DNA from: Butyricicoccus pullicaecorum DSM 23266
GTDB lineage: Bacteria > Bacillota > Clostridia > Oscillospirales > Butyricicoccaceae
Assembly (NCBI RefSeq): GCF_900167005.1
Contig: NZ_FUXW01000005.1
Span: forward strand, 62,001-126,000
Length of the DNA stretch: 64,000 nucleotides
Reading direction: 5' to 3'
Shown here one piece after another: positions 1 to 64,000 of this stretch. How positions within the stretch are numbered: the first letter of the stretch is position 1; the number at the start of each line of letters is the position of its first letter. A program made the translations under genes and the position numbers. Under the pieces are notes generated by a model. That model made no database searches and was not told the DNA's origin. It was given only the letters and a program-made list of their open reading frames with translations.

Positions 1-1681
1 GCATGCCCCAGGAAGCCAACATGGAGGTACCGCCGTTGGACAGGAAGGGGAAGGTGACACCGGTCAGGGGCAGGATGTCGACCGCGCCGAAGACGTTCAG
101 ACAGGTCTGGAAGACCATGAGCGAGGTCGCAGCGCATGCGGCGATGGTGTAGAAGCTGGAGCGTCCGGCGCGGCAGGCACGCACGGCAAAGACTGCCAGC
201 GTGACGATACAGAGTACAGCCAGCACCGCGATGATCAGACCCCATTCCTCGCAGACCTTACAGAATACCATATCGGTGTCGGCCGCGGTGACGCCCAGCC
301 AGCCGTTGCCCGCACCGACACCGACCAGACCGCCCGATGCGGCAGCGGTCAGCGAGTGGGTCTGCTGGAAACCAGCGCCGTAAACGTCCTCCCAGATGTG
401 ACCCCAGCTTGCAAAGCGTTTGAGTACGTGGGGCTTGACCGATAACAGTACCAGACCGCCCGCGCCGCAGCCGCCGCAGATGAGGGCGAGGGTCGCCCAG
501 TCACCCGAGCGCAGGAAGGCGATGACGATGAAGGTCACGAAGAAGATGGCCGCTGCACCGAAGTCGTTCATCAGCGCCAGACAGCCCAGACAGATGAGGG
601 TGAGCGCCATGAACAGACCGAGGTTTTTCTTGCGGAACAGACGGTCGAGGGTTGCCGAACCGGCAAAGATGTAGCAGACCTTGGCGATCTCAGACGGCTG
701 GAGCGACATGCCGCCCAGCTTAATCCAGTTTTTCGCACCGCCGCTCGACGAACCCAGAACCAAGGTTGCAGCGAGCAGGAGCACAGCCAGCACGGCCATG
801 AACTTGCGCAGCGCGTTTGCACGGCTGAGGTCACGCAGGAACCAGCCGAGCACAAGGAAGCCGACCATGCCGAGCAGGATGGCAAAGAACTGCTTGGGCA
901 CCGAGGCCGGGGCAAAGGATGCCGTGACCGCAAGGCTGATGGTACACAGGAAAAAGGCGATCATTTCCATCTCGAAGCCCACCCGCCGGAAGGCGCGCAG
1001 GGTCAGACAGTAGATCCACATGACGGCGGTCATGCCGAGGAAGATGAGCGGCAGCGTCGGATCGGCCTTTTCGCCGGTCGAGATGATGAGCTGGATGCAG
1101 GTCAGAATCTGGAAAAAGCTCATCAAAATGAGCAGTCCCCAGGGTGAGACCGGCTTGTCCAGACCGGCACGACGCTTGCGCCGCGCCTGCTTTTCCTCGG
1201 GCGACACCGGTTCCAGCCATGCCGGAATGTCGGCAAAGGAGATTTCGTCTCCAAATTCGACCGGCAGCGGCTCCTCGGCGGGCGCGGTGCGTCCGCGCAC
1301 ATAGGTGCCCGAGGTCGAACCCAAATCGTATAGATTCCAAGTGTCGTCGGGCTGCCGGATGAGGGCGGCATGGGTGCGGGAAACGGCCGGATCGTCGATG
1401 ACCACGTCGGCGGTCTTCTGGCGGCCGATGATGTTCTCCCAGTGGGTCAGCGGGATGCGCTGTTCGCCGAAGTTCAGGTAAGCCCAGACCTCAGCGGTGT
1501 GCTTGACCGATAAAAGCGAGCGGATGGCGGTGAGCAGGATGAGCAGACCGAGCACGGGAAGCACAAAACGGATGACCGTCGTGTACCATGCGCTGATTTC
1601 AGGAAACTGCTGGGACAGGCTGTACAGACTGTCCATACCGGCCTGTAAGGCACCGCTCACACCGGTAAAAGTTTCAGTCAA
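1..1681 (-). CDS. FHA-domain FtsW/RodA-family SEDS protein (3' end outside window)
   Basis: Polytopic membrane protein of the SEDS family, the peptidoglycan glycosyltransferases of division or elongation. It starts at a TTG with GGAGG nine bases upstream; at least 560 residues lie in the window. A single N-terminal membrane helix (about 30-55) is followed by a cytoplasmic FHA phosphothreonine-binding domain (about 70-130; IIGRQ, SRTHA, LGSTSGTYV) and then the SEDS core. The core carries the family signatures QPSEIAK, TAAASGG and FPFLSNGGTSM. Ordinary FtsW/RodA proteins lack the FHA part, so this form is probably controlled by a Ser/Thr kinase such as PrkC; that last point is inference. It lies 130 bp downstream of the araC-type gene on the same strand. 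SEDS identity is secure; FtsW versus RodA versus SpoVE is not resolved. Confidence 0.9.
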   Translation of the reverse strand, partial: MTETFTGVSGALQAGMDSLYSLSQQFPEISAWYTTVIRFVLPVLGLLILLTAIRSLLSVKHTAEVWAYLNFGEQRIPLTHWENIIGRQKTADVVIDDPAVSRTHAALIRQPDDTWNLYDLGSTSGTYVRGRTAPAEEPLPVEFGDEISFADIPAWLEPVSPEEKQARRKRRAGLDKPVSPWGLLILMSFFQILTCIQLIISTGEKADPTLPLIFLGMTAVMWIYCLTLRAFRRVGFEMEMIAFFLCTISLAVTASFAPASVPKQFFAILLGMVGFLVLGWFLRDLSRANALRKFMAVLAVLLLAATLVLGSSSGGAKNWIKLGGMSLQPSEIAKVCYIFAGSATLDRLFRKKNLGLFMALTLICLGCLALMNDFGAAAIFFVTFIVIAFLRSGDWATLALICGGCGAGGLVLLSVKPHVLKRFASWGHIWEDVYGAGFQQTHSLTAAASGGLVGVGAGNGWLGVTAADTDMVFCKVCEEWGLIIAVLAVLCIVTLAVFAVRACRAGRSSFYTIAACAATSLMVFQTCLNVFGAVDILPLTGVTFPFLSNGGTSMLASWGM

Positions 1682-1811
1682 ACTAAGATTCCTCCCTTCG
1701 GGTGGGGTTTAAGTGGTTGTTTCCGTACAACGTACCATTATAGCACAGTGCCCGGAGTGCGTAAACCGACAAAATGGTATAATTCGATGGGTTTGCAGGG
1801 GTTCAGACGGG

Positions 1812-2720
1812 TCAAATCGGCATCCGGCGGAAGACTGCCGGGGACATGCCGGTCTTTGCGGTGAACGAGGAAATGAAGTTGACCTCGCTGTGATAGCCGA
1901 CGCGGAAGGCGATCTGCTTGACCGAGAGCGAGGTGGTGTGCAGCAGGGATTTGGCCTCATCGATGCGGCGCAGGACGATGTACTCGTGGGGTGAGTAGCC
2001 GGTGCGCGCCTTGAACAGACGGGAGAAGTGCGACGCGCTCAGACTGACCGCGGATGCGACATCTTCGACTGATAGCGGCTCAAAGAGATGGTCGAGAATG
2101 TAGCGGATGGCCTGCGCGATGAGATCCTGATCGGGAGTCAGCGACGCATCACGCGGCGGGACGAGCAGTTCGCACAGAATGCGGTAGATGGTCTGGGATA
2201 ACTCGGACTCGCTCGGCGTGTGCGGCTGAAAGTCGGCAGCTCGCGCCTGCGCGTCAAAGATGTGCAGCAGATCGGCGCGAATGTGGCTGCCTGCGGGCAC
2301 GGACAGCACCCACTTGCCGCTGTGTACCGAGATAATCTGATCGAAAAAGGCGGCGGTGTTGGCACCGTCGAAGTGCAGGAAAATCATGCGCGTGTCGCGC
2401 AGCGCACGGTAGTGGTGCGGCTTGCGGCAGTTGATGAGCGCGATCTGACCGGGCGCGGCCAGCGCACGACGGCCATCGTTAAAGATTTCCATGCCGCCCG
2501 AGTCGATGTAGATCAGCATAAAATTTTTGTGACTTTCGCGCTCGGCACCCGGCGAGGTGTCGAGGAAATGATAGCGCGTGTCCAGCGTGTATCGTCCGAT
2601 TTCGGTGGGATAGTAGAATAATTGCCGCGCAATGGCCGAAGGCGTGTTGTAATATTGCCGGGATTCGGGCAAAACACCGCGCTCGGTGTTGGTTCGGCAG
2701 GATTTGAGAACAGCGTTCAT
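1812..2720 (-). CDS. AraC-family transcriptional regulator
   Basis: 302-residue DNA-binding regulator. The N-terminal half is a cupin-like sensor (about 40-170, with RALAAPGQIALI and a dense histidine/tyrosine stretch). The C-terminal 100 residues are a double helix-turn-helix AraC domain (LFEPLSVEDVA, SASHFSRLFK, GYSPHEYI, VGYHSEVNFI). The ATG at 2720 was chosen over an upstream ATG because AAAGGAG sits nine bases before it. It is divergent from the MATE exporter across 168 bp, so that exporter is a natural target; inference. A TATAAT in its upstream region (2774-2779, minus strand) fits a -10 box. The ligand is unknown. Confidence 0.88.
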   Translation of the reverse strand: MNAVLKSCRTNTERGVLPESRQYYNTPSAIARQLFYYPTEIGRYTLDTRYHFLDTSPGAERESHKNFMLIYIDSGGMEIFNDGRRALAAPGQIALINCRKPHHYRALRDTRMIFLHFDGANTAAFFDQIISVHSGKWVLSVPAGSHIRADLLHIFDAQARAADFQPHTPSESELSQTIYRILCELLVPPRDASLTPDQDLIAQAIRYILDHLFEPLSVEDVASAVSLSASHFSRLFKARTGYSPHEYIVLRRIDEAKSLLHTTSLSVKQIAFRVGYHSEVNFISSFTAKTGMSPAVFRRMPI

Positions 2721-2813
2721 GCAGAATGCTCCTTTCGCGGGCTCGCGCACAGATGGGCGGGCTGGATGGGTACATTATAGCATAAAATATAAATAGATTG
2801 CGGCTTTTTTTTA

Positions 2814-2841
2814 TTGCGCACCGAAAGAGATGTGGTATGCT
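2814..2841 (+). promoter_or_regulatory. candidate sigma-A promoter for the MATE gene
   Basis: TTGCGC (2814-2819) and TATGCT (2836-2841) are separated by 16 bp, about 50 bp before the exporter start. Both boxes deviate from consensus. Confidence 0.35.
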
Positions 2842-2888
2842 GTTCTCAGTGGATTGTGAGAAAGACGCAAAAGAGAGGATATCGAATC

Positions 2889-4250
2889 ATGAGCCGCATG
2901 CTGCACGATAAGACATTTTATAGGACGTTCGCCATTTTGACGCTGTCGCTGGCGCTGCAAAACCTGCTGACCTATTCGGTCAACCTGGCCGATAACATCA
3001 TGCTCGGCCGATTTTCACAGGACGCGCTGTCGGGCGCATCGCTGTGCAACCAGCTGCAATTCTTTTTGCAGATGCTGGTACAGGGCGTCGGTGAGGGCGT
3101 TGTCGTGCTGGGCGCACGGTACTGGGGCAAGAAGGACTTAAAGCCCATCCCGGATATCATCGGCGCAGGACTGCGCTTCGGTGTGAGCATCGCGGCAGTA
3201 CTGTTCGTGCTCGCGCTGCTGTTTCCCACCCAGATCATTCGCCTGATGACAAATGACCCGGTGATTATGGAGCAGGCCGTCCAGTACTTGCAGATCATCT
3301 GCTTTACCTACGTGATTTTTGCCCTGACCAATATGCTGACCGCCTCGCTTCGCAGTATCGGTATCGTCAAGATCGGATACATTATTTCGGCGTCCACGTT
3401 GTGTATCAATATCTGCCTCAACTATGTCCTGATTTACGGCCACTTCGGCGCACCGGCACTGGGCGTGCGCGGTGCAGCGATTGCCACCCTGGTTTCGCGC
3501 ACGGTTGAGCTGCTGATCGTCATTTGGTTCCTCAAATTCCGTGAACATACCCTGCGTCTCAATTGGCGTAAACTGCTCTTTATCGACACCAGCTATATTA
3601 AAGACTATATCCATGTCTCGCTGCCCATGCTGGTCACACAGACCATGTGGGGCGCATCCTCCATCATCCAGACGGCGATTCTGGGCAATATGGAGAACGC
3701 AGCAATGGTCGTCCCGGCGAATTCCATCTCGGTTCTGGTGTTCCAGATCTTGTCGGTCGTGGGATACGGCGCAGCCAGCGCTGCGGCAATCATGACCGGC
3801 CGCACGCTGGGTGAGGGACACAAGGAGCGCATCGACCAGACCGCCTTCACCTTCCAGATCATGTTCTGTATCATCGGCGTGTTCACTGGACTCATCATCT
3901 TGCTGTCACGCGGGCCGGTCTTGCAGATTTATAACACGCTCTCACCCGAGGCTGCTGAACTTACCCGCCAGTTTATCACCGTCCTTGCCATCACTTCGGT
4001 TGGTACATGCTATCAAATGGCCGCCGATTGCGGCATCCTCCGCGCGGGCGGCGATACCAGATTTGCAATGTGGAATAATATCGTTTTCGTGTGGCTGATT
4101 TGTCTGCCGTGTGCAGCATTGTCCGCGTTTGTGTTCCACTTTTCGCCGGTGGTCGTGTTCTTCTGTTTGAAGATGGAACAGCTTGGTAAGTGCCCGGTCA
4201 TTTTCCTGCGCGTCCGGTCGAAGAAATGGATTAAACAGATCACACGTTGA
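2889..4250 (+). CDS. MATE-family multidrug/cation exporter
   Basis: 453-residue integral membrane protein, the normal size for the MATE family, with twelve hydrophobic segments. These proteins expel drugs or metabolites by Na+ or H+ antiport. Typical features are the N-terminal LADNIMLGRFSQDALSGASL, the duplicated second half beginning near YIHVSLPMLVTQ, and the late GILRAGGDTRFAMW. The ATG at 2889, after AGAGGAT, begins at the usual family N-terminus; an in-frame start at 2814 would add a non-conserved tail. It is divergent from the AraC regulator. It ends against a repeat element and converges on the amidase gene. Substrate not predictable. Confidence 0.9.
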   Translation: MSRMLHDKTFYRTFAILTLSLALQNLLTYSVNLADNIMLGRFSQDALSGASLCNQLQFFLQMLVQGVGEGVVVLGARYWGKKDLKPIPDIIGAGLRFGVSIAAVLFVLALLFPTQIIRLMTNDPVIMEQAVQYLQIICFTYVIFALTNMLTASLRSIGIVKIGYIISASTLCINICLNYVLIYGHFGAPALGVRGAAIATLVSRTVELLIVIWFLKFREHTLRLNWRKLLFIDTSYIKDYIHVSLPMLVTQTMWGASSIIQTAILGNMENAAMVVPANSISVLVFQILSVVGYGAASAAAIMTGRTLGEGHKERIDQTAFTFQIMFCIIGVFTGLIILLSRGPVLQIYNTLSPEAAELTRQFITVLAITSVGTCYQMAADCGILRAGGDTRFAMWNNIVFVWLICLPCAALSAFVFHFSPVVVFFCLKMEQLGKCPVIFLRVRSKKWIKQITR

Positions 4251-4261
4251 AAAGCGTAATT

Positions 4262-4664
4262 AAAGCTTTCGCTCAAGCCTTTCTCGAACCTTGTGGAATT
4301 AGGAAAGGCCCCTGTGGGGCTTTTTCCCGCAAGGCTGTGGCCGACTTGTTCGGCCAAGGCCCTAACACGGGGGCACTGTTGCCCTGAGACGCTGTCCGCA
4401 GACAGCGGAATCTCTTTTTGATTTTCGCCTCTGCGAAAATCAACTAAAATGAAAAATAAAAGCGCGTCCGCAGACGCGCAATTCTCTGGAAAGACCGCCC
4501 CTTCGGACGGTCTTTCCTTTTTGTTTGTTTCAGTTGAAACCCGGGTCGGACACCGGGTTTCAAAAGGGGAGTTTCGGACTCTGCGGAGTCCGCCTCAGGG
4601 CTCTGCCCTGAGAACCTGCAAACCTTTGAAAAGGTTTGATCCAAACTTCAGTAGGGCTGCGGTG
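4262..4664. repeat. Convergent-junction hairpin repeat, copy A
   Basis: Mosaic palindromic element filling the gap between two converging genes and ending one base before the amidase stop codon. Internal hairpins in order: 4390-4407 (CGCTGTC arms), 4420-4441 (GATTTTCGC arms), 4462-4479 (GCGCGTC arms), 4488-4517 (GGAAAGACCG arms), 4534-4563 (TTGAAACCCGG arms), 4575-4592 (CGGACTC arms) and 4594-4612 (CTCAGGGC arms). The left end (4262-4288) matches the terminal repeat of copy F but is then broken by about 93 bp of unrelated sequence. The right end is of the AAACCTTTGAAAAGGTTTG type. Confidence 0.9.
4303..4325 (+). terminator. Terminator of the MATE gene
   Basis: GGCCCC/GGGGCT hairpin with a three-base loop followed by TTTTT, inside the segment that interrupts repeat copy A. 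A second hairpin (GGCCGA/TCGGCC, 4338-4354) follows. Confidence 0.65.
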
Positions 4665-4665
4665 C

Positions 4666-5475
4666 TTATTTGAGGGAGTACAAATCCTCTCGTCTCTGCC
4701 GCAATACCGGGCAACTCTCCCGCACCATGCCGATTTGCGACCGATCACAGGTCACAACCATAAGCTCAGGTGTATCGCCGCACTCCATGATCGTCTGACC
4801 ATCGGGCGCATACGCCGCGCTCTCACCTAAAAATACCTTTGGTTTGACATGATTGCACCCCAGCACAAAACACCCATTTTCCACCGCACGGGCGGCGAGC
4901 AGAGTATGCCACTGCTGCGCCTTCTGCTTGCCGCAGACAAACGCCGCCGTGACCAGCAAAAACTCCGCACCCTCGATGGCCTGCAAGCGTGCAAGCTCAG
5001 GATAGCGCAATTCATAGCACACGATCAGCCCCAGCGTACCGAACGGGGTCTGGATGGGCGTAAAACGGGACATACCCGGGCGAAAATGGTCGGATTCGCG
5101 GTAGGAAAACGCATCATAGAGCTGGCACTTACGGTGGGACGCGACCAATTCGCCCTGATCGGAGATCACGACCGTTGTGTTATACGGTCTGGGATCGTCC
5201 GGGGTCTGCTCGATCACGCCGCAGGTAATCCACAGCCTGTGTGTGGCGGCAAGTTCGCGCAGACCGCTGACAAACGGGCCGTCCAGCGGCTGACCGCCGG
5301 GGAAGGGAACGCCGTCCGGCAGGCGGTGGTCGGGGTAGGTCATGGTATATTCGGGCAGCATGAGCAGATGCGCCTGTTTCTGTGCAGCTTCGGCTGCCAT
5401 GCGGGCAGCGGTGCGTAGATTTTGCTGCGGGTCAGACGAAGCATTGATCTGAGCGATAGCGATACGGGTATCCAT
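4666..5475 (-). CDS. Nitrilase-superfamily amidohydrolase
   Basis: 269-residue carbon-nitrogen hydrolase, the usual size of single-domain members. It hydrolyses an amide or nitrile through a Glu-Lys-Cys triad, visible as LPEYTM (Glu about 42), SHRKCQLYD (Lys about 115) and IVCYELRYPE (Cys about 152). The RYPE context resembles omega-amidase/Nit2-type enzymes; substrate assignment is inference. The ATG at 5475 has AGGAGG eight bases upstream and starts exactly at the conserved strand MDTRIAIAQ; the same frame stays open upstream only by chance. Divergent from the metallo-beta-lactamase gene with 88 bp between. Confidence 0.88.
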   Translation of the reverse strand: MDTRIAIAQINASSDPQQNLRTAARMAAEAAQKQAHLLMLPEYTMTYPDHRLPDGVPFPGGQPLDGPFVSGLRELAATHRLWITCGVIEQTPDDPRPYNTTVVISDQGELVASHRKCQLYDAFSYRESDHFRPGMSRFTPIQTPFGTLGLIVCYELRYPELARLQAIEGAEFLLVTAAFVCGKQKAQQWHTLLAARAVENGCFVLGCNHVKPKVFLGESAAYAPDGQTIMECGDTPELMVVTCDRSQIGMVRESCPVLRQRREDLYSLK

Positions 5476-5563
5476 AAAAATTCCTCCTGAGATTTGGCGG
5501 GTCTGCCGCTTGTAAAGGGGTAAAAAACGTGATATGCTGAGCCCGAAAGAGAGGGGAGAGCAC

Positions 5564-6427
5564 ATGCAGATTACATTTTTGGGAACCGGTGCAGCGACCG
5601 CAGTTCCGCTGCCGTTTTGCAGTTGTCCGACCTGCCGGGCAGCCCGCGTGCAGGTCGGAAAGGACTTGCGCACCCGTTCGGCGCTGCTCATCAATGACGA
5701 TTTGCTCATCGACTGCGGCGCGGACGCGGTCTCTTCGGCGCACCGGCTGGGCAGGGACTTGACCCGCGTGCGCACCTTATTGGTCACCCATGCGCACGGG
5801 GACCACTTCGACTCCGGTCATCTGGTCACGCGCATGCCCGAATACGGCTGCGCCGATACGCCGCCCCTGCTGATTGCAGCTTCCGGGGCATCTCTGATCC
5901 GGCTGGGACAGTGGCTCGAGGGCGAGGAGTCGGGCACCGACCTGACCACACCGTCCGGCCGGGAAAAGCTCAACCTGACCGTGCACGAAGTGCAGGTCGG
6001 CACGCCTTTTTCTGCCGGAAAGTACACGGTCACCGGTATTTACTCCCACCATGCGCCTGATTGCGACAGCCGCATGTATCTCATTTCAGACGGCCAGACC
6101 GCGATTTTCTACGGGGTAGACAGTCCGGCGTTCGGGGAAGACGTGTGGCAGGCGCTGGAGCAGACTGGGACGCAGTTTGCGTGCGTGATTTTAGACCACA
6201 CCTACGGCCTGATGCCCGAGACCGGCTATCCAACCGACCACATGAACGCCCGGGACGTGGCCGAGGCCGCGGCGCGTCTGCGTGCGCAGGGCTTGCTCAC
6301 GCCGCGCGGACATGTCTTTGCGACCCACTTGTCGCACGAAAACATGCTGCCGCACGAGGAAATGTCCGCGTTTGCGCGTGCGCACGGCTATGAAATCGCG
6401 TTTGACGGGCTGACGCTCACGCTGTGA
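5564..6427 (+). CDS. Metallo-beta-lactamase fold hydrolase (PhnP-like)
   Basis: 287-residue cytoplasmic metal hydrolase. The N-terminus MQITFLGTGAA, a Cys pair (FCSCPTC), the signature HAHGDHF (about 84-90), and later HHAPDC and FATHLSHEN are those of the PhnP/phosphodiesterase branch of the MBL fold, which cleaves cyclic or nucleotide phosphodiesters. The ATG at 5564 follows GAGGGGAG. The last 11 bp overlap the 3' end of the convergent PfkB-kinase gene, one of only two convergent junctions here without the repeat element. The true substrate is unknown. Confidence 0.85.
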   Translation: MQITFLGTGAATAVPLPFCSCPTCRAARVQVGKDLRTRSALLINDDLLIDCGADAVSSAHRLGRDLTRVRTLLVTHAHGDHFDSGHLVTRMPEYGCADTPPLLIAASGASLIRLGQWLEGEESGTDLTTPSGREKLNLTVHEVQVGTPFSAGKYTVTGIYSHHAPDCDSRMYLISDGQTAIFYGVDSPAFGEDVWQALEQTGTQFACVILDHTYGLMPETGYPTDHMNARDVAEAAARLRAQGLLTPRGHVFATHLSHENMLPHEEMSAFARAHGYEIAFDGLTLTL

Positions 6428-7331
6428 CGTGAGTCTCGGACAGCAGACGGTCGATGTCGCCGCGCTCGGCCAGACCGTCGCGGAACGCGGTCGCGCTGCC
6501 GGCGGACAGTCCCAGCCGCAAAGCGGCCTCGTAGGAACCACCGCCCAGCCAGCCCGCGAGAAATCCTGCGACCATGGAATCACCCGCGCCCACCGTGCTG
6601 CGCACCGCGCCTTGCGGTGCCTGACCGGTCAGAATGTCGCCGCCCTCGGTGACCAGCACGGCACCCTCGGCACCGCAGGACACCAGCACGTTGCGCGCGC
6701 CCAGCGCTTGCAACTGCCGCGCCTGTGCGGCACGTTCTGCGACCGTGTCCGCCGTCTGACCGCTGACCTCGGACAATTCGAGCGCATTGGGTTTGATGAG
6801 GAAGGGACGGCAGGGCAGCAGATCGGTGAGCCGTTGGCCGGTCGTGTCGGCAACGATGTGCGCACCGCGCGCCTGCGCCCGCTGCGCTAGCTGATTGTAC
6901 GCATCGGCGGGCAGCGAGGCCGGTGCCGAGCCGGACAAGACCAGAATGTCGTCCGGTTCCAGTCCGTCCATCTTGCGCAGCAGCGTCTCAAAGGCATCGG
7001 ACGGGATGTCCGGCCCTGCGCCGTTGAGCTCGGTTTCGCTCTCGGTGGAAACTTTGACATTCAGTCGGGTCATACCGTCCGGGACGGTCACAAAATCGGT
7101 GTCCAGACCGATTTCGCGCAGCAGGGTGGTGAGCAGCGCACCGGTGTGACCGGCCGCAAAGCCCAGCGCACGCACCGGGACACCCAGACGGGACAGCACG
7201 ATCGCGACATTGACACCCTTTCCACCGGGCAGCAGCTGGGCGTCCTGCACGCGGTGCAGGGTACCCGGATGCAGGGCGGGCAGGGAGAGGTAATAGTCGA
7301 GGGATGGATTGAGGGTAACCGTGTAGATCAA
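6417..7331 (-). CDS. 1-phosphofructokinase/tagatose-6-phosphate kinase family (PfkB)
   Basis: 304-residue ribokinase-fold sugar-phosphate kinase that phosphorylates fructose-1-phosphate or tagatose-6-phosphate with ATP. The TTG at 7331 (AGAAGG ten bases upstream) gives the canonical start MIYTVTLNPSLDYYL; an ATG ten codons upstream would add a non-homologous tail. Diagnostic parts are PGGKGVNVA (about 38-46), the substrate region LVLSGSAP, and the catalytic VGAGDSMVAGF near 248-258. No PTS EII or DeoR regulator lies next to it, so fruK versus lacC cannot be decided from context. Confidence 0.85.
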   Translation of the reverse strand: MIYTVTLNPSLDYYLSLPALHPGTLHRVQDAQLLPGGKGVNVAIVLSRLGVPVRALGFAAGHTGALLTTLLREIGLDTDFVTVPDGMTRLNVKVSTESETELNGAGPDIPSDAFETLLRKMDGLEPDDILVLSGSAPASLPADAYNQLAQRAQARGAHIVADTTGQRLTDLLPCRPFLIKPNALELSEVSGQTADTVAERAAQARQLQALGARNVLVSCGAEGAVLVTEGGDILTGQAPQGAVRSTVGAGDSMVAGFLAGWLGGGSYEAALRLGLSAGSATAFRDGLAERGDIDRLLSETHVTA

Positions 7332-7415
7332 GGAAAAACGACCTTCTTTCACACAAGACAAAACTGATAGGTTTATTATACCGTTTGCACAGGACGACTG
7401 TCAAAAGCGGGCATG

Positions 7416-7440
7416 AAAAAAGCGCCGTGCGGTACGGCGC
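7416..7440 (-). terminator. Terminator downstream of the YeiH gene
   Basis: On the minus strand a GCGCCGT/ACGGCGC stem with a five-base loop is followed by six T. A second perfect hairpin (CTGAGGGAGC/GCTCCCTCAG, 7478-7501) lies between it and the stop codon. Confidence 0.75.
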
Positions 7441-7521
7441 AATTTTTATATGGTGGAATTCAGACGGGAAAAAGAGCCTGAGGGAGCCGAAGCTCCCTCA
7501 GTACGACAGGAATGGAGACTT

Positions 7522-8550
7522 TTACATCAATCCCAGCACATGCTGCATGCCCAGGCTGACACAGGTAATACCGATCCAGCAGCACAGACCCATGAGGATG
7601 GGCTTGCCGCCGGTCTTGACCAGTTTTACCAAATCAGTGCCCAGACCAATGGCGAGCATGGCCATGATGATGAAGAACTTGGATAACTCTTTGAAGGGGT
7701 GGAACACGACAGCCGGAATGCCCGACATGGTGCACACCGTGGTGATGATGGAGGCGAGCAGGAAGAAGAGGATGAAGAACGGGAAGATTTTGGAGAAGTG
7801 GAAGGTGTTTCCGCTTGCCTTGTGCTGCTTTTTGGCCTGATGGGCACGGTAGAAGGCGAGCACGAGGGTGATGGGCAGGATGGACAGCGTGCGGGTGAGC
7901 TTGACGATGGTTGCGATGTCCAGCGCATTGTGTCCGGGGTGCATGCCGTCCCAGGCCGAGGCTGCCGCGGTGACCGAGGACGTGTCGTTGACCGCCGTAC
8001 CGGCAAACAGGCCGAAGCCGTGCTCGGACAGACCGAGCGCCTGACCGAACGAGGGGAAAATGAGAGCGGCGAGGATGTTAAAGAGGAAGATGACCGAGAT
8101 GGCCTGCGCGATCTCCTCGTCGTCGGCCTCGATGACCGGCGCAGTGGCTGCGATGGCCGAACCGCCGCAGATGGACGAACCGACACCGACCAGCGTGGAG
8201 ATGTTGCCGGGGATGTGCAGGACGCGGCACAGGATAAAGGCGATGATGAGCGAAATCGAGATGGTGGAGACGATAATGGGCAGGGACTCGGCGCCGACAC
8301 GGGCGATATCGGACAGGTTCAGTCCGAATCCGAGCAGGATGACCGCGTATTGCAGAATTTTTTTGGAGGTAAAGCCGATACCGTCGGCTGCGCGCCCCTT
8401 ATCATGCCAGAACAGAGAGATGACCATGCCGAGCAGGATGGCAAAGACCGGTCCGCCGATGACCGGGAAGGCCTGACCGGCCAGCCAGCAGGGAACAGAG
8501 AGGAGCAGGCAGAGCGCCAGACCGGGTAAATGCTGTTTGATGCGTTCCAT
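7522..8550 (-). CDS. YeiH/YjiH-family putative sulfate/anion exporter
   Basis: 342-residue polytopic membrane protein of the conserved YeiH family (PF03601), ten or so helices. Family blocks are [34 protein letters not shown] (about 127-140) and [13 protein letters not shown] (about 190-202). The ATG at 8550 follows AAAGGGGG. It is divergent from a LysR regulator across 136 bp, the standard yeiE-yeiH arrangement, so LysR-controlled expression is likely. Export of sulfate or sulfite-type anions is the family annotation, not something shown by this sequence. Confidence 0.87.
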
Positions 8551-8686
8551 GTAAATGTATCCCCCTTTGGGTAGGTTTTCTTGATCTGGTCTTGATGATA
8601 GCACAGATTATTGATAAAATAAAATGATAAGTTATTATAGATTGATAAGAAAAATAAATAGATCATCGTAAAGAGAGGAAACCCGC

Positions 8687-9553
8687 ATGCTAGACTATCG
8701 TTTGCAGACTTTTTTGACCTTATGCGAGACCATGCACTACACTCGCGCGGCCGAGCGGCTGTGCATCACCCAGCCCGCCGTCACCCAGCACATCCACTTT
8801 TTGGAGCAGCATTACGGCTGCCGCCTGTTTATCTATCAGGGCAAGACGCTGCGCCTGACCGAGGAGGGCGAGCGCCTCCGGCGCATGGCGGCTTCGCTGG
8901 CCTATAACAGCCGCAAGATGGACGAGGCGATGAACGAGCCTGCGCCCGTGCGCCTGTGCGTCGGTGCGACCAAGAGCATCGGCGAGTACGTCATCGCACC
9001 GCTCATCAGCCAGTTTGTGCGCCAGCACCCGACGACCGCACTGTCGCTCGCGGTGGACAATACGCAGGTGCTGCTGCGCGCACTCGATCAGGGCGAGCTG
9101 GACTTTGCACTGGTCGAGGGATTTTTCGACAAGGATAAGTATGGACACCGTCTGCTGCGGCAGGAGCGGTTTTTCGGCGTGTGTGCGCCCGATCATCCGT
9201 TTGCTGGTCGGGAAGTGACCTTTGAGGAGCTGTTTTCCCAGACCATTCTGGTGCGCGAGCAGGGTTCGGGTACGCGCGCGATTCTGGAGGACGTGCTGCA
9301 CGAGCGCAATCACACGCTGGACAGCTTTGTGCGCGTGCTGGAGATCAGCGACTTTACCGTGCTCAAATCGCTGGCCATGCAGGGCATCGGCGTGACCTTC
9401 GTGTACGCACCAGTCGCACAGGCTGAGCTGGACGCAGGCAGTCTGGCATCGTTTACGCTGCAAGGGCTGGACATTCGCCGGGAGTTCAACTTTGTCTATC
9501 TGCACGACGACCTGTTTCTGGATATCTGGCAGGACTGCCTGAACGCGCTTTGA
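8687..9553 (+). CDS. LysR-family regulator, divergent from yeiH-type exporter
   Basis: 288-residue regulator: N-terminal winged helix-turn-helix (MLDYRLQTFL, HYTRAAERLCITQPAVTQHI, about 1-60) and a periplasmic-binding-like effector domain (about 88-285). The ATG at 8687 follows AGAGAGGAA. Sequence and position match the CysL/YeiE group that activates the adjacent yeiH. The operator should lie in 8551-8686, an AT-rich stretch containing repeated TTGATAA words. Confidence 0.9.
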   Translation: MLDYRLQTFLTLCETMHYTRAAERLCITQPAVTQHIHFLEQHYGCRLFIYQGKTLRLTEEGERLRRMAASLAYNSRKMDEAMNEPAPVRLCVGATKSIGEYVIAPLISQFVRQHPTTALSLAVDNTQVLLRALDQGELDFALVEGFFDKDKYGHRLLRQERFFGVCAPDHPFAGREVTFEELFSQTILVREQGSGTRAILEDVLHERNHTLDSFVRVLEISDFTVLKSLAMQGIGVTFVYAPVAQAELDAGSLASFTLQGLDIRREFNFVYLHDDLFLDIWQDCLNAL

Positions 9554-9695
9554 GTCGTAATTTGACCGGTAAACCAATTCCGGGGCGTGGAAAAGCCCTG
9601 TTTTTCGTCGCTTCTGTCCATAAATTTTGTCTCGTTTCTATGATATAATAGTAAAAACTATGTAAAGCCCCGTGTATTCTGAGGAGACAAAATTC

Positions 9696-11642
9696 ATGGA
9701 AACCATAGCAAAATCAAAGGTGGGCACCCGTTCGTCCGCACACGAACGGGTGTCTGTGCGCAGACCGATGCTGCCCAGCTGGTGCCATTGGCTGTTTGGC
9801 CCGCTGGCGGCGGCGATCATCACGCTGTGCGCCACCTGGATTCAGATTGAAGACCAGATCTTTCAGTATCAGTTTTTCTGGGTAGAAAGCCTGTGGTGGC
9901 ACCGTGCAGCCTGGTTTGTGGGCTGGGTGTTCCTGACGCTGGTCTATTTCTTTTTTCTGGGACTGACCAACCGTGCACCGGTCGCAACCGTGTGTACGTC
10001 GATCTTCCTGTGCGTCCCGGCAGTCATCTGCTATTATAAATTGCAGCTGCGCGGCGAACCCTTCCTGCCGTGGGACTTCGCACAGGCGAGCGAGGCCTTT
10101 GACGTGGCGGGTAAGGTCAACTTGTGGGTGACCAAATCCATGTGCGGCGCCGCGGTTGTCCTGCTTCTTTTGACCCTGATCTCCTGCTTCCTGCCGCGCC
10201 TGCGCTTCGGCTGGGTGCGCTGGATTGTGCGCAGCGTGGTACCGCTCGTGGGTGCCATCGCCATGGTGTTCGGCGTGTTCTTACAGCAGCACGTTACACA
10301 GGACATTCTGTACATCTCGCCCGATGCCTGGATGCAGGACCGTTATTATCGAAATTACAGCTTGGTGACCGCGTTTTTCACCAATATGCAGGTCATGCAG
10401 GTGGACGCACCTGAGGGATATAACGCCGAGCATGTGCAGCAGGTGGTAAACGGTACGGGAGATTCCGAGCCGTACTTTGCAGCGAGCTATGCGGCCAAGG
10501 GCGATGGCACGGTCAAAAAGCCGACCGTCATCTACATTCAAGCCGAGGCATTCTGGGACCCGTCCGAAGTCCCCGGCGTGACCTACGATCAGGAGCTGAC
10601 CCCCAACATCCAGCGCACCAAGAGCGAAATGGCATACGGTAAGTGCTATTCGCCGCGCTTTGGCGGCGGCACCTGCGACGTAGAGTGCGAAGCACTGACC
10701 GGTTTTTCGATGGAATACCTGCCCAGCTCGTGCAAACCCTACGTCGAGTACATCCACGGCCCGACGGCTTCCATTGCGTCTTTCCGCAAGACAGAAGGCT
10801 ATGACACGCTGGCCATCCACGGCTATTACGGCAAGTACTGGAACCGTGAGGAAGCGTATGCAGACCTTGGCTTCGATGACTTCATCAGCCTGGAGGACAT
10901 GACCGACCCCGAGCGCAAACGTCCGTGCGACTGGGAAGGCGGTCTGGTGACCGAGGCCGAGACCGGCCGACAGATCATCAGCGCGTTTGAGAACAAGGAC
11001 GCGGATACCCCGCTGTTCATGCACGCGGTGACCATCCAGAACCACCTCGCCTATACTCCGGAGAACTACCCGGACAGCGAGCGCGTGCATGTGACCAGCG
11101 CACCCGAGGGCGTGACCGACTACACCATCGGCTGCCTGGAGGACTTCGCGACCGGCGTGCGTGAGACCGACGCCATGTGGGGTATGCTGACCGATTACTT
11201 TGACACGGTAGATGAGCCGGTCATTCTGGTTATGTGGGGCGACCACTATAACCCCATCGGCAACGGCATGAACATTTACAGCGCGACCGGCTACGGCTCG
11301 GAGGACGCAAACGACCCGCGCGTCCATCAGACTCCGCTGCTCATCTGGAGCAATTACTGGAAGGAACCGGTTGATCTGGGCACGGTTGCAGCATATCAGA
11401 TCACGACGGTGACGGACGACCTGTACGGTCTGGACCAGCCTGCATACTTTGACCTGCTGCGCGAGGAACTTGATTTGTACCGCGCGAGAACCTTGGGTAC
11501 GACGGTGGAACCGGATGGAACGTATACCCGAGACGCGGCAATGACCCCGGAACAGCAGGAAATGTATGAAAAACAGTGGCTGCTGCAATATGATTTGCTG
11601 TTTGGTAAGAACTATCAGGACGCGCCGACGGTCGCAGATTAA
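9696..11642 (+). CDS. LtaS-like membrane sulfatase (phosphoglycerol transferase family)
   Basis: 648-residue membrane enzyme. Five N-terminal helices (about 25-215) precede an extracellular alkaline-phosphatase-fold sulfatase domain (about 280-580). Active-site features are VIYIQAEAFWDPSE, FGGGTCDVECEALTG (the Thr is the expected nucleophile), HAVTIQNH and MWGDHYNP. Lipoteichoic-acid synthases and related phosphoglycerol transferases have this layout; whether it makes LTA or decorates another polymer is open. The ATG at 9696 has GAGGAG nine bases upstream, and a TATAAT lies at 9644-9649. It ends at repeat copy B and converges on dapL. Confidence 0.87.
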   Translation: METIAKSKVGTRSSAHERVSVRRPMLPSWCHWLFGPLAAAIITLCATWIQIEDQIFQYQFFWVESLWWHRAAWFVGWVFLTLVYFFFLGLTNRAPVATVCTSIFLCVPAVICYYKLQLRGEPFLPWDFAQASEAFDVAGKVNLWVTKSMCGAAVVLLLLTLISCFLPRLRFGWVRWIVRSVVPLVGAIAMVFGVFLQQHVTQDILYISPDAWMQDRYYRNYSLVTAFFTNMQVMQVDAPEGYNAEHVQQVVNGTGDSEPYFAASYAAKGDGTVKKPTVIYIQAEAFWDPSEVPGVTYDQELTPNIQRTKSEMAYGKCYSPRFGGGTCDVECEALTGFSMEYLPSSCKPYVEYIHGPTASIASFRKTEGYDTLAIHGYYGKYWNREEAYADLGFDDFISLEDMTDPERKRPCDWEGGLVTEAETGRQIISAFENKDADTPLFMHAVTIQNHLAYTPENYPDSERVHVTSAPEGVTDYTIGCLEDFATGVRETDAMWGMLTDYFDTVDEPVILVMWGDHYNPIGNGMNIYSATGYGSEDANDPRVHQTPLLIWSNYWKEPVDLGTVAAYQITTVTDDLYGLDQPAYFDLLREELDLYRARTLGTTVEPDGTYTRDAAMTPEQQEMYEKQWLLQYDLLFGKNYQDAPTVAD

Positions 11643-11643
11643 G

Positions 11644-11998
11644 TACCGCACCCATAATTGAAGTTTGGATCAAACCTTTTCAAAGGTTTGCGGGTTCTCA
11701 GGGCAGAGCCCTGAGTCGCGCTCCGCAGAGCGCGAAATCCCCTTTTTGATTTTCGCTTTTGCGAAAATCAACCAAAATAAAAAATAAAAGCGCATCCCGC
11801 AGGATGCGCAATTCTCTGGAAAGACCAACCGAAGGGTTGGTCTTTCCTTTTTTGTATGTTTAAATTGATTCCCGGGGCGGACACCGGGAATCAAAGGAGA
11901 TTCCGCTGTCTGCGGACAGCGGCTCAGGGCGCTGCCCTGAGAACCTGCGGCCTTTCGAGAAAGGCCGGCGAAAGCTTTATTTCGCCTGCGGGCGGGAA
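11644..11998. repeat. Convergent-junction hairpin repeat, copy B
   Basis: Same family and orientation as copy A. It begins with ACCGCACC and the TTTGG-type end (AAACCTTTTCAAAGGTTTG), then hairpins with CTCAGGGC arms, CGCGCTC arms, GATTTTCGC arms, GCGCATCC arms, GGAAAGACCAACC arms, GATTCCCGG arms and CGCTGTC arms, and closes with CTCAGGGC and GGCCTTTCGAGAAAGGCC. The two ends are of different subtypes, so the copy is mosaic. It fills the gap between the sulfatase stop and the dapL terminator. Confidence 0.9.
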
Positions 11999-12026
11999 TT
12001 GGTGCGCTGCTATTCCTAAAAAGAAA

Positions 12027-12057
12027 ACCGCGACCCCATCAAAGACAGGATCGCGGT
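12027..12057 (-). terminator. Terminator of the glnA-dapL block
   Basis: ACCGCGA/TCGCGGT stem read on the minus strand, followed by TTTTCTTTTT. It lies 33 bp beyond the dapL stop. Confidence 0.75.
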
Positions 12058-12089
12058 AATCAAAAAGAGGAATGTAAAGGAAAGCGAAT

Positions 12090-13268
12090 TTATTTGCGCA
12101 GCAGGCAGCGCAGGCGCTCAGCGGCTTCGCGGGTGCGTTCCTGATCGCCAAACGCGGTCAGACGGAAGAAATCCTTGCCGTTTGCGCCGAAGCCCTCGCC
12201 CGGCGTACCTACGACGTGCGCTTCCTCGAGCAGATAGTCGAAGAAGGTCCAGGAATCCATGCCGTTCGGGCACTTGAGCCACAGATAGGGGCTGTTTTTG
12301 CCGCCGGTGTACCAGATACCCAGCTCGTCCAGCGTCTCAGACAGCACGCGGGCGTTCTCGCGGTAGTAGTCCAGCGTGTGCTGAATTTCTGCCATGCCTT
12401 CGGGCGTAAAGACGGCAGCGGCAGCCTTCTGTACGATGTAGGGCACGCCGTTGAACTTGGTGGTCTGGCGGCGCAGCCACATGGCGTGCAGCTTGCCCTC
12501 GGCCAGTGCCTTGGGCACGATGGTCCAGCCGCAGCGCGTGCCGGTGAAGCCTGCCATCTTGGAGAACGAGCAGAACTCGATCGAGCAGGTCTTGGCACCC
12601 TCGATCTCGAAGATGGAGCGCGGCAGGTCGGGCTCGCTGATGAAGCACTCGTAAGCCGCGTCGAAGAGGATGACAGCGCCCTGCTCGTTTGCGTAGTTGA
12701 CCCACGCGGTCAGGCCAGCGCGGTCATAGACCGCACCAGTCGGGTTGTTGGGCGAGCACATATAAATAATATCGGCATGCTGTCTCACGTCGGGCAGGGG
12801 AAGGAAACCGTTGTCCTCGGTCGCGCTGACATAGACGATCTTGCGGCCAGCCATGAGGTTGGTGTCGACATAGACCGGATAGACCGGGTCGGGAACGAGT
12901 ACGGTGTTATCGGACGAGAACAGGTCGAGGATGTTGCCCAGATCGCTCTTTGCACCGTCCGAGATAAAGATTTCGTCGGCTTCCAGCTCAATCTTGCGAT
13001 CCCCGTAATACTTCTGTACCGCCTGCTTGAGGAAGTCATAACCCTGCTCGGGGCCGTAGCCGTGCAGCGTTTCCTGACGGCCCTGATCGTCTACGGCATC
13101 GTGCAGCGCACGGATGACCGCGGGTGCATGGGGGCGGGTCACGTCGCCGATGCCCAGACGGATGATGTCAGCCTCGGGGTGTGCCTGCTGGAACGCCGAT
13201 ACCTTATGTGCGATGGTGGAAAACAGGTAGCTCTCGGTCAGGTCTTCATAGTGTCGGTTAATCTGCAT
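12090..13268 (-). CDS. dapL: LL-diaminopimelate aminotransferase
   Basis: 392-residue PLP enzyme converting tetrahydrodipicolinate and glutamate to LL-diaminopimelate, the short lysine/peptidoglycan route used by many Clostridia. It shows the class I aminotransferase core: [49 protein letters not shown] and the PLP-lysine motif [15 protein letters not shown]. The DapL-specific N-terminus ([17 protein letters not shown]) separates it from ordinary aspartate aminotransferases. Its start codon lies inside the last 11 bp of pyrG, so the two are translationally coupled. Confidence 0.95.
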
Positions 13269-14871
13269 GGTTTTGATTTCTCCTCTCAGCGGCTGCGATA
13301 AACGCCCGGAACAGCGGATGCGCATGGTTGGGGCGGGACTTGAATTCGGGGTGGAACTGTACACCGACGTAGAACGGGTGGTCGGGGATCTCGACGGCCT
13401 CGACCAGCTTGCCGCTGGGCGAAACGCCGGTCACGCGCAGACCGGCCTGCTCGAGCGTGTCACGGAAGGTGCTGTTGAACTCGTAGCGGTGGCGGTGACG
13501 TTCCTGTATTTCCTCTGCCGCATAGGCGTGCGACAGGATGGAATCGGGTAAAACGCGGCAGGGATAAGCGCCGAGGCGCATGGTGCCGCCCTTCTGGGTG
13601 ACTTCCTGCTGCTCGTTCATCAGGGCGATGACCGGATGGGCGGTGTCGGGGTCGAACTCGGTCGAGTGCGCGTCCTGCCAGCCCAGCACAGAACGGGCGT
13701 AGGACATGACGGCGATCTGCATGCCCAGACAGATGCCGAAATAGGGGATGCCATGCTTGCGGGCATAGTTTGCCGCGCACAGCATGCCCTCGATGCCGCG
13801 CGAGCCAAAGCCGCCGGGCAGGATGATGCCGTCGGCACCGGCGAGCAGCTGGCCTGCCGTGTCGTCGGTGATGGCTTCGGAGTCCACCCAGTCGATATCG
13901 ACAAAGCAGCCGACCTCATAGCCTGCGTGATGCAGCGCCTCGGCAACCGACAGATAAGCGTCGTGCAGCTTGACATACTTGCCGACCAGTGCAATCTTGA
14001 CCCGTCCGTCTCGTGCGTCCATACGGGCGAGCATTTCGGTCCACTCACCAAGGTCGGGCGCGGGAACGGTAAGACCTAACTCACGGCACACGATATCGGA
14101 CAGATGGCTGCGCTCGAGCATGAGCGGTGCGCGGTACAGCTCGGGTACCGTGCGGTTTTCGATCACGCAGTCGGGTGCGACGTTGCAGAACAGCGAAATT
14201 TTGGCCTTGATATCCTCATCCAGCGGACGGTCGACGCGGCAGATGATGAGGTCGGGCTGGATGCCCATGCCGCGCAGCTCCTTGACCGAGTGCTGGGTGG
14301 GTTTGGACTTGGGCTCATCCGAACCCGAGATGAAGGGCACGAGGGTGACGTGCAAAAACAGGCAGTTGCGCCGTCCAACCTCGGCTGCCACCTGACGGAT
14401 GGCCTCGAGGAAGGGCTGGGACTCGATATCACCGGTCGTGCCGCCGATCTCGGTGATGACTACATCCGCGCCGGTCTTCTGACCGACGCCGTAGATGAAG
14501 GACTTGATCTCGCCGGTGATGTGCGGGATGACCTGCACGGTCTCGCCCAGATATTCGCCTGCGCGCTCCTTGCCCAGCACATTCCAGTACACCTTACCGG
14601 TGGTCAGGTTGGAAAACTGGTTGAGGTCTTCGTCGATAAAGCGTTCGTAATGTCCGAGATCCAGATCGGTTTCCGCGCCGTCCTCGGTGACGAACACTTC
14701 ACCGTGCTGGAACGGGCTCATGGTACCCGGATCAACGTTGATATAGGGGTCGAGCTTCTGGGCTGCGACCTTGAGCCCGCGGCTTTTGAGCAGACGGCCG
14801 AGCGAAGCGGCGGTGATGCCCTTGCCCAGACCGGAGACCACGCCGCCGGTTACGAAAATATATTTGGTCAT
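13258..14871 (-). CDS. pyrG: CTP synthase
   Basis: 537 residues, standard length. It makes CTP from UTP, ATP and glutamine. The N-terminal synthase domain begins [17 protein letters not shown] and contains GGTTGDIES; the C-terminal class I glutamine amidotransferase domain has [16 protein letters not shown] with the nucleophilic Cys (about 377), and a final GVQFHPEF. The ATG at 14871 gives the canonical N-terminus; an open frame upstream is not homologous. It follows the ANTAR gene by 20 bp and overlaps dapL by 11 bp. Confidence 0.97.
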
Positions 14872-14891
14872 GTGAAACGTCCCTTTCTCTG

Positions 14892-15464
14892 TTAGTCGGT
14901 ATCCGCCTGTAAAATGTCGCAGGCGACCGCCCGTTTGGGTCTGCGCTCGTCCATCGCGCGGCGCTCGATGTAGGCGTGCGCTTCGGGTTCGGTCATGCCG
15001 CAGCATTCGATCAGGATGCACTTGGCGCGGCTGATCAGGCGCTGATCTTCCAGCTTTTGACGCAGACGGCGGTTTTCGTCGATGAGTTTGCCCAGACGGC
15101 GATGAGAGGCCTGCGCCAGACGGATGCACTGCTGCAAGAGCAGACGGCTGACCGGCTTGGGCAGGATGAGCACGCCGGTATCGGTGACCTTGGACGCGAC
15201 CGCGTCGGCCTCATCGGCGGCGACGAGCAGCAAAACCCCGGCTACGGTATATTGTGCCATGTCCTGCGCCAGCTCATGCCCGAATTCATCGGACAGGGGC
15301 GCGTTGATGATGACCAGGTCGAAGTCCTGGTCTGCCAGCCTGCGCCGCGCATCCACGCTGCTCAGAGAGACCAGAAATTCAGCCTGCACGCCACATTCGC
15401 GCAGGAAATTTTCCAGCGCCGCAGCGCTGCGCTTGGTGTGTGCGACGAGCAATACGCGATCCAA
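14892..15464 (-). CDS. ANTAR-domain response regulator (RNA-binding antiterminator)
   Basis: 190 residues: a receiver-like domain (about 1-120; [21 protein letters not shown] where the usual phospho-acceptor Asp is replaced by Asn, and VLILPKPVS), a coiled-coil linker ([13 protein letters not shown]), then a C-terminal three-helix ANTAR domain ([29 protein letters not shown]). ANTAR domains bind paired hexaloop hairpins and prevent transcription termination. It lies between glnA and pyrG, and the glnA leader contains a suitable hairpin/terminator pair, so autogenous control of the operon is a reasonable inference. An atypical receiver suggests allosteric rather than phosphorylation control. 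Confidence 0.9.
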
Positions 15465-15495
15465 GCCCGCCCCCTCCTTTCCTCATGGGTGTCTG

Positions 15496-16818
15496 TTACC
15501 AGCGTGCGAAATACAGGTCGTCCTCGGCGGCCTTGCAGTCGGATGCACGTGAAACCGTCTCCCACTCCCGTGCCTTGACGGCCAGATAGCTGCTCAGCAG
15601 CGGCTCGGGGATGATGGACGAGATGAACGCGCTGCGCTGTGCATGTGCAAGCGCCTCGTGCAGCGTACCGGGCAGCAGCTCGTACTGTGCGAGCACGTCG
15701 GCGGGTGCAGTGAATAGATCGTGGTTGCAGGCCGGGGGCAGGGTCAGACGGTCGGCGATGCCCTCCAGACCGGCGTGGATGAGCAGGGTGAAGGCCAGAT
15801 AGGGATTGGCCGTCGGGTCGGGTGCACGCAGCTCCATGCGGCGGAAATCGCCGTGCGCCGCCGGGATGCGGACGAGCTGCGAGCGGTTCTGGTGCGACCA
15901 GGACACAAAGCGCGGCGCTTCGAACTCACCGAAGCGGGCATAGGAGTTGGTCAGCGGATTGAGGAAGGCGGCAAGCTCATGCGCACGGCGCAGGATGCCC
16001 GCGATGAACTGCTCGGAGATCTCCGAGTGCACGCCCTTTTCGGTCTCGATGATGTTGCGTCCGCCCTGGAACAGCGAAATATTGATGTGCAGGCCGCTGC
16101 CCGGCTGACCGGGGATGGGCTTGGGCAGGAAGGAGGCAAACAGGCCGTTGAGGCTGGCCACGGTCTTGACAACCGACTTAAAGGTGGTCAGATTGTCGGC
16201 GGCTGCGAGCGGGGAGGCATACTGGAAGTCAATTTCATTTTGCCCAGGTCCCTGCTCATGATGCGAGCGCTCGGGCTGGATGTCCATTTCCTCGAGCGTC
16301 AGGCAGACCTGACGGCGCACGTTCTCGGCGCGGTCGAGGGGCGCGATGTCGCAGTAACCGGCGCGATCGTGCGGGATATGGGTCGGATAGCCGGCCTCGT
16401 CGCGCTGGAACAGGTAAAATTCACATTCGGTGCCGAATTTGCAGGTCAGATCGCGTTCGCGTGCGCGGCGCACGGCCTGCCGGAGCAGGAAACGGCCGTC
16501 ACCGGGGAAGGGCTGGCCGTCGGGCTGACGGATATCGCAGTAAAAGCGCACGACACGTCCCTGACTGGGCCGCCAGGGCAGGATCGAGAGCGTGGTGGGA
16601 TCGGGGAAGAGCAGAAGATCGCTTCCGTCCGGGGAAGCGAAGCCCGGGAAGGCGGCAGCGTCAAAGCTGATGCCCTCGCGGAAGGCACGCGCCAGCTCGC
16701 CGGGCATGATCGAGATGTTCTTTTGTACGCCGAAGATATCGCAAAAGGCGAGACGGATGAACTTGACGTCATTTTCCTCGATGAACTCGATGGCCTCGCT
16801 CGTGGTGTAGTGCAGCAT
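15496..16818 (-). CDS. glnA: Glutamine synthetase, type I
   Basis: 440-residue ATP-dependent glutamate-ammonia ligase, the short GSI-alpha form of Firmicutes. The beta-grasp N-terminus contains IRLAFCDIFGVQKN; the catalytic domain has KFGTECEFYLF, HHEQGPGQNEIDF, PIPGQPGSGLHINIS and a C-terminal RMELRAPDPTANPYLAF. No adenylylation-type insertion is seen, in line with feedback-controlled alpha enzymes. The ATG at 16818 has AGGAGG eight bases upstream; a longer open frame upstream is the leader, not coding. First gene of glnA-ANTAR-pyrG-dapL. Confidence 0.95.
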   Translation of the reverse strand: MLHYTTSEAIEFIEENDVKFIRLAFCDIFGVQKNISIMPGELARAFREGISFDAAAFPGFASPDGSDLLLFPDPTTLSILPWRPSQGRVVRFYCDIRQPDGQPFPGDGRFLLRQAVRRARERDLTCKFGTECEFYLFQRDEAGYPTHIPHDRAGYCDIAPLDRAENVRRQVCLTLEEMDIQPERSHHEQGPGQNEIDFQYASPLAAADNLTTFKSVVKTVASLNGLFASFLPKPIPGQPGSGLHINISLFQGGRNIIETEKGVHSEISEQFIAGILRRAHELAAFLNPLTNSYARFGEFEAPRFVSWSHQNRSQLVRIPAAHGDFRRMELRAPDPTANPYLAFTLLIHAGLEGIADRLTLPPACNHDLFTAPADVLAQYELLPGTLHEALAHAQRSAFISSIIPEPLLSSYLAVKAREWETVSRASDCKAAEDDLYFARW

Positions 16819-16850
16819 AGAAAAATCCTCCTGACCGTGCAGAAAAATAG

Positions 16851-16916
16851 AAAAAGCGTCCGCAAAAAGAGGCAGCGATGACAGCACTGCCGAACTTCTG
16901 CGGACGCCATTGTCCG
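16851..16916 (-). promoter_or_regulatory. glnA leader: candidate ANTAR-controlled attenuator
   Basis: On the minus-strand RNA, CGGAC-AAUGGC-GUCCG (16901-16916) forms a five-bp stem with a hexaloop having A at 1 and G at 4, the ANTAR target pattern. Its 3' arm is also part of the 5' arm of a longer stem GCGTCCGCA (16899-16907)/TGCGGACGC (16856-16864) that is followed by TTTTT. The two structures exclude each other. A further GGCAGTG/CGCTGCC hairpin sits in the loop of the long stem. Only one perfect hexaloop hairpin is seen, whereas known ANTAR targets have two. Confidence 0.6.
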
Positions 16917-16921
16917 TTCTT

Positions 16922-16950
16922 ATTGTATCCCGGCGTGCACGCCGCGTCAA
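16922..16950 (-). promoter_or_regulatory. glnA promoter with palindromic spacer
   Basis: Minus strand: TTGACG (16945-16950), 17-bp spacer, TACAAT (16922-16927), about 105 bp before glnA. The spacer holds a perfect 14-bp palindrome, CGGCGTG-CACGCCG (16931-16944), placed where a repressor would block polymerase. Confidence 0.7.
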
Positions 16951-17080
16951 GGGAAAGGCGCGATTTGTTTTGCATTTCTGCACATTCTCCAGAAAAAACC
17001 GGGCGGCAGGGGCTTGGGACGCGCGGGTTGCACAAAAGCGCAGCGGGCAGATCAAAACCGGGGAAAAGGGAAGAAAAAAA

Positions 17081-17120
17081 GAACCGGTCCGGCCACGAAC
17101 GTGACCTATTCCGGTCCTTT
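17081..17120 (-). terminator. Terminator of the pst-phoU operon
   Basis: Minus strand AGGACCGG/CCGGTTCT stem (one G-U pair) with an 18-base loop followed by TTTTTTT, 16 bp past the phoU stop. Confidence 0.75.
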
Positions 17121-17135
17121 TGCGAGATTTGCAGA

Positions 17136-17780
17136 TTACTTGGTCAGCACGCCGTCGGTGATGTAGCTGATCCACTCGGCAAGGTTTGTCGTGTGGTCGC
17201 TCATGCGCTCGAGGTACTTGGCGATCATCAGATAATCGACGTACTGGGGGATGTGCTCGGGCTCCTGTTCCATGAGCGTGCACAGCGAGGTGACCATGTT
17301 TTCAAACGCCTCATCCTGATTGTCGTCCTGGTGGACAACAGCGCGGGCAGCGTCGACGTCAAGTTCGACGTAGGCCAGTACGGTGGCGCGCAGCATGTCC
17401 TTGACGCGGGTGAGCATGTCTGCAAGACCGTCGGGCTGCGAGACGCGCGGCAGGGCGGAGAGCTTTAAAACATACTCTGCGATGTCGCTGCAATGGTCAG
17501 CGATGCGTTCAAGGTCGGAGATCATGCGCATGATGGAGGCGATGCGGCGCCAGTCGCCTGCGACCGGTGCCTGCATGGCGACCAGATTGAGGCAGTGCTG
17601 TTCGATGCTGCGCTCCATCTGATCGAATACGTCGTCGCCGTCGATCAGGCGCTGTGCGCCCACGGCGTCCACGTCGGAGAGCACGCGGATGGTTTCGTTG
17701 ATGGACTGCTCGAGCGTGGTGCCCATCTTGAGGACGCGATGGGTGATGGCTTCCAGCTCTGCGGTGTAGAGATTGCGCAT
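17136..17780 (-). CDS. phoU: Phosphate transport system regulator PhoU
   Basis: 214-residue all-helical protein of two PhoU repeats with the metal-binding pattern (E/DxxxD) in each: DQMERSIEQHC and SDLERIADHCSD in the first half, and MSDHTTNLAEW near the C-terminus. It couples the Pst transporter to the phosphate-sensing kinase. Last gene of pstSCAB-phoU, 23 bp after pstB. Confidence 0.95.
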   Translation of the reverse strand: MRNLYTAELEAITHRVLKMGTTLEQSINETIRVLSDVDAVGAQRLIDGDDVFDQMERSIEQHCLNLVAMQAPVAGDWRRIASIMRMISDLERIADHCSDIAEYVLKLSALPRVSQPDGLADMLTRVKDMLRATVLAYVELDVDAARAVVHQDDNQDEAFENMVTSLCTLMEQEPEHIPQYVDYLMIAKYLERMSDHTTNLAEWISYITDGVLTK

Positions 17781-17803
17781 AGTGTGTGGTTCCTCCTGAA
17801 AAA

Positions 17804-18577
<774 letters not shown>

Positions 18578-18615
18578 GAGACAGACTCCTTTGCTGCGTT
18601 TGGATCAAACAGACG

Positions 18616-19533
18616 TTACTGATACTTGCGGGACAGACCCTTCTGCGCGAGCTTTGCGGCGCAGTTGAGGAGAAAGACCAGAATCAGCAGGATGGCGGCG
18701 ATGGCGAAAGCGACTTCGAACTCAGCGCGCTCGCCCGCGTAGATGTAAAGTGCGACCGACAGCGTGCCGCCGCCGCGGGAGTACGCTTCGATGATGTTGC
18801 CCGCAATGATGGTCGCACTGCCTGCGGTGAACAGCAGCGCGGCGCTCTCACCGACGATACGGCCGATGGACAGGATGCAGCCGGTGACGATACCGGGCAT
18901 GGAAGAGGGCAGGATGATGGTGCGGATCATGTGCCACTTGGTCGCGCCCAGACCGAGCGCACCCTCGCGGTAGCTCTGGGGAACGGTCTTGAGGCTTTCC
19001 TGGGTGGTACGGATGATGGTGGGCAGAATCATGATGACCAGGGTCAGGCTGCCCGACAGCAGGCTGGTGCCCAGACCGAGTACCTGCTTAAAGACCAGCA
19101 TACCGACCAGACCGTAAATGATGGACGGGATACCGGCCAGGGTCTCGGTGGCGAACTCGATGACGCGAGAGAAGGTCTTGTTGGTTGCGTATTCGGTCAG
19201 ATAGATGGCCGCGCCCACGCCCAAAGGCAGCGCGATGAGCAGGGTCAGCAGGATGATGTACAGGGTGTTGAGCAGGTTGGGCAGGATGCCGATGGTGCCC
19301 TTGAGGGTGCTGGGCTTGGTCGAGAGTAGCTCCCAGGTGACCTCAGGCAGGCCGCGCACGAAGATGTATCCGAGCAGACCGACGAGCAGCAGCACGGTGA
19401 AAGCCGCACAGGCGTACATGATGCCGGTCATCAGACCGCCCTTGACGCGGCGGACAGCGGCGTGATTCATTTTACCGACCGTACACGACTGGGTACGGGA
19501 ACGGGTCGTTGTCGTAGATGCAGCTTGACTCAT
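18616..19533 (-). CDS. pstA: Phosphate ABC transporter permease PstA
   Basis: 305-residue inner permease with six helices and the binding-protein-dependent EAA-type loop (REGALGLGATKWHMI). The start ATG overlaps the pstC stop as ATGA and is preceded by AAAGGAG, so translation is coupled. A basic, Thr/Ser-rich N-terminal extension of about 30 residues precedes the first helix. Confidence 0.95.
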   Translation of the reverse strand: MSQAASTTTTRSRTQSCTVGKMNHAAVRRVKGGLMTGIMYACAAFTVLLLVGLLGYIFVRGLPEVTWELLSTKPSTLKGTIGILPNLLNTLYIILLTLLIALPLGVGAAIYLTEYATNKTFSRVIEFATETLAGIPSIIYGLVGMLVFKQVLGLGTSLLSGSLTLVIMILPTIIRTTQESLKTVPQSYREGALGLGATKWHMIRTIILPSSMPGIVTGCILSIGRIVGESAALLFTAGSATIIAGNIIEAYSRGGGTLSVALYIYAGERAEFEVAFAIAAILLILVFLLNCAAKLAQKGLSRKYQ

Positions 19534-20405
19534 TTGGTTGCAGCTCCTTTCTTGAGGATGCGGCCGAGCAGGAGGTTAATGAGCATGATGAAGATGAAGA
19601 GGATGAGGCCGATGCTGAACAGCGCTTGCTTTTGCAGGCTGCCGTCTGCGGCGTAGCTCATTTCGCTTGCGACCGCGGTGGTCAGGAAGCGGACGCTCTT
19701 GAACAGACCGGGCATGTTGGCGACGTTGCCGGCGACCATCATGACCGCCATGGCCTCACCGATGGCGCGGCCGACGCCCAGGACAACGCCTGCGGCGATA
19801 CCGCTCTTGGCAGCGGGCACGCTGACCTTGCACACGGTCTCGATCCAGGTTGCGCCCAGACCCAGGCTTGCTTCCTCGTACTCGGGCGGCACAGCGCGCA
19901 GAGCGGTCTCGCTGACCGAGATGATGCTGGGCAGAATCATGACAGCCAGAACCAGAATAGCGGTCAGCAGCGTGCTGCCGCTCTTGAGGTCGAAGAGGTT
20001 CATGACACCGGGAACCAGAACCATCATACCGATCAGACCGTAAACGACCGAAGGAATGCCCGCGAGCAGCTCAACTGCCGGATGAACGATGGCGGCGAGC
20101 TTGGGGGGTGCGAGCTTGGACAGGAAGATCGCGGTGCACAGGCCGATGGGCACACCGATGACGACTGCGCCCAGTGTACCCCAGACGCTGGTCATGATAA
20201 AGGGCAGGATACCGAACTTGGGATCGGCTGCGGTGGACTGCCAGACCTGACCGAGCAGGAAATCGATGGGGCCGATTTCCAGGATGGCGGGCAGACCGGC
20301 GATGACCATATAAATAGTGATGAGCAGAACGGCAGCGATGGAAACCATGCCGCAGATGAAAAACACGGTATTCATCACACGTTCGATGACATGTTTGACT
20401 TTCAT
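19530..20405 (-). CDS. pstC: Phosphate ABC transporter permease PstC
   Basis: 291-residue permease paired with PstA in the membrane, six helices, loop EEASLGLGATWIETV. The ATG at 20405 is preferred to a GTG two codons upstream, because the GGAG motif would touch the GTG. Follows pstS by 126 bp. Confidence 0.95.
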   Translation of the reverse strand: MKVKHVIERVMNTVFFICGMVSIAAVLLITIYMVIAGLPAILEIGPIDFLLGQVWQSTAADPKFGILPFIMTSVWGTLGAVVIGVPIGLCTAIFLSKLAPPKLAAIVHPAVELLAGIPSVVYGLIGMMVLVPGVMNLFDLKSGSTLLTAILVLAVMILPSIISVSETALRAVPPEYEEASLGLGATWIETVCKVSVPAAKSGIAAGVVLGVGRAIGEAMAVMMVAGNVANMPGLFKSVRFLTTAVASEMSYAADGSLQKQALFSIGLILFIFIMLINLLLGRILKKGAATK

Positions 20406-20531
20406 AGGCACTCCTTGGCTGGACGGGGGAAGCCGCGGGCGTTTTGACCGCGGCTTCCGAAGGGATCAGAGAAAAGATTGGAAAAAGATTTTGGAAATTG
20501 AAGAGGTATCAAGTGTAAGGGAGCGAGAGGC

Positions 20532-21392
20532 TTACTTGAGCGGTACAGCGCCAGCCTGAGCGACCAGGTCGGAAACTTCCTCGCTGGTAGCGTACTCGAT
20601 GAAGGCCTTGGTCTGCTCGGTCTGCTCAGCGCCGTCCTTGGTGACGAAGATGAAGGGACGCTGAATCTTGTAGGTACCGTCCTGAACGGTCTCCTCGGTA
20701 GCCTCAACACCGTCTACGGTGACAGCCTTGACGGTCTCATCAACAGCGGACAGGGAAGCGTAGCCGAAAGCGTTCGGGTTTGCAGCAACGCCTGCGATGA
20801 CTGCGCCGGTGCTGGTCAGCTCCTGCTCGTACTTGCAGACATCCTCAACGCCTACGATGCTCTCGAAGCCGTCGCGGGTACCGGAACCTGCCTCACGGCC
20901 GATCAGAACAACCGGAGCGTCGTTGCCGCCGACATCCTTCCAGTTGGTGATGGTGCCGTCTGCCAGACCCTTGATCTGCTCGAGGGACAGGTCAGAAACC
21001 GGGTTCTCGGAGTTAACTACGATTGCGATACCGTCGAGTGCGAAGGTGGTAGCGGTCAGACCCTGCGCGGTCTCCTCTTCCTTCAGGTCACGGCTGGACA
21101 GGCCAAGATCCAGGGTGCCGTCAGCAGCACCGGTGATGCCTGCGCCCGAACCGGTGGGATCGTAGGTGATGTCAACGTCGGGGTTGAGCTCCATGAAGGA
21201 CTCGCTCAGTGCGCCGATGACCTTCTCAACGCTGGTGGAACCGCCGGTTGCGATTGCACCGCTGAGAGTAGTGGACTCGGAAGTCTCGCCTGCATCGGCC
21301 TGAGATTCGGTGTCCTGAGAGCCGCCGCAAGCGGTCAGGCTTGCAGCCAGTGCACAAGCGGTAAAGATTGCGAAGATACGTCTGAGTTTCAT
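20532..21392 (-). CDS. pstS: Phosphate-binding lipoprotein PstS
   Basis: 286-residue extracellular solute-binding lipoprotein. Lipoprotein signal with lipobox LTAC (Cys about 21), then an acidic Ser/Thr linker. Phosphate-contact motifs GGSTSVEKV, TGSGAGITG, LSSRDLK and REAGSGTRDGFES are present. Start at 21392 follows AAAGGAG. First gene of pstSCAB-phoU. Confidence 0.95.
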   Translation of the reverse strand: MKLRRIFAIFTACALAASLTACGGSQDTESQADAGETSESTTLSGAIATGGSTSVEKVIGALSESFMELNPDVDITYDPTGSGAGITGAADGTLDLGLSSRDLKEEETAQGLTATTFALDGIAIVVNSENPVSDLSLEQIKGLADGTITNWKDVGGNDAPVVLIGREAGSGTRDGFESIVGVEDVCKYEQELTSTGAVIAGVAANPNAFGYASLSAVDETVKAVTVDGVEATEETVQDGTYKIQRPFIFVTKDGAEQTEQTKAFIEYATSEEVSDLVAQAGAVPLK

Positions 21393-21565
21393 AACAAATG
21401 TCTCCTTTTTGTCTGGACGGGCAGTTTCCACGCTCGCCTGAGCGCTGCCCCTATCGTTTGTCCTTTGATTTTCGGAACGGTTACCAGTATAGACGAGGCC
21501 TGCAAAATCCACTAGCATATCCCGGTGAATCCTTTGTAAAAGTACGAAAGTAGTCGGTCAAAAAA

Positions 21566-21592
21566 TTTTTACACAAAAGTGTTTTGTAAAAA
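21566..21592. promoter_or_regulatory. Dyad upstream of pstS, possible phosphate-response site
   Basis: TTTTTACA (21566-21573) and TGTAAAAA (21585-21592) form a perfect dyad with an 11-bp centre, 174 bp before pstS. A further TTTACA word, read toward pstS, lies at 21533-21538. TTTACA-like words resemble PhoP boxes of Firmicutes, but spacing here is not the classic direct-repeat pattern. Confidence 0.35.
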
Positions 21593-21646
21593 TCGTGCAA
21601 ATCTGATAAGAGTTTGGTCAAATCTGCGTGAAATGCTGATCGACAC

Positions 21647-21674
21647 TTGACAAGGAAAAGGTTCGGCATATAAT
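21647..21674 (+). promoter_or_regulatory. Consensus sigma-A promoter for the XRE operon
   Basis: Perfect TTGACA (21647-21652) and perfect TATAAT (21669-21674) with a 16-bp spacer; transcription should start near 21681. Confidence 0.85.
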
Positions 21675-21683
21675 ATGAAGTAT

Positions 21684-21697
21684 CCTTCATGTGAAGG
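21684..21697. promoter_or_regulatory. Palindromic operator at the XRE-operon start site
   Basis: CCTTCA-TG-TGAAGG is a perfect dyad just downstream of the predicted transcription start. A half copy (CTTCATGTG) follows at 21701-21709. It is well placed for autorepression by the small XRE protein. Confidence 0.55.
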
Positions 21698-21730
21698 AAA
21701 CTTCATGTGCAGAGAGGAGACCGGAAGGGA

Positions 21731-21964
21731 TTGAAAAATAAGGTCAGAGAGCTGCGGCAGGCGGCCAATATGACCCAGCAGCAGCTGGCCGAGCTCGTCT
21801 ATGTGTCGTCGCGCACGATCATCTCACTGGAAAAAGGACAGTACAATCCTTCTTTGCTGCTGGCGTACCGCATCGCGTGCGTATTTGGTACAACGGTGGA
21901 GAATCTGTACTGTTTGGCGGAAAATAAAGCGCTGGAGGATCAGCAATATGAAGATTTACAGTAA
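21731..21964 (+). CDS. Small XRE/Cro-type transcriptional regulator
   Basis: 77 residues, almost entirely a helix-turn-helix of the YozG-like type: MKNKVRELRQAANMTQQQLA, VSSRTIISLEKGQYNPSLLLAYRIACVF. Such stand-alone domains usually repress their own operon. The TTG at 21731 gives the family start, with GAGGAG about 11 bases upstream; a GTG at 21707 is the alternative. It overlaps the next gene by 17 bp, so the two are co-translated. Confidence 0.85.
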   Translation: MKNKVRELRQAANMTQQQLAELVYVSSRTIISLEKGQYNPSLLLAYRIACVFGTTVENLYCLAENKALEDQQYEDLQ

Positions 21965-22352
21965 AAAGAGACTGTGGTCGGGCGTAGGACTGCTGGTTTT
22001 GGCGGTCTTGCTGCTTGTGACCATGTGTATCAAGGGATTTCGCGCCAAAAGCGTCGCGCTGGTCGTCGTGCTCGTGGCGATCGGTCTCGGCGAGCTGGGC
22101 AGCGCCATGTCCCGGCAGCAGGCCATCGAAGACCGGGAAGAGCGCACGGCGTTTATTGAGAGCAAGGCCAGAAGCCGCGCATTTTCCCTGACGCAACAGA
22201 TTTGTCTGGTGTTGACCATTGCACTGGTTGTGGCCGGCGCGGTCAAGACTTATCTGCCGCTGCTCGCCATGGGCATAGCCACGGGTTTGATTCTCACCCT
22301 GTCCACGGTGTGCGAGATTGCAGCAACAATCTACTATGAAAAGCGATATTGA
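21948..22352 (+). CDS. Small membrane protein, DUF2178-like
   Basis: 134 residues with four hydrophobic helices in two pairs (about 11-28, 31-48, 81-100, 103-125) separated by a charged cytoplasmic segment (EDREERTAFIESKARSRAF). This pattern and its position after a small XRE gene match uncharacterised DUF2178-type proteins; the family match is from memory, moderate. No catalytic motif seen. GGAGG eight bases before the ATG. Confidence 0.75.
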   Translation: MKIYSKKRLWSGVGLLVLAVLLLVTMCIKGFRAKSVALVVVLVAIGLGELGSAMSRQQAIEDREERTAFIESKARSRAFSLTQQICLVLTIALVVAGAVKTYLPLLAMGIATGLILTLSTVCEIAATIYYEKRY

Positions 22353-22366
22353 GGAGGTGTTTTCCG

Positions 22367-22681
22367 GTGAAATCGACGCAGGATATCAGCGCACAGCGGC
22401 GCGTGCGCTATGGAAAGGACGAACGTGACCGGCAGATCGATGTGCAGTCCAAAAGCTACGCGGCAGAAATCATGGTCACCGTGGCCGAGATTCTGATGAT
22501 TGCCGCTCTCGTGAAGGGCAGTCCGCTCTGGCGCGGCTTTTTATCGGTCGCTCTGACCGGCTGTGCGGTCGGTTTGATTCATAAATACACCGTATATCGC
22601 GAAAAACCCTACCTCTATGTCGGTCTGGCACTGGGCCTTGCGGCGCTCGCGCTGCTCATCGCGTGTATTCGGGTGATGTGA
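22367..22681 (+). CDS. Small two-to-three-helix membrane protein
   Basis: 104 residues; a basic N-terminus with YGKDERDRQIDVQSKSYA, resembling the charged segment of the preceding protein, then three hydrophobic stretches (about 38-52, 56-74, 85-102). GTG start at 22367 with GGAGG nine bases upstream; the in-frame start at 22349 has no ribosome-binding site. Function unknown; probably works with the 134-residue protein. Confidence 0.7.
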   Translation: MKSTQDISAQRRVRYGKDERDRQIDVQSKSYAAEIMVTVAEILMIAALVKGSPLWRGFLSVALTGCAVGLIHKYTVYREKPYLYVGLALGLAALALLIACIRVM

Positions 22682-22700
22682 CGGACAGGGAGGTGAGCGC

Positions 22701-23630
22701 ATGCAGAGCGGACGATTGTTTCAGCTGCTGTATCTGCTTTTGGAGGGAGAAAACTGGACGGTGCACAGGCTTTCCGAGCGTCTGGAGGCTTCCGAACGCA
22801 CCATTCGGCGCGATTTGGACGCGCTGAGCGCGGCGGGTATCCCGGTCTATACCGTGCAGGGAAGAGGCGGCGGTGTGCGGCTGCTGCCCGGCTTTGTGCT
22901 CGACCGCTCGCTGCTGAGCGGACAGGAACAGGACACCATCCTGTACGGCTTGCAGACCTTGCACGCGACCGGCATGGACGCGACCGATGATCTGCTGCGC
23001 GAGCTTTCCCGGCTGTTCCGTCGAGAGACGGCAAAGCGCTGGATTGATGCCGATTTTTCGCCGTGGAACGGCGGCATAGACCGCGCCCTGTTCGACCTGC
23101 TGCGCGAGGCCATCCTGCACCATATCCCCATCAGTTTTGACTATTACAGCGCCGAGGGTGAGACGACTTCACGCACAATCGAACCCGTTCGGCTGAGTTT
23201 CAAGGGCATGGCGTGGTACATTCAGGGCTGGTGCCGCCTGCGGGAGGACTTCCGCACCTTCAAGCTCAACCGCATGGACGCTGTGAGCCTGTGCGAGGGC
23301 GAGCACTTTACACCGCGCGAGCTGCCGCCGCTGCCTGACCAGATCGCACTTGGAACCAATATGACGAGCGTGGTTGTCCGGTTTGCACCTGAGATCGCCT
23401 ATCGGGTGTATGACGAGTTCGACCGCGCCCGGATTGCACCCCAGCCCGACGGTTCGCTGATCGTGCATACCGATTGGCCGCCCGGCCTGTGGGGCGTGAG
23501 TTATCTGCTGTCTTATGGCAGCACCGCCGAGGTCATCCAGCCCGAGGAACTGCGCCGCGCACTGGCACAGGAGGCGAAAAAGATTGCAGCGCAGTACGCA
23601 CATGATGAAGAAAACGAAGATTTTCGGTGA
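22701..23630 (+). CDS. WYL-domain HTH transcriptional regulator (YafY type)
   Basis: 309 residues: DeoR-like winged helix (about 1-60; RLFQLLYLLLEGENWTV, ASERTIRRDLDALSAAGIP), WYL domain (about 135-215; GMAWYIQGWCRLREDFRTFKLNRM, in the place of the usual WYL core), and a C-terminal WCX extension. These regulators sense nucleotides or second messengers and often control DNA-stress or defence genes. Last gene of the XRE-membrane protein group; a terminator follows directly. Confidence 0.88.
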   Translation: MQSGRLFQLLYLLLEGENWTVHRLSERLEASERTIRRDLDALSAAGIPVYTVQGRGGGVRLLPGFVLDRSLLSGQEQDTILYGLQTLHATGMDATDDLLRELSRLFRRETAKRWIDADFSPWNGGIDRALFDLLREAILHHIPISFDYYSAEGETTSRTIEPVRLSFKGMAWYIQGWCRLREDFRTFKLNRMDAVSLCEGEHFTPRELPPLPDQIALGTNMTSVVVRFAPEIAYRVYDEFDRARIAPQPDGSLIVHTDWPPGLWGVSYLLSYGSTAEVIQPEELRRALAQEAKKIAAQYAHDEENEDFR

Positions 23631-23637
23631 TGTTTAA

Positions 23638-23664
23638 AACCGGTCAGACCCTGACCGGTTTTTG
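23638..23664 (+). terminator. Terminator after the WYL regulator
   Basis: AACCGGTCAG/CTGACCGGTT, three-base loop, followed by TTTT. Confidence 0.85.
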
Positions 23665-23705
23665 CTGTTATCCTAGAGCCATCCCAAAAGAGAAAGGATG
23701 CAGCA

Positions 23706-24407
23706 ATGATGAAAGAGATGAAGTACGAGGTTGTCAGCCTGCCCGCAAGACGCGTGACCGGCATTGCCGTGCGCACGTCCAATGAGGCGCCCGACTGTGG
23801 ACAGAAGATCGGCAGTTTATGGCAGCGATACTGGAAAGACGGCGTGCGCGAAGCCCTGCACGCAGGCGAAAACGCGGTGTGCTACGGACTGTACACCCAG
23901 TACCACCGTGATGACCTGAGCTATCTGGCCGTTGTCGGCTGCGAGAGCGATACCTGCCCGGATGGCTGCGTGACGGTGGACATTCCGGCAGGGCAGTACG
24001 CAAAGTTTACCTATACCGGCCAGATGGCAGGCGTGGGCGCGATGTGGCAGCAAATCTGGAATACCCGCATGCCGCGCGCGTATACCGTGGACTTTGAGGA
24101 GTACACCGCCATGGACGCACAGGGCAACGGTACGGTTCACATCTATGTCGCGCTGGCCGATGTGTGCCAGTCGTGCGGCATGCCTATGACCCGGCCGGAG
24201 GACTACGGCACCGAGCGGGACGGCAAACCCAGCAAGGCATACTGCTGCTATTGCCGCAAGGACGGCGCGTTCGTGCAGGACTGCACGATGGAAGAGATGA
24301 TCGAGGGCTGTCTGACCTATGCACCCGAAATGTATGGAGATCTCGACGCGGCACGCGCCCAGATGCAAGCCTATTTCCCGACGCTCGAACGCTGGAAACA
24401 GCATTAA
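23706..24407 (+). CDS. GyrI-like effector-binding domain fused to a zinc ribbon
   Basis: 233 residues. The first 155 form a GyrI/AraC-effector-like domain (small-molecule binding; DIPAGQYAKFTYTG, RAYTVDFEEY). The last 80 are a putative zinc ribbon of the CQSCGMPM...CCYC type (PF12674-like), with four Cys visible. Members are usually annotated as transcription activator effector-binding proteins without a DNA-binding domain. ATG after AAAGGATG. Single gene between two terminators. Confidence 0.8.
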   Translation: MMKEMKYEVVSLPARRVTGIAVRTSNEAPDCGQKIGSLWQRYWKDGVREALHAGENAVCYGLYTQYHRDDLSYLAVVGCESDTCPDGCVTVDIPAGQYAKFTYTGQMAGVGAMWQQIWNTRMPRAYTVDFEEYTAMDAQGNGTVHIYVALADVCQSCGMPMTRPEDYGTERDGKPSKAYCCYCRKDGAFVQDCTMEEMIEGCLTYAPEMYGDLDAARAQMQAYFPTLERWKQH

Positions 24408-24425
24408 GTCCATATTTTGATGCCC

Positions 24426-24452
24426 AAAACCGCCTGCTTGCCGGGCGGTTTT
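24426..24452 (+). terminator. Terminator after the GyrI-like gene
   Basis: AAACCGCC/GGGCGGTTT hairpin followed by TTCT. Confidence 0.7.
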
Positions 24453-24543
24453 CTGCTTGTTCGATTGCACGGAAAGCGCAAACATGGTATACTGCTGATA
24501 ACCGAACAAACAATCGGAATTTTGCAGACAGGAGGGCGGAGCG

Positions 24544-26697
24544 ATGAGCGACCTGCTGGACGGTCTCAACCCGGCGCAGCGCGAGGCCGTGACCACGACC
24601 GAGGGCTATGTGCGGGTGATTGCGGGCGCAGGCTCGGGCAAGACCCGCGCACTGGCGCACCGTTTTGCGTATCTGGTGTGTGAGGCGGGCATTCTGCCCG
24701 AGAACATCCTGTGCGTGACCTTTACCAATAAATCGGCAGCCGAAATGCGCCAGCGCATTCACAAACTGACCGGTGACAATGACACCGGCTATATTTGCAC
24801 CTTCCACAGCTTTTGCGTGTCGGTCTTGCAGGAGGACAGCCACGCCGTGCAGTATCCCAAGAACTTTTTGGTGCTGGATAACGCCGATATCGACGCGATG
24901 CTGGGCATTATCTACGAGGAACGCGGCTTGACGCTGCGCCACATGACGTACAGCAAGGCGCGCGACATGATCGAGATGCGCAAGCTGTTCCAGAACCCAG
25001 ACTATTACCGTGACCTCATCGCCATGCCGCTCGGCGCACTCGAGGACAAGTACCGCGCGGCGCAGACCGTGTCCGATATCATCTTTTATGGCTATCTGTA
25101 CCAGCAAAAGAAGTGCTTCGGGCTGGATTATAACGACCTCATCAAGGTCACGCTCTATCTGTTCGAGCGGGATGCCGATATTCGATTAAAATGGCAGCAG
25201 CGGCTGGAATATATCATGGTGGACGAGTTCCAAGATATCGACAAGCTGCAATATGAGCTGATGACCGTCCTGTGCGGCTATCACAAGAACCTGTTTGTAG
25301 TCGGCGACCCCGACCAGACCATCTACACTTGGCGCGGCGCTGATATCCGCTATCTGCTGGACTTTGACCGCGCTTTTCCGGGCACGCGCACCATCATGCT
25401 GCTGCAAAACTACCGTTCGACCCCGCAGATTCTGGCGGCTGCAAACGACCTCATTGACAAAAACCATAACCGCATGGACAAGATTTTGGAGCCTACCCGA
25501 CCGGACGGCGTGCCCGTCCGCTGTCACCATGCGCGTACCGCCGAGGCCGAGGCTGCTTGGATTGCGGGCGAGATTGACGCCCTGCACAAACAGGGCGTGC
25601 CCTACCGCGCCATGACCGTGCTTTATCGCGCTCATTATGTCACGCGCACGATCGAGACCGTTTTCCTGCACGAGGAGATTCCGTACACCATTTACAGCGG
25701 CACACAGTTCTTCTGCCGGGCGGAAATCAAGGATACGCTGTCCTACTTGCGCATGATCGCCTACCGCGACGATCTTTCCTTCCTGCGCATTGTCAACCAG
25801 CCCCGGCGCAACATCGGAGAACGCCGTATCAAGTTCCTGCGCGAAGCCGCGCAGCAGACCGGTGCGTCGCTCTATGACACACTGTGCGCCCATCTGGACG
25901 ACGAACTGTTCAAGGGCACCAAGGCGCGGCAGTTTGTGCAGTTCATCCAGTCGCTCGCGTCGGATTACGCCGACCGCCCGATCTCCGAGGTGCTGGCCGA
26001 GACGCTTGACCGCAGCGGATACGAGAAAATGCTGCGCACCGAGGGCAGTCAGGAACGTCTGGATAACCTAGCCGAGCTCAAACAGTCGGTCTACGAGTAC
26101 GAGACGACCTGCGGTGAGGAGAGCACGCTCGAACACTATCTGGCGCGTGTGGCACTGCTGACCAACACCGACGCGGGCGGAACGCGCGATCAGGTGCGCT
26201 TGATGACCGTGCACACGGCAAAGGGTCTGGAATTTCCCTATGTTTTCCTGTGCGCCATGAACGACGGTATTTTCCCCTCCAAAAAGGTGCACACTTGGCC
26301 GGGCATGGAGGAAGAACGCCGCTTGGCCTTTGTCGCCCTGACCCGTGCACAGGACGGTCTGTACCTGTCCGAGGCCGAGGGACGCAACTTTGACGGTTCG
26401 TGCCGGTATCCCTCGCGCTTTTTGCTGGATATCGACCCCGATCTCTTGCAGTACACCGAACAGCCGCCCGAAGCCATGCTGGCCGAGGCGCGTGACTACA
26501 TCAGCCTGCGCGAAAAATACCTGCTCGACGAGAATGCCGAGTTGCCGCTGGCCGCCGGCGACCGCATCGTGCACGGCGTGTTCGGCCCGGGCACCATAGA
26601 GGCGGTCGACCAGACCCGCGCGGTCTACCGCATCCAGTTCGACGACATGAAAACCCCGCGCGATATCACGTTTCGCGCCAAACTGGAACGCGAATGA
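24544..26697 (+). CDS. UvrD/PcrA-family superfamily I DNA helicase
   Basis: 717-residue 3'-5' helicase. Q-motif LNPAQREAV (about 8-16), Walker A AGAGSGKTR (27-35), FTNKSAAEM, Walker B VDEFQDID (about 227), GDPDQTIYTWRGA (motif III), YRS (motif IV), TVHTAKGLEFPYVF (motif V), EEERRLAFVALTRAQ (motif VI). A C-terminal Tudor-like segment (DRIVHGVFGPGTIEAVD) is the PcrA RNA-polymerase-interaction type. Either PcrA itself or a close paralogue; the second half is a little shorter than in B. subtilis PcrA. Confidence 0.92.
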   Translation: MSDLLDGLNPAQREAVTTTEGYVRVIAGAGSGKTRALAHRFAYLVCEAGILPENILCVTFTNKSAAEMRQRIHKLTGDNDTGYICTFHSFCVSVLQEDSHAVQYPKNFLVLDNADIDAMLGIIYEERGLTLRHMTYSKARDMIEMRKLFQNPDYYRDLIAMPLGALEDKYRAAQTVSDIIFYGYLYQQKKCFGLDYNDLIKVTLYLFERDADIRLKWQQRLEYIMVDEFQDIDKLQYELMTVLCGYHKNLFVVGDPDQTIYTWRGADIRYLLDFDRAFPGTRTIMLLQNYRSTPQILAAANDLIDKNHNRMDKILEPTRPDGVPVRCHHARTAEAEAAWIAGEIDALHKQGVPYRAMTVLYRAHYVTRTIETVFLHEEIPYTIYSGTQFFCRAEIKDTLSYLRMIAYRDDLSFLRIVNQPRRNIGERRIKFLREAAQQTGASLYDTLCAHLDDELFKGTKARQFVQFIQSLASDYADRPISEVLAETLDRSGYEKMLRTEGSQERLDNLAELKQSVYEYETTCGEESTLEHYLARVALLTNTDAGGTRDQVRLMTVHTAKGLEFPYVFLCAMNDGIFPSKKVHTWPGMEEERRLAFVALTRAQDGLYLSEAEGRNFDGSCRYPSRFLLDIDPDLLQYTEQPPEAMLAEARDYISLREKYLLDENAELPLAAGDRIVHGVFGPGTIEAVDQTRAVYRIQFDDMKTPRDITFRAKLERE

Positions 26698-26716
26698 GCC
26701 GCCATCCCCAAAAACC

Positions 26717-26748
26717 AAGCCCCGATCCATCCCGGACGGGGCTTTTGT
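26717..26748 (+). terminator. Terminator of the helicase gene
   Basis: AAGCCCCG/CGGGGCTT stem followed by TT; positioned 20 bp after the stop. Confidence 0.75.
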
Positions 26749-26866
26749 GCGCGCGAAACCACTTAAAATCGCACCCCGGACTGGGGTTCGGTTTTGCGCA
26801 TTCCCACAACTTCTACCCCGTAAAAAGCAAAAAAATTGCGGTGCGTCAAAAAATTTCAGATATTAC

Positions 26867-26895
26867 TTGACCTTATCGCTTTTAACTGCTAAAAT
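26867..26895 (+). promoter_or_regulatory. Promoter of the ABC importer operon
   Basis: TTGACC (26867-26872) and TAAAAT (26890-26895), 17-bp spacer, 63 bp before the binding-protein gene. No T-box or riboswitch was recognised in the leader. Confidence 0.65.
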
Positions 26896-26957
26896 GACAA
26901 AGTAGACAGCATCCAAGACACTGTTTACAACCATCAATATAAAAGGGGTTTTTTGAC

Positions 26958-27959
26958 ATGCAAAAGAGAAGATTGCTCGCTGCCCTGCTCGCAGGTGCTA
27001 TGGCGTTCTCGCTCACGGCCTGCGGAAGCTCGAATGGAGATACTGGAGACAGTGCTGCTGCCGGCGGTGACAGCTATACAGTCGGTGTCTGCCAGCTGAT
27101 GCAGCACGCGGCACTGGACGCTGCAACCCAGGGCTTTCAGGATAAACTGACCGAACTGGTCGAAGCAGATGGCAAATCGGTCGAGTTCGACGTGCAGAAC
27201 GCGTCGGGTGACTCGGCAACCTGTACGACCATCGTAAACGGCTTTGTGTCCTCGGGTGTTGACCTCATCATGGGCAACGGCACCGCAGCGCTGCAGGCGG
27301 CACAGTCGGGCACGGCGGACATCCCGATTCTGGGTACGTCCATCACCGACTACGCAACCGCACTGGATATGAGCGACTGGACGGGTACGACCGGCACCAA
27401 CATTTCGGGTACGACCGACCTGGCACCGCTGGACGGTCAGGCTGAGATGCTCAAGGAGCTGTTCCCGGATGCCAAGAACGTCGGCCTGCTGTACTGCTCG
27501 GCAGAACCGAACTCTGCATACCAGATCAATACCATCAAGCCCATGCTCGAGGAAATGGGTTACACCTGCACCGAGTATGCGTTCACCGACTCGAACGATG
27601 TCGCATCCATCGCAACCAACGCGAGCGCATCGAGCGACGTCATCTATATCCCGACCGATAACACGGCGGCAACCTGCACCGAGACCATCCGCAACGTCGT
27701 TGTACCGGCAGGCGTACCGGTCATCGCAGGCGAGCAGGGCATCTGCTCGGGCTGCGGCGTGGCAACCCTGTCCATCGACTACTACGAACTCGGCGAGATG
27801 ACCGGTCAGATGGCATACGACATTCTGGTTGGCGGTCAGAACCCGGGCGAGATGGAGATTCAGCCCGCACCGACCTTTACCAAGATGTATAACGAGAGCA
27901 TCTGTCAGGAGCTGGGGTTAACCGTACCCGAGGGCTATGAGGCAATCGCAGCCGAATAA
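26958..27959 (+). CDS. ABC transporter substrate-binding lipoprotein (ABC_sub_bind/TrpX-like)
   Basis: 333-residue secreted lipoprotein: signal with lipobox LTAC (Cys about 22), then a two-lobe type I binding fold (YTVGVCQLMQHAALDAATQGF, IVNGFVSSGVDLIMGNGTAAL, VGLLYCSAEPNSAYQI, VPVIAGEQGICSGCGVATLSIDYYELGEMT). PF04392 family members bind aromatic amino acids or related ligands; ligand here is unknown. First of three genes for one importer. Confidence 0.88.
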   Translation: MQKRRLLAALLAGAMAFSLTACGSSNGDTGDSAAAGGDSYTVGVCQLMQHAALDAATQGFQDKLTELVEADGKSVEFDVQNASGDSATCTTIVNGFVSSGVDLIMGNGTAALQAAQSGTADIPILGTSITDYATALDMSDWTGTTGTNISGTTDLAPLDGQAEMLKELFPDAKNVGLLYCSAEPNSAYQINTIKPMLEEMGYTCTEYAFTDSNDVASIATNASASSDVIYIPTDNTAATCTETIRNVVVPAGVPVIAGEQGICSGCGVATLSIDYYELGEMTGQMAYDILVGGQNPGEMEIQPAPTFTKMYNESICQELGLTVPEGYEAIAAE

Positions 27960-27976
27960 GTAAAATTACAGACCGA

Positions 27977-28012
27977 CAGGCGGGAAAGAGCACTCTTTTC
28001 CGCCTGGTTTTG
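27977..28012 (+). terminator. Intra-operon partial terminator after the binding protein
   Basis: CAGGCGG/CCGCCTG stem extended by GAAAAG-type pairs, followed by GTTTTG. It sits between the binding protein and the permease and would allow surplus binding protein. Confidence 0.6.
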
Positions 28013-28061
28013 CTATCCAGGGGCGGTTGTCCCGGATTATTTCACATCATGGAGGGAAAGT

Positions 28062-28991
28062 ATGGATTTCGTTTCAAACCTGCTGAACGCACTGCCGGGT
28101 GCGGTCGCACAGGGACTGATCTGGGGTCTGATGGCGATTGGCGTGTACATCACCTATAAGGTCTTAGACCTTGCCGATCTGACCGTCGACGGCACTATGA
28201 GTATGGGCGGCGCGGTGTGCGTCATGCTGATGATGAACGGGGCAAATGTGTGGGTCGCCATGCTGTGCGCGTTCATCGCCGGTATGCTCGCTGGCGCTGT
28301 GACTGGTATTTTACATACGGGCATGGGCATCCCGGCCATCTTAGCCGGTATCCTGACTCAGCTCGCGCTCTATTCGATCAACCTGCGCATTCTGGGCAAT
28401 AAGGCAAACCAGGGCATCAACCCGGACAAGTACGACCTGCTGGTATCGCTGCGCAACGTCAAGGAAGTGTCGATTGCCAACCCGATTCTGGTCGCTGCCA
28501 TCTTCACCGTTGTCCTCATCGCGCTGCTTTACTGGTTCTTTGGTACCTCGCTCGGCTGCGGCATCCGTGCCACCGGCGCAAACCCGGACATGAGCCGTGC
28601 ACAGGGCATCAACGTTAACTTCAATAAGATTCTGGGTCTCATGCTGTCCAACGGTCTGGTCGCGCTGGCCAGCGCACTCTATGCCCAGTATCAGGGCTTT
28701 GCCGATGTCAACGCCGGCCGCGGTGCCATCGTCATCGGTCTGGCAGCCGTCATCATCGGTGAGGTTGTCTTCAGCCGTATTTTCCGCAATTTCGCACTCA
28801 AGCTGCTCGCAGTCGCACTGGGCGCGATCATCTACTACCTGGTCATCCAGATCGTCCTGACCTTGGGCATGAACAGCAACGACCTCAAGATGCTCTCGGC
28901 TATCGTCGTCGCCGTCTTCCTCGCTGTACCGTATTGGAAGGGCAAGTACTGGAACAAGTCCGGCAAGAAGGGAGAGGCAAAAAATGCTTAA
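28062..28991 (+). CDS. ABC transporter permease (BPD_transp_2 family)
   Basis: 309-residue membrane permease, about nine helices, of the branched-chain amino acid/TrpY type. GTSLGCGIRATGANPDMSRAQGI is the conserved cytoplasmic loop. Overlaps the ATPase gene by 8 bp. ATG at 28062 after GGAGGGAAAGT. Confidence 0.9.
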   Translation: MDFVSNLLNALPGAVAQGLIWGLMAIGVYITYKVLDLADLTVDGTMSMGGAVCVMLMMNGANVWVAMLCAFIAGMLAGAVTGILHTGMGIPAILAGILTQLALYSINLRILGNKANQGINPDKYDLLVSLRNVKEVSIANPILVAAIFTVVLIALLYWFFGTSLGCGIRATGANPDMSRAQGINVNFNKILGLMLSNGLVALASALYAQYQGFADVNAGRGAIVIGLAAVIIGEVVFSRIFRNFALKLLAVALGAIIYYLVIQIVLTLGMNSNDLKMLSAIVVAVFLAVPYWKGKYWNKSGKKGEAKNA

Positions 28992-29763
28992 ACTCAAAGA
29001 CGTTTACAAGACCTTCAACCGGGGTACGGTCAACGAGAAAAAGGCCATCGACGGCCTGAACCTGACGCTCGAGGACGGCGATTTCGTCACCGTCATCGGC
29101 GGCAACGGCGCGGGCAAGTCCACCACGCTCAACCTCATCGCGGGCGTGTTCCCGGTCGATTCGGGCAAGATCGTGCTCAACGGTCTGACCCTCAACAACC
29201 TGCCCGAGCACAAGCGCGCACGCTTCCTCGGCCGCGTCTTCCAGGACCCCATGCGCGGCACCGCGGCAACTATGGGCATCGAGGAAAACCTCGCACTGGC
29301 TTACCGCCGCGGCAAGATGCGCGGCCTAAGCTACGGCATCACCAATGAGGAGCGCAAGATCTACCGCGAGCGACTGGCAACCCTCGGTCTGGGTCTGGAA
29401 GACCGCATGACCAGTAAGGTCGGCCTGCTGTCGGGCGGCCAGCGTCAGGCGCTGACCCTGCTGATGGCAACGCTGCAAAAGCCCGACCTGCTGCTGCTCG
29501 ACGAGCATACCGCAGCACTCGACCCCAAGACCGCAGACAAGGTCTTGCAGCTGACCGAGGAGATCGTGGCACGCGACAAGCTGACAACGCTCATGGTCAC
29601 CCATAACATGAAGAATGCCATCCAGTACGGCAACCGTCTGATTATGATGGATGCGGGCAAGGTGGTCGTGGATATCCGCGGCGAGGAGAAAAAGAACCTG
29701 ACCGTGCGTGACCTGCTGGAAAAGTTCAATATCGAAAACGACCGCATGCTGCTGTCCGAATAA
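28984..29763 (+). CDS. ABC transporter ATP-binding protein
   Basis: 259-residue ATPase: Walker A GGNGAGKST (about 40-48), signature LSGGQRQALTLLMA, Walker B LLLLDEHTAALDP with Glu-His in place of the more common Glu-Pro, H-loop MVTHNMKNA. This EHTAALDP form is typical of the TrpZ-like group. Closes the importer operon. Confidence 0.92.
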   Translation: MLKLKDVYKTFNRGTVNEKKAIDGLNLTLEDGDFVTVIGGNGAGKSTTLNLIAGVFPVDSGKIVLNGLTLNNLPEHKRARFLGRVFQDPMRGTAATMGIEENLALAYRRGKMRGLSYGITNEERKIYRERLATLGLGLEDRMTSKVGLLSGGQRQALTLLMATLQKPDLLLLDEHTAALDPKTADKVLQLTEEIVARDKLTTLMVTHNMKNAIQYGNRLIMMDAGKVVVDIRGEEKKNLTVRDLLEKFNIENDRMLLSE

Positions 29764-29774
29764 GAAACAACAGC

Positions 29775-29811
29775 AAAGAGCTGTCCCCCTGTGGACAGCT
29801 CTTTTTTTATT
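29775..29811 (+). terminator. Terminator of the ABC importer operon
   Basis: Twelve-bp perfect stem AAAGAGCTGTCC/GGACAGCTCTTT followed by TTTT. Confidence 0.9.
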
Positions 29812-29824
29812 CTGCAAAAATTTT

Positions 29825-29853
29825 TGAAACGATTGCACCTTGCCAAACGTCTA
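29825..29853 (+). promoter_or_regulatory. ECF-type autoregulatory promoter
   Basis: TGAAAC (29825-29830), 17-bp spacer, CGTCTA (29848-29853): the consensus read by sigma-W/M-like ECF factors, placed 67 bp before an ECF sigma gene. Confidence 0.75.
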
Positions 29854-29920
29854 ATAGGCAGAAAACACAGTGGGCGAGAAAAACAGCCCGCCATTCTAAA
29901 ATAAAAAAGGAGGGAGCTTG

Positions 29921-30424
29921 ATGCATACCTCAGTGATTGACTTTGACACCTGCGGACAGCTGATTCACGCGTCACAGGATCGACTGTACCGTTTGGCTTA
30001 TTGCTACGTCAAAAACGAGCACGATGCGCTGGATATCGTCGGTGAGGCGACCTATAAAGCCTTGGTTTCGCTGCATACCTTGCAGCGCGCCGACCGGTTT
30101 GATGCCTGGATGACCAGTCTAGTCATTCATACCGCGCTGGACTGGCTGCGCAAGAACCGACGGCTAGTTCCGACCGAGCACGAAGTGCTGGATATCATCC
30201 CGGCACACGAGCCAGACCTCACCCCGGAAGAACAAATGGACCTGTACCACTTGCTGGACAGTCTGCCGACCGAGGAACGAACGTACCTGATCTTACACTA
30301 TTTTGAAGAGCGCAGCTTTCCCGAGATGGCAGAAATCCTGTCCATGCCGGAAGCAAAGCTCAAATCCCGTTTTTACCGCATTTTGCACCGCCTGCGTGCA
30401 CACTTGAAGGAGGAATCATTATGA
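29921..30424 (+). CDS. ECF RNA polymerase sigma factor
   Basis: 167 residues with region 2 (about 10-75; LYRLAYCYVKNEHDALDIVGEATYKAL) and region 4 (about 110-160; LPTEERTYLILHYFEERSFPEMAEILSMPEAKLKSRFYRILHRL read in parts). ATG at 29921 after AGGAGGGAG; a TTG three bases earlier is the alternative. The last four bases overlap the next start as ATGA. The preceding ECF-consensus promoter points to autoregulation. Confidence 0.93.
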   Translation: MHTSVIDFDTCGQLIHASQDRLYRLAYCYVKNEHDALDIVGEATYKALVSLHTLQRADRFDAWMTSLVIHTALDWLRKNRRLVPTEHEVLDIIPAHEPDLTPEEQMDLYHLLDSLPTEERTYLILHYFEERSFPEMAEILSMPEAKLKSRFYRILHRLRAHLKEESL

Positions 30425-31281
30425 AACGCCAACAGCCCGAACGCTATCAGGATATCCCGATCCCGGACGCACTGGGAGATGTCATCGACCGCGCAGCCGC
30501 ACGCGCCAAGCACCAGCGCCGCCGTCGTCCGCTCGTGCGCACCGGCATCTGTGCCGCTGCCGCACTGTGCGTGCTGACCGTGACCGCAAATTCGCCTCTG
30601 GCTGCACAGGCAGTACACATCCCGGTATTGGGTACGGTCGTACAGATGCTGCACATCGGCAGCGGCGGCGTGCAGACCGACGGTCTGGCCGTCCATGCAG
30701 CAGGTGAGGGCAGCAAGGCCGACATCCTGTTCACCGAGACCGAGGGCAGCGCAGATTTCGCACCGTCCTACACGGCAAAGACCTATCGCGCACCGAACCG
30801 CGTGGTTCTGTCGCTCGGCGGCGTGCGCCTGGCCGACCGTCAGGCGGTCTGCGATACTCTGACCCAGACCGAAGGCGTGCGCGACGCATACTTTGCCATG
30901 GTGCTGGACGACTCGGCGATGCAGCTGGTTATCGAACTGGAACCCGGCTATACGTATGAGATCACCGAGCGCGCTGAACCGGCTGGTTTGACCTTTACGT
31001 TCACCAAGGACGATACCCAGACCGATTCCGCACCGGTCTATTACCTGCGCACAGAGGCGATGCCCTACGGCGAGAGCCTTGGCATTGCGGCAGAACGCTT
31101 CTGGGGTCAGGAGACAACGCAGGTTCGCACCGAGGAGGGCAATTATATCGTGACCGTGGGCGAGTACCAGAGCGAGAGCGAGGCACAGAGCGCACTTGAT
31201 GCCCTGAATGCTGAACTCGGCGAGACAGGACTCACCATCGCCAGCAGCCTGCCCGATGAACGCCCGCACGACGCAGAGTAA
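30421..31281 (+). CDS. Membrane-anchored anti-sigma-type partner (DUF4179-like)
   Basis: 286 residues: a cytoplasmic basic segment (about 1-40), one membrane helix (about 41-60), and a long extracytoplasmic part. Translationally coupled to the ECF sigma gene, the usual place of an anti-sigma factor. The N-terminus lacks an HHCC zinc motif, so the sigma-binding mode would be of the DUF4179/RsgI-like kind. The last 40 residues (YIVTVGEYQSESEAQSALDAL) resemble a SPOR peptidoglycan-binding fold. Role in cell-envelope sensing is inference. Confidence 0.72.
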   Translation: MKRQQPERYQDIPIPDALGDVIDRAAARAKHQRRRRPLVRTGICAAAALCVLTVTANSPLAAQAVHIPVLGTVVQMLHIGSGGVQTDGLAVHAAGEGSKADILFTETEGSADFAPSYTAKTYRAPNRVVLSLGGVRLADRQAVCDTLTQTEGVRDAYFAMVLDDSAMQLVIELEPGYTYEITERAEPAGLTFTFTKDDTQTDSAPVYYLRTEAMPYGESLGIAAERFWGQETTQVRTEEGNYIVTVGEYQSESEAQSALDALNAELGETGLTIASSLPDERPHDAE

Positions 31282-31282
31282 T

Positions 31283-31466
31283 CCCGCCCGTGGGCGAATT
31301 GAAGCTTTCGCTCAAGCCTTTCTCGAAAGGCTTGCGGGTTCGCAGGGCAGCGCCCTGCGTCGCCGTCCGCAGACGGCGAAATCCCCAATTGAAACCCGGT
31401 GTCCGTCCCGGGTTTCAATTTAAATAAACCCAACAAAAAGACCGTCCCTTCGGACGGTCTTTTCTT
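31283..31466. repeat. Convergent-junction hairpin repeat, copy C (short form)
   Basis: Half-length member starting two bases after the upstream stop. Order: CCCGCCC end, the GAAGCTTTCGCTCAAGCC terminal module, hairpin with CGCAGGGC/GCCCTGCG arms (changed on both sides relative to the CTCAGGGC arms elsewhere), CGCCGTC/GACGGCG, TTGAAACCCGG/CCGGGTTTCAA, and the terminator-like AAAAAGACCGTCC/GGACGGTCTTTT. It stops there, four bases before the ATPase stop codon. Confidence 0.9.
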
Positions 31467-31470
31467 ATTG

Positions 31471-33354
31471 TTATAGATTCTTCACAAACAGCGCACGAAT
31501 CGCATTCAGCACCGCCAGAATCATCACACCAACATCGGCAAAAATCGCAAGCCACATGTTGGCCAGACCCAGCGCGCCGAGCACCAGACAGATCAGCTTA
31601 ATGCCAATCGCAAACACAATGTTCTGATAGACAATGCGCAGACACTTGCGCGAAATCTTGACCGCCTTGACGATCTTGAGCGGGTCGTCGTCCATGAGTA
31701 CCACGTCTGCTGCCTCGATGGCCGCATCCGAACCCATCGCACCCATCGCAATGCCGATGTCCGCACGGGACAGTACGGGCGCATCGTTGATGCCGTCACC
31801 GACAAAGGCCAGCTTGCCGCCGGATGGCTTGTTTTGCAGCAGGGACTCGACCTTTTCCACCTTGTCTGCGGGCAGAAGCTCGCTGTATACCTCGTCAATG
31901 CCCAGCTCGTCGGCGACCTGACGGGCAACCGGGTCGATATCGCCGGTGAGCATAATGGTCTTTTGGATGCCCGCACGGTGCAGGTCGTGGATGGCCTGCT
32001 TGGAATGAGGCTTGATGACGTCGGAAATGACGATATGACCGGCATAGGCACCATTTACCGCCATGTGAATGATGGTGCCGACGTGATGGCAGGGAATGAA
32101 GTCGATGCCGAGCCGCTTCATCAGCTTGTCATTGCCTGCGGCGACTTCCATACCGTCTACCTTGGCGATCACACCGTTGCCGCTGATCTCCTGAATGTCG
32201 GATACCCGGCTGCGGTCGACCGGCTTGCCGTAGGCACGCTGCAGGCTGCGGCTGATGGGGTGAGAGGACGCACTCTCTGCGAGCGCAGCCAATTCGAGCA
32301 GTTTTTCGTCCTCGAGCTTGTTGTGATGGATGCCGCTGACCTCGAATACGCCCTGGGTGAGCGTGCCGGTCTTGTCAAACACAATGGCTTTGACCTGAGA
32401 CAGCGTTTCCAGATAGTTGGAACCCTTGATGAGCACACCGGCGTTGCTTGCACCGCCGATACCGGCAAAGAAGCTCAGCGGAATACTGATGACCAGCGCA
32501 CAGGGGCAGCTGATGACCAGGAAGGTGAGCGCACGGTACAGCCAGTCGCCCCAATCGGCGGGCAGGTCAAGCAGGAACATGCGCACCAGCGGGGGCAGAA
32601 TAAGCAGGGCAAGCGCACTGTAACAGACGGCGGGAGTGTAGACACGGGCGAAGCGGGAGATGAACGCCTCGGAACGCGACTTGCGCGAGCTGGCGTTCTC
32701 GACCAGATCGAGAATCTTGGATACGGTCGACTCACCGAACTCACGGGTCGTGCGAATCTTGAGCACGCCGCTGAGGTTGATGCAGCCGCTGATGATTTCA
32801 TCCCCGGGTGCGGTCTCGCGGGGCAGGCTCTCGCCGGTCAGGGCGCTGGTGTCCAGCGTGGACGAGCCCTCGACGATCACGCCGTCGATCGGGACTTTCT
32901 CACCCGGCTGCACGACGATGATCGTGCCGACCTCGACCTCGTCCGGGTCGACCTGCTCGAGTGCACCGTCCTGCTCGATGTTGGCGTAGTCCGGGCGGAT
33001 GTCCATGAGCTGGCTGATGTTGCGGCGGCTCTTGCCGACCGCGTAGCTCTGGAACCACTCACCGACCTGATAGAACAGCATAACGCCGATGGCCTCGGTG
33101 TAGTCGCCGCTCTGGGTCAGTCCGAGCACGATGGCGCCCACGGTGGCGACCGCCATCAGGAAGTTTTCGTCGAAGGGCTGACGGTTTTTGACGCCTTTTC
33201 CGGCTTTGATGAGGATATCATAGCCGATGATGGCGTAGGGAATCATGTACAGGACAAAGCGCAGAATGCCGCTTGCCGGGACAAAGTGCAGCACCACCAT
33301 GAGCACGGCGGCGATGAGGATGCGTATAAGCATCTTTTTTTGTTTTTTGTTCAT
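31471..33354 (-). CDS. Heavy-metal translocating P-type ATPase (Zn/Cd/Co type)
   Basis: 627-residue P1B ATPase exporting soft metals. Eight helices; metal site SCPCAL in helix 6 (about 288-293), phosphorylation DKTGTLTQG, SSHPIS, MLTGD and GDGINDAP are intact. Unlike most relatives it has no N-terminal HMA domain, starting directly with the first helix; an HMA protein is encoded separately just upstream. CPC with the ArsR/CadC-type regulator suggests Zn/Cd/Pb rather than Cu; inference. Confidence 0.93.
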   Translation of the reverse strand: MNKKQKKMLIRILIAAVLMVVLHFVPASGILRFVLYMIPYAIIGYDILIKAGKGVKNRQPFDENFLMAVATVGAIVLGLTQSGDYTEAIGVMLFYQVGEWFQSYAVGKSRRNISQLMDIRPDYANIEQDGALEQVDPDEVEVGTIIVVQPGEKVPIDGVIVEGSSTLDTSALTGESLPRETAPGDEIISGCINLSGVLKIRTTREFGESTVSKILDLVENASSRKSRSEAFISRFARVYTPAVCYSALALLILPPLVRMFLLDLPADWGDWLYRALTFLVISCPCALVISIPLSFFAGIGGASNAGVLIKGSNYLETLSQVKAIVFDKTGTLTQGVFEVSGIHHNKLEDEKLLELAALAESASSHPISRSLQRAYGKPVDRSRVSDIQEISGNGVIAKVDGMEVAAGNDKLMKRLGIDFIPCHHVGTIIHMAVNGAYAGHIVISDVIKPHSKQAIHDLHRAGIQKTIMLTGDIDPVARQVADELGIDEVYSELLPADKVEKVESLLQNKPSGGKLAFVGDGINDAPVLSRADIGIAMGAMGSDAAIEAADVVLMDDDPLKIVKAVKISRKCLRIVYQNIVFAIGIKLICLVLGALGLANMWLAIFADVGVMILAVLNAIRALFVKNL

Positions 33355-33478
33355 GGAAGATCGTCCTCCGCAACGTAGATTATATGTGAATGACTGCTCA
33401 TATATTCATCTGAGAGAAAGCACTCCCGCAGCGGACAGACCGGTGAAAAGAGTGCTTTCGATCGGACAAAATGAGAGA

Positions 33479-33697
33479 TCAGAGGAAGATTTCGCAGTCG
33501 TCCTCGACCTTTTTGCAGTTTTTGAGAACTTCCTGCATGACAGCCTTGGGGTCCTGACCGTCCTCGAACTCGACGATCATCTTGAGGGTCATAAAGTTGA
33601 CGGTTGCAGCCTTGACACCGGGGGTATTGTTTGCGGCCTGCTCCATCTTGTTGGCACAGTTTGCGCAGTCGACGTCGATCTTGTATGTCTTTTTCAT
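33479..33697 (-). CDS. Heavy-metal-associated (HMA) domain chaperone
   Basis: 72-residue ferredoxin-like metallochaperone with DCANCANKME in place of the usual GMTCxxC, and a C-terminal acidic/Cys tail (CKKVEDDCEIFL) that adds two possible metal ligands. ATG at 33697 after GAGGAG. Precedes the P-type ATPase by 124 bp and probably supplies the domain missing from it. Confidence 0.88.
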   Translation of the reverse strand: MKKTYKIDVDCANCANKMEQAANNTPGVKAATVNFMTLKMIVEFEDGQDPKAVMQEVLKNCKKVEDDCEIFL

Positions 33698-33725
33698 GAA
33701 GGTAGCTCCTCTCAAACACTTGAAC

Positions 33726-33745
33726 GATTAAACATATATTTAATC
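33726..33745. promoter_or_regulatory. ArsR/CadC-type operator between ATPase genes and regulator
   Basis: GATTAAA-CATATA-TTTAATC, a perfect dyad of the size and composition bound by CadC/SmtB proteins, in the 193-bp divergent gap and 28 bp before the HMA start. Confidence 0.7.
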
Positions 33746-33890
33746 TTTGTGCTTTCATTATACCTGCGCCCTCGGGGAAAGTCAACAGGGCAGACCGGAT
33801 TTTTTTCACCGAATTGCAGGACAGCAAAAGACCGTTCCGTTTGACGGGAAAATGTGCTAAAATAGGGATAAAGCAGGAGGAATGCACCCT

Positions 33891-34268
33891 ATGTCAAAGA
33901 TTCAATTACCGCACGATCATGGTCAGAACGTAGAGGTCATGTTTGACCATATGCCGGGTTCGGATGCGTTTCAGATGGTGTCCGACGTGTTCAAGCAGCT
34001 CGGTGACAGCAGCCGCCTGCGTATCTTCTGGATTTTATGCCATTGCGAGGAATGCGTGATGAATTTGTCGGCGCTGGTGGATATGAGCAGCCCGGCGGTG
34101 TCCCATCACTTGAAACAGCTCAAAGCCGGGGGCTTGGTTGTCAGTCGGAGAGAGGGTAAAGAGGTCTATTATAAGGCGGCGGATACGCGCGAAGCCGAAC
34201 TGCTGCATCGTATGATTGAGACCTTGATCGAGGTGACTTGTCCGAAGTTGTGTGCGCATGAACATTGA
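33891..34268 (+). CDS. ArsR/SmtB-family metal-sensing repressor
   Basis: 125 residues: His-rich N-terminus (LPHDHGQ), winged helix (FKQLGDSSRLRIFWILCHCEECVMNLSALV, SSPAVSHHLKQLKAGGLV), and C-terminal CPKLCAHEH. The CHCEECV segment corresponds to the alpha-3 metal site (CadC/ArsR). The ATG at 33891 has AGGAGG ten bases upstream; an ATG three codons earlier is too close. Divergent from the HMA-ATPase pair, which it most likely represses until metal binds. Confidence 0.92.
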   Translation: MSKIQLPHDHGQNVEVMFDHMPGSDAFQMVSDVFKQLGDSSRLRIFWILCHCEECVMNLSALVDMSSPAVSHHLKQLKAGGLVVSRREGKEVYYKAADTREAELLHRMIETLIEVTCPKLCAHEH

Positions 34269-34277
34269 CGGATGAAC

Positions 34278-34642
34278 TAATCCCGCCCGCAGGCGACAAG
34301 CGGGTCCGGGCCTGCGGCCCGGCGCGGTCCAGCCGCGCAGGCTGGCCCGTCCAGGTGGAACCTGGTCGCGCTCCGCAGAGCGCGAAACTCCTTTTGATTC
34401 CCGGTGTCCGACCCGGGAATCAACCTAAACAAACAAAAGAAAAAGACCAACCGGAAGGTTGGTCTTTTTAAGAATTGCGCGACCTGCGGGTCGCGCTTTT
34501 TTGTTCTTTTTTAGTTGATTTTCGCAGGAGCGAAAATCAAAAAGGGGATTCCGGACTCTGCGGAGTCCGTCTCAGGGCTCTGCCCTGAGAACCCGCAAAC
34601 CTTTGAAAAGGTTTGATCCAAACTTCAATAGGGGTGCGGTGC
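34278..34642. repeat. Convergent-junction hairpin repeat, copy D
   Basis: Reverse orientation to A, B and F. Left end is a third subtype (CCCGCCCGC, then a hairpin CCAGGT/ACCTGG). It continues CGCGCTC/GAGCGCG, GATTCCCGG/CCGGGAATC, AAAAAGACCAACC/GGTTGGTCTTTTT, GCGCGACC/GGTCGCGC, GATTTTCGC/GCGAAAATC, CGGACTC/GAGTCCG, CTCAGGGC/GCCCTGAG and the AAACCTTTGAAAAGGTTTG end. Fills the ArsR-to-34648 convergent gap. Confidence 0.9.
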
Positions 34643-34647
34643 AAGGC

Positions 34648-35010
34648 TCACTTGCGATACACGTACACGACCTTTTTATCTTCCGTCCGTTCCTCGATCA
34701 GCTTCTGCTTTACCATATATGGCAGGAGCGAATCCAGAAACTTCTTCGGATCTTTAACCTCAATACCATTGCGCGAGAACGGCTGACGCGCAGACAGGCC
34801 GGAAACAACCTTTTCCAGCTCCTTCCGGGTCATCGCACCGTTTTTTTTCAGTGCCTTGCGGACGCGGCTCACGCCCTTGGCCGAAAGCATGCTGTTGAGG
34901 TCCCGCGCCTGATTGCGCGCACGCCACAAGCCCCAGGCGTAAATGAGCGCGGTCGCCAGTGCAAACAGCAGCACATAGGGCACATAGCTCAGATACTCAA
35001 AGTAGGTCAT
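34648..35010 (-). CDS. Membrane-anchored winged-helix-like protein of unknown function
   Basis: 120 residues: one N-terminal membrane helix (about 9-28), then a basic cytoplasmic domain with helix-turn-helix character (RVRKALKKNGAMTRKELEKVVSGL, FLDSLLPYMVKQKLIEERTEDKKVVYVYRK). Its start overlaps the preceding stop as ATGA, so it is co-translated with the PqqD-like gene. No family recognised. Confidence 0.65.
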   Translation of the reverse strand: MTYFEYLSYVPYVLLFALATALIYAWGLWRARNQARDLNSMLSAKGVSRVRKALKKNGAMTRKELEKVVSGLSARQPFSRNGIEVKDPKKFLDSLLPYMVKQKLIEERTEDKKVVYVYRK

Positions 35011-35363
35011 TGACCTTCCTCCTTCCAGGAGATGATCTTGTGATCGTGCATGATCTCAAGGAACTTGATCAGACGCGACAGCGCCTTGTCCATCTCACCG
35101 AAATGTGCTTCCAGTTCCTGCGAGAGGGTATATACGTTCTTTTCCCCATCAATCGCCTGCCAGACAAAACTGCCGTAAGCGTCGAGCTTGATGTCGCTGA
35201 CGCGCGGACGGCGGAAAAAGCGCTGGGCGATGCGATGGTAGAAGCCCTGCCACTCGACCGCGATGGTGACGATGCCGTCATCGGCGACGGTGAAGTCGAA
35301 CGAGGGGTTGCGCACCGGGACAAAGTCCAGATAATTCTTCCCGGCGTCTTTCTTTTTTGCCAT
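35007..35363 (-). CDS. PqqD-family peptide-binding protein
   Basis: 118 residues; the core (FDFTVADDGIVTIAVEWQGF, KLDAYGSFVWQAIDGEKNVYTLSQELEAHFG) matches the PqqD/RiPP recognition element fold (PF05402), which delivers precursor peptides to maturases. No radical-SAM or precursor gene is adjacent, so it may serve another role. ATG at 35363; longer in-frame start rejected for lack of a ribosome-binding site. Confidence 0.72.
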   Translation of the reverse strand: MAKKKDAGKNYLDFVPVRNPSFDFTVADDGIVTIAVEWQGFYHRIAQRFFRRPRVSDIKLDAYGSFVWQAIDGEKNVYTLSQELEAHFGEMDKALSRLIKFLEIMHDHKIISWKEEGQ

Positions 35364-35387
35364 AGTGAAACTCCTTTGTCGTAAGGG

Positions 35388-35427
35388 AAAAAGATGCAGC
35401 CGGCCCAAAAAGCGGGCGGGCTGCATC
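35388..35427 (-). terminator. Terminator of the OPT transporter gene
   Basis: Minus strand GATGCAGCC/GGCTGCATC stem with internal GC pairs followed by TTTTT. Confidence 0.8.
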
Positions 35428-35457
35428 GGGGCAAATGCTGTATCTCAGAGTGAAAAA

Positions 35458-37350
35458 TTACTTGCTCTTCTTGCCGCCGAGGCAAACGCGGACCAGAGAG
35501 AGGAGCAGCAGTACGAATACGACGAGCGCACCGATGTTTCCGATCGAGAAGGAGCCGGAAACGTCGACAACCTTATCGACACCGACGACAGCCAGAACTG
35601 CCAGAACGACACCCATCAGACCTTCGCCTGCGATCAGGCCGGAGGTGTACAGGATACCGCGGTCGATGCCTTCCTTCTTCTCCTGTTCCGGAGCCTTGCG
35701 GCGCTCCATGATGAAGCGGACGATACCGCCGCACATGATGCCAGCGTTCAGGCTGAAGGGCAGGTACATACCAACTGCGAAGGGCATTACCGGGATCTTC
35801 AGGATCTCGACAACGATTGCAACGAATACACCGATCAGGATCAGTGCCCACGGCAGCTGAGCGTTCATGATACCCTCAACGAGCATCTTCATCATAGTAC
35901 CCTGCGGAGCGGGGATCTGGTCAGAGCCGTAGCCCCAAGCCTGATCGAGCAGGTACATAACGCCGCCGATTGCAACAGAGGAAGCGATAACACCGATCAT
36001 CTCACCGATCTGCTGCTTCTTCGGGGTAGCACCGACGATGAAGCCGGTCTTGAGGTCCTGCGAGCAGTCGCCAGCGATTGCAGCGATAACACAGATGATA
36101 CCGCCGATGCAGATTGCACCCATCATACCGGTGGTGCCGGTAACGCCGGTGGACTTCAGAATCAGAGTAGCGATGATCAGGGTAGCGATTGCCATACCGG
36201 AAACCGGGTTGTTGGACGAACCGACCAGACCGACCATACGCGAGGAAACGGTTGCAAAGAAGAAACCGAATACAACAACGATCAGAGCGCCGACCAGGTT
36301 AACCGGGAACGCCGGAACCAGCCAAACGACAACAGCCAGAACCAGAATCATAACCAGCAGAGCGGGCATCGGCAGATCCTGCTCGGTACGCAGGGTCTTG
36401 GAAGCGGTGTGGTTCTTGCTCATGCTCTGCATCGCCTGTGCGAAAGTACGGCCGATCAGAGGCAGGTTCTTAACCAGGCTGATGATACCGCCGGCAGCAA
36501 CTGCGCCAGCGCCGATGTACTTGATGTAAGTACCCCACAGATCGCCGGGAGCCAGGGTGGAGATCGGAACGTCGCCGGGGAAGATGATGGCGTCGCCGCC
36601 GAACAGTGCGATCGCGGGCATCAGAACCAGCCAGCTCAGGGTAGAACCAGCGAGCATGTAGCTCGAGATCTTGGGACCGCAGATGTAGCCAACGCCAGCC
36701 AGTGCAGGCAGAACCTGTACGCCGACAGCTGCACCCTTGTAAGCGGTGATGTCGTAGTTAACTTCGCTGGGGAATACCTTCATGCCGTCTGCAATGAACT
36801 TGTAGAAGGCAGAAATACCCAGGCCAGCGAATACGGTGCTTGCCTTGGAGCCGCCCTGCTCGCCAGCGAGCAGAACCTCTGCACAAGCAGTACCCTCGGG
36901 GAAGGGCAGGGTGCCGTGCTCCTCAACGATGAGGGCTTGACGCAGCGGAACCATGAATGCAACACCGAGCAGACCGCCGACCAGAGCAACCAGAGAGATG
37001 GTTACCATGCTCGGGGGATCGATGACGCCTTCCTTTGCCCACAGGAAGAGTGCGGGCAGGGTGAAGATGGCACCGGCAGCAACGGACTCACCGGCAGAAC
37101 CGATGGTCTGAACCAGGTTGTTTTCCAGAATGGAGTCCTTGCGCAGGATCATACGGATAATACCCATCGAGATGACCGCCGCGGGAATGGAAGCGGAAAT
37201 GGTCATACCGACGCGCAGACCGAGGTATGCGTTGGCCGCACCGAAAACGATGGCCAGCAGGACGCCAATCAAGATCGAAGTCACCGTAAACTCGGGAACA
37301 ACACGTTCGGCCGGGATATACGGCTTGAAATCATTCTTGTTGTTTGGCAT
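35458..37350 (-). CDS. OPT-family oligopeptide transporter
   Basis: 630-residue membrane protein with about 15-16 helices, typical of prokaryotic OPT transporters (proton-driven peptide or metal-chelate uptake). Visible blocks: ERVVPEFTVTSILIGVLL, YLGLRVGMTISASIPAAV, IVEEHGTLPFPEGTACAEVL, and SGLIAGEGLMGV near the end. Next upstream gene is PepD, a dipeptidase, fitting a peptide uptake-and-cleavage pair. Strongly biased codons produce a 681-residue antisense open frame that is not a gene. Confidence 0.92.
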   Translation of the reverse strand: MPNNKNDFKPYIPAERVVPEFTVTSILIGVLLAIVFGAANAYLGLRVGMTISASIPAAVISMGIIRMILRKDSILENNLVQTIGSAGESVAAGAIFTLPALFLWAKEGVIDPPSMVTISLVALVGGLLGVAFMVPLRQALIVEEHGTLPFPEGTACAEVLLAGEQGGSKASTVFAGLGISAFYKFIADGMKVFPSEVNYDITAYKGAAVGVQVLPALAGVGYICGPKISSYMLAGSTLSWLVLMPAIALFGGDAIIFPGDVPISTLAPGDLWGTYIKYIGAGAVAAGGIISLVKNLPLIGRTFAQAMQSMSKNHTASKTLRTEQDLPMPALLVMILVLAVVVWLVPAFPVNLVGALIVVVFGFFFATVSSRMVGLVGSSNNPVSGMAIATLIIATLILKSTGVTGTTGMMGAICIGGIICVIAAIAGDCSQDLKTGFIVGATPKKQQIGEMIGVIASSVAIGGVMYLLDQAWGYGSDQIPAPQGTMMKMLVEGIMNAQLPWALILIGVFVAIVVEILKIPVMPFAVGMYLPFSLNAGIMCGGIVRFIMERRKAPEQEKKEGIDRGILYTSGLIAGEGLMGVVLAVLAVVGVDKVVDVSGSFSIGNIGALVVFVLLLLSLVRVCLGGKKSK

Positions 37351-37538
37351 GGAATCTTTTCCTTTCTAAAATTCCTCTTTATTTTGTGTTTTGCCGTAAT
37401 TTGCCTCTGAGAAGCAGCAAATGTTTGACGAACTTGGTCATTATACCATTTTAGCTGTCAAAAGGAAAGTCCTTTTGGTGACAGAAATGGAAATTTATGC
37501 AGAGGTGCATAAGATTTAGTCAAAATGTGACCGGTTTT

Positions 37539-38993
37539 TTAGTGCTTTGCCAGACGAGAGAGCACGTCGGTCAGCAGGGAGTAGAAGCGCTCGAAAGAAT
37601 CGAGGGGCAGATACTCGTCGGGGGTGTGGCATCCGCGGATGGTCGGGCCGACTGCAATCGCGTCCAGACCGGGCAGTGCATCCGAGAACAGACCGCACTC
37701 CAGACCGGCATGGATTGCCTCGATCTTGAGGTCTGCGTCGAACAGCTCGCGATAGCTTGCGATGAAGGTGTCACGGATGGGGGACTCTTCCGCAAAGCTC
37801 CAGCCCGGATATGCGCCTGCGATGTCGCAGTCAAAGCCGAAGGTCTCAGCCAGCAGATACAGGCAGTCGGTGGTGTAGTTCTGCAGCGACGCAACCGAAG
37901 AGCGGGGTGCAAAGACCAGAGACGCGGTGGTGTCGTCCATGCGGGCAACGCCCAGATTGAGCGAGGTTACGACGAAGCCGTCCTGCTTGAGGTTGCGGCG
38001 GCGTACGCCGTTGGGTGCCAGGCAGATTGCGCTGATGAATGCCTTGGCGTCAGCCTCGGACAGAACCTCAGCTGCACCGTCCTCAATCGAGATCGTGCAC
38101 TTGAAGTCGGGCTCGAAGGGAACCAGCTCGGCAGCGAAGTCAGCAGCCATTGCCTCTGCAATCGACTGTGCCTTTTCGATGTCGGCATCCGAGCAAACCA
38201 GAACTGCGCAGACCTCACGCGGGATTGCATTGTCCTTGGAACCGCCTGCGAAGGAAGCCAGCTGTGCACCGGTCTCGTGCAGCACGCGGTTAATCAGACG
38301 CGCCAGCAGGATGATGCCGTTCTGACGCTCCTTGTTGATGTCGGTGCCCGAGTGACCGCCCAGCAGACCGGATACGTCGATGGTCAGCAGCTTGCCCGAA
38401 GCGGCGTGACGGGTGATGGGACGGGTCATGGTGAAGCGCATACCACCAGCGCAGCTGACGGTTGCGATGCCCTCTTCCTCGGAGTCCAGGTTAATCATGG
38501 TGCGCGCCGAGATCAGCGACTTGTCCAGACCGGCAGCACCGGTAAGACCGGTTTCCTCCTGGGTGGTGAAGACGCACTCGAGTGCCGGATGTGCCAGCGT
38601 ATCGTCGTCCAGAACTGCCAGCATGAGCGCAACGGCTGCGCCGTTGTCGCCGCCCAGCGTGGTGCCGTTTGCGGTCAGCACGCCGTCCTTGACGATCAGG
38701 TCAATGCCATCCTTCTCGAAGTCGTGGTCAACACCGGTCAGCTTCTCACATACCATGTCCAGATGACCCTGGAGCATAACAGCCGGCTTGTCCTCAGCGC
38801 CTGCACTTGCGGGCTTCTTGATGATGACGTTGTGCAGCGCGTCCTGATGATACCACAGACCGCGCTCCTTGGCGAAGGCAACCAGATAGTCACTGACAGC
38901 CTTTTCGTTGGACGATCCGCGCGGGATTGCGCTGATGTCCTCAAAGAAGTGGAACAGCCGCTCGGGCTGATAACCGGTAATCTTATAAGTCAT
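37539..38993 (-). CDS. pepD: Xaa-His/beta-Ala-His dipeptidase (M20C)
   Basis: 484-residue zinc dipeptidase of the aminoacyl-histidine family. Metal and catalytic residues appear in LQGHLDMVCEK (His and Asp about 80-82), GGDNGAAVALML, and TQEETGLTGAAG; a lid domain with GGHSGTDINKERQN lies centrally. Length matches the family (about 480). Cytosolic; cleaves dipeptides imported perhaps by the neighbouring OPT transporter. Confidence 0.93.
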   Translation of the reverse strand: MTYKITGYQPERLFHFFEDISAIPRGSSNEKAVSDYLVAFAKERGLWYHQDALHNVIIKKPASAGAEDKPAVMLQGHLDMVCEKLTGVDHDFEKDGIDLIVKDGVLTANGTTLGGDNGAAVALMLAVLDDDTLAHPALECVFTTQEETGLTGAAGLDKSLISARTMINLDSEEEGIATVSCAGGMRFTMTRPITRHAASGKLLTIDVSGLLGGHSGTDINKERQNGIILLARLINRVLHETGAQLASFAGGSKDNAIPREVCAVLVCSDADIEKAQSIAEAMAADFAAELVPFEPDFKCTISIEDGAAEVLSEADAKAFISAICLAPNGVRRRNLKQDGFVVTSLNLGVARMDDTTASLVFAPRSSVASLQNYTTDCLYLLAETFGFDCDIAGAYPGWSFAEESPIRDTFIASYRELFDADLKIEAIHAGLECGLFSDALPGLDAIAVGPTIRGCHTPDEYLPLDSFERFYSLLTDVLSRLAKH

Positions 38994-39073
38994 ACGTAAT
39001 ACATCCCTTTGCTAGTAGATTGTGTCAAAGAAAATCGCTGGGAAGCGGTTTTTCCAAACATCACGATGTGACA

Positions 39074-39102
39074 ATTTTAACACTTTCTTAGACTAAAATC
39101 AA
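39074..39102 (-). promoter_or_regulatory. Promoter of pepD
   Basis: Minus strand TTGATT (39097-39102), 17-bp spacer, TAAAAT (39074-39079), about 80 bp before pepD. The remaining AT-rich gap to 39282 shows nothing else recognisable. Confidence 0.55.
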
Positions 39103-39285
39103 TGTCATTTTACGGAAATGTAGGAAAATACGCAACATTTTAACGCTTTTATCTGATACATTCATAAAACAACAACGGGCGAAATGTTGAGAAACACAAC
39201 GAAAAGTCATCTTTTGATGGAGTAGAACACGGAGAAAAGACCGAGTTCTACAAAAGGAAACAAAAATTTTTTATTCACGACAGCA

Positions 39286-39310
39286 AAAAGACCGCACATG
39301 GCGGTCTTTT
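39286..39310 (-). terminator. Terminator of the rhodanese gene
   Basis: AAAAGACCGC/GCGGTCTTTT, works on both strands; resembles the core hairpin of the convergent-junction repeats but stands alone. Confidence 0.85.
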
Positions 39311-39327
39311 CGACAAATTATGTGGTT

Positions 39328-39651
39328 TTAGTCCTCGATTTCGTACGGCCAGAGTGCGATCCCGCCAAAGTCGTACACCGCAGTGTAGCCGAGTTCGGTC
39401 AAAATCGTGCATGCGGTCGCCGAACGCGCACCGGTCAGACAGTAGACCAGAATGGTTGCGTCCAGATCGGGCAGTTCGGCCTGCGCAGTGCGGCGGATGG
39501 AGCCGACCGGCAGATTGCGTGCACCCGGAATATGACCGGTCGCGTACTCGGACGGCTCGCGCACATCCAGAATGGTGACCGGCTTTCCATCCATCATCTT
39601 CTTGGCCTCTTCGGGCGAGATGGTGTGAAAGGTCTGCAGAAACATACCCAT
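39328..39651 (-). CDS. Single-domain rhodanese-like sulfurtransferase
   Basis: 107 residues; LDVREPSEYATGHIPGARNLPVG and the active-site loop VYCLTGARSA with catalytic Cys (about 73). Carries sulfur as persulfide to unknown acceptors. The ATG at 39651 follows GGAAG; a single gene with its own terminator. Confidence 0.92.
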   Translation of the reverse strand: MGMFLQTFHTISPEEAKKMMDGKPVTILDVREPSEYATGHIPGARNLPVGSIRRTAQAELPDLDATILVYCLTGARSATACTILTELGYTAVYDFGGIALWPYEIED

Positions 39652-39759
39652 AGAGAAAACTTCCTTTCTGTCGAAAATGGGAATCTAGGGGTATGATACA
39701 CCGCAGCGCGGCTGCCGTCAATGCTTTGTACACCAAAATGGTAAAAATATTTGCGGCCG

Positions 39760-40197
39760 TCAGGAGATGAAAAATAGAATGAGTCCATAGATGACGCTGG
39801 CCGAAATACCATAGACCAGAACCGGCCCGGCGATGGCGAACAGCTTGGCGCCCAGACCCAGGATAAAGCCCTCGGACTTAAATTCCATGGCAGGGGAGAC
39901 GATGGCGTTGGAAAAACCGGTGATCGGCACCAGCGTACCCGCACCCGCTTTTTTGGCGATCTTATCATATAGATGCAGGGCGGTCAGCAGTCCGCCGAGG
40001 AATACCAGCGTGATTGCGGTCGCAGCCGAGACAGCGGTCTGATCCAGTCCACGGGACTTGTAAAACTCGGACACCGCCTGACCGATCGTGCAGATCAGAC
40101 CACCGACCACAAACGCCCAGACCATGTCGAGCAGCAGGTTGGACGGCGGAGATTGACTGCCCAGCATTTCGGCGTACTCTTCTTTTGTCAGCTTCAT
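39760..40197 (-). CDS. spoVAC: Stage V sporulation protein AC
   Basis: 145-residue membrane protein of the dipicolinate channel of endospores. Family blocks: FVVGGLICTIGQ, FLGGLLTALHLYD, AGAGTLVPITGFSNAIVSPAMEFKSEGF, GPVLVYG. The hydrophilic N-terminal segment (MKLTKEEYAEML) is SpoVAC-like rather than SpoVAE-like. ATG at 40197 preferred to a GTG three codons earlier. spoVAD and spoVAE are not adjacent as they are in most spore formers, although they may lie elsewhere. Confidence 0.88.
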   Translation of the reverse strand: MKLTKEEYAEMLGSQSPPSNLLLDMVWAFVVGGLICTIGQAVSEFYKSRGLDQTAVSAATAITLVFLGGLLTALHLYDKIAKKAGAGTLVPITGFSNAIVSPAMEFKSEGFILGLGAKLFAIAGPVLVYGISASVIYGLILFFIS

Positions 40198-40373
40198 GGA
40201 AGACACTTCCTCTCAGGTTTCAGTCATTTGGGAGTTCCGGTATAGTATGGAGCACCTGCCAGCAATTTATTCTGACCCTATAAAAATATATAAAATTGAC
40301 TATTCAAAAGAGGTCAGTTCCCTGATAAACTTTAGTGCAATAAAAGATCACACAAAACAGGGAGGTAAACACC

Positions 40374-40961
40374 ATGAACACGCAAAAAAAGGGAATCAGC
40401 ACCTACGATATCGTAGCGATCGCGCTGATGGCGGCCTTTGTCTTCGTCGCAACCTATTTCTTCAAGATCGACCTGCCCACCATCGGCGGTAAGACCAGTA
40501 TTAAACTCGGCAACGGCATCTGCATCCTCGCTGCCTTGCTGCTCGGCGGCTGGCGCGGTGCACTGTCGGCGGCAATCGGCTGTACACTGTTCGACCTGCT
40601 CGACCCCATCTATGCAAAGGAAGCTTGGATCACCTTCATTCGCTACTTTATTATGGCCGGCCTGTGCGGTACCATTGCACATTGGCATGGCGCTGCCGGT
40701 AAATCCTTCCCGCGCAATGTCGTCGCAGCCATCGTCGGCGCATATAGCTATTCGGCAATGTACATCGGCAGTAAGATCATTGGCCAGATGGCACTCGGCG
40801 CATCGTCCGTGACCAATGCTGTGCTGGCAGTTACGACCAATATCACCGCATCGCTCATTAACGCAACGGCAGGCGTGGTTGTCGCATTGGTTCTGGTGCC
40901 TGTTTTAAGACGTGCACTCGAACAAACGACCTTCGGCCAGCACGTCTACCACCATTCTTAA
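40374..40961 (+). CDS. ECF transporter S component
   Basis: 195-residue membrane protein with six helices; the start KKGISTYDIVAIALMAAFVFVATYFFKI and the loop LGNGICILAALLLGGWRGAL match the substrate-specific S components of energy-coupling-factor vitamin importers. Needs the shared EcfAAT module, not in this window. No riboswitch recognised in the 176-bp leader, so the vitamin is unknown. ATG after GGGAGG. Confidence 0.85.
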   Translation: MNTQKKGISTYDIVAIALMAAFVFVATYFFKIDLPTIGGKTSIKLGNGICILAALLLGGWRGALSAAIGCTLFDLLDPIYAKEAWITFIRYFIMAGLCGTIAHWHGAAGKSFPRNVVAAIVGAYSYSAMYIGSKIIGQMALGASSVTNAVLAVTTNITASLINATAGVVVALVLVPVLRRALEQTTFGQHVYHHS

Positions 40962-40969
40962 AGAGACGG

Positions 40970-41316
40970 AAGCTCGCCCGCAGGCGAGAACGGGATTCTC
41001 AAGGGACGAGTCCCTTGAGCCCGTCCAGGTGGAACCTGGTCGAGCCCGCAGGCTCGAAATACCCCTTTTGATTCCCGGTGTCCGACCCGGGAATCAACCC
41101 AAACAAACAAAAAAGGAAAGACCAACCGGATGGTTGGTCTTTCCAGAGATTGCGCACTCTGCGGAGTGCGCTTTTCTTTTTTATTTTGGTTGATTTTCGC
41201 TTTGCGAAAATCAAAAAGGGGGTTCCGCTCGCTGCGGCGAGCGGCTCAGGGCTCTGCCCTGAGAACCCGCAGCCTTTCGAGAAAGGCTGGCGAAAGCTTT
41301 CATTAGGGGTGCGGTG
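40970..41316. repeat. Convergent-junction hairpin repeat, copy E
   Basis: Same orientation as D. The third-type left end has an extra hairpin (CTCAAGGGAC/GTCCCTTGAG), then CCAGGT/ACCTGG, CGAGCC/GGCTCG, GATTCCCGG/CCGGGAATC, GGAAAGACCAACC/GGTTGGTCTTTCC, GCGCACTC/GAGTGCGC, GATTTTCGC/GCGAAAATC, CCGCTCG/CGAGCGG, CTCAGGGC/GCCCTGAG and GCCTTTCGAGAAAGGC. Ends AGGGGTGCGGTG, four bases before the next stop codon. Confidence 0.9.
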
Positions 41317-41320
41317 ATAA

Positions 41321-42520
41321 TTACTTGGTATAGTTATCGAAATAACCCTGGATGTAGATGATCGGGGTACCCTTATCGCCCGAACCAGAGGTCAGGTCAG
41401 CCAGCGAACCAATCAGATCGGTCAGACGGCGGGGAGTCGTACCCTGAGTCACCATGGTGCCCTTGAGGCTCTGCGCCTTCTCATCCTTCTCATGGATGTA
41501 GCCCTTGATTGCTTCCTTCAGTTCGTCACCCTTGAGGTCTGCAAAGTCGTTGTCAGCCAGATACTTGAGCTTGACTTCGTTCGGGGTGCCTTCCAGACCA
41601 GCGGTGTATGCCGGGGAGACGACCGGGTCAGCCAGCTCCCAGATCTTGCCAACCGGGTCCTTGAATGCGCCGTCGCCGTAGATCATAACTTCGACGTTCT
41701 TGCCGGTCTTCAGGGCCATCATCTGATGAATCTTGGAAACCATCTCGTCGCAGTGAATCGGGAACAGCTTAACGGTCTCCTCGGTTGCCTTGTTGGAGCC
41801 CAGCAGGCCGAAACGATCGTTGTAGCCCGAACCGTCGATGCTTGCGGTCATGATGTCGTCCAGGGTGCAGACAACCTCTGCGCCAGCCTTCTTGAGCAGA
41901 CGCTTGGTGCGTGCGCGGGTGTGGATGTCGCAGGCCAGAACGTTCCCCGTGTACTCCAGAATGGCACGCGGGTCGTTTGCGAAGATGACCTCAGCCTCAG
42001 CGCCGGTCGACTCGATGAGCTTCTTGTAGTAGTCAACGTAGTCAACGCCGGTGAATACGTGGGTCTTGTAGCCGAACAGCTCGCGGTACTTCTCCTCGGT
42101 CAGCACGTCGGTCCAGGGGTTTACACCCTTTTCGTCCATCTCGTCCAGATCGATCAGGTGGTTGCCGACCTCGTCAGAGGGATAGCTCAGCATCAGCACG
42201 ACCTTCTTGCAGCCCATTGCGATACCCTTGAGGCAGATCGCGAAACGGTTACGGCTCAGGATGGGGAAGATCACGCCGACCGTGCCGCCGCCCAGCTTGT
42301 TCTTGACATCAGCAGCGATGTTCTGTACGCTTGCGTAGTTGCCCTGTGCACGTGCAACAACTGCCTCAGTGACTGCGATCACGTCACGGTCTTCGATGGT
42401 GAACGGTGCGCTTTCGGCAGCGGCCAGCACCGAATCGACTACGATCTGTGCTAGGTCGTCGCCCTCACGGATGATAGGGGCGCGTACACCGCACGATACA
42501 GTACCGATCATTCTCTCCAT
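41321..42520 (-). CDS. Coenzyme F420-0:L-glutamate ligase-like protein
   Basis: 399 residues whose first half resembles CofE/FbiB gamma-glutamyl ligases (PF01996): GVRAPIIREGDDL, FTIEDRDVIAVTEAVVARAQG. The C-terminal half (GDGAFKDPVGKIWELADPVVSPAYT) belongs to the Firmicute version. No other F420 biosynthesis gene is in view, and Clostridia generally lack F420, so the acceptor is probably different; a gamma-glutamylation role is inference. ATG at 42520 after AGAGG. Divergent from the DUF362 ferredoxin gene. Confidence 0.78.
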   Translation of the reverse strand: MERMIGTVSCGVRAPIIREGDDLAQIVVDSVLAAAESAPFTIEDRDVIAVTEAVVARAQGNYASVQNIAADVKNKLGGGTVGVIFPILSRNRFAICLKGIAMGCKKVVLMLSYPSDEVGNHLIDLDEMDEKGVNPWTDVLTEEKYRELFGYKTHVFTGVDYVDYYKKLIESTGAEAEVIFANDPRAILEYTGNVLACDIHTRARTKRLLKKAGAEVVCTLDDIMTASIDGSGYNDRFGLLGSNKATEETVKLFPIHCDEMVSKIHQMMALKTGKNVEVMIYGDGAFKDPVGKIWELADPVVSPAYTAGLEGTPNEVKLKYLADNDFADLKGDELKEAIKGYIHEKDEKAQSLKGTMVTQGTTPRRLTDLIGSLADLTSGSGDKGTPIIYIQGYFDNYTK

Positions 42521-42697
42521 AAATTTCAATCCTCTTTCATGATTCAGATTTTGACATCTTATGACGGCTATGCCGTCGGGTACTCTTTATTATACCGTTT
42601 TTTATGCGTCAGGACAACTATAAAACACAAGAAAATGGCATTTTTTGCGAGGTATTGCAATGCGGCGGAGAAATCCGGGAAAAGGAAGCGGGATGGC

Positions 42698-42728
42698 TTG
42701 ACTTGGAGTAGACTCCATGGTGTATACT
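42698..42728 (+). promoter_or_regulatory. MerR-type promoter before the DUF362 gene
   Basis: TTGACT (42698-42703) and TATACT (42723-42728) with an over-long 19-bp spacer holding GGAGT-AG-ACTCC (42705-42716). Long spacer plus central dyad is the signature of MerR-family activation (AdhR/NmlR-like). No merR gene is in the window. Confidence 0.75.
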
Positions 42729-42784
42729 AAAACTGATTCGAGAGGTCTTTTGAAAAAGAGACAGAGAGAGGAGTTTTTTTGACT

Positions 42785-43897
42785 ATGGAAGCTTCAAAGG
42801 TATATTTTGCCGATTTCCGCACGACCTTGACCGAGAACCTGCAGCAGAAGCTGTGGAGACTGCTGGACAAGGCGGGAATGGGAACGATTGACTTTGATAA
42901 AAAGTACGCCGCGATCAAGATGCACTTTGGTGAGCCAGGCAATCTGGCGTTTCTGCGTCCGAACTGGGCAAAGACGGTTGCAGATTACGTCAAGGCACAC
43001 GGCGGCAAGCCCTTCCTGACCGACTGCAATACCCTGTACGTCGGCGGACGTAAGAACGCGCTCGATCATCTGGATTCGGCTTATCTCAACGGATTTTCGC
43101 CACTGTCCACCGGCTGCCATGTCATCATCGGTGACGGCCTGAAGGGTACGGATGAGGTTTACGTCCCGGTCGAGGGCGGTGAGTACATCAAGGAAGCTAA
43201 GATCGGCACGGCGGTGATGGATGCCGACGTATTTATCTCGCTGAGCCACTTCAAGGGTCACGAGAACACCGGTTTTGGCGGTGCGCTCAAGAATATCGGC
43301 ATGGGCTGTGGCTCGCGTGCTGGTAAGATGGAGATGCACAACGCAGGCAAGCCGCGCGTGCATGAAAAGAGATGCGTTGGATGCAGCATGTGTACCCGCG
43401 TGTGTGCGCATGGTGCCATCACCATCGCAGACCGCAAGGCGAGCATTGACCATAATAAGTGCGTCGGCTGCGGCCGCTGCATCGGCATGTGCCCGCAGGA
43501 TGCCATCGCGTGCGATTACGACGAGTCCAATATCGTACTCAACCGCAAGATTGCCGAGTACACCAAGGCGGTCGTTGATGGCCGTCCGTGCTTCCATATC
43601 TCGCTGGTTCTGGACGTTTCGCCCAACTGCGATTGCCATGCAGAAAATGATGTGCCGATCGTACCCAATGTCGGTATGTTCGCATCGTTCGACCCGGTTG
43701 CACTCGATCAGGCGTGCGCAGATGCGGTCAATGCAATGCCTGCAAACCCGCAGTCGGCACTGTTTGACGAGGGTGCAGAGCACGATCATCACGATCATTT
43801 CCATGCAGCACACCCGGAGACTAACTGGCAGAGTGCACTCGAGCACGCGGAAAAGCTGGGACTGGGTACCAGAACTTACGAACTGGTAAAGATCTAA
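42785..43897 (+). CDS. DUF362 protein with two 4Fe-4S clusters
   Basis: 370 residues: an N-terminal DUF362 domain (about 1-195; IKMHFGEPGN, FLTDCNTLYVGGR, SLSHFKGHENTGFGGALKN), a two-cluster ferredoxin insert (CVGCSMCTRVCAHG and CVGCGRCIGMCPQD, about 198-250), and the DUF362 C-terminus with a His-rich stretch (HDHHDHFHAAH). Likely an oxidoreductase or electron-transfer protein; no substrate known. The ATG at 42785 and a TTG two codons earlier both fit GAGAGGAG. Confidence 0.85.
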   Translation: MEASKVYFADFRTTLTENLQQKLWRLLDKAGMGTIDFDKKYAAIKMHFGEPGNLAFLRPNWAKTVADYVKAHGGKPFLTDCNTLYVGGRKNALDHLDSAYLNGFSPLSTGCHVIIGDGLKGTDEVYVPVEGGEYIKEAKIGTAVMDADVFISLSHFKGHENTGFGGALKNIGMGCGSRAGKMEMHNAGKPRVHEKRCVGCSMCTRVCAHGAITIADRKASIDHNKCVGCGRCIGMCPQDAIACDYDESNIVLNRKIAEYTKAVVDGRPCFHISLVLDVSPNCDCHAENDVPIVPNVGMFASFDPVALDQACADAVNAMPANPQSALFDEGAEHDHHDHFHAAHPETNWQSALEHAEKLGLGTRTYELVKI

Positions 43898-43903
43898 CAG
43901 AAA

Positions 43904-44262
43904 GCACCGCACCAAATATTGAAGCTTTCGCTCAAGCCTTTCTCGAAAGGCTTGCGGGTTCTCAGGGCAGAGCCCTGAGACGCGTCCCGCAGGACGCGGA
44001 ATCCCCTTTTTGATTTTCGCTTCTGCGAAAATCAACCAAAATAAAAAAGAAAAGCGCACTCCGCAGAGTGCGCAATCTCTGAAAAGACCGTCCGAAGGGA
44101 CGGTCTTTTCTTTTTTGTATGTTTCGATTGATTCCCGGGTCGGACACCGGGAATCAAAGGGGAGTTTCGCCCGTTGCGACGGGCGACTCAGGGCTCTGCC
44201 CTGAGAACCCGCAAGCCTTTCGAGAAAGGCTTGAGCGAAAGCTTCATTTCGCCTGCGGGCGG
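43904..44262. repeat. Convergent-junction hairpin repeat, copy F (type copy)
   Basis: Best-preserved member. Bases 43921-43979 and 44187-44245 are exact reverse complements (59 bp). Each arm itself contains two hairpins (AAGCCTTTCTCGAAAGGCTT and CTCAGGGC/GCCCTGAG). Between the arms: CGCGTCC/GGACGCG, GATTTTCGC/GCGAAAATC, GCGCACTC/GAGTGCGC, AAAAGACCGTCC/GGACGGTCTTTT, GATTCCCGG/CCGGGAATC and CGCCCGT/ACGGGCG. Outer flanks are CACCGCACC on the left and TTTCGCCTGCGGGCGGG on the right. Confidence 0.93.
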
Positions 44263-44269
44263 GTTGTCC

Positions 44270-45619
44270 TTACTCCTTCTTTTCCGTTACCTGATAAGCG
44301 GTGCGCGGCGTTGCGGGTTCATCGTGTGTGACGATATCGAAGTAATCCTCGTCCTGAATTTCCGGTCGACGGTGACGGATGACAGCGATAATGATTGCGT
44401 ACAATACGATAGCGACCAGACCACCGGAAAATCCATTATTATATAGATTCATACCTGCGACCGGGGAACCGGTATAGAGTACAACCGACGCATGGATAAA
44501 ACCAGCGAGCACGCCATACGGCCAGCCGAAATAGCCGCTGATGGGTGCGAGGGTGGTGCAGAACAGGCAGGCGAGCTGGACGGCGCTGTCCGCGAGCGAC
44601 CAGTGCATGACTACGCTGCCAAGCAGGACACCGAACATAACCGGGAACATGTTTGCCGGGTGTTTACCGAAGGCGGAAAAGCCCATGATGGTGAGGATAC
44701 CGCCGACGGTGGGACCGTTGAGGTCGCCGCCGATGGCGAGGATGAGTGCCAAACCGATCAGACCGTTGATACCGGCATTGACCAGCGTGGGTGCGGGACC
44801 AAACATGCGCAGATAATCGCTGGGAGCGCGTCCGCTGGTGCGCAGCAGACGGCGATAGGTCGAGAGCACAGCCGCCGGGCGCTGACCGCACAGCAGCAGG
44901 CCGGACAGGATGAGCACGGCGCACAGGACGACGAGCAGAACGGTGAAGGGCAGGGTGCAGCCGGTGGCCCAGCGGTACTGGGTGGTCGGGGTCGCACCGA
45001 GTGAGCTGATGAGCGGCACGACCAGGAAGGCGACCAGACCGCAGGCAAAGCCGACATTATAAAGGTTCATGCCGTTTTGTACTTTATAAGTATAGGCCGA
45101 CAGGGCGGGCAGGATAAAGCCGATAATCATACCGGCGAGGATGCCGGTCGGCAGGGTACCCCAGCCGTTGTCGAGCACAAAGTAGCTGACGACTGGAGAC
45201 AGCGCGGTTGCCATCAGACCGGTGGGTGCGTACTTGGAAAAGGGCTCGTGACGGCTCTTGGCGTACAGCCATGCGCCGAGCAGGATGGGCCAGATGTTGA
45301 GGAAATTTTTTCCGAACAGCGAAAAACCGGACATCAGACCGATGACAACCATCGTGATACCGTTGTAGGGTACGCGGGCAAAATGCAGAATGAGGATACT
45401 GATGGCCGTGACCAGCGCGGCATTGACCAGCGCGGGGCCGGGGCCTGCGACGAGCACATAGTCGGTGATGAGCGCGGTTTCAGTCAAAATGATCTTGGAC
45501 AGACCGGCGGGCAGCTGAGAGAGCGGGCCGAGCAGCAGACCGGCAACCAGAAGCAGGGCGGTGTAGCCCCAGAGGAAGAACGGCATCCGCTCATAGCGTG
45601 CATGTGCGTGTGAATCCAT
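44270..45619 (-). CDS. DUF1576 membrane protein
   Basis: 449-residue polytopic protein, about twelve helices in two repeated halves: both contain GPGPALVNAA/GPAPTLVNAG, NGLIGLAL/MSGFSLFGKN and AGFIHASVVLYTGSPVAGMNLYNNGFSGG. This matches the DUF1576 family (PF07613) of uncharacterised Firmicute transporters. ATG at 45619 after GGAGACCC; the longer in-frame start lacks a ribosome-binding site. Confidence 0.82.
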   Translation of the reverse strand: MDSHAHARYERMPFFLWGYTALLLVAGLLLGPLSQLPAGLSKIILTETALITDYVLVAGPGPALVNAALVTAISILILHFARVPYNGITMVVIGLMSGFSLFGKNFLNIWPILLGAWLYAKSRHEPFSKYAPTGLMATALSPVVSYFVLDNGWGTLPTGILAGMIIGFILPALSAYTYKVQNGMNLYNVGFACGLVAFLVVPLISSLGATPTTQYRWATGCTLPFTVLLVVLCAVLILSGLLLCGQRPAAVLSTYRRLLRTSGRAPSDYLRMFGPAPTLVNAGINGLIGLALILAIGGDLNGPTVGGILTIMGFSAFGKHPANMFPVMFGVLLGSVVMHWSLADSAVQLACLFCTTLAPISGYFGWPYGVLAGFIHASVVLYTGSPVAGMNLYNNGFSGGLVAIVLYAIIIAVIRHRRPEIQDEDYFDIVTHDEPATPRTAYQVTEKKE

Positions 45620-45712
45620 GAAAGGGTCTCCTTTTGCGAAAAAATGCGGGGAAAATGCCCCGCTTTCTTGCATTATTGTAACAAATACGAAAAGGCACGT
45701 CAATAGCGGACG

Positions 45713-45746
45713 GAAAAAAGGACTGTCCCTGACAAGAGACAGTCCT
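45713..45746 (-). terminator. Terminator after the recombinase-SpoVT fusion
   Basis: AGGACTGTC/GACAGTCCT stem followed on the minus strand by six T, directly after the stop. Probably the original spoVT terminator. Confidence 0.8.
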
Positions 45747-45751
45747 GACGG

Positions 45752-46204
45752 TCACATGGTTACATGCCGCGCAAGGAAACTGGCGGCGGTCTGGCTGAGT
45801 TTGCTCTCGACCTCGGTGGCCACCATGTCGGTGCTGTCCGACAGGAGCGCGACGCAGCCGGTTACATCGCCCTCGGAGATGATGGGAGCGGCGACGACGA
45901 CCTGATAGGGGTCGTTGTCAGATACGTGCAGGGTGTCATCCGAGCCGGTGTGCTCGTAGATGTGGCGCTGCTCCATGAGGGTTTCCAGGTCGTTCGAGAT
46001 AGCCTTTTCAAAGATATCCTTTTTGGCACCGCCCGCGGCAGCGATGACCGCATCACGGTCACAGATGGCGCACGACAGACCAGCCGTTCGCGACAGTGCC
46101 TCGGCCAGCTCGCCCGCAAAGGTGCCCAGCTCGCCCATGGGCGAATATTTCTTGAAGATGACCTCGCCGTCGCGGTCGGTGTAGATCTCCAGCGGATCGC
46201 CGTC
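45752..46204 (-). other. spoVT: SpoVT-derived 3' segment; presumed attachment-site junction at about 46204
   Basis: Coding segment homologous to the SpoVT C-terminus, followed by a terminator. The homology begins at DGDPLEIY, corresponding to about residue 31 of SpoVT, marking where an integrating element most likely crossed over. Confidence 0.75.
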
Positions 46205-47905
46205 ACTGATAACATTGGCATGAAACACCTTGTCCGGGCGCTTGTTCGACGACTGGACAATGGTGACGGGCGCGATATGCTCCATGCCGTTCTTAAAATT
46301 TACGGCATCCTCCAAAGTACCTGCCCGCAGGATAGCATCGACATCGGCCTGCAGCTCGATCTCCAGATGATCCTCAAAGACCTTGATCTGTCGGATAATA
46401 AGCTCCAGATCATTCCGCTCGAGCGGGTTCTTGTTCAGGATGTCGGAAAAGACATCCATCGCCGTGCGGGCGGCACGGTTGACCTGAATGATGGTGTTGC
46501 GCTTGTCCGATAGCATATCAATCTGGTGGCGAATGCCCTCAATCTTCTTTTGCAGCTCGGCCTCAAGTTCATCATAGGTTTCTTCCAGCAGCTCTTCCTG
46601 ATCGGGGTGCTTCATCAGGTCGCGGATGCGCTGGCGCTTAGTTGCTTTTAACTCGTTCTGCAGATCGACCAGAACCTCTGCCAGATGATCGGCGCTCTGC
46701 TCGGTCTCGGTCACGTCCTCCTGCTCACGGGCGAGATCCTGATTGAGCCGCTCCAGCATGTCCGCGGAATGCTCCATCACCTGCCGGATGTAGCTTTTGA
46801 GCAGCTCGTCGAGCTTGTCCGTCCGGATGTGATGCGAGGTGCATCCCGCTCGCCCGCGACGGTGGTAGGAACCGCAGGTGTACGCACTCTTGAGATCCTT
46901 GCGGCTCATGGCAAACATGGGACTGCCGCAGTCGCCGCAGACCAGAAAACCGGAGTACACATTGTCGTACTTTTTGATGCCGCGATAGTGAGAGGTTGTG
47001 CGCTTTTCGCGCAGGGCGCGGGTGACCGCGAACGTGCGGTAATCAATGATTGCTTGATGATGGTTCTCGATCACGATCTGCTCATCCTCGGCCTGCCGGA
47101 CATCCTTACCGTTGATCTTCTTGCGCGTGTACTTACCCTGACGCAGCGTGCCGATGTAAAAGTCGTTGTCCAGAATACCCTGTACGGTCACAATCGCCCA
47201 GGATGCCTTGACCGCACGCTTGTATTCCTCACCAGCCGCCTCTTTGCGGTCACGCTCGGCCATGCGCGGGGTCGGGATGCCTTGCTCAGTCAGATAATTT
47301 GCAATTTTTTTGTAACCCCAGCCTTCCTCGTTATACAGGCGGAAGATCGTGCGCACAATGTCGGCCTCGGTGGGGACGATCTCAAACTCCTGCCGCTTGT
47401 TGATGATGTATCCGTAGGGCGCGGCGCAGATCCACTTGCCGTCAGCCTGTCGGCGCTTGATGACATTTTTTACCTTTTTGCTGGTATCGGTGACCGGCAT
47501 CTCGTTGATGAGGAACTGAAATTGGATTTTCAGCCAGTCATCGTCGTTAGGGAAGTCGATGCCGTCACCGATGGAAATGATGCGCACGCCGGCATCACGC
47601 AGATCTTCCAGCTCAACCAGACCACGGCTGTTGCGGCGCGAAAAACGGGAAAAATCCTTGACGATCAGGATTTCATACTTGTGTCCCATCAGCTTTTTGC
47701 GCAGTGCCTGATAGCCCTCGCGCTGTTCGAACGTGTAACCAGAACGGTCGCGATCCTCGTAGAAGGTGAGAGTACTGCCCGGGAATTTCTGTCTGACAAA
47801 GTCCTGAATGATCGCCTTCTGGTTTTCGATGGACACGTTGTCCCGATCCAGATCGTCATCGACCGAAATTCGGCAGTAGCCTGCAATGTCAAATTTTTCG
47901 ATCAT
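45752..47905 (-). CDS. Large serine recombinase fused in frame to the SpoVT body
   Basis: 717 residues. Residues 1-150 are a serine-resolvase catalytic domain (YCRISVDDD with nucleophile Ser about 14; IVKDFSRFSRRN; GDGIDF), then the recombinase domain (about 160-290), a zinc ribbon (CGDCGSP...CGSYHRRGRAGC) and coiled coils. Residues 568-717 (45752-46204) are unmistakably SpoVT from DGDPLEIYTDRDGEVIFKKYSP to its end, including the GAF-like ICDRDAVIAAAGG...VAAPIISEGD...QTAASFLARH. The first 30 or so SpoVT residues, i.e. most of the AbrB swapped-hairpin DNA-binding part, are missing and not seen elsewhere in the window. Stop of RhuM overlaps its start as ATGA. Confidence 0.92.
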   Translation of the reverse strand: MIEKFDIAGYCRISVDDDLDRDNVSIENQKAIIQDFVRQKFPGSTLTFYEDRDRSGYTFEQREGYQALRKKLMGHKYEILIVKDFSRFSRRNSRGLVELEDLRDAGVRIISIGDGIDFPNDDDWLKIQFQFLINEMPVTDTSKKVKNVIKRRQADGKWICAAPYGYIINKRQEFEIVPTEADIVRTIFRLYNEEGWGYKKIANYLTEQGIPTPRMAERDRKEAAGEEYKRAVKASWAIVTVQGILDNDFYIGTLRQGKYTRKKINGKDVRQAEDEQIVIENHHQAIIDYRTFAVTRALREKRTTSHYRGIKKYDNVYSGFLVCGDCGSPMFAMSRKDLKSAYTCGSYHRRGRAGCTSHHIRTDKLDELLKSYIRQVMEHSADMLERLNQDLAREQEDVTETEQSADHLAEVLVDLQNELKATKRQRIRDLMKHPDQEELLEETYDELEAELQKKIEGIRHQIDMLSDKRNTIIQVNRAARTAMDVFSDILNKNPLERNDLELIIRQIKVFEDHLEIELQADVDAILRAGTLEDAVNFKNGMEHIAPVTIVQSSNKRPDKVFHANVISDGDPLEIYTDRDGEVIFKKYSPMGELGTFAGELAEALSRTAGLSCAICDRDAVIAAAGGAKKDIFEKAISNDLETLMEQRHIYEHTGSDDTLHVSDNDPYQVVVAAPIISEGDVTGCVALLSDSTDMVATEVESKLSQTAASFLARHVTM

Positions 47906-48927
47906 GTATGGTTGCCTCCCTTCAGGTATTGTTCCATCACACGGTCAAATTCCGAGACATATTCCTCGTCTTGCTTTTTGCGGAACTCGGCATAGATCTC
48001 GCTGACCTTTTTGACTGCCGCCTCCCGCGAGATATGTCCCTTGTGATCGAGAACATTGCGGCGATTGTTTGCAAGAAAGCGGTCGGTTTCGTGCAGCCAA
48101 TCCTCCATGCTCATCAGCTGCTCGTCCTCTGCCATCAGTTCGGCGTAGTCGATGAACATAGTCACCAGTCGGTTGAGCTTGGACAGCTCTTTTTCGTTGA
48201 GGTAGTTCTTGGCCACCAGCGTATCGCTCTTGAGAATTTTGCCGTCGGGCGCACCCTTCCAGGTGGTCAGTCCCATGGTCGGACTGTCCAGTGTTGCCCG
48301 CTCAGCGATCAGCTCGGCAGCGGTCTTGCCGGTTACAGCAAAGTGCAGCTTGTTCTGCACAAAGGCATAAAAATCCTTGGTCGTCTGACTATTCTTGTCG
48401 TAGTCATAGCTGCACTGCTCAAACACATCGGCAATCTTCTGGTAGGCGCGGCGCTCGCTGGCGCGGATCTCACGGATGCGCTCGAGCAGTTCATCAAAGT
48501 AGTCCCGACCAAAGGGCTTACCGTTTTTGAGCATGTCATCGTTGAGTACAAAGCCTTTCTGGATGTACTCCTTGAGCGTCTTGGTTGCCCACTGGCGGAA
48601 GCGGGTGGCTTTCTTGGAGTTGACCCGATAGCCCACGGCGATAATGGCATCGAGATTATAGTGGTCCAGCGTACGGCGCACCTGTCGGGAGCCCTCCTGA
48701 CGAACTACCGAAATTTTCTCGGTAGTTGCCTCGGGGGATAGCTCTTCCTCGGCATAGATGTTTTTGAGGTGTACAGAAATGTTGTCGGTCGAGCAGTCGA
48801 ACAGCTCGGCCATACCACTCTGCGTCAGCCAGAAGGTCTCGTCCTGAAACACGACGTTGACGAACTCTTTCTCACTGCCATTGTTGTAGAGCAGGATCTG
48901 ACCCTGCTGCATGGGAGATTGTTCCAT
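47902..48927 (-). CDS. RhuM-family protein
   Basis: 341 residues of the virulence RhuM/Fic-associated family (PF13310): GQILLYNNGSEKEFVNVVFQDETFWLTQSGMAELF, TTEKISVVRQEGSRQVRRTLDHYNLDAIIAVGYRVNS, FRQWATKTLKEYIQKGF. The N-terminus is KilA/Bro-like. Common in mobile elements beside restriction systems; biochemical role unknown. Co-translated with the recombinase (4-bp overlap), unusual for this family. ATG after GAGGAGG. Confidence 0.88.
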   Translation of the reverse strand: MEQSPMQQGQILLYNNGSEKEFVNVVFQDETFWLTQSGMAELFDCSTDNISVHLKNIYAEEELSPEATTEKISVVRQEGSRQVRRTLDHYNLDAIIAVGYRVNSKKATRFRQWATKTLKEYIQKGFVLNDDMLKNGKPFGRDYFDELLERIREIRASERRAYQKIADVFEQCSYDYDKNSQTTKDFYAFVQNKLHFAVTGKTAAELIAERATLDSPTMGLTTWKGAPDGKILKSDTLVAKNYLNEKELSKLNRLVTMFIDYAELMAEDEQLMSMEDWLHETDRFLANNRRNVLDHKGHISREAAVKKVSEIYAEFRKKQDEEYVSEFDRVMEQYLKGGNHT

Positions 48928-48981
48928 GATGCCCTCCTCTTATCAACACAAAACAAAATTTGAATTTATATTACAGATAAC

Positions 48982-49010
48982 ATTGTAAAATAGATTACGG
49001 TAAATTGCAA
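48982..49010 (-). promoter_or_regulatory. Promoter of the rhuM-recombinase operon
   Basis: Minus strand TTGCAA (49005-49010), 17-bp spacer, TACAAT (48982-48987), about 55 bp before rhuM. Confidence 0.7.
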
Positions 49011-49020
49011 GCACCGCGTG

Positions 49021-49053
49021 AAAAAACAGGGCAGCAGTTTTTGGCTGCTGCCC
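49021..49053 (-). terminator. Terminator of the phage-like ATPase operon
   Basis: GGGCAGCAG/CTGCTGCCC, seven-base loop, followed on the minus strand by TGTTTTTT. Confidence 0.85.
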
Positions 49054-49057
49054 GATA

Positions 49058-49306
49058 TCACATGAATATGGCTGACTGACGCTGCTTTTGTACTTCTTGT
49101 TCGGCGAGGCGCTTGCGGTTATAGATCAATAAATCGCGCGTTTGCTGGTACAAATCGCCATCGCCGGACAGGAACACCGCGACAAGATACTTCTGTGCCG
49201 TATACTGCTGATACAGCGGCTTGAGTGACGCACGAAAAGTCGGGTCGTTTTTCTCGGCACGGGTCAGCCAGAGTTCTATGGTTTTTGTCTTTTCGTTCAC
49301 CTGCAT
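49058..49306 (-). CDS. Small mobile-element protein of unknown function
   Basis: 82 residues (ATG 49306; a TTG two codons earlier also fits GGAGGTG). MQVNEKTKTIELWLTRAEK, YLVAVFLSGDGDLYQQTRDLLIYNRKRLAEQE. Proteins of this kind are frequent next to integrases in clostridial integrative elements; no function known. Last gene of the ATPase operon. The in-frame start at 49396 would give 112 residues. Confidence 0.6.
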   Translation of the reverse strand: MQVNEKTKTIELWLTRAEKNDPTFRASLKPLYQQYTAQKYLVAVFLSGDGDLYQQTRDLLIYNRKRLAEQEVQKQRQSAIFM

Positions 49307-49434
49307 CTGCAATGGGCGTTCACCTCCACACCAATATTTTCCACCGCTTTGAGCGGGTTTATACACCAAAACGGATTGGAAGGTCTGAGAATCCATGCGG
49401 TGTAGTCATCAAGCTGCACCGCATGGAATTGCGC

Positions 49435-51102
49435 TCAATAACGCTCTGCAGCTTGTTCCAGAACGTCAATTTTGATACAGTAGACCCGCAGAGCGTCCGA
49501 GTCATCGGACACCTTGATCTGATAGGTTCCCTGTTCTTGAATGCACAATGCACCGTAGGAAACAAGTTCCGCAACGATGCGATTGAGGGTCCAACCCCGG
49601 TATCCGGGACTCTGATTTACTAATTGCTGGAGCGCACATGTACGAAGGCAGAGCTTATTTTTGATCAGCAGACCGTCATATTTCAACAGTTTTCGGATCT
49701 TTTTACCTTCTGGCATCAGGCTGAATTGCTGCTTACGGTATGCGTTCAGCAAGACGTAGGCAATGTTGCCCTCAGGTGTCAGACTGCGCACACGGGCAAG
49801 TGCTGCATTTGTTTGCTCAACCGAGTCGGCGAGCGCATGTTGAAACTTCCGCATGAGATCGCGTGCCAAATCGTGGCGTTTGAAGTGCGTTTCAAGTATC
49901 GCTGCAAACTCCTGAAACGCCCACTGAAGTGCAGTTAGGTTGGTGCGAACACGCTGTTCGGGGCAGTTTTGCAGTGCAGGAATCTGCTCGTTGTTTTTCA
50001 GGAGATGCTGTAATCGGCACAGCGAATTTTCTGAATCGAGCAGATAATGTTGCAGAAATAGCTCGACCGCGCCTGCCATGACACTTGGAGTCAGTGCGTC
50101 CGGTAAGTCCAGCGGCTGTGTAATGGGAGCCATTACGCAGCGGGTCACATCCGAGGCATTCTCCAGCATGAACTCTGCGGTCATGATGACGCCAGCAACA
50201 TTATGGAGCGTCATTGTCTGTCCACCGGGGGCTTTCTTGATGATTTCAGTCACATTGGCCGCTTCGCGTACGAGTTGCGCACCCAGATCTTTGCGCCGCT
50301 GCTGGGCGGCACGGCTGGCCGAGAGGCAGAGATCGTCCACAACGATCGGAAGGTCGCGTGCACTGGCCATGGCGTCCCGGGTGGCAGCGAGCGTACTGCC
50401 GGCATCAAATAGTAATGCCGGGCGGTCGGTGTCGGCGTTGTTTACGAAACCGGCAACACGCCGTGCAAGGGTGGTCTTGCCCAGACCCTGTGCACCGGTA
50501 ATATACAGAACCGCCTGCAGGTCAATGCCGGACTCGATAACTGCCGAGCGAACGGTGGTCAGCAGCGTGTACGCCGTGGTCAGTAGCACCGCAGATGGCT
50601 GATCCATGAGGACTTTGGCCAGGATGATGCACGCGTCGGATGTACCGAACGGGACGTTCCATGAACACATGGGTTTAGCGATACACCGGTTACCCTTGTA
50701 TCCGAGGACGCGATTGCCGAGTATGACGCAGGTCGCTCCATCACCGAGATGCACGATGCCGTTTTCGGCAAAATAGTATGCTTTAGAGGTGCAATTCTCG
50801 GGAGATTCGAGGAATTTCTGCATTTTTTCGAACAAATAAGTATCGAACATGGCACGGTGACGAGACGATGCGCACTGGAGCAGAGGAATGGCTCGGTGCA
50901 GCGCCCTGTACCCGAGATCGCCCACCGCGACATCGACACATTGGTCGACCAAGCTGCCAATGCGGATGCGGACGAGAAGATTCGACGGGGTAGAGTTACC
51001 CGGGCGATAGTATGCCTGTACAATCTCCGGGATACCGTTGCAAATCATGCGGCTGCCGATGTACAAACCGCGGCCTTCAACAACTGTTACTTCCTTAGCC
51101 AT
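49435..51102 (-). CDS. Phage/plasmid-type P-loop ATPase (DUF927-like)
   Basis: 555 residues. Walker A ITGAQGLGKTTLARR (about 203-217) and Walker B LPIVVDDLC (about 256-264) indicate a P-loop motor; the C-terminal 80 residues look like winged-helix DNA-binding (IRKLLKYDGLLIKNKLCLRTCALQQLV). Similar to DUF927-type putative helicases of mobile elements, but no primase domain is present. ATG at 51102 preferred to one two codons upstream because of spacing to AGGAGG. Overlaps the preceding gene by 8 bp. Confidence 0.65.
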   Translation of the reverse strand: MAKEVTVVEGRGLYIGSRMICNGIPEIVQAYYRPGNSTPSNLLVRIRIGSLVDQCVDVAVGDLGYRALHRAIPLLQCASSRHRAMFDTYLFEKMQKFLESPENCTSKAYYFAENGIVHLGDGATCVILGNRVLGYKGNRCIAKPMCSWNVPFGTSDACIILAKVLMDQPSAVLLTTAYTLLTTVRSAVIESGIDLQAVLYITGAQGLGKTTLARRVAGFVNNADTDRPALLFDAGSTLAATRDAMASARDLPIVVDDLCLSASRAAQQRRKDLGAQLVREAANVTEIIKKAPGGQTMTLHNVAGVIMTAEFMLENASDVTRCVMAPITQPLDLPDALTPSVMAGAVELFLQHYLLDSENSLCRLQHLLKNNEQIPALQNCPEQRVRTNLTALQWAFQEFAAILETHFKRHDLARDLMRKFQHALADSVEQTNAALARVRSLTPEGNIAYVLLNAYRKQQFSLMPEGKKIRKLLKYDGLLIKNKLCLRTCALQQLVNQSPGYRGWTLNRIVAELVSYGALCIQEQGTYQIKVSDDSDALRVYCIKIDVLEQAAERY

Positions 51103-51343
51103 TCCCATTTTCCTCCTCGTTTTCGATCTCTTCAATGTCAGCCGGGTCGATTTCGACCGTGGGCTTGTTTTGCATCATTTCCAGCCGGGCTTCCAACCGA
51201 CCCAGCTTCTCGGCCATTTCAAGATTGTCGTTGTACATCTGCCTCATCAACGGGGTCAGATCGACCTTGACGACCATGTCTTTGCGTGCCTTCTTACCCC
51301 CGGGAAAGTCGGGTACGAAGTCGCAAATTCCGTTTTTTTTCAC
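51095..51343 (-). CDS. Small coiled-coil protein
   Basis: 82 residues: basic N-terminus, helical coil (MYNDNLEMAEKLGRLEARLEMM), very acidic tail (DIEEIENEEENGNG). GTG start with GGAGG nine bases upstream. First gene of the ATPase operon; a helicase partner or loader is possible but unproven. Confidence 0.6.
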   Translation of the reverse strand: MKKNGICDFVPDFPGGKKARKDMVVKVDLTPLMRQMYNDNLEMAEKLGRLEARLEMMQNKPTVEIDPADIEEIENEEENGNG

Positions 51344-51636
51344 TTATATTACCTCCATTGCTGGGGGTTCTGGGGTGATCTACCCACAACCCCCAGCGAT
51401 TTTGATGTATACCGGCGTTTGTGCACGATCGCCGGATGTGAACGTCATCGATGAGCTGACTTTATTATGGCAGATGAAGTGCCTCAGAAATAGCGTTGAT
51501 TTTTTTGATCTTTTTTGAAAAAAGATAGAAAAATTTGCTGTATTTGAGACAAGGATTCTATCACCATCGCGTTCAAATGGTTTATTCAGGGATTCTCAAT
51601 ATTGCTTGATTGGGGTAAGACGATTTTACACAGAAA
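51344..51636. other. Non-coding stretch upstream of the ATPase operon
   Basis: About 290 bp with no gene. It has a hairpin GCTGGGGGTT/AACCCCCAGC (51360-51400) just upstream of the small coiled-coil gene and an AT-rich tract with TTTTTTGATC/GATCTTTTTTG-like words (51499-51530). No promoter of good quality was found. Confidence 0.4.
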
Positions 51637-51673
51637 ATACCCCCGTCTGCACGCAATGCGCAAACGGGGGTAT
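51637..51673. terminator. Terminator downstream of the lacI remnant
   Basis: ATACCCCCGT/ACGGGGGTAT perfect stem, 17-base loop. T content is low, but the position after the lacI stop fits. Confidence 0.6.
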
Positions 51674-51713
51674 GAAAGAAGAGGTTGGTATCAATTTGGT
51701 GTGCAAACCAGCA

Positions 51714-52066
51714 TCAAATCAGCTGTTTGGAACTGTCACGGATAACCAATGTTGGGTTAACCGATATCTTCAAAGAGATGTCATCCTTACCTTTGATCTT
51801 TTCAGACAGTCGGGTTACGGCACGTTGTCCGAATGCTTCTTTGGGAACTTGGATGGTAGTCAATTTGGGAGAGACCACATACGATAGAGGCATGTCATCG
51901 AAGCCCACGAAAGAGATATCGTCAGGCAAGCGGTAGCCGTGTTCTTTGAGTGCTCTCATACAGGATACCGCAATGATATCATTGTCCGCGAAAAAAGCGG
52001 TGGGCAATTGCGGTTTAGTATCCAAATAGGATGACATATCATAGTAAGCGCCCTCTTGCGTGGAGG
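51714..52066 (-). pseudogene. LacI-family repressor, C-terminal remnant
   Basis: About 118 residues of the effector domain end: STQEGAYYDMSSYL, LPTAFFADNDIIAVSCMRALKEHGYRLPDDISFVGFDDM, SPKLTTIQVPKEAFGQRAVTRL. The HTH and first lobe are missing; upstream of 52066 the frame runs into antisense rbsC sequence. No start codon of its own. Confidence 0.85.
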
Positions 52067-52565
52067 CAACCCGGTTGGCCTGCTCATCCTGATTGTCATG
52101 GCAGTCTGCTTCGCAATTCTGCTCAAGCGTACCTCGTTTGGCTGGCATGTATTCTCGATCGGCGGCAATGAAAAGGCTGCAAAGCTGTCGGGTGTTAAGG
52201 TAGATCGAGTCAAGATTCTGGTTTATATCATCTCGGGTGTGTGCGCAGCTATGGTCGGTATTATCGCATCCTCTCAGCTGGCGGCTTCCCACCCGGCTAC
52301 CGGTGAATCTTGGGAGATGAACGCGATCGCCGCAGCTGTTCTGGGCGGTACTTCCATGGCTGGTGGTATCGGCACCATCGGCGGCACGATTGTCGGTGCA
52401 TTCGTCATTGGCGTCATCAATGATGGTATGGTTATGTGCGGTGTATCGGAATTCTGGCAGATGGTTATCAAGGGTCTGGTTATTGTTCTGGCTGTTATTA
52501 TTGACCAGTTCCAGAGAAATCTGCAGGCAAAGATGGCCCTGCGTGCCCGTAATGAAAACAAATAA
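52059..52565 (+). pseudogene. Ribose-type ABC permease (RbsC), C-terminal remnant
   Basis: 168 residues covering the second half of a ribose/xylose permease: LKRTSFGWHVFSIGGNEKAAKLSGVKVDRVKILVY, AIAAAVLGGTSMAGGIGTIGGTIVGAFVIGVINDG, FWQMVIKGLVIVLAVIIDQFQR. The N-terminal half is absent. The join with the lacI remnant lies within about 52055-52075. A terminator follows, as expected for a gene that once ended an operon. Confidence 0.87.
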
Positions 52566-52597
52566 GACATCATCGTTTCCGCGCGCTCCTTATAAAA

Positions 52598-52632
52598 AAG
52601 ATGCAGACCTTTTACAAGGTCTGCATCTTTTG
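52598..52632 (+). terminator. Terminator after the rbsC remnant
   Basis: Fifteen-bp perfect stem AAAGATGCAGACCTT/AAGGTCTGCATCTTT with a three-base loop. Confidence 0.9.
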
Positions 52633-52657
52633 TCGTTTGGAGTACCCATTTTATGAT
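52630..52657 (+). promoter_or_regulatory. Candidate promoter of the 660-residue orphan
   Basis: TTGTCG (52630-52635), 16-bp spacer, TATGAT (52652-52657), 38 bp before the start codon. Confidence 0.4.
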
Positions 52658-52694
52658 AAAATAAAAATATAAATGCATGAATGGAGGTATCCAG

Positions 52695-54677
52695 ATGTTT
52701 GATTTCCTTCCACTGTATCAAAACCCGGCAAACGCATCCCCGGATGTTGCCGACGCACTTTATAATTTCTTTAAGCGAGTACGTTTGTACTCCACTCGAT
52801 ATAACGTCAACTGGAAGAATCGCTACTGTCTGCTTCTGGAGGTGTGCGATAAACTGGAGCATATTCTGACACAAGATGAGCCTCTGTGCGATGCTTCACT
52901 TGCAGAACCTCCCGAAGATTTTCAAACGCTTTTTCAGCTTTTGACCTATACGATCTGTGATGAAGATTTCCTCTTCGATGAAGTAGGTCTGCAAATGTCA
53001 CCGCGTTGGAGCGAGATTTTTGGCAGCAAGGAAAAGCCATTTGATACGTTGGATCCCAATGAAACATTTCCTGTTTTCACACTGACTGGTTGTAAATCAC
53101 GCGCCGCGGCTATAAATAGTTGGAAAATAACGCATGAAAACTGCCAAGCTTTTGGTTTTTCTATGATTGATTTGCGCAATGCGTACTTAACCATCCTCGA
53201 TATTCGCAGAAAACTAAAGGAACATAAAACACAAGAACAGAATTTCCCTACAGAACCCTCATCCTGTGCGGAACCTTTTCTTTTTAAACCGTTGTTCGCT
53301 TCTATCACGATGTTTTGTAAAAAGTACGGTATTCCATCCGACCGTATTCCTTGTGAAAAAGTCAAAAACATCGATCGAATCGCCCAAGAAAACTATGTCA
53401 TTCGTCAGCTGGGACCGCTCTTCTGCTTCTTCGCCATCAGATCAAACCACAACATTTATACAGCAGATGAATTTTATGTAGATCTGAAACACAATGATAG
53501 CATTTTTGTACGTAAAAATCCCAAGCGAGAGTTTCAAAGCTCTTATGAGGCGTATCAGGAATTTGCATTGGCTACTGAGATATGGAATACAACCGTTTCA
53601 TTGATGACTACATTCGGTACCTTACCGGATGTAACGGTACAATACCAGCTAAATCCACACAGGCTGTTGGCCGCGATACAATATCAGCTGCAACTTAACT
53701 TGCCGAATGAAGAAGTCATAGAAGCGGCTAACATGTGTGACAAGGCTTGGCAGACCCCCTCGTTCAAGTCCGAATTGCAACAATATAATTGCAAGTCATG
53801 TCCTGATGCGATTGTGTTGGGAGAAATCTTGAATGCATTCATCACTATTTTTCGTGCACAGACACGGAGTCTGAGCAATGATCCTGCTATTCATAAAGCG
53901 AGAGACTTAAAACAAGCGCTGCATATCATTTATCAGTATGGTCTGGTAAATCCAAACGTTATCCAGAATGGATATTCTGCGGTTGAACTTCCGACAGATA
54001 TCATAAATAATGCGTCCGGACAAGCTGACTATAACTTCTCAGATCAGCAGTATGATGCCATTCAACAGACGATTTTACATCAATACGGTTATGAATATGA
54101 CTTAAATCAGCTTGCTTTTTGGCTTATCACATTACATACGCCTTTTAATCAATCTCTTACTGAATTCGAATCCATGCGTAAGGAATTTTATCTGCAGAAG
54201 ACGGTGTTCTACATTTGTGCGAACTTAATTCACAAATCATTTGAACGATTCCGCGAATATTTTGGAATGCAGGATGCACCGCTTGCAGTATATAACTCTG
54301 ATTTGCGAAAAGATATCTTAAAACTTCGGACGATCATTGCACAGAAGCTGGATCTCTCCATGCTGCATGCTTTTTTTACCGATTTTTATCGTTTCAGCGA
54401 ATTCGCTGAAACTTCACACGGTATAGGTGGATATTCTTTCGAATCCTCCACTACAGGATCAGCTGGTAGATGGAATGCTATACTTGCAGAGTATGTCTTT
54501 CAATTTTGTTCTAAACAACAAAAAATAAACTCCCTTTCTTTAAAGAGCTTCCATTATGCAGACCACGTATTAAAACAGGCTGTTTTATCCGAATTTATAG
54601 ACAGCGCTGAGCAGCTTGTATGTGAACGTATTTTTCAAATTTTACAGCTGGTGCTCCTGAAACTGTATCCTCTGTAA
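52695..54677 (+). CDS. Orphan 660-residue protein of unknown function
   Basis: Intact soluble-looking protein, helix-rich and Phe/Tyr/Gln-rich, no signal peptide, no membrane helix and no recognisable catalytic motif. Scattered Cys (CKSCPDA, FCKKYG) do not form a clear zinc site. Codon use is much more AT-rich than that of the surrounding genome. Single gene with its own promoter and terminator, between a deletion scar and the amidoligase operon. ATG at 52695 follows GGAGG by seven bases. Recent transfer is likely; function not assigned. Confidence 0.85.
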   Translation: MFDFLPLYQNPANASPDVADALYNFFKRVRLYSTRYNVNWKNRYCLLLEVCDKLEHILTQDEPLCDASLAEPPEDFQTLFQLLTYTICDEDFLFDEVGLQMSPRWSEIFGSKEKPFDTLDPNETFPVFTLTGCKSRAAAINSWKITHENCQAFGFSMIDLRNAYLTILDIRRKLKEHKTQEQNFPTEPSSCAEPFLFKPLFASITMFCKKYGIPSDRIPCEKVKNIDRIAQENYVIRQLGPLFCFFAIRSNHNIYTADEFYVDLKHNDSIFVRKNPKREFQSSYEAYQEFALATEIWNTTVSLMTTFGTLPDVTVQYQLNPHRLLAAIQYQLQLNLPNEEVIEAANMCDKAWQTPSFKSELQQYNCKSCPDAIVLGEILNAFITIFRAQTRSLSNDPAIHKARDLKQALHIIYQYGLVNPNVIQNGYSAVELPTDIINNASGQADYNFSDQQYDAIQQTILHQYGYEYDLNQLAFWLITLHTPFNQSLTEFESMRKEFYLQKTVFYICANLIHKSFERFREYFGMQDAPLAVYNSDLRKDILKLRTIIAQKLDLSMLHAFFTDFYRFSEFAETSHGIGGYSFESSTTGSAGRWNAILAEYVFQFCSKQQKINSLSLKSFHYADHVLKQAVLSEFIDSAEQLVCERIFQILQLVLLKLYPL

Positions 54678-54683
54678 TATGAA

Positions 54684-54718
54684 CCGGGATGAGCCCAATC
54701 AATTTAGACTCATCCCGG
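54684..54718. terminator. Bidirectional terminator between orphan gene and amidoligase operon
   Basis: CCGGGATGAG/CTCATCCCGG perfect stem, 15-base loop, at a convergent junction without the repeat element. Confidence 0.7.
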
Positions 54719-54730
54719 CGTTCAATTCTT

Positions 54731-54811
54731 TCATTCGACCGTACTGTCGTCCTCGTCTTCCAGCAGGTCGATGATCTCACCGATCACGACCAGAATGGTC
54801 CCCAGACCCAT
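54731..54811 (-). CDS. 26-residue acidic-tailed peptide
   Basis: ATG at 54811 with AGGAG eight bases upstream, 20 bp after the amidotransferase stop and on the same strand. Hydrophobic front half (MGLGTILVVIGEIIDLL) and acidic tail (EDEDDSTVE). Too short for homology. An overlapping frame from 54819 would give an 11-residue Trp-rich peptide with poorer ribosome-binding-site spacing. Candidate substrate or regulator of the amidoligase system; inference. Confidence 0.5.
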   Translation of the reverse strand: MGLGTILVVIGEIIDLLEDEDDSTVE

Positions 54812-54831
54812 AGGCTCATCTCCTCTCCTTA

Positions 54832-55779
54832 TTAATAGTAAGCGCAAAGCAACTCGGCCGCCGCTTCGTGCAGCAGCGCCGGATTATAGAGCAGCTCCTC
54901 GATTTCGCACGGGTCGTATCCTAGATCGAGCAGCGCCAGCACTTCATCTTCGGACACGCCCATGGACTTCGCGGCCTGAATCAGCAGATCAGTCTGCCCG
55001 TCTATCGCTTCCGGCTCGTCCACTTCATCAAGCCACGAAAGCATCCGAAACCGAGGATTGCGCCAAAAGTGCTCGAAACTGCGATTTGGATTAAAGTGTG
55101 CAAAGCTACACTGGCCAGCTTGATCAATCTTCAAAATATCGCCCTCTTCGGTATGGATTTCTTCCCGGTGATGCAGGTGCAGCTTACGCATCGCCTGCCG
55201 CAGAATTTCTTCGGTCGAGGCGTACAGGTAGAATCCGTCGAAATCAAAGATCGCGAGCGGGTTATCGCCACGAACAAAATACAGGTTGTCGTCTCGGTCG
55301 AGCACCGTAAATACAAAAGAACCCTGGATCTTCTCCGCCATCGTGCTGATGGTCGTGAAGTCCAGGGTTTTCTGCTGTTCGAGCAGCTGCACAGCGACAT
55401 AGCTGTCGGTCTGGATCCGGGTATCCGGAAGATTCTCGGTCTGTCGAAGCTCTCTGTCGTTCCACAATACGCCGTTGTGCGCCAAGGCGAAAGAGCCAGT
55501 CGACCAAGGGTGGTTATTGTAGTTGTCTGCCGGTCTGCCTTGGGTGGCAAGTCGGGTGTGTCCCATGATGACACTCACACCATTAGGCACATGGAACTTT
55601 AGCTTATGTGCGGCGAGCGGGCGCTTATAGACCTTGATGCTGCCGCCAAAGTTGTAGGCAATTCCCGTCGCGTCCGTGCCGCGCACCTCGCATTCCTTGC
55701 CAAGCACCTGCAAAATCCGGTTTTTCTGCCGTGTTGTCAGGACATTTTGATAGTCAATCAATCCGAATAAGCTACACAT
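54832..55779 (-). CDS. Class II glutamine amidotransferase
   Basis: 315 residues of the N-terminal-nucleophile fold: Cys2 (MCSLFG) becomes the nucleophile after Met removal; RGTDATGIAY, GHTRLATQG, NNHPW and LAHNGVLWND are the glutamine-site motifs. Releases ammonia from glutamine. A C-terminal tail (about 245-315) is helical and acidic. Begins one base after the amidoligase stop (TAA-ATG), so the two are a translated unit: this enzyme would feed ammonia to, or process amides made by, the ligase. Confidence 0.88.
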   Translation of the reverse strand: MCSLFGLIDYQNVLTTRQKNRILQVLGKECEVRGTDATGIAYNFGGSIKVYKRPLAAHKLKFHVPNGVSVIMGHTRLATQGRPADNYNNHPWSTGSFALAHNGVLWNDRELRQTENLPDTRIQTDSYVAVQLLEQQKTLDFTTISTMAEKIQGSFVFTVLDRDDNLYFVRGDNPLAIFDFDGFYLYASTEEILRQAMRKLHLHHREEIHTEEGDILKIDQAGQCSFAHFNPNRSFEHFWRNPRFRMLSWLDEVDEPEAIDGQTDLLIQAAKSMGVSEDEVLALLDLGYDPCEIEELLYNPALLHEAAAELLCAYY

Positions 55780-56892
55780 TTAATCGTCCTCCTCGTAAGC
55801 AATCGGGTCATTTTTATACAGATTGCGCTCTTTCAGGTACTGAATGAGCTCCGGCTCGTGAATCCGGTCAAGGAATCCATGCCAGGACAGCTCCTGCAGC
55901 TCCTCGTCAGACAATAAAACAGCCACGTCGCAGACGGCATTGACCAACTGCAGCGTGGCGATTAGGGTATTATATTTGAGCGTGCCGCGGAAAATCCGGA
56001 TTTCGACAGTGTCCTCGTTTGTCAGATTGACCGCGGTATATCGTCCGGCACGGGAGTCTTTCGCCGATTCCATCACAGCTTTCGGCGATAATTTCATGCC
56101 GTATCGTGCTGCCCAGCGGTTGATCTGCCGCTCGGTGCGTCGGGAGAATCGCAGCAGCTCAGTCCAGAATTTCTCGACGAAGTATAGCAGTCGAGCAATC
56201 GACAGTTCCTGCTCCTGTTCATTCTCTCCGAAGGCTGCACGGGAGATGTGGACGTGCAGTCCGCAGGTTGTAGTGCGGTGGCTGAGATAACCAAGCCCGA
56301 CCGCCTTACGCAGGACGTTTTTCCATGGCATCTGTTCCATATGGTACTGCAAGGTCATCGGATGCGTGACCAGCTCCATGCCACAGTCCAGCGAACCGTC
56401 GCTTTTAATGTACAGATTCTGCGCGTCCTCGTTGGCGACATTCAGGATTTCACCGGCATTCTTGCGGCTCTTGCCGTTGCCGTCGATCTCCAGTTCCACG
56501 CCAAAGAAACGTTCATTGCTGCGTTCGCCGTGAAAAATCAGCCGTGGTGTGTAGCTGTAATCGTGGATCGTTGTTTGCTGCAAACGAGCTTGCAGGCAAT
56601 CATAACATAGCGGTTCGTCCTCGTCGTCATCTTCGTAGTAGGCATCGCTGTACGAAATGACACGCCCGCAGCGTTCGCAATGTGTGTAGTGTCGTTCGTA
56701 GCAACGCTCACACAGAGTGATGTTTTCGTCTCCCTGATCGTCCGACAAGAACAGACGCTCGCCGCAACAATCACAGACCGTCGTGTATGTGTCCACGCAG
56801 TCCGGGCACAAAATCGTGTCTGCAACCATCGTGCAGGCATCCACCGGGACTCGTTCGCCGCAGCGCTCACAGACATAAAAATGATCGTTCAT
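55780..56892 (-). CDS. Amidoligase (glutamine-synthetase-like fold) with zinc-ribbon array
   Basis: 370 residues. Residues 1-105 hold three paired CxxC zinc ribbons (CERCGERVP/CPDC, CDCCGERL/CERC/CERCGR, CYDC). Residues 125-345 are an Amidoligase_2 domain: FFGVELEIDG, KSDGSLDCGMELVTHP, TCGLHVHISR, NRWAARYG, YTAVNLTNEDTVEIRIFRGTL. Such ligases form amide bonds between carboxylates and amines with ATP. Typical of phages and integrative elements. Middle gene of a four-gene leftward operon. Confidence 0.88.
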   Translation of the reverse strand: MNDHFYVCERCGERVPVDACTMVADTILCPDCVDTYTTVCDCCGERLFLSDDQGDENITLCERCYERHYTHCERCGRVISYSDAYYEDDDEDEPLCYDCLQARLQQTTIHDYSYTPRLIFHGERSNERFFGVELEIDGNGKSRKNAGEILNVANEDAQNLYIKSDGSLDCGMELVTHPMTLQYHMEQMPWKNVLRKAVGLGYLSHRTTTCGLHVHISRAAFGENEQEQELSIARLLYFVEKFWTELLRFSRRTERQINRWAARYGMKLSPKAVMESAKDSRAGRYTAVNLTNEDTVEIRIFRGTLKYNTLIATLQLVNAVCDVAVLLSDEELQELSWHGFLDRIHEPELIQYLKERNLYKNDPIAYEEDD

Positions 56893-56906
56893 AATGCAGT
56901 CCTCCT

Positions 56907-57188
56907 TTAATATTCTTCTGCCAACAGCATGGTGATGTGATCGGGATCTTCGATGATGTAGACTTTGGCATCAACAGGCTGTTCGCCCGGAATCTCGACA
57001 ACATGCTTGTACTCTGGCTGCTCTTGAATATGCTCAATGCGCTGGCGGTCGCCATCACAGGATAATCGGAAGATTTGCAAGTAATCCCGCTCGGGCACTT
57101 CCATGCTGTCGCGCATGTACCACAGAAGTGTTTGCAGCCAAGGCGGAATGGTGGTCTGAATACCACGGGTAATGTAACGGGGTTTCAT
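56907..57188 (-). CDS. DUF960-family protein
   Basis: 93 residues; PRYITRGIQTTIPPWLQTLLWYMRD, DYLQIFRLSC, and QPEYKHVVEIPG match the DUF960 family found on plasmids and phages of Firmicutes. No known function. First gene of the amidoligase operon, 14 bp before the ligase. Start after AAGGAG. Confidence 0.8.
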   Translation of the reverse strand: MKPRYITRGIQTTIPPWLQTLLWYMRDSMEVPERDYLQIFRLSCDGDRQRIEHIQEQPEYKHVVEIPGEQPVDAKVYIIEDPDHITMLLAEEY

Positions 57189-57871
57189 CTGGATCAGCTC
57201 CTTATAGAATAGTAAAAGCCGAAGGATTTCTCCTTCGGCTTCATCGTTATAATATGTATATGATATTGGCTCAGATTCACATCAGAAATCGTTAGTTGTT
57301 TGGTGGAATACGTGTCATTTATGTATCCGTATATACCTACACATAAGACATTCAGAGAAATAAACCATTTTGCCCCTGTTGCATTAACATAAGTTAATAC
57401 AGCCGAAAAACAAACCATGTATAATGTAGTCAAAAGGTAGGAGGATATCGTATGAATATAGATGGATTTTGCACGAAAGAATTAGGCATAACGGATCCTT
57501 AATTGCTGCATGATTGGCAAAACAACGGAGAGATAAAGCATGTATAGAAAGGTGAAATCATACAGGATATTGGAGATATTGACAGGTTCATATTCTGATG
57601 GATGGCTGTTAAGAGGTTTCTTCTTTGATCTAAACGGCAAAGAAATTACGGATTACTTTGGTTTTATACCAGAAACACAGGTTATATCGTGCTAGGGTTT
57701 GAATATGCCCACTCCACTCTGCATTAAAGCATTGGAAACAAGTACATTGCTCATAATTCCTCTGGATGTTATTCAAACTCTGCTTGAAACGAACTTGGAA
57801 ATGAATCGATTTTATAACCGATTGCTTCACACAGCGTTGATAATGCACTAGCAGAGTAAGATTATGTTGGT
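57189..57871. other. Degenerate AT-rich stretch
   Basis: No intact gene. Contains a dyad TTAAC-ATAA-GTTAA (57384-57397), a TATAAT (57419-57424) and AGGAGG before an ATG at 57452, but that frame closes after 16 codons. Further short frames separated by stops suggest decayed coding sequence of unknown origin. Confidence 0.5.
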
Positions 57872-58086
57872 GCAGCATGGAGTATCTCAGTGGTATCTGA
57901 CGTGTATTCAGCGCAGCGTGCGTGTCTGAGCAATGATGCGAACATCATTTGTATGGGCGCTTTTACAACTGGTGACAAGACCTGAGAACTGCTGGTGGAT
58001 GCCTTCTTTGACAATCATTTTTGCAGGGCTGTGCATCGCAGTCGAAGGTAGACGCATTTGTTACGTATAACCACAAGCATGTCTAA
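57872..58086 (+). pseudogene. RpiB/LacAB-type sugar-phosphate isomerase, C-terminal remnant
   Basis: VVSDVYSAQRACLSNDANI, then ICMGAFTTGDKT, a TGA, ELLVDAFFDNHF, a frameshift, and ASQSKVDAFVTYNHKHV ending in TAA at 58086. SNDANIICMGA corresponds to the conserved C-terminal block of RpiB-family isomerases. One stop and one frameshift make it a pseudogene. Confidence 0.65.
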
Positions 58087-58238
58087 ATCGTGGAGCCGGT
58101 GTGTCAGTTAATGTCGTGTTGGAGCTTTTTGAAAATGCGGGTTGTTTTTGGGCGGAAGAAGGAGTCAGCGACTGTGTGCTGGCTCCTTTTGATATGTTTG
58201 GCGGGATGTACGGAGACAGATACACGCTGACCCCGCGT

Positions 58239-58277
58239 AAAAAAGCCCCTGAGACCGGTTTTTTTGATCTCAGGGGC
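58239..58277 (-). terminator. Terminator of the sugar ABC operon
   Basis: GCCCCTGAGA/TCTCAGGGGC perfect stem followed on the minus strand by six T. Confidence 0.85.
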
Positions 58278-58293
58278 ACAATTTTTTGTGGAC

Positions 58294-59472
58294 TTACAGC
58301 TCCAGATTTTTCTGGGTGTCCGGGTCAAACAGGTGCGCTGTGCTGCCGTTGAAGGTGAAGCAAACCTTGCTGCCGTAGGGGAAGGAGACCGGGTTTTCCG
58401 GCTTGTCGGTGGGTACGATCAAGATGGTATCCCGATTGTATGCGTGCAGGTGGACGTGTACGGCGCTGCCCATCATCTCGCTGACTTCTACAGTGCCGTG
58501 CAGCATCTGCTCGGCTTCGCCGGTCAGCTGCAGATGTTCTGGGCGTACGCCCAGAATGATCGGGCCGGGCTTGACCTGCTTGCGGCTGAGGTTCTCCTGC
58601 TTGGCATCGGACAATACGACCTGTACACGGTCGAGCTTGACCGCGTACTGTCCATCCTCGCATACCAGCTGCGCGTCGAACAGGTTCATTTGCGGCATGC
58701 CGATGAATCCGGCGACGAACAGGTTGGCGGGATGGTCGAATACCTGCTGCGGAGTGCCGATCTGCTGGATGACGCCGTCCTTCATAATAACGATGCGGTC
58801 ACCCAGGGTCATTGCCTCGGTCTGGTCGTGGGTGACATAGATAAAGGTGGTGTTGATGCGCTGGCGCAGCTTGATCAGCTCGGCACGCATCTGGTTGCGC
58901 AGCTTGGCGTCTAGGTTGGACAGCGGCTCGTCCATCAGCAGCACCTTTGGTTCGCGCACGATCGCACGACCGATGGCGACGCGCTGACGCTGACCACCGG
59001 ACAGCGCCTTGGGCTTGCGGTCGAGGTACTGGGTGATGCCTAGGATCTCAGCGGCCTGCTCAACGCGGCGGTTGATCTCGTCCTTTGCAACCTTGCGCAG
59101 TTTGAGCGGGAAGGCCATATTCTCGCGTACGCTCATGTGGGGATACAGCGCGTAGTTCTGGAAGACCATAGCGATGTCTCGGTCCTTGGGCGCAACGTCA
59201 TTGACGCGCTGACCGTCGATGTACAGGTCGCCGCCCGAGATATCTTCCAGACCGGCGACCATGCGCAGGGTGGTGGACTTGCCGCAGCCCGACGGGCCGA
59301 CCAGAACGATGAATTCCTTGTCTTGAATGTCCAGATCAAAGGCCTGCACGGCAACGACACCTTCGTCGGTCACCTGCAGCGAGAGCTGCTTGTCCTCTGC
59401 ACCCTTCTTTTTCTTCTTGGACTCGTGGTGCGGGTACACTTTCTTTATATTCTTCAGAATGACTTGTGCCAT
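58294..59472 (-). CDS. MsmK/UgpC-type sugar ABC transporter ATPase
   Basis: 392 residues: Walker [14 protein letters not shown], signature LSGGQRQRVAIGRA, Walker B VLLMDEPLSNLDAKLR, H-loop VTHDQTEAMTLG, then a C-terminal TOBE/regulatory domain (GVRPEHLQL). An insert of about 25 residues (HESKKKKKGAEDKQLSLQVTDEGV) lies between the first two strands, unusual for MsmK. Lies within the operon of its permeases, 45 bp downstream. Confidence 0.92.
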   Translation of the reverse strand: MAQVILKNIKKVYPHHESKKKKKGAEDKQLSLQVTDEGVVAVQAFDLDIQDKEFIVLVGPSGCGKSTTLRMVAGLEDISGGDLYIDGQRVNDVAPKDRDIAMVFQNYALYPHMSVRENMAFPLKLRKVAKDEINRRVEQAAEILGITQYLDRKPKALSGGQRQRVAIGRAIVREPKVLLMDEPLSNLDAKLRNQMRAELIKLRQRINTTFIYVTHDQTEAMTLGDRIVIMKDGVIQQIGTPQQVFDHPANLFVAGFIGMPQMNLFDAQLVCEDGQYAVKLDRVQVVLSDAKQENLSRKQVKPGPIILGVRPEHLQLTGEAEQMLHGTVEVSEMMGSAVHVHLHAYNRDTILIVPTDKPENPVSFPYGSKVCFTFNGSTAHLFDPDTQKNLEL

Positions 59473-59517
59473 TTTGGCATTTCCTCCTCTTGATGGTAGG
59501 TCTGCGCCTTGGCGGCA

Positions 59518-60411
59518 TCACTGGATGGCGCGTTTGATGTAAACGCTGGACAGGATCAGCACCAGAATGGTCATCACGATGGCGCCGGCCGAACCAAAGC
59601 CGAAATCCAGCGAAGAGATACCGTAGTTATAGAGATACTGGGTGATGGTGGATGTGCTGTTTGCGGGACCGCCGCCGGTCAGCAGGTTGACCTTATCGAA
59701 CAGACGGAAGCTGTCGATCGTGCGCAGCAGTGCGCACAGTGCCAGACTGTTTTTGATGTTGGGGATGGTGACGTAAAACAGGATTTTGATGCGGCTCGCG
59801 CCGTCGATGCGTGCGGCTTCGTACTGGCTCTGCGGGACCGACTGCAAGGCCGCGTACAGCAGCAGGAATACGAAGGGGGCGCTCTGCCAGACGTCGATCA
59901 GAACCAGCATGCCAAATGCGGTCTTGATGTCAGAGAACCAGTTGAACACCGGCAGACCCAGCGTTTGCAGTACCTGATTGACGATGCCGTAGTTGGGCGA
60001 GAGCATCATGCGCCAGCTGAGCGCGACGGTGACTGTCGGCAGCAGGTAGGGCAGCAGGAGCAGGGTGCGCATGGCCTTCTGGCCGCGGCGCAGACTGTTG
60101 ACGAACAGTGCCACGGCAAAGCCGATGAGCATTTCGAAGATCACAGCCAGGATGGTGAACTTGACCGTGTTCCAGATGGATTGCTGGAAGTAGGGGTCGG
60201 TCAGCAGGTCGGTGTAGTTTTTCAGTGCGATAAATTCAGCCGGCTGACGCAGGTTGCGCAGCAGGTTGTAGTCGGTAAAGCTGTAAAACAGCGTAAAGAG
60301 CAGCGGATAGGCGGTCATGATCAGCAGGACCACGATGGTCGGCGAGATCATGGACAGGCCGAACCGGCGCGTCTGCACATCCGCATTGCTTAATTGTTTG
60401 TTTCTTCTCAT
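59518..60411 (-). CDS. Sugar ABC transporter permease (MalF/UgpA type)
   Basis: 297 residues, six helices; MISPTIVVLLIMTAYPLLFTLFYSF at the start and the EAA loop YEAARIDGASRIKILFYVTIP. ATG at 60411 after TGAGG; an upstream in-frame ATG lies in the intergenic hairpin. Pairs with the permease at 61798. Confidence 0.92.
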   Translation of the reverse strand: MRRNKQLSNADVQTRRFGLSMISPTIVVLLIMTAYPLLFTLFYSFTDYNLLRNLRQPAEFIALKNYTDLLTDPYFQQSIWNTVKFTILAVIFEMLIGFAVALFVNSLRRGQKAMRTLLLLPYLLPTVTVALSWRMMLSPNYGIVNQVLQTLGLPVFNWFSDIKTAFGMLVLIDVWQSAPFVFLLLYAALQSVPQSQYEAARIDGASRIKILFYVTIPNIKNSLALCALLRTIDSFRLFDKVNLLTGGGPANSTSTITQYLYNYGISSLDFGFGSAGAIVMTILVLILSSVYIKRAIQ

Positions 60412-60453
60412 ATCAGCAACCTCACTCGTGTCAGAGAGATCCGGATTCATAAC

Positions 60454-60493
60454 AAAAGCGGCCGGGGATGACCTCGCGGCTCCCGACCGCTTT
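60454..60493 (-). terminator. Partial terminator after the sugar-binding protein
   Basis: AAAGCGGCCGGG/CCCGACCGCTTT with one mismatch, followed by TTTT-G on the minus strand. Likely sets a higher level of binding protein relative to the downstream permease and ATPase. Confidence 0.7.
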
Positions 60494-60513
60494 AACATGT
60501 ACGATGCAGACGC

Positions 60514-61755
60514 TTAGCCTGCCATCAGTTCTTCAAGCTGGCTCTGTGCATCGGCCAGACCCTGGTCGACCGTCTTCACGCCGTTGATGATGTTGTCCAT
60601 CTCGGTGCCCAGCGTGGTGTAGAACTGAGTCCACTCTGCAATGACAGGACGGTATACGCCGCTTTCGAGTGCCTGGCAGACAACTTCATACTGCGGATAG
60701 GTCTTGAGGATCTCGGGGTCCTGCAGGCTGGAGTAACGGCAGGGTACACCGCCCGATGCAACTGTGGACTTCTGAACCGCGGGGTCCATCAGGTAGGTCA
60801 GCAGCTCGGTTGCCAGTTCCTTGTTCTGGCTGTTTGCCGGGATGCCGATGGTCCAGATACCGTAGACGTTTGCGTTATAAGCCTCGCTGCTATCGGTTGC
60901 CGTGCCCTTGAGTGCGATGTAATCAGCAGTGGAATCTGCGGTGGGGGTGTACCAACCCGGCCAGCCGACACCCATGGTGCCCGCACCGGTATCGATCGAC
61001 GCGATCAGGTCATCCTTGACCTGTGCCTCACCGGTCGCAATCAGCTCCAGATAGTAGTTCATTGCGTTCTTGAATTCCTCGGTGTTGACCGTGGGCTGGT
61101 TGTTTTCGTCTACGACCCAGCCGCCGTAGGACAGCAGGATGGGAAGAAAGTCAACGACCAGATTGTTCTGACCGTCGCCGCGGTAGATGAAGCCCTTCTT
61201 GCCGTCAGCCTGTGCCTTCTGGCAAATCTCCAGAATATCGTCGAGCGACTCGATGGAGCTTGCATCGTAACCGGCTGCCTCAACGTTAGCCTTATTGAAC
61301 ATCATAACGGTCACGTTGCCGTAGTAGGGTGCCAGATAGACGTCGTCATCGACATAGCAGATCGAAGTCGTTGCGGGGATGATGTCGTCGTCGAGCGAGT
61401 AGCCCAGCTCGGACAGGTTTGCCAGCACACCGTTTTCGGTGAACTCAGCCATCCAGGAACCGTCTACCATGCACAGGTCATACGAACCATCGGCATTGAT
61501 GGCATCCAGCGCGATACCCGAGTACAGGTCGGACTCGGACAGCTCCTGCACCTCGCACTTGACGTTATGCTCTTCCTCGAATGCCGGCAGACACTCCTTG
61601 ATGACGTCGGCATACGTGCCTGCACGCAGGATGAGGTTGAGGGTCTCGCCCTGACCGTCGTCACCGCTCTGAGCAGTCTGGCTGTCTCCGCCGCCGCAGG
61701 CGGTCAGGCTGACTGCGGTAGTCAGCGCCAAAAACGAAGCGAACAGTTTTTTCAT
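60514..61755 (-). CDS. Sugar ABC transporter substrate-binding lipoprotein
   Basis: 413 residues, lipoprotein signal with lipobox LTAC (Cys about 20), then a cluster B (family 1) binding fold: YADVIKECLPAFEEEHNVKCEV, DLCMVDGSWMAEF, APYYGNVTVMMFNKANVEAAG, ATELLTYLMDPAVQKSTVASGGVPCR. Oligosaccharide or polyol binder; ligand unknown. Confidence 0.9.
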   Translation of the reverse strand: MKKLFASFLALTTAVSLTACGGGDSQTAQSGDDGQGETLNLILRAGTYADVIKECLPAFEEEHNVKCEVQELSESDLYSGIALDAINADGSYDLCMVDGSWMAEFTENGVLANLSELGYSLDDDIIPATTSICYVDDDVYLAPYYGNVTVMMFNKANVEAAGYDASSIESLDDILEICQKAQADGKKGFIYRGDGQNNLVVDFLPILLSYGGWVVDENNQPTVNTEEFKNAMNYYLELIATGEAQVKDDLIASIDTGAGTMGVGWPGWYTPTADSTADYIALKGTATDSSEAYNANVYGIWTIGIPANSQNKELATELLTYLMDPAVQKSTVASGGVPCRYSSLQDPEILKTYPQYEVVCQALESGVYRPVIAEWTQFYTTLGTEMDNIINGVKTVDQGLADAQSQLEELMAG

Positions 61756-61797
61756 TTCTTCTCCTCCACTTTTACAAACATTTATAATATTTTGTGA

Positions 61798-62637
61798 TTA
61801 TTCCTTGACCGCGCCACTTGAAAGACCAGAGATCAAGTAGTTCTGGGCAAAGATAACAAACAGGGTGATCGGAACGACCGAGATCACGCCGCCGGCAGCG
61901 ACAAGACCGAAGTTTGTCAGACTGTCTTCGGTGTTGAGCAGCGCCAGTGCCAGCGGTACGGTGTTGTTGACTGCGCTGCGCGTAAAGATAACGGTATAGG
62001 TGTACTCGTTCCAGGCGTACATGAACGACAGCATGGCGACTGCCGCGATGCCGGGAGCGACCAGCGGCAGAACGATCTGCCGGAACAGCTGCCATTCGGT
62101 CGCACCGTCCACCTTGGCGCTCTCCTCAACCTCTTCAGGCAGATCCTGGAAGAAGCTGATCAGGAACCAGATGATGAGAGGGACATTGATGAGCACGCAG
62201 GCCAGCATGACCGGCAGCTTGGTGTTCAGAATGCCCAAGCGGTTAAACATGATGTACAGCGGAATGGTGAAAGCGACCGGCGGCAGTACGCGAACCAGCA
62301 GTACCCAGTAGGTCAGGGGCTGCTTGAGTCCGAAGCGGAAGCGACGGCGTGCGATGATGTACGCTGCACAGATACCGACCAGAAGCGAGATGACCAGAGA
62401 ACCCAATGTGGTCTGTGCGCTGTTGATGATAGCCTGGCCGAAGCCCTCGGCATCGAACAACTGGGTGAAATGCTCCCCGGTGAGTGATTGCGGGATCAGA
62501 CTGATCTGACCTTTCATCTCATCCGTCGGACGGATCGACATGGCGATCAGCCAGTAGATCGGGAACAGTGTAACGGCAAGCAGAACGATGCATCCGATTG
62601 CCTTGCCGATGGTGCCTGCCCATTTTGTTTTTTTCAT
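61798..62637 (-). CDS. Sugar ABC transporter permease (MalG/UgpE type)
   Basis: 279 residues, six helices; EAA loop EESAKVDGATEWQLFRQIVLPL. First gene of the four-gene importer operon (permease, binding protein, permease, ATPase). Start at 62637 after AAAAAAGGATG-like sequence. Confidence 0.92.
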   Translation of the reverse strand: MKKTKWAGTIGKAIGCIVLLAVTLFPIYWLIAMSIRPTDEMKGQISLIPQSLTGEHFTQLFDAEGFGQAIINSAQTTLGSLVISLLVGICAAYIIARRRFRFGLKQPLTYWVLLVRVLPPVAFTIPLYIMFNRLGILNTKLPVMLACVLINVPLIIWFLISFFQDLPEEVEESAKVDGATEWQLFRQIVLPLVAPGIAAVAMLSFMYAWNEYTYTVIFTRSAVNNTVPLALALLNTEDSLTNFGLVAAGGVISVVPITLFVIFAQNYLISGLSSGAVKE

Positions 62638-62984
62638 CCTTTTTTCCTCCCCTTAGCAAGAATTCAGTACTTATGAAGTATATAAATCACGTTACAAAAA
62701 CACAATCAAATTTATTGGAAATTTTTGTAAAATTATGTTAAAATCAGCGGGGAAAAGTTGCAATATACCCTCTTTTTTCTTTGAATTACACCGGATTTTT
62801 CTTGATTTTATTCAATGAAAAAACGACATTTTTCTGGTTTTCATAGTGGTCTATGCAACTTTTATGGTTATTTTTTCACCGTAAAAAATCAGCTGTTTCG
62901 CCTTTGATCGTCCCGGCATTTTTGGGGTGTGCCTTACGCGCCTAAGAACAGAAAACACGCAGATCCGCTTCTGCTTTTTCATGT
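62638..62984. other. AT-rich upstream region of the sugar importer
   Basis: No gene. Contains repeated TTGTAA/TTAAAATC words (62695-62750) that could be promoter or operator DNA, and GAAAAACGAC-type tracts. No regulator gene for the importer lies nearby. Confidence 0.35.
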
Positions 62985-63005
62985 TGAGGGCTTTCCTGCA
63001 GCATG

Positions 63006-63107
63006 ATGAGCGGTACCAGCGAGACCACATTTGCCCCGAACAATGCAATTACCCGCGAGCAGATGGCAGCCATCCTGATGCGCTTCTGTGAGAATATTGC
63101 AAAGTAA
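63006..63107 (+). pseudogene. S-layer homology (SLH) domain fragment
   Basis: Reads SGTSETTFAPNNAITREQMAAILMRF then CENIAK and a stop: the end of an SLH cell-wall-anchor domain. A stop codon lies seven codons upstream of the fragment and no larger reading frame exists, so this is the tail of a lost surface protein. A good terminator follows. Confidence 0.75.
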
Positions 63108-63132
63108 ATGACACAATCTTTTTCCTTTTTGA

Positions 63133-63165
63133 GAGAAGCTGATCTTTGGGTCAGCTTCTCTTTTT
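63133..63165 (+). terminator. Terminator after the SLH fragment
   Basis: GAGAAGCTGA/TCAGCTTCTC, eight-base loop, followed by TTTTT. Confidence 0.85.
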
Positions 63166-63326
63166 CATGGCGTATGGCTTATTTTTATAGATCGAGCGTG
63201 AGTTTATCTGCTGTATAACTTCGATATTTCCAGTGCAATGGTCAAATGAATGATGTTTTTTCGGCAGCACGTTCTCCATTCAATTGGTTGTTGCAGGATC
63301 TTTACTTACTTCTTATCTAGATTCCG

Positions 63327-63354
63327 TTGAAAGTCAACTGGTGCGTGCTATAAT
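63327..63354 (+). promoter_or_regulatory. Promoter of the PhoH-like gene
   Basis: TTGAAA (63327-63332), 16-bp spacer, TATAAT (63349-63354). Leaves a leader of about 120 bases. The preceding 63166-63326 shows nothing recognisable. Confidence 0.75.
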
Positions 63355-63386
63355 GAAGCTGGATAACCTCAACAGGGGTGTAAGGA

Positions 63387-63437
63387 ATGCAGACAAACGG
63401 ACGAATAACAGGCGAAAATAGACCAGACTCCCAATAA
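63387..63437 (+). CDS. Possible 16-residue leader peptide
   Basis: MQTNGRITGENRPDSQ, ATG 63387 with AGGGG eight bases upstream. Its stop codon falls in the loop of the hairpin that follows. Translation could affect that hairpin; speculative. Confidence 0.3.
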   Translation: MQTNGRITGENRPDSQ

Positions 63438-63462
63438 GGGGGTCTGGTTTTGCGTTTTTTGC
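63422..63462 (+). terminator. Leader hairpin (attenuator-like) before the PhoH gene
   Basis: ACCAGACTCCC/GGGGGTCTGGT stem followed by TTTTGCGTTTTTT, between the promoter and the start codon of the same gene. Confidence 0.6.
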
Positions 63463-63481
63463 CGGGAACAGGAGAGTATCA

Positions 63482-64000
63482 ATGCGAAAAACCTATGTAC
63501 TGGATACCAATGTACTGATTCAGGCGCCTTATGCGCTGGACTGCTTTGAAGATAATGATCTTGTGCTGCCGCTTGCAGTGCTCGAGGAACTGGATGGATT
63601 AAAGAAGGCCGACGGTGAGCGCGGCGCAAATGCCCGTGCGGTCATCCGTGCGCTGGAAGGGTATCGGTGCCGCGGCGATTTGCTTGCAGGGGTACCGATC
63701 GCAAGCGGAGGAACTCTGCGCGTCGAGGCCAACTGTGTAGATGTCGAGCTGCCGGATACACTGTCTGATCGTACGCAGGATAACCGTATTTTGCGTGTGT
63801 GCAAGGGCTTGCAGGAACAGGGTGGACAGATTGTACTGGTGACCAAGGATATTCTGCTGCGGCTCAAAGCGCAGATGCTCGCGCTTACAGCGGAGGATTT
63901 TACAACCGAGCAGGCACCGGCAAACGGTATGGATTATACGGGTCGTCTGGAATGTTTTGCACCAGAGGCACGCTTCAAGGAATTTCGCAAACGAGGTATT
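63482..64000 (+). CDS. PIN-domain PhoH-family ATPase (N-terminal part)
   Basis: 173 residues in the window, continuing past its right edge. The segment is a PIN RNase fold: YVLDTNVLIQAPYAL with the first acidic residue, VLEELDGLKK, and SDRTQDNRILRV and VTKDILLRLKA with the later acidic residues. This N-terminal PIN is that of PhoH2/YlaK proteins, whose C-terminal part is a PhoH P-loop NTPase/helicase. ATG at 63482 after AGGAG. Confidence 0.88.
   Translation, partial: MRKTYVLDTNVLIQAPYALDCFEDNDLVLPLAVLEELDGLKKADGERGANARAVIRALEGYRCRGDLLAGVPIASGGTLRVEANCVDVELPDTLSDRTQDNRILRVCKGLQEQGGQIVLVTKDILLRLKAQMLALTAEDFTTEQAPANGMDYTGRLECFAPEARFKEFRKRGI

Follow-up and report, generated by a model that had tools for sequence, protein, structure and literature searches.

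We asked whether the hairpin-built repeat at 43904-44263 of a 64,000-nucleotide stretch of the Butyricicoccus pullicaecorum DSM 23266 genome (hereafter the window) is a mobile element bounded by inverted repeats or a part of the genes that flank it. A sequence-only reading had described exact 59-bp arms, six further hairpins between them and strong folding, both local and overall. This description holds: the reverse complementarity of the arms is exact and in fact extends over 60 bp (43920-43979 and 44187-44246), exactly six hairpins (M3, M4, M5, M6, M4' and M3') lie between them, and the MFE of this type copy is −251.5 kcal/mol compared with −120.4 ± 6.0 for shuffled sequences (z −21.9). What had been taken for a single element is actually two 3'-end units, belonging to two convergent genes and placed face-to-face over two back-to-back terminators, on both strands; the part of that reading which stands is that of a repeated, hairpin-built intergenic family.

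The plus-strand gene on the 5' side (42779-43897), assigned by motif to a DUF362-like 4Fe-4S protein, has its stop ~10 nt ahead of the profile start of the left unit. This unit opens with an edge module of the GCACCGCACC type (43904-43921), and its M1-M2-M3 portion (43922-44006, plus strand) is matched by the covariance model with 105 bits. M1 (CAAGCCTTT-CTCG-AAAGGCTTG) occupies positions 43933-43954, M2 (TCTCAGGGC-AGA-GCCCTGAGA) 43960-43980 and M3 (CGCGTCC-CGCA-GGACGCG) 43981-43998, followed by the left M4 hairpin at 44010-44035, which carries the GATTTTCGC word in its M5-side form. In the centre, M5 (44054-44073, minus strand) and a minus-strand T-run make up the terminator-like signal of the minus-strand gene, and M6 (44081-44116, plus strand) with its T-run makes up that of the plus-strand gene. 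The right unit lies on the minus strand, with an M4 hairpin of the GATTCCCGG word (44128-44157), an M3-M2-M1 portion (44160-44244, covariance model match of 104.8 bits) and an edge module of the CCCGCCCGCAGGCGA type (44249-44263); it is adjoined by the stop of the convergent gene (44270-45703, minus strand), a predicted membrane protein.

The five other copies reported earlier, at 4262, 11644, 31283, 34278 and 40970, were all recovered, and no copies beyond these six were found in the 64-kb window. Copy 2 (4253-4660) has a nested hairpin insertion in its left M1 loop, copy 3 (11644-11996) contains two units and two terminators, and copy 4 (31283-31475, plus strand) one unit and a terminator. 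The left arm of copy 5 (34278-34640) is a type II unit, with GTCCGGGCC.. and CGTCCAGGTGGAACCTGG hairpins, and that of copy 6 (40968-41320) is different, type-II-like; this second arm type has other outer hairpins, M3 and M4 being unchanged (34278, 40970). The terminator arrangement of the type copy is repeated, in either orientation, at 40970 and 11644. Over the genome the copy number goes far beyond six: 130 unit matches were obtained with a profile of one arm and ~93 clusters were counted in the ~660 kb examined, and exact M2+M3 cores occur 128 times genome-wide, compared with 0 for a reversed-pattern control, the census being based on stretches around known copies together with genome-wide searches. 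Unit density differs more than 10-fold among G000 contigs (C7, C12-C16, C19 and C24 versus C18 and C20), from ~0.3 per kb on C24 to ~0.01 per kb on C18 by exact pattern, and several contigs of this genome terminate within an element.

The real unit is a directional block of ~100 nt that begins just past a stop codon and comprises, from 5' to 3', an edge module (CACCGCACC.. or CCCGCCCGCAGGCGA..), M1, M2, M3 and M4; M2 and M3 sit within a three-way junction closed by GCGGG and (A)TCCCC. The units are either solitary or arranged in inward-pointing pairs (plus then minus), their profile matches being 145-170 bp apart in most pairs, and the centre between two units consists of an A-run, M5, M6 and a T-run. 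The GC hairpin followed by a T-run that characterizes intrinsic terminators is present on both strands, and a terminator-like signal on each strand, with the A-run before M5 and the T-run after M6, was observed in 25 of the 28 five-hairpin elements with M6 found.

Among the units lying within 25 nt of a neighbouring gene, 76 follow a same-strand stop and 1 is beside a start. With a simple, crude gene caller, the 5' neighbour of the unit was stop-facing in 95 cases and start-facing in 21, compared with 151 stops and 271 starts in gaps without an element. An element is present in 44 of 84 convergent gaps, 29 of 394 tandem gaps and 4 of 78 divergent gaps; as the sampled contigs were chosen for holding copies, these fractions do not stand for genome averages. 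Six of ~120 units are located after an existing terminator. In other Oscillospirales families, 32 of 47 units lie within 150 nt after a same-strand stop, compared with 30% of random positions and 40% for the antisense control, and the link to 3' ends is therefore weaker there.

The hairpin stems covary strongly. Over 26 diverse units, drawn from five genomes, both sides vary in 15 of the 25 pairs and 98.6% of the cells are paired; the double-change cells number 114, whereas shuffling gave 31 and sliding the partners gave no more than 9. The sense strand shows an excess of wobble pairs, with 55 G-U versus 20 A-C, and 16 versus 6 when distinct stems with wobble are counted (p = 0.026), a modest asymmetry that comes mostly from one helix.

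The stems form a small vocabulary whose words are exchanged whole, an arrangement that is unusual and seems undescribed. There are ~15 exact stem words for M3, mainly two for M2, ~nine for M1 and six for M4, and 103 of 116 units show distinct word combinations. The longest exact match between the arms is 9-28 bp in 27 of the 28 two-arm copies, so that terminal inverted repeats are no trait of the family and are long and perfect in one copy only; the type copy is this sole outlier by accident, because M1 and M2 happen to be common to both of its arms. Within an element, no M3/M5 or M4 word is repeated (0 of 154 and 0 of 48 pairs). A strict rule that no word occurs twice was rejected, as the M4 words proved to be position-specific after the elements were oriented. 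When a positional word preference was allowed, M4 repeats numbered 0 where 1.8 were expected, and M3/M5 repeats 0 where 3.4 were expected; this preference therefore explains much of the no-repeat effect and leaves a modest residual. Word repetition does occur in a relative, G002 C53 (L039), in which a unit block is tandemly duplicated with identical hairpin stems.

Word swapping is observed between orthologous elements of G001 and G000. In one G001 element, one arm has been retained, C-G having become T-A in M3 as a compensatory change, and the other arm has been replaced by one of the second type. In another, M1 alone is replaced, besides two point differences (in M2 and in the M3 loop), the flanks being otherwise identical. 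A third contains a ~53-nt hairpin within the M3 loop, where G000 is empty. This ~53-nt repeat, starting CCCGTAGGTCACTATCC, is placed exactly in M3 or M5 loops and was found at six places in the examined G000 sequence (C12:40064, C12:78713, C13:47936, C19:44255, C24:23203 and C32:15705) and in G001 C95 (L037), G000 C29 being the empty site for the latter copy. Four units (window 4253-4412; G000 C12:39694, C13:48180 and C19:30432) have another nested hairpin insertion, CGAACCTTG..AAAAGGCCCCTGTGGGG..GGCCGACTTGTTCGGCC, in their M1 loop.

Sister genomes, in which the sequence-only reading had proposed to look for empty sites, have orthologous sites without units. At the 4262 locus, the orthologous gaps of G001 and G004 hold plain terminators only, at the 40970 locus the G004 gap is ~50 bp long with one plain terminator, and the G004 gene end equivalent to 11644 also has a plain terminator. 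Since the relatives terminate these genes in its absence, the element is not required. The type locus was unusable for this comparison, the gene order being different at the orthologue. In G004 C33 (L160), one element joins flanks that lie at two separate G000 elements (C32:46548 and C12:5176); the elements therefore mark a rearrangement breakpoint between the species. The search of related genomes with a covariance model, likewise proposed, gave matches in 61 of 394 Oscillospirales genomes, which represent 37 of 169 genera, the matches per genome in those 61 often being at least the number listed; outside this order only four genomes of a class-wide sample matched. In G054 (L120, L121, L166-L168), from another genus of the family, there were 386 first-look candidates, as well as units lacking the terminator centre of G000, some having hairpins in tandem repeat.

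We then compared the element with known systems. BIMEs and REP sequences of E. coli and Pseudomonas are mosaics of palindromic modules (PMC2817692, PMC3733652), and REP dimers form in some species only from unlike members (PMC3733652). The element is likewise an extragenic, many-copy mosaic of palindromic modules, and shares with them a 3' intergenic position, species-specific expansions, facing pairs and compensatory stem variants, so that the earlier choice of BIMEs as the closest concept, without a match to any named family, is upheld. It differs by its units of ~100 nt, which comprise several hairpins and a three-way junction, its built-in intrinsic terminators, its occurrence mainly in Oscillospirales and the lack of a Y1/RAYT gene: a search for the Y1 (RAYT) transposase PF01797 gave 0 matches in G000 and was positive in 5 of 14 control genomes. 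In the aligned units neither a GTAG nor a CGTC tag was seen; families with these tags are reported from other phyla (PMC3733652), and neither RepRanger nor the GTAG/CGTC surveys report the repeat for Oscillospirales. Bidirectional intrinsic terminators also place a GC hairpin with an A-run and a T-run between convergent genes, as at the orthologous sites, whereas the present element has a pair of them arranged back to back, with a conserved four-hairpin unit ahead of each. BOX and other Gram-positive repeats are modular and intergenic, with fixed A/B/C modules in place of the swapped hairpin words seen here. Rfam 15 gave 0 matches in the window at the gathering score and, in the element, only weak sub-threshold matches, and no description of the repeat was found in open-licence papers.

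Like MITEs, the element is short, repeated, non-coding and hairpin-forming, and the 60-bp perfect arms of the type copy would fit a MITE moved through terminal inverted repeats by an IS transposase. The probability of this origin is nevertheless close to nil: the long arms are unique to the type copy, single-unit copies are common, and the element ends are alternative modules with no fixed TIR. Target-site duplications, which had been suggested as a check, gave no signal (4.39 versus 4.21 ± 0.17 when permuted, with somewhat fuzzy edges), and no partner transposase was found, either neighbouring the copies, as noted earlier, or in the genome-wide search for the Y1 family. The element is thus neither a MITE nor a RAYT-linked REP, since features by which each is defined were looked for and not found.

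A selfish, non-autonomous BIME-like mosaic, whose post-stop position reflects tolerated insertion and whose spread is self-serving, would account for the high copy number, for the very unequal matches in sister species (11 in G001 and 99 in G000), for the elements missing from orthologous sites and for the copies after an existing terminator. We consider it unlikely, given the strict orientation, the tight distance to the stop and the avoidance of divergent and start-side gaps, together with the strong structural covariation, the lack of both a Y1 transposase and a TSD signal, and positions that are conserved between species while the words change. More improbable still is a DNA-level site between convergent genes (for supercoiling, gyrase or a nucleoid protein), at which the hairpins would be extruded as cruciforms, along the lines proposed for BIMEs in E. 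coli. The occupancy of convergent gaps, the near-perfect hairpins on both strands and the word variants unrepeated within an element agree with such a site, but the polarity of the unit with respect to its gene, like the excess of G-U, indicates sense RNA, no conserved protein-binding sequence was identified, and the no-repeat excess is small once positional preference is considered.

On the sequence evidence, the element is probably a modular structured 3' UTR combined with a terminator. The stop codon is followed by the four-hairpin unit (M1, the three-way junction of M2 and M3, and M4) and then by a predicted intrinsic terminator, and between convergent genes two such units face each other across a common centre of back-to-back terminators, M6 for one strand and M5 for the other. 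This reading is supported by the placement of units just past stops, the terminator-like signals on both strands, the covariation, the sense-strand wobble excess, the plain terminators in orthologous convergent gaps and the swaps of one hairpin or one arm; the units after an existing terminator, the 21 start-facing neighbours, the modest size of the wobble asymmetry, the weaker link to stops in other families and the relatives that do without the element count against it. With facing units and shared terminators, each message, once transcribed, would therefore end in a stable hairpin chain and a U-run. The likely job of the element would be to terminate transcription on either strand and to give the 3' ends of convergent messages protection and insulation. 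Its hairpins act as words that can stand in for one another, and their replacement as whole units would take place through gene conversion or template switching from one dispersed copy to another. In a further reading, which we hold to be rather doubtful, a family of structured 3' ends that spans the order draws whole hairpins from a genome-specific vocabulary, and a dedicated process that acts on hairpin tips swaps them among dispersed loci; the nested hairpins insert exactly in the M1, M3 and M5 loops, and the words differ between the two arms of each element. We favour a BIME-like mosaic that became, or carries, a double terminator and a structured 3' UTR, with its function and mode of exchange being those we infer above.

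The Oscillospirales rank among the major anaerobes of the gut, and the 3' ends of their mRNAs have been little studied. If the 3'-UTR and terminator reading is true, the element, found across the order and at more than half of the convergent gene pairs in that part of one genome which was sampled and is rich in copies, would represent a large layer of control over termination and mRNA that is as yet unannotated. The copies also offer a natural record of whole-hairpin swaps in which pairing is preserved, through which the long-standing question of how BIME-like mosaics evolve becomes directly testable, here without RAYT.

Follow-up and report, generated by a model that had tools for sequence, protein, structure and literature searches.

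Pairs of an amidoligase and a glutaminase occur widely in phages and mobile elements, and we know of no target identified for them since they were first predicted. Such a pair, accompanied by a DUF960 gene and an open reading frame (ORF) of only 26 amino acids (aa), is encoded on the minus strand at positions 54731-57188 of the DNA stretch analyzed here (64,000 nucleotides of the Butyricicoccus pullicaecorum DSM 23266 genome, referred to as the window). The locus raises the question of what the two enzymes modify, and whether the short frame, of a size class (below 30 codons) that normally goes unannotated, is a gene with a part in this modification. It is proposed here, tentatively and with somewhat less than even confidence, that a mobile moron of integrative elements encodes a glutamine-dependent amidating ligase together with a dedicated helical micropeptide that serves docking or membrane anchoring.

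Operon structure and encoded enzymes

The re-derived coordinates agree with the sequence-only reading of the locus, which had described four tightly packed genes with 14, 0 and 20 bp between them: the genes of the DUF960 protein, the amidoligase (AL), the class II glutamine amidotransferase (GAT) and the 26-aa ORF follow each other in this order. Its domain assignments and its triple zinc ribbon were likewise correct, as judged by Pfam matches and three CxxC...CxxC pairs. The 93-aa DUF960 protein (56907-57188, minus strand) matched Pfam DUF960 (PF06124) over profile positions 2-94 of 94 (1.6e-24; 86.7 bits, cut-off 25). Comparison of the family profile with the PDB returned a single, weak match to an uncharacterized protein (2r41), and an identity with the single-stranded-DNA-binding protein LP1413 of SCC elements was not borne out.

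The AL (370 aa; 55780-56892, minus strand) is predicted to be an ATP-dependent carboxylate-amine ligase of the glutamine synthetase (GS) superfamily on the basis of its Amidoligase_2 match (PF12224; 4.7e-10, 40.2 bits, cut-off 22), its modeled fold and its invariant residues. Cysteine spacing and conservation indicate three tandem LIM-like zinc ribbons in its N-terminal part (Cys8-Cys99; 56596..56871, minus strand): the twelve cysteines (8/11-29/32, 40/43-61/64, 72/75-96/99) were at least 90% conserved among 65 homologues. In the GS-like catalytic domain (residues 124-362; 55807..56523, minus strand), E133, E135, H213, H215, R252, N289, E297 and R299 were invariant in the 65 sequences, and the corresponding ELE, HxH and ExR motifs are predicted to be metal/ATP-type residues. 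The AlphaFold2 model built on the 65 homologues (mean pLDDT 91) predicts a GS fold: residues 124-370 were matched to glutamine synthetases at Z ~13 and to YbdK at Z 12.6, and the pupylation enzymes Dop and PafA were among the best Foldseek matches. The GS-type active-site residues and the fold of the ligase, on which the sequence-only reading had made its interpretation depend, are intact according to conservation and model.

The GAT (315 aa; 54832-55779, minus strand) matched Pfam GATase_6 (2.5e-13) and exhibits the attributes of class II enzymes, i.e. a cysteine directly following the initiator methionine, HTR and HNG motifs and the aspartate (C2, R76, N102, G103 and D125 were invariant). 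Its model (pLDDT 91) matched the glutaminase domains of GFAT and PurF at Z 25-26 (GFAT 26), and an intact class II glutaminase of the Ntn-hydrolase fold is predicted. A helical C-terminal domain (residues 258-314; 54838..55008, minus strand) is a general feature of these GATs; its weak RuvA_C match, below the Pfam cut-off, suggests a UBA-like fold. In a Butyricicoccus avistercoris MAG (loci L042 / L061) the GAT gene is broken after approximately residue 88 by an integrase-bearing insertion.

The association of these genes, for which the sequence-only reading had proposed a neighborhood search, is conserved: 57 of approximately 100 genomic AL genes were accompanied by both DUF960 and GAT and a further 40 by GAT only. 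In 83 of 107 operons AL and GAT lie at a distance of only -1 to +4 bp, and translational coupling of the two is predicted for these. This coupling, the five copies in the host genome and the selection on the peptide (see below) show an arrangement that exceeds chance.

Because of the enzyme classes involved, GAT would hydrolyze glutamine and hand the ammonia to AL, which would use ATP to activate a carboxylate as acyl phosphate in its GS-type active site and convert it to a carboxamide. The triple zinc ribbon may select or dock the target, for which a protein, a peptide or a peptidoglycan precursor appears likelier than free glutamate. AL-GAT would most likely be a carboxamide synthase that depends on glutamine and has a protein or a peptide-like molecule as its target.

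The 26-aa micropeptide

The micropeptide gene (54731-54811, minus strand; MGLGTILVVIGEIIDLLEDEDDSTVE) encodes a hydrophobic/amphipathic helix followed by an acidic tail. In the comparison of six copies, the pN/pS ratio of the peptide frame was 0.065 versus 1.1 and 7.3 in the two other frames, and the variable columns were distributed over codon positions 1/2/3 as 4/0/15. The 26-aa ORF is a real gene under strong purifying selection. A profile search for this peptide family in 87 genomes of the host's family (Butyricicoccaceae; matches at E up to 0.002) found 28 peptides, all on the same strand as and no more than ~340 bp downstream of a GAT, and no orphan peptide away from a GAT in these genomes.

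In Agathobaculum the micropeptides downstream of GAT (L041, L043, L052, L054, L057, L060, L067) have an apparent ATC/ATT start preceded by a strong Shine-Dalgarno sequence, and the only nearby ATG sits in another, unconserved frame.

The designation of the peptide as acidic in the sequence-only reading holds for the peptides of this lineage, to which the tail is specific and in whose clade the acidic cluster is conserved; it does not extend to the related operons, where the common feature is a short hydrophobic/amphipathic helix and where two peptides (L055 and L076) contain no Asp or Glu at all. The helix core is conserved, and variation is greatest at the C-terminus, also between copies with ~87% DNA identity: copies with near-identical helices terminate in DEDE, DDDD, DDSCN or DDSTVE. 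General C-terminal amidation of the peptide, as one candidate modification, is weakened by these variable ends.

The same ends bear on the idea that AL ligates the peptide to proteins, as PafA does Pup, which is suggested by the placement of Dop and PafA among the closest solved folds to AL and by the small partner encoded beside a GS-like ligase. Such Pup-like tagging is considered highly improbable: the GAT partner implies ammonia as the nucleophile, and the peptide is a hydrophobic helix and not, as in pupylation, a small disordered tag ending in Gly-Gly-Glu/Gln, an end that was absent from the peptide C-termini compared.

Short peptides in related operons

Related operons encode short peptides as well, at a place that depends on the clade: the gene may follow GAT, lie between AL and GAT, or precede AL or DUF960. 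In Ruminococcus-type operons, an AL-GAT interval of 130-206 bp encodes a peptide of 39-64 aa with a hydrophobic helix; amphipathic peptides of 27-29 aa precede AL in some Oscillospiraceae, and amphipathic peptides of 32-34 aa precede DUF960 in Lachnospiraceae. The predicted frame had the lowest pN/pS in every peptide group, although only by a narrow margin in the most divergent sets. Of 47 operons that were non-redundant at 80% AL identity, 23 contained a hydrophobic small ORF, compared with 20 of 255 (8%) other genes of the same loci (Fisher p 1.5e-10, with related operons counted as independent). The peptide position follows the AL tree (13 label changes; none of 200 shuffles gave as low a number). 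In a literature search, no description was found of short hydrophobic/amphipathic peptide genes that recur at clade-specific positions in such operons. Small proteins of ~85-100 aa whose C-terminal ends look similar (GxRxGxRxA and the like) are likewise found repeatedly in or beside AL-GAT operons (L098, L116, L123, L134; L093, L101, L105; L079, L133).

Approximately half of the AL-GAT operons are without a recognizable peptide. No conserved candidate was detected upstream or downstream in ~20 of these, even without the hydrophobicity filter, and none was recognized at two phage loci (mycobacteriophage Marvin and ctgrD200). In consequence, the peptide is not needed for the core chemistry. Since the peptide is real and related operons carry their own short peptides at lineage-specific positions, it nevertheless probably has a function in the enzyme system and is no mere annotation artifact.

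Which part this would be is framed by two alternatives. The sequence-only reading had suggested a self-contained peptide or protein modification system; with the peptide as the substrate of such a system, AL-GAT would amidate its Asp/Glu side chains or its C-terminus and generate a RiPP-like peptide or tag. The co-encoded peptide, always linked in the host's family and under selection, agrees with this, as do the acidic cluster of this clade and the resemblance of the Lachnospiraceae and Oscillospiraceae versions to cationic amphipathic antimicrobial helices. Against it, a conserved Asp/Glu or C-terminal modification site, as expected of a RiPP precursor, was not present across the peptides of the different clades, the acidic tail is missing in other clades, the C-termini differ even among near-identical copies, half of the operons lack the peptide, and neither an exporter nor a leader protease was recognized among the recurrent neighbors of the sampled loci. 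The substrate role is thus unsupported by the comparison, and we regard it as doubtful, if deserving of appreciable weight. The broader formulation, in which AL-GAT of gut Bacillota is a peptide-modification system whose dedicated substrate or amidated effector is the fast-evolving helical micropeptide proper to each lineage, with the 2.5-kb cassette spread between mobile elements, is judged unlikely too.

Since the helix core is conserved and the acidic residues and the C-terminus vary, we favor docking or membrane anchoring: the micropeptide may be a helical subunit that places or stabilizes the AL-GAT pair. Membrane binding is, however, not obvious for a 26-mer with an acidic run. Under either role, a constrained micropeptide in a lineage-specific place offers a handle for target finding, as pull-down bait or as candidate substrate.

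Copies, borders and mobility of the unit

The host genome contains six Amidoligase_2 genes. Four further copies of the unit share 86-87% DNA identity with that of the window over 2.5 kb, their flanks being unrelated to those of the window; the sixth AL-GAT copy (contig C20, L032) is distant, without peptide, and groups with Oscillospiraceae. In addition, a decayed copy (C18:430543) and a solo left end of 97 bp (C11:8134) were found. The repeated unit spans a promoter-like motif and a leader hairpin through the stop codon of the peptide, which forms its right border, and the identity among the copies drops to background level 40-60 bp upstream of the leader hairpin and directly past the peptide stop.

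The left border is marked by a conserved upstream element (57247..57285, minus strand) with the -10-like motif TATTATAA, in which A-ATA-TATA is invariant in 10 operons. A few bases after this motif, a 5' leader hairpin begins (57215..57242, minus strand; 12-bp stem GAAGCCGAAGGA/TCCTTCGGCTTT, with a T-rich stretch behind it; -22.8 kcal/mol, z -4.8), which is retained in the unit copies of the genome. Single-sequence folds, used for this comparison as the MAFFT alignment of the leaders misplaced the stems, revealed that 9 of 12 other Butyricicoccaceae leaders also have a hairpin in this position, though with another stem sequence; the remaining three (L074, L049, L050) did not exhibit the same architecture. 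A sigma-70 consensus scan of the region gave nothing at the proposed promoter. We read this left part as a putative promoter with a 5' hairpin or attenuator. Just past the peptide stop, a further hairpin (54682..54720, minus strand) may act as terminator; the hairpins that the copies have at this place are unrelated to one another, that of the C31 copy being weak.

Sharp borders and unrelated flanks are among the hallmarks of a phage moron, an independent transcription unit that would also have its own promoter and terminator, for which the -10-like motif and the hairpins past the peptide stop are candidates. The unit behaves like a moron that is shuffled among integrative elements. The four-gene set described by the sequence-only reading behaves as one mobile unit, and the cassette illustrates well how a moron-like unit can be amplified in the genome of a single gut bacterium; it also shows that genes of less than 30 codons can be fixed parts of mobile systems. 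Recurrent neighbors were tyrosine integrases, small serine recombinases, an excisionase-like protein, a relaxase and an AAA protein or RecQ-like helicase; a recombinase was present in 54 of 84 related loci, and one element adjoins a tmRNA gene. Flanking direct repeats (att sites) were found neither in the window nor in L128.

Several further observations concern the surroundings of the copies. Two different CRISPR cas3 genes are preceded, in divergent orientation, by an intact copy (L029, C18:204.5 kb) and by the decayed one (L217, C18:430.5 kb); the cas3 gene at L029 belongs to a type I-C locus that includes Csd1. Directly upstream of the C16 copy lies a group II intron (L030, 11725-13660) that carries its reverse transcriptase. 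Three genomes (window 52677-54677, L041, L044) encode, adjacent to the operon and convergent with it, a protein of 580-670 aa that belongs to no known family; in other copies this place is taken by a protein of 630-870 aa that looks unrelated. In many loci (e.g. L055, L093, L098, L116) a palindromic stretch of ~130 bp separates GAT from the gene of a small serine recombinase and might be the resolution site of this recombinase. A large serine recombinase ORF of the window (45752-47905) also contains a SpoVT C-terminal domain (Pfam), an unusual combination.

Across the phylum, a strong AL of the operon's type was present in only 3 of 398 genomes, which fits horizontal spread. This patchy distribution is unexpected for a housekeeping metabolite enzyme, as are the at least 90% conserved triple zinc ribbon and the micropeptide; that AL-GAT merely moves nitrogen into host metabolites, in line with the auxiliary metabolic genes proposed for the AL/GAT of Phage-ZRK32 (PMC10945688), is accordingly held to be very unlikely.

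The mobile location would also fit an exclusion function, in which AL-GAT amidates the peptidoglycan stem or another surface precursor and blocks competing phages, the peptide having no special role. An envelope modification has been predicted for phage amidoligase/GATase genes, those of phiEco32 among them (Iyer et al. 2009, cited by PMC10580990 and PMC11318856). In the sampled loci, neither glycosyltransferase nor cell-wall genes recurred beside the operon, and the constrained peptide and the zinc ribbons would be left unaccounted for; we consider this reading rather improbable. Less probable still is a toxin-antitoxin module that stabilizes the mobile element, with a toxic amphipathic peptide neutralized by AL-GAT modification (type VII-like): the peptide is small and hydrophobic, and the operons occur in integrative and mobilizable elements and in several copies per genome, but conserved AL and GAT also occur in phages and in operons without peptide, and the peptide gene is the last of the operon in this clade. 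PADLOC, moreover, gave no defense-system match for the three proteins, and a defense system was rejected on the same ground. Under the docking or anchoring reading preferred here, the benefit to the element could lie in a host or competitor component altered in its favor, e.g. for superinfection exclusion.

Comparison with known systems

The DUF960 protein shares its Pfam family and its location in a mobile element with that of the SCCmec ccr complex, in which a published account places DUF960 without assigned function. In SCC, DUF960 occurs with SAUGI and DUF1643 beside recombinase/helicase genes and, unlike in the operon studied here, has no amidoligase neighbor. The Pup-PafA/Dop system likewise combines a GS-superfamily ligase, matching AL in fold, with a small partner, and is set apart from the present operon by the GATase, the zinc ribbons, the mobile location and the missing Pup-like C-terminus of the latter.

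The closest parallels are the AL (PF12224) and GATase (PF13522) pairs of phages, i.e. gp105-gp106 of mycobacteriophage Marvin and those of the OM43 phages MEP401/402 and of Phage-ZRK32, in which a GS-like amidoligase also adjoins a class II GATase in mobile DNA. Neither DUF960 nor a short helical peptide was recognized with these pairs, and the Marvin AL is ~29% identical to that of the operon. The predictions of the phiEco32 type, as relayed by the citing papers, concern the same enzyme classes, the same predicted amide-forming chemistry and a mobile element; the operon described here differs in being a moron of four genes and 2.5 kb, to which a micropeptide under constraint and a hairpin in the leader belong. 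The enzyme pair is thus of a known kind, already present in phages; new are the moron-like cassette and the recurrent micropeptide with its clade-specific placement.
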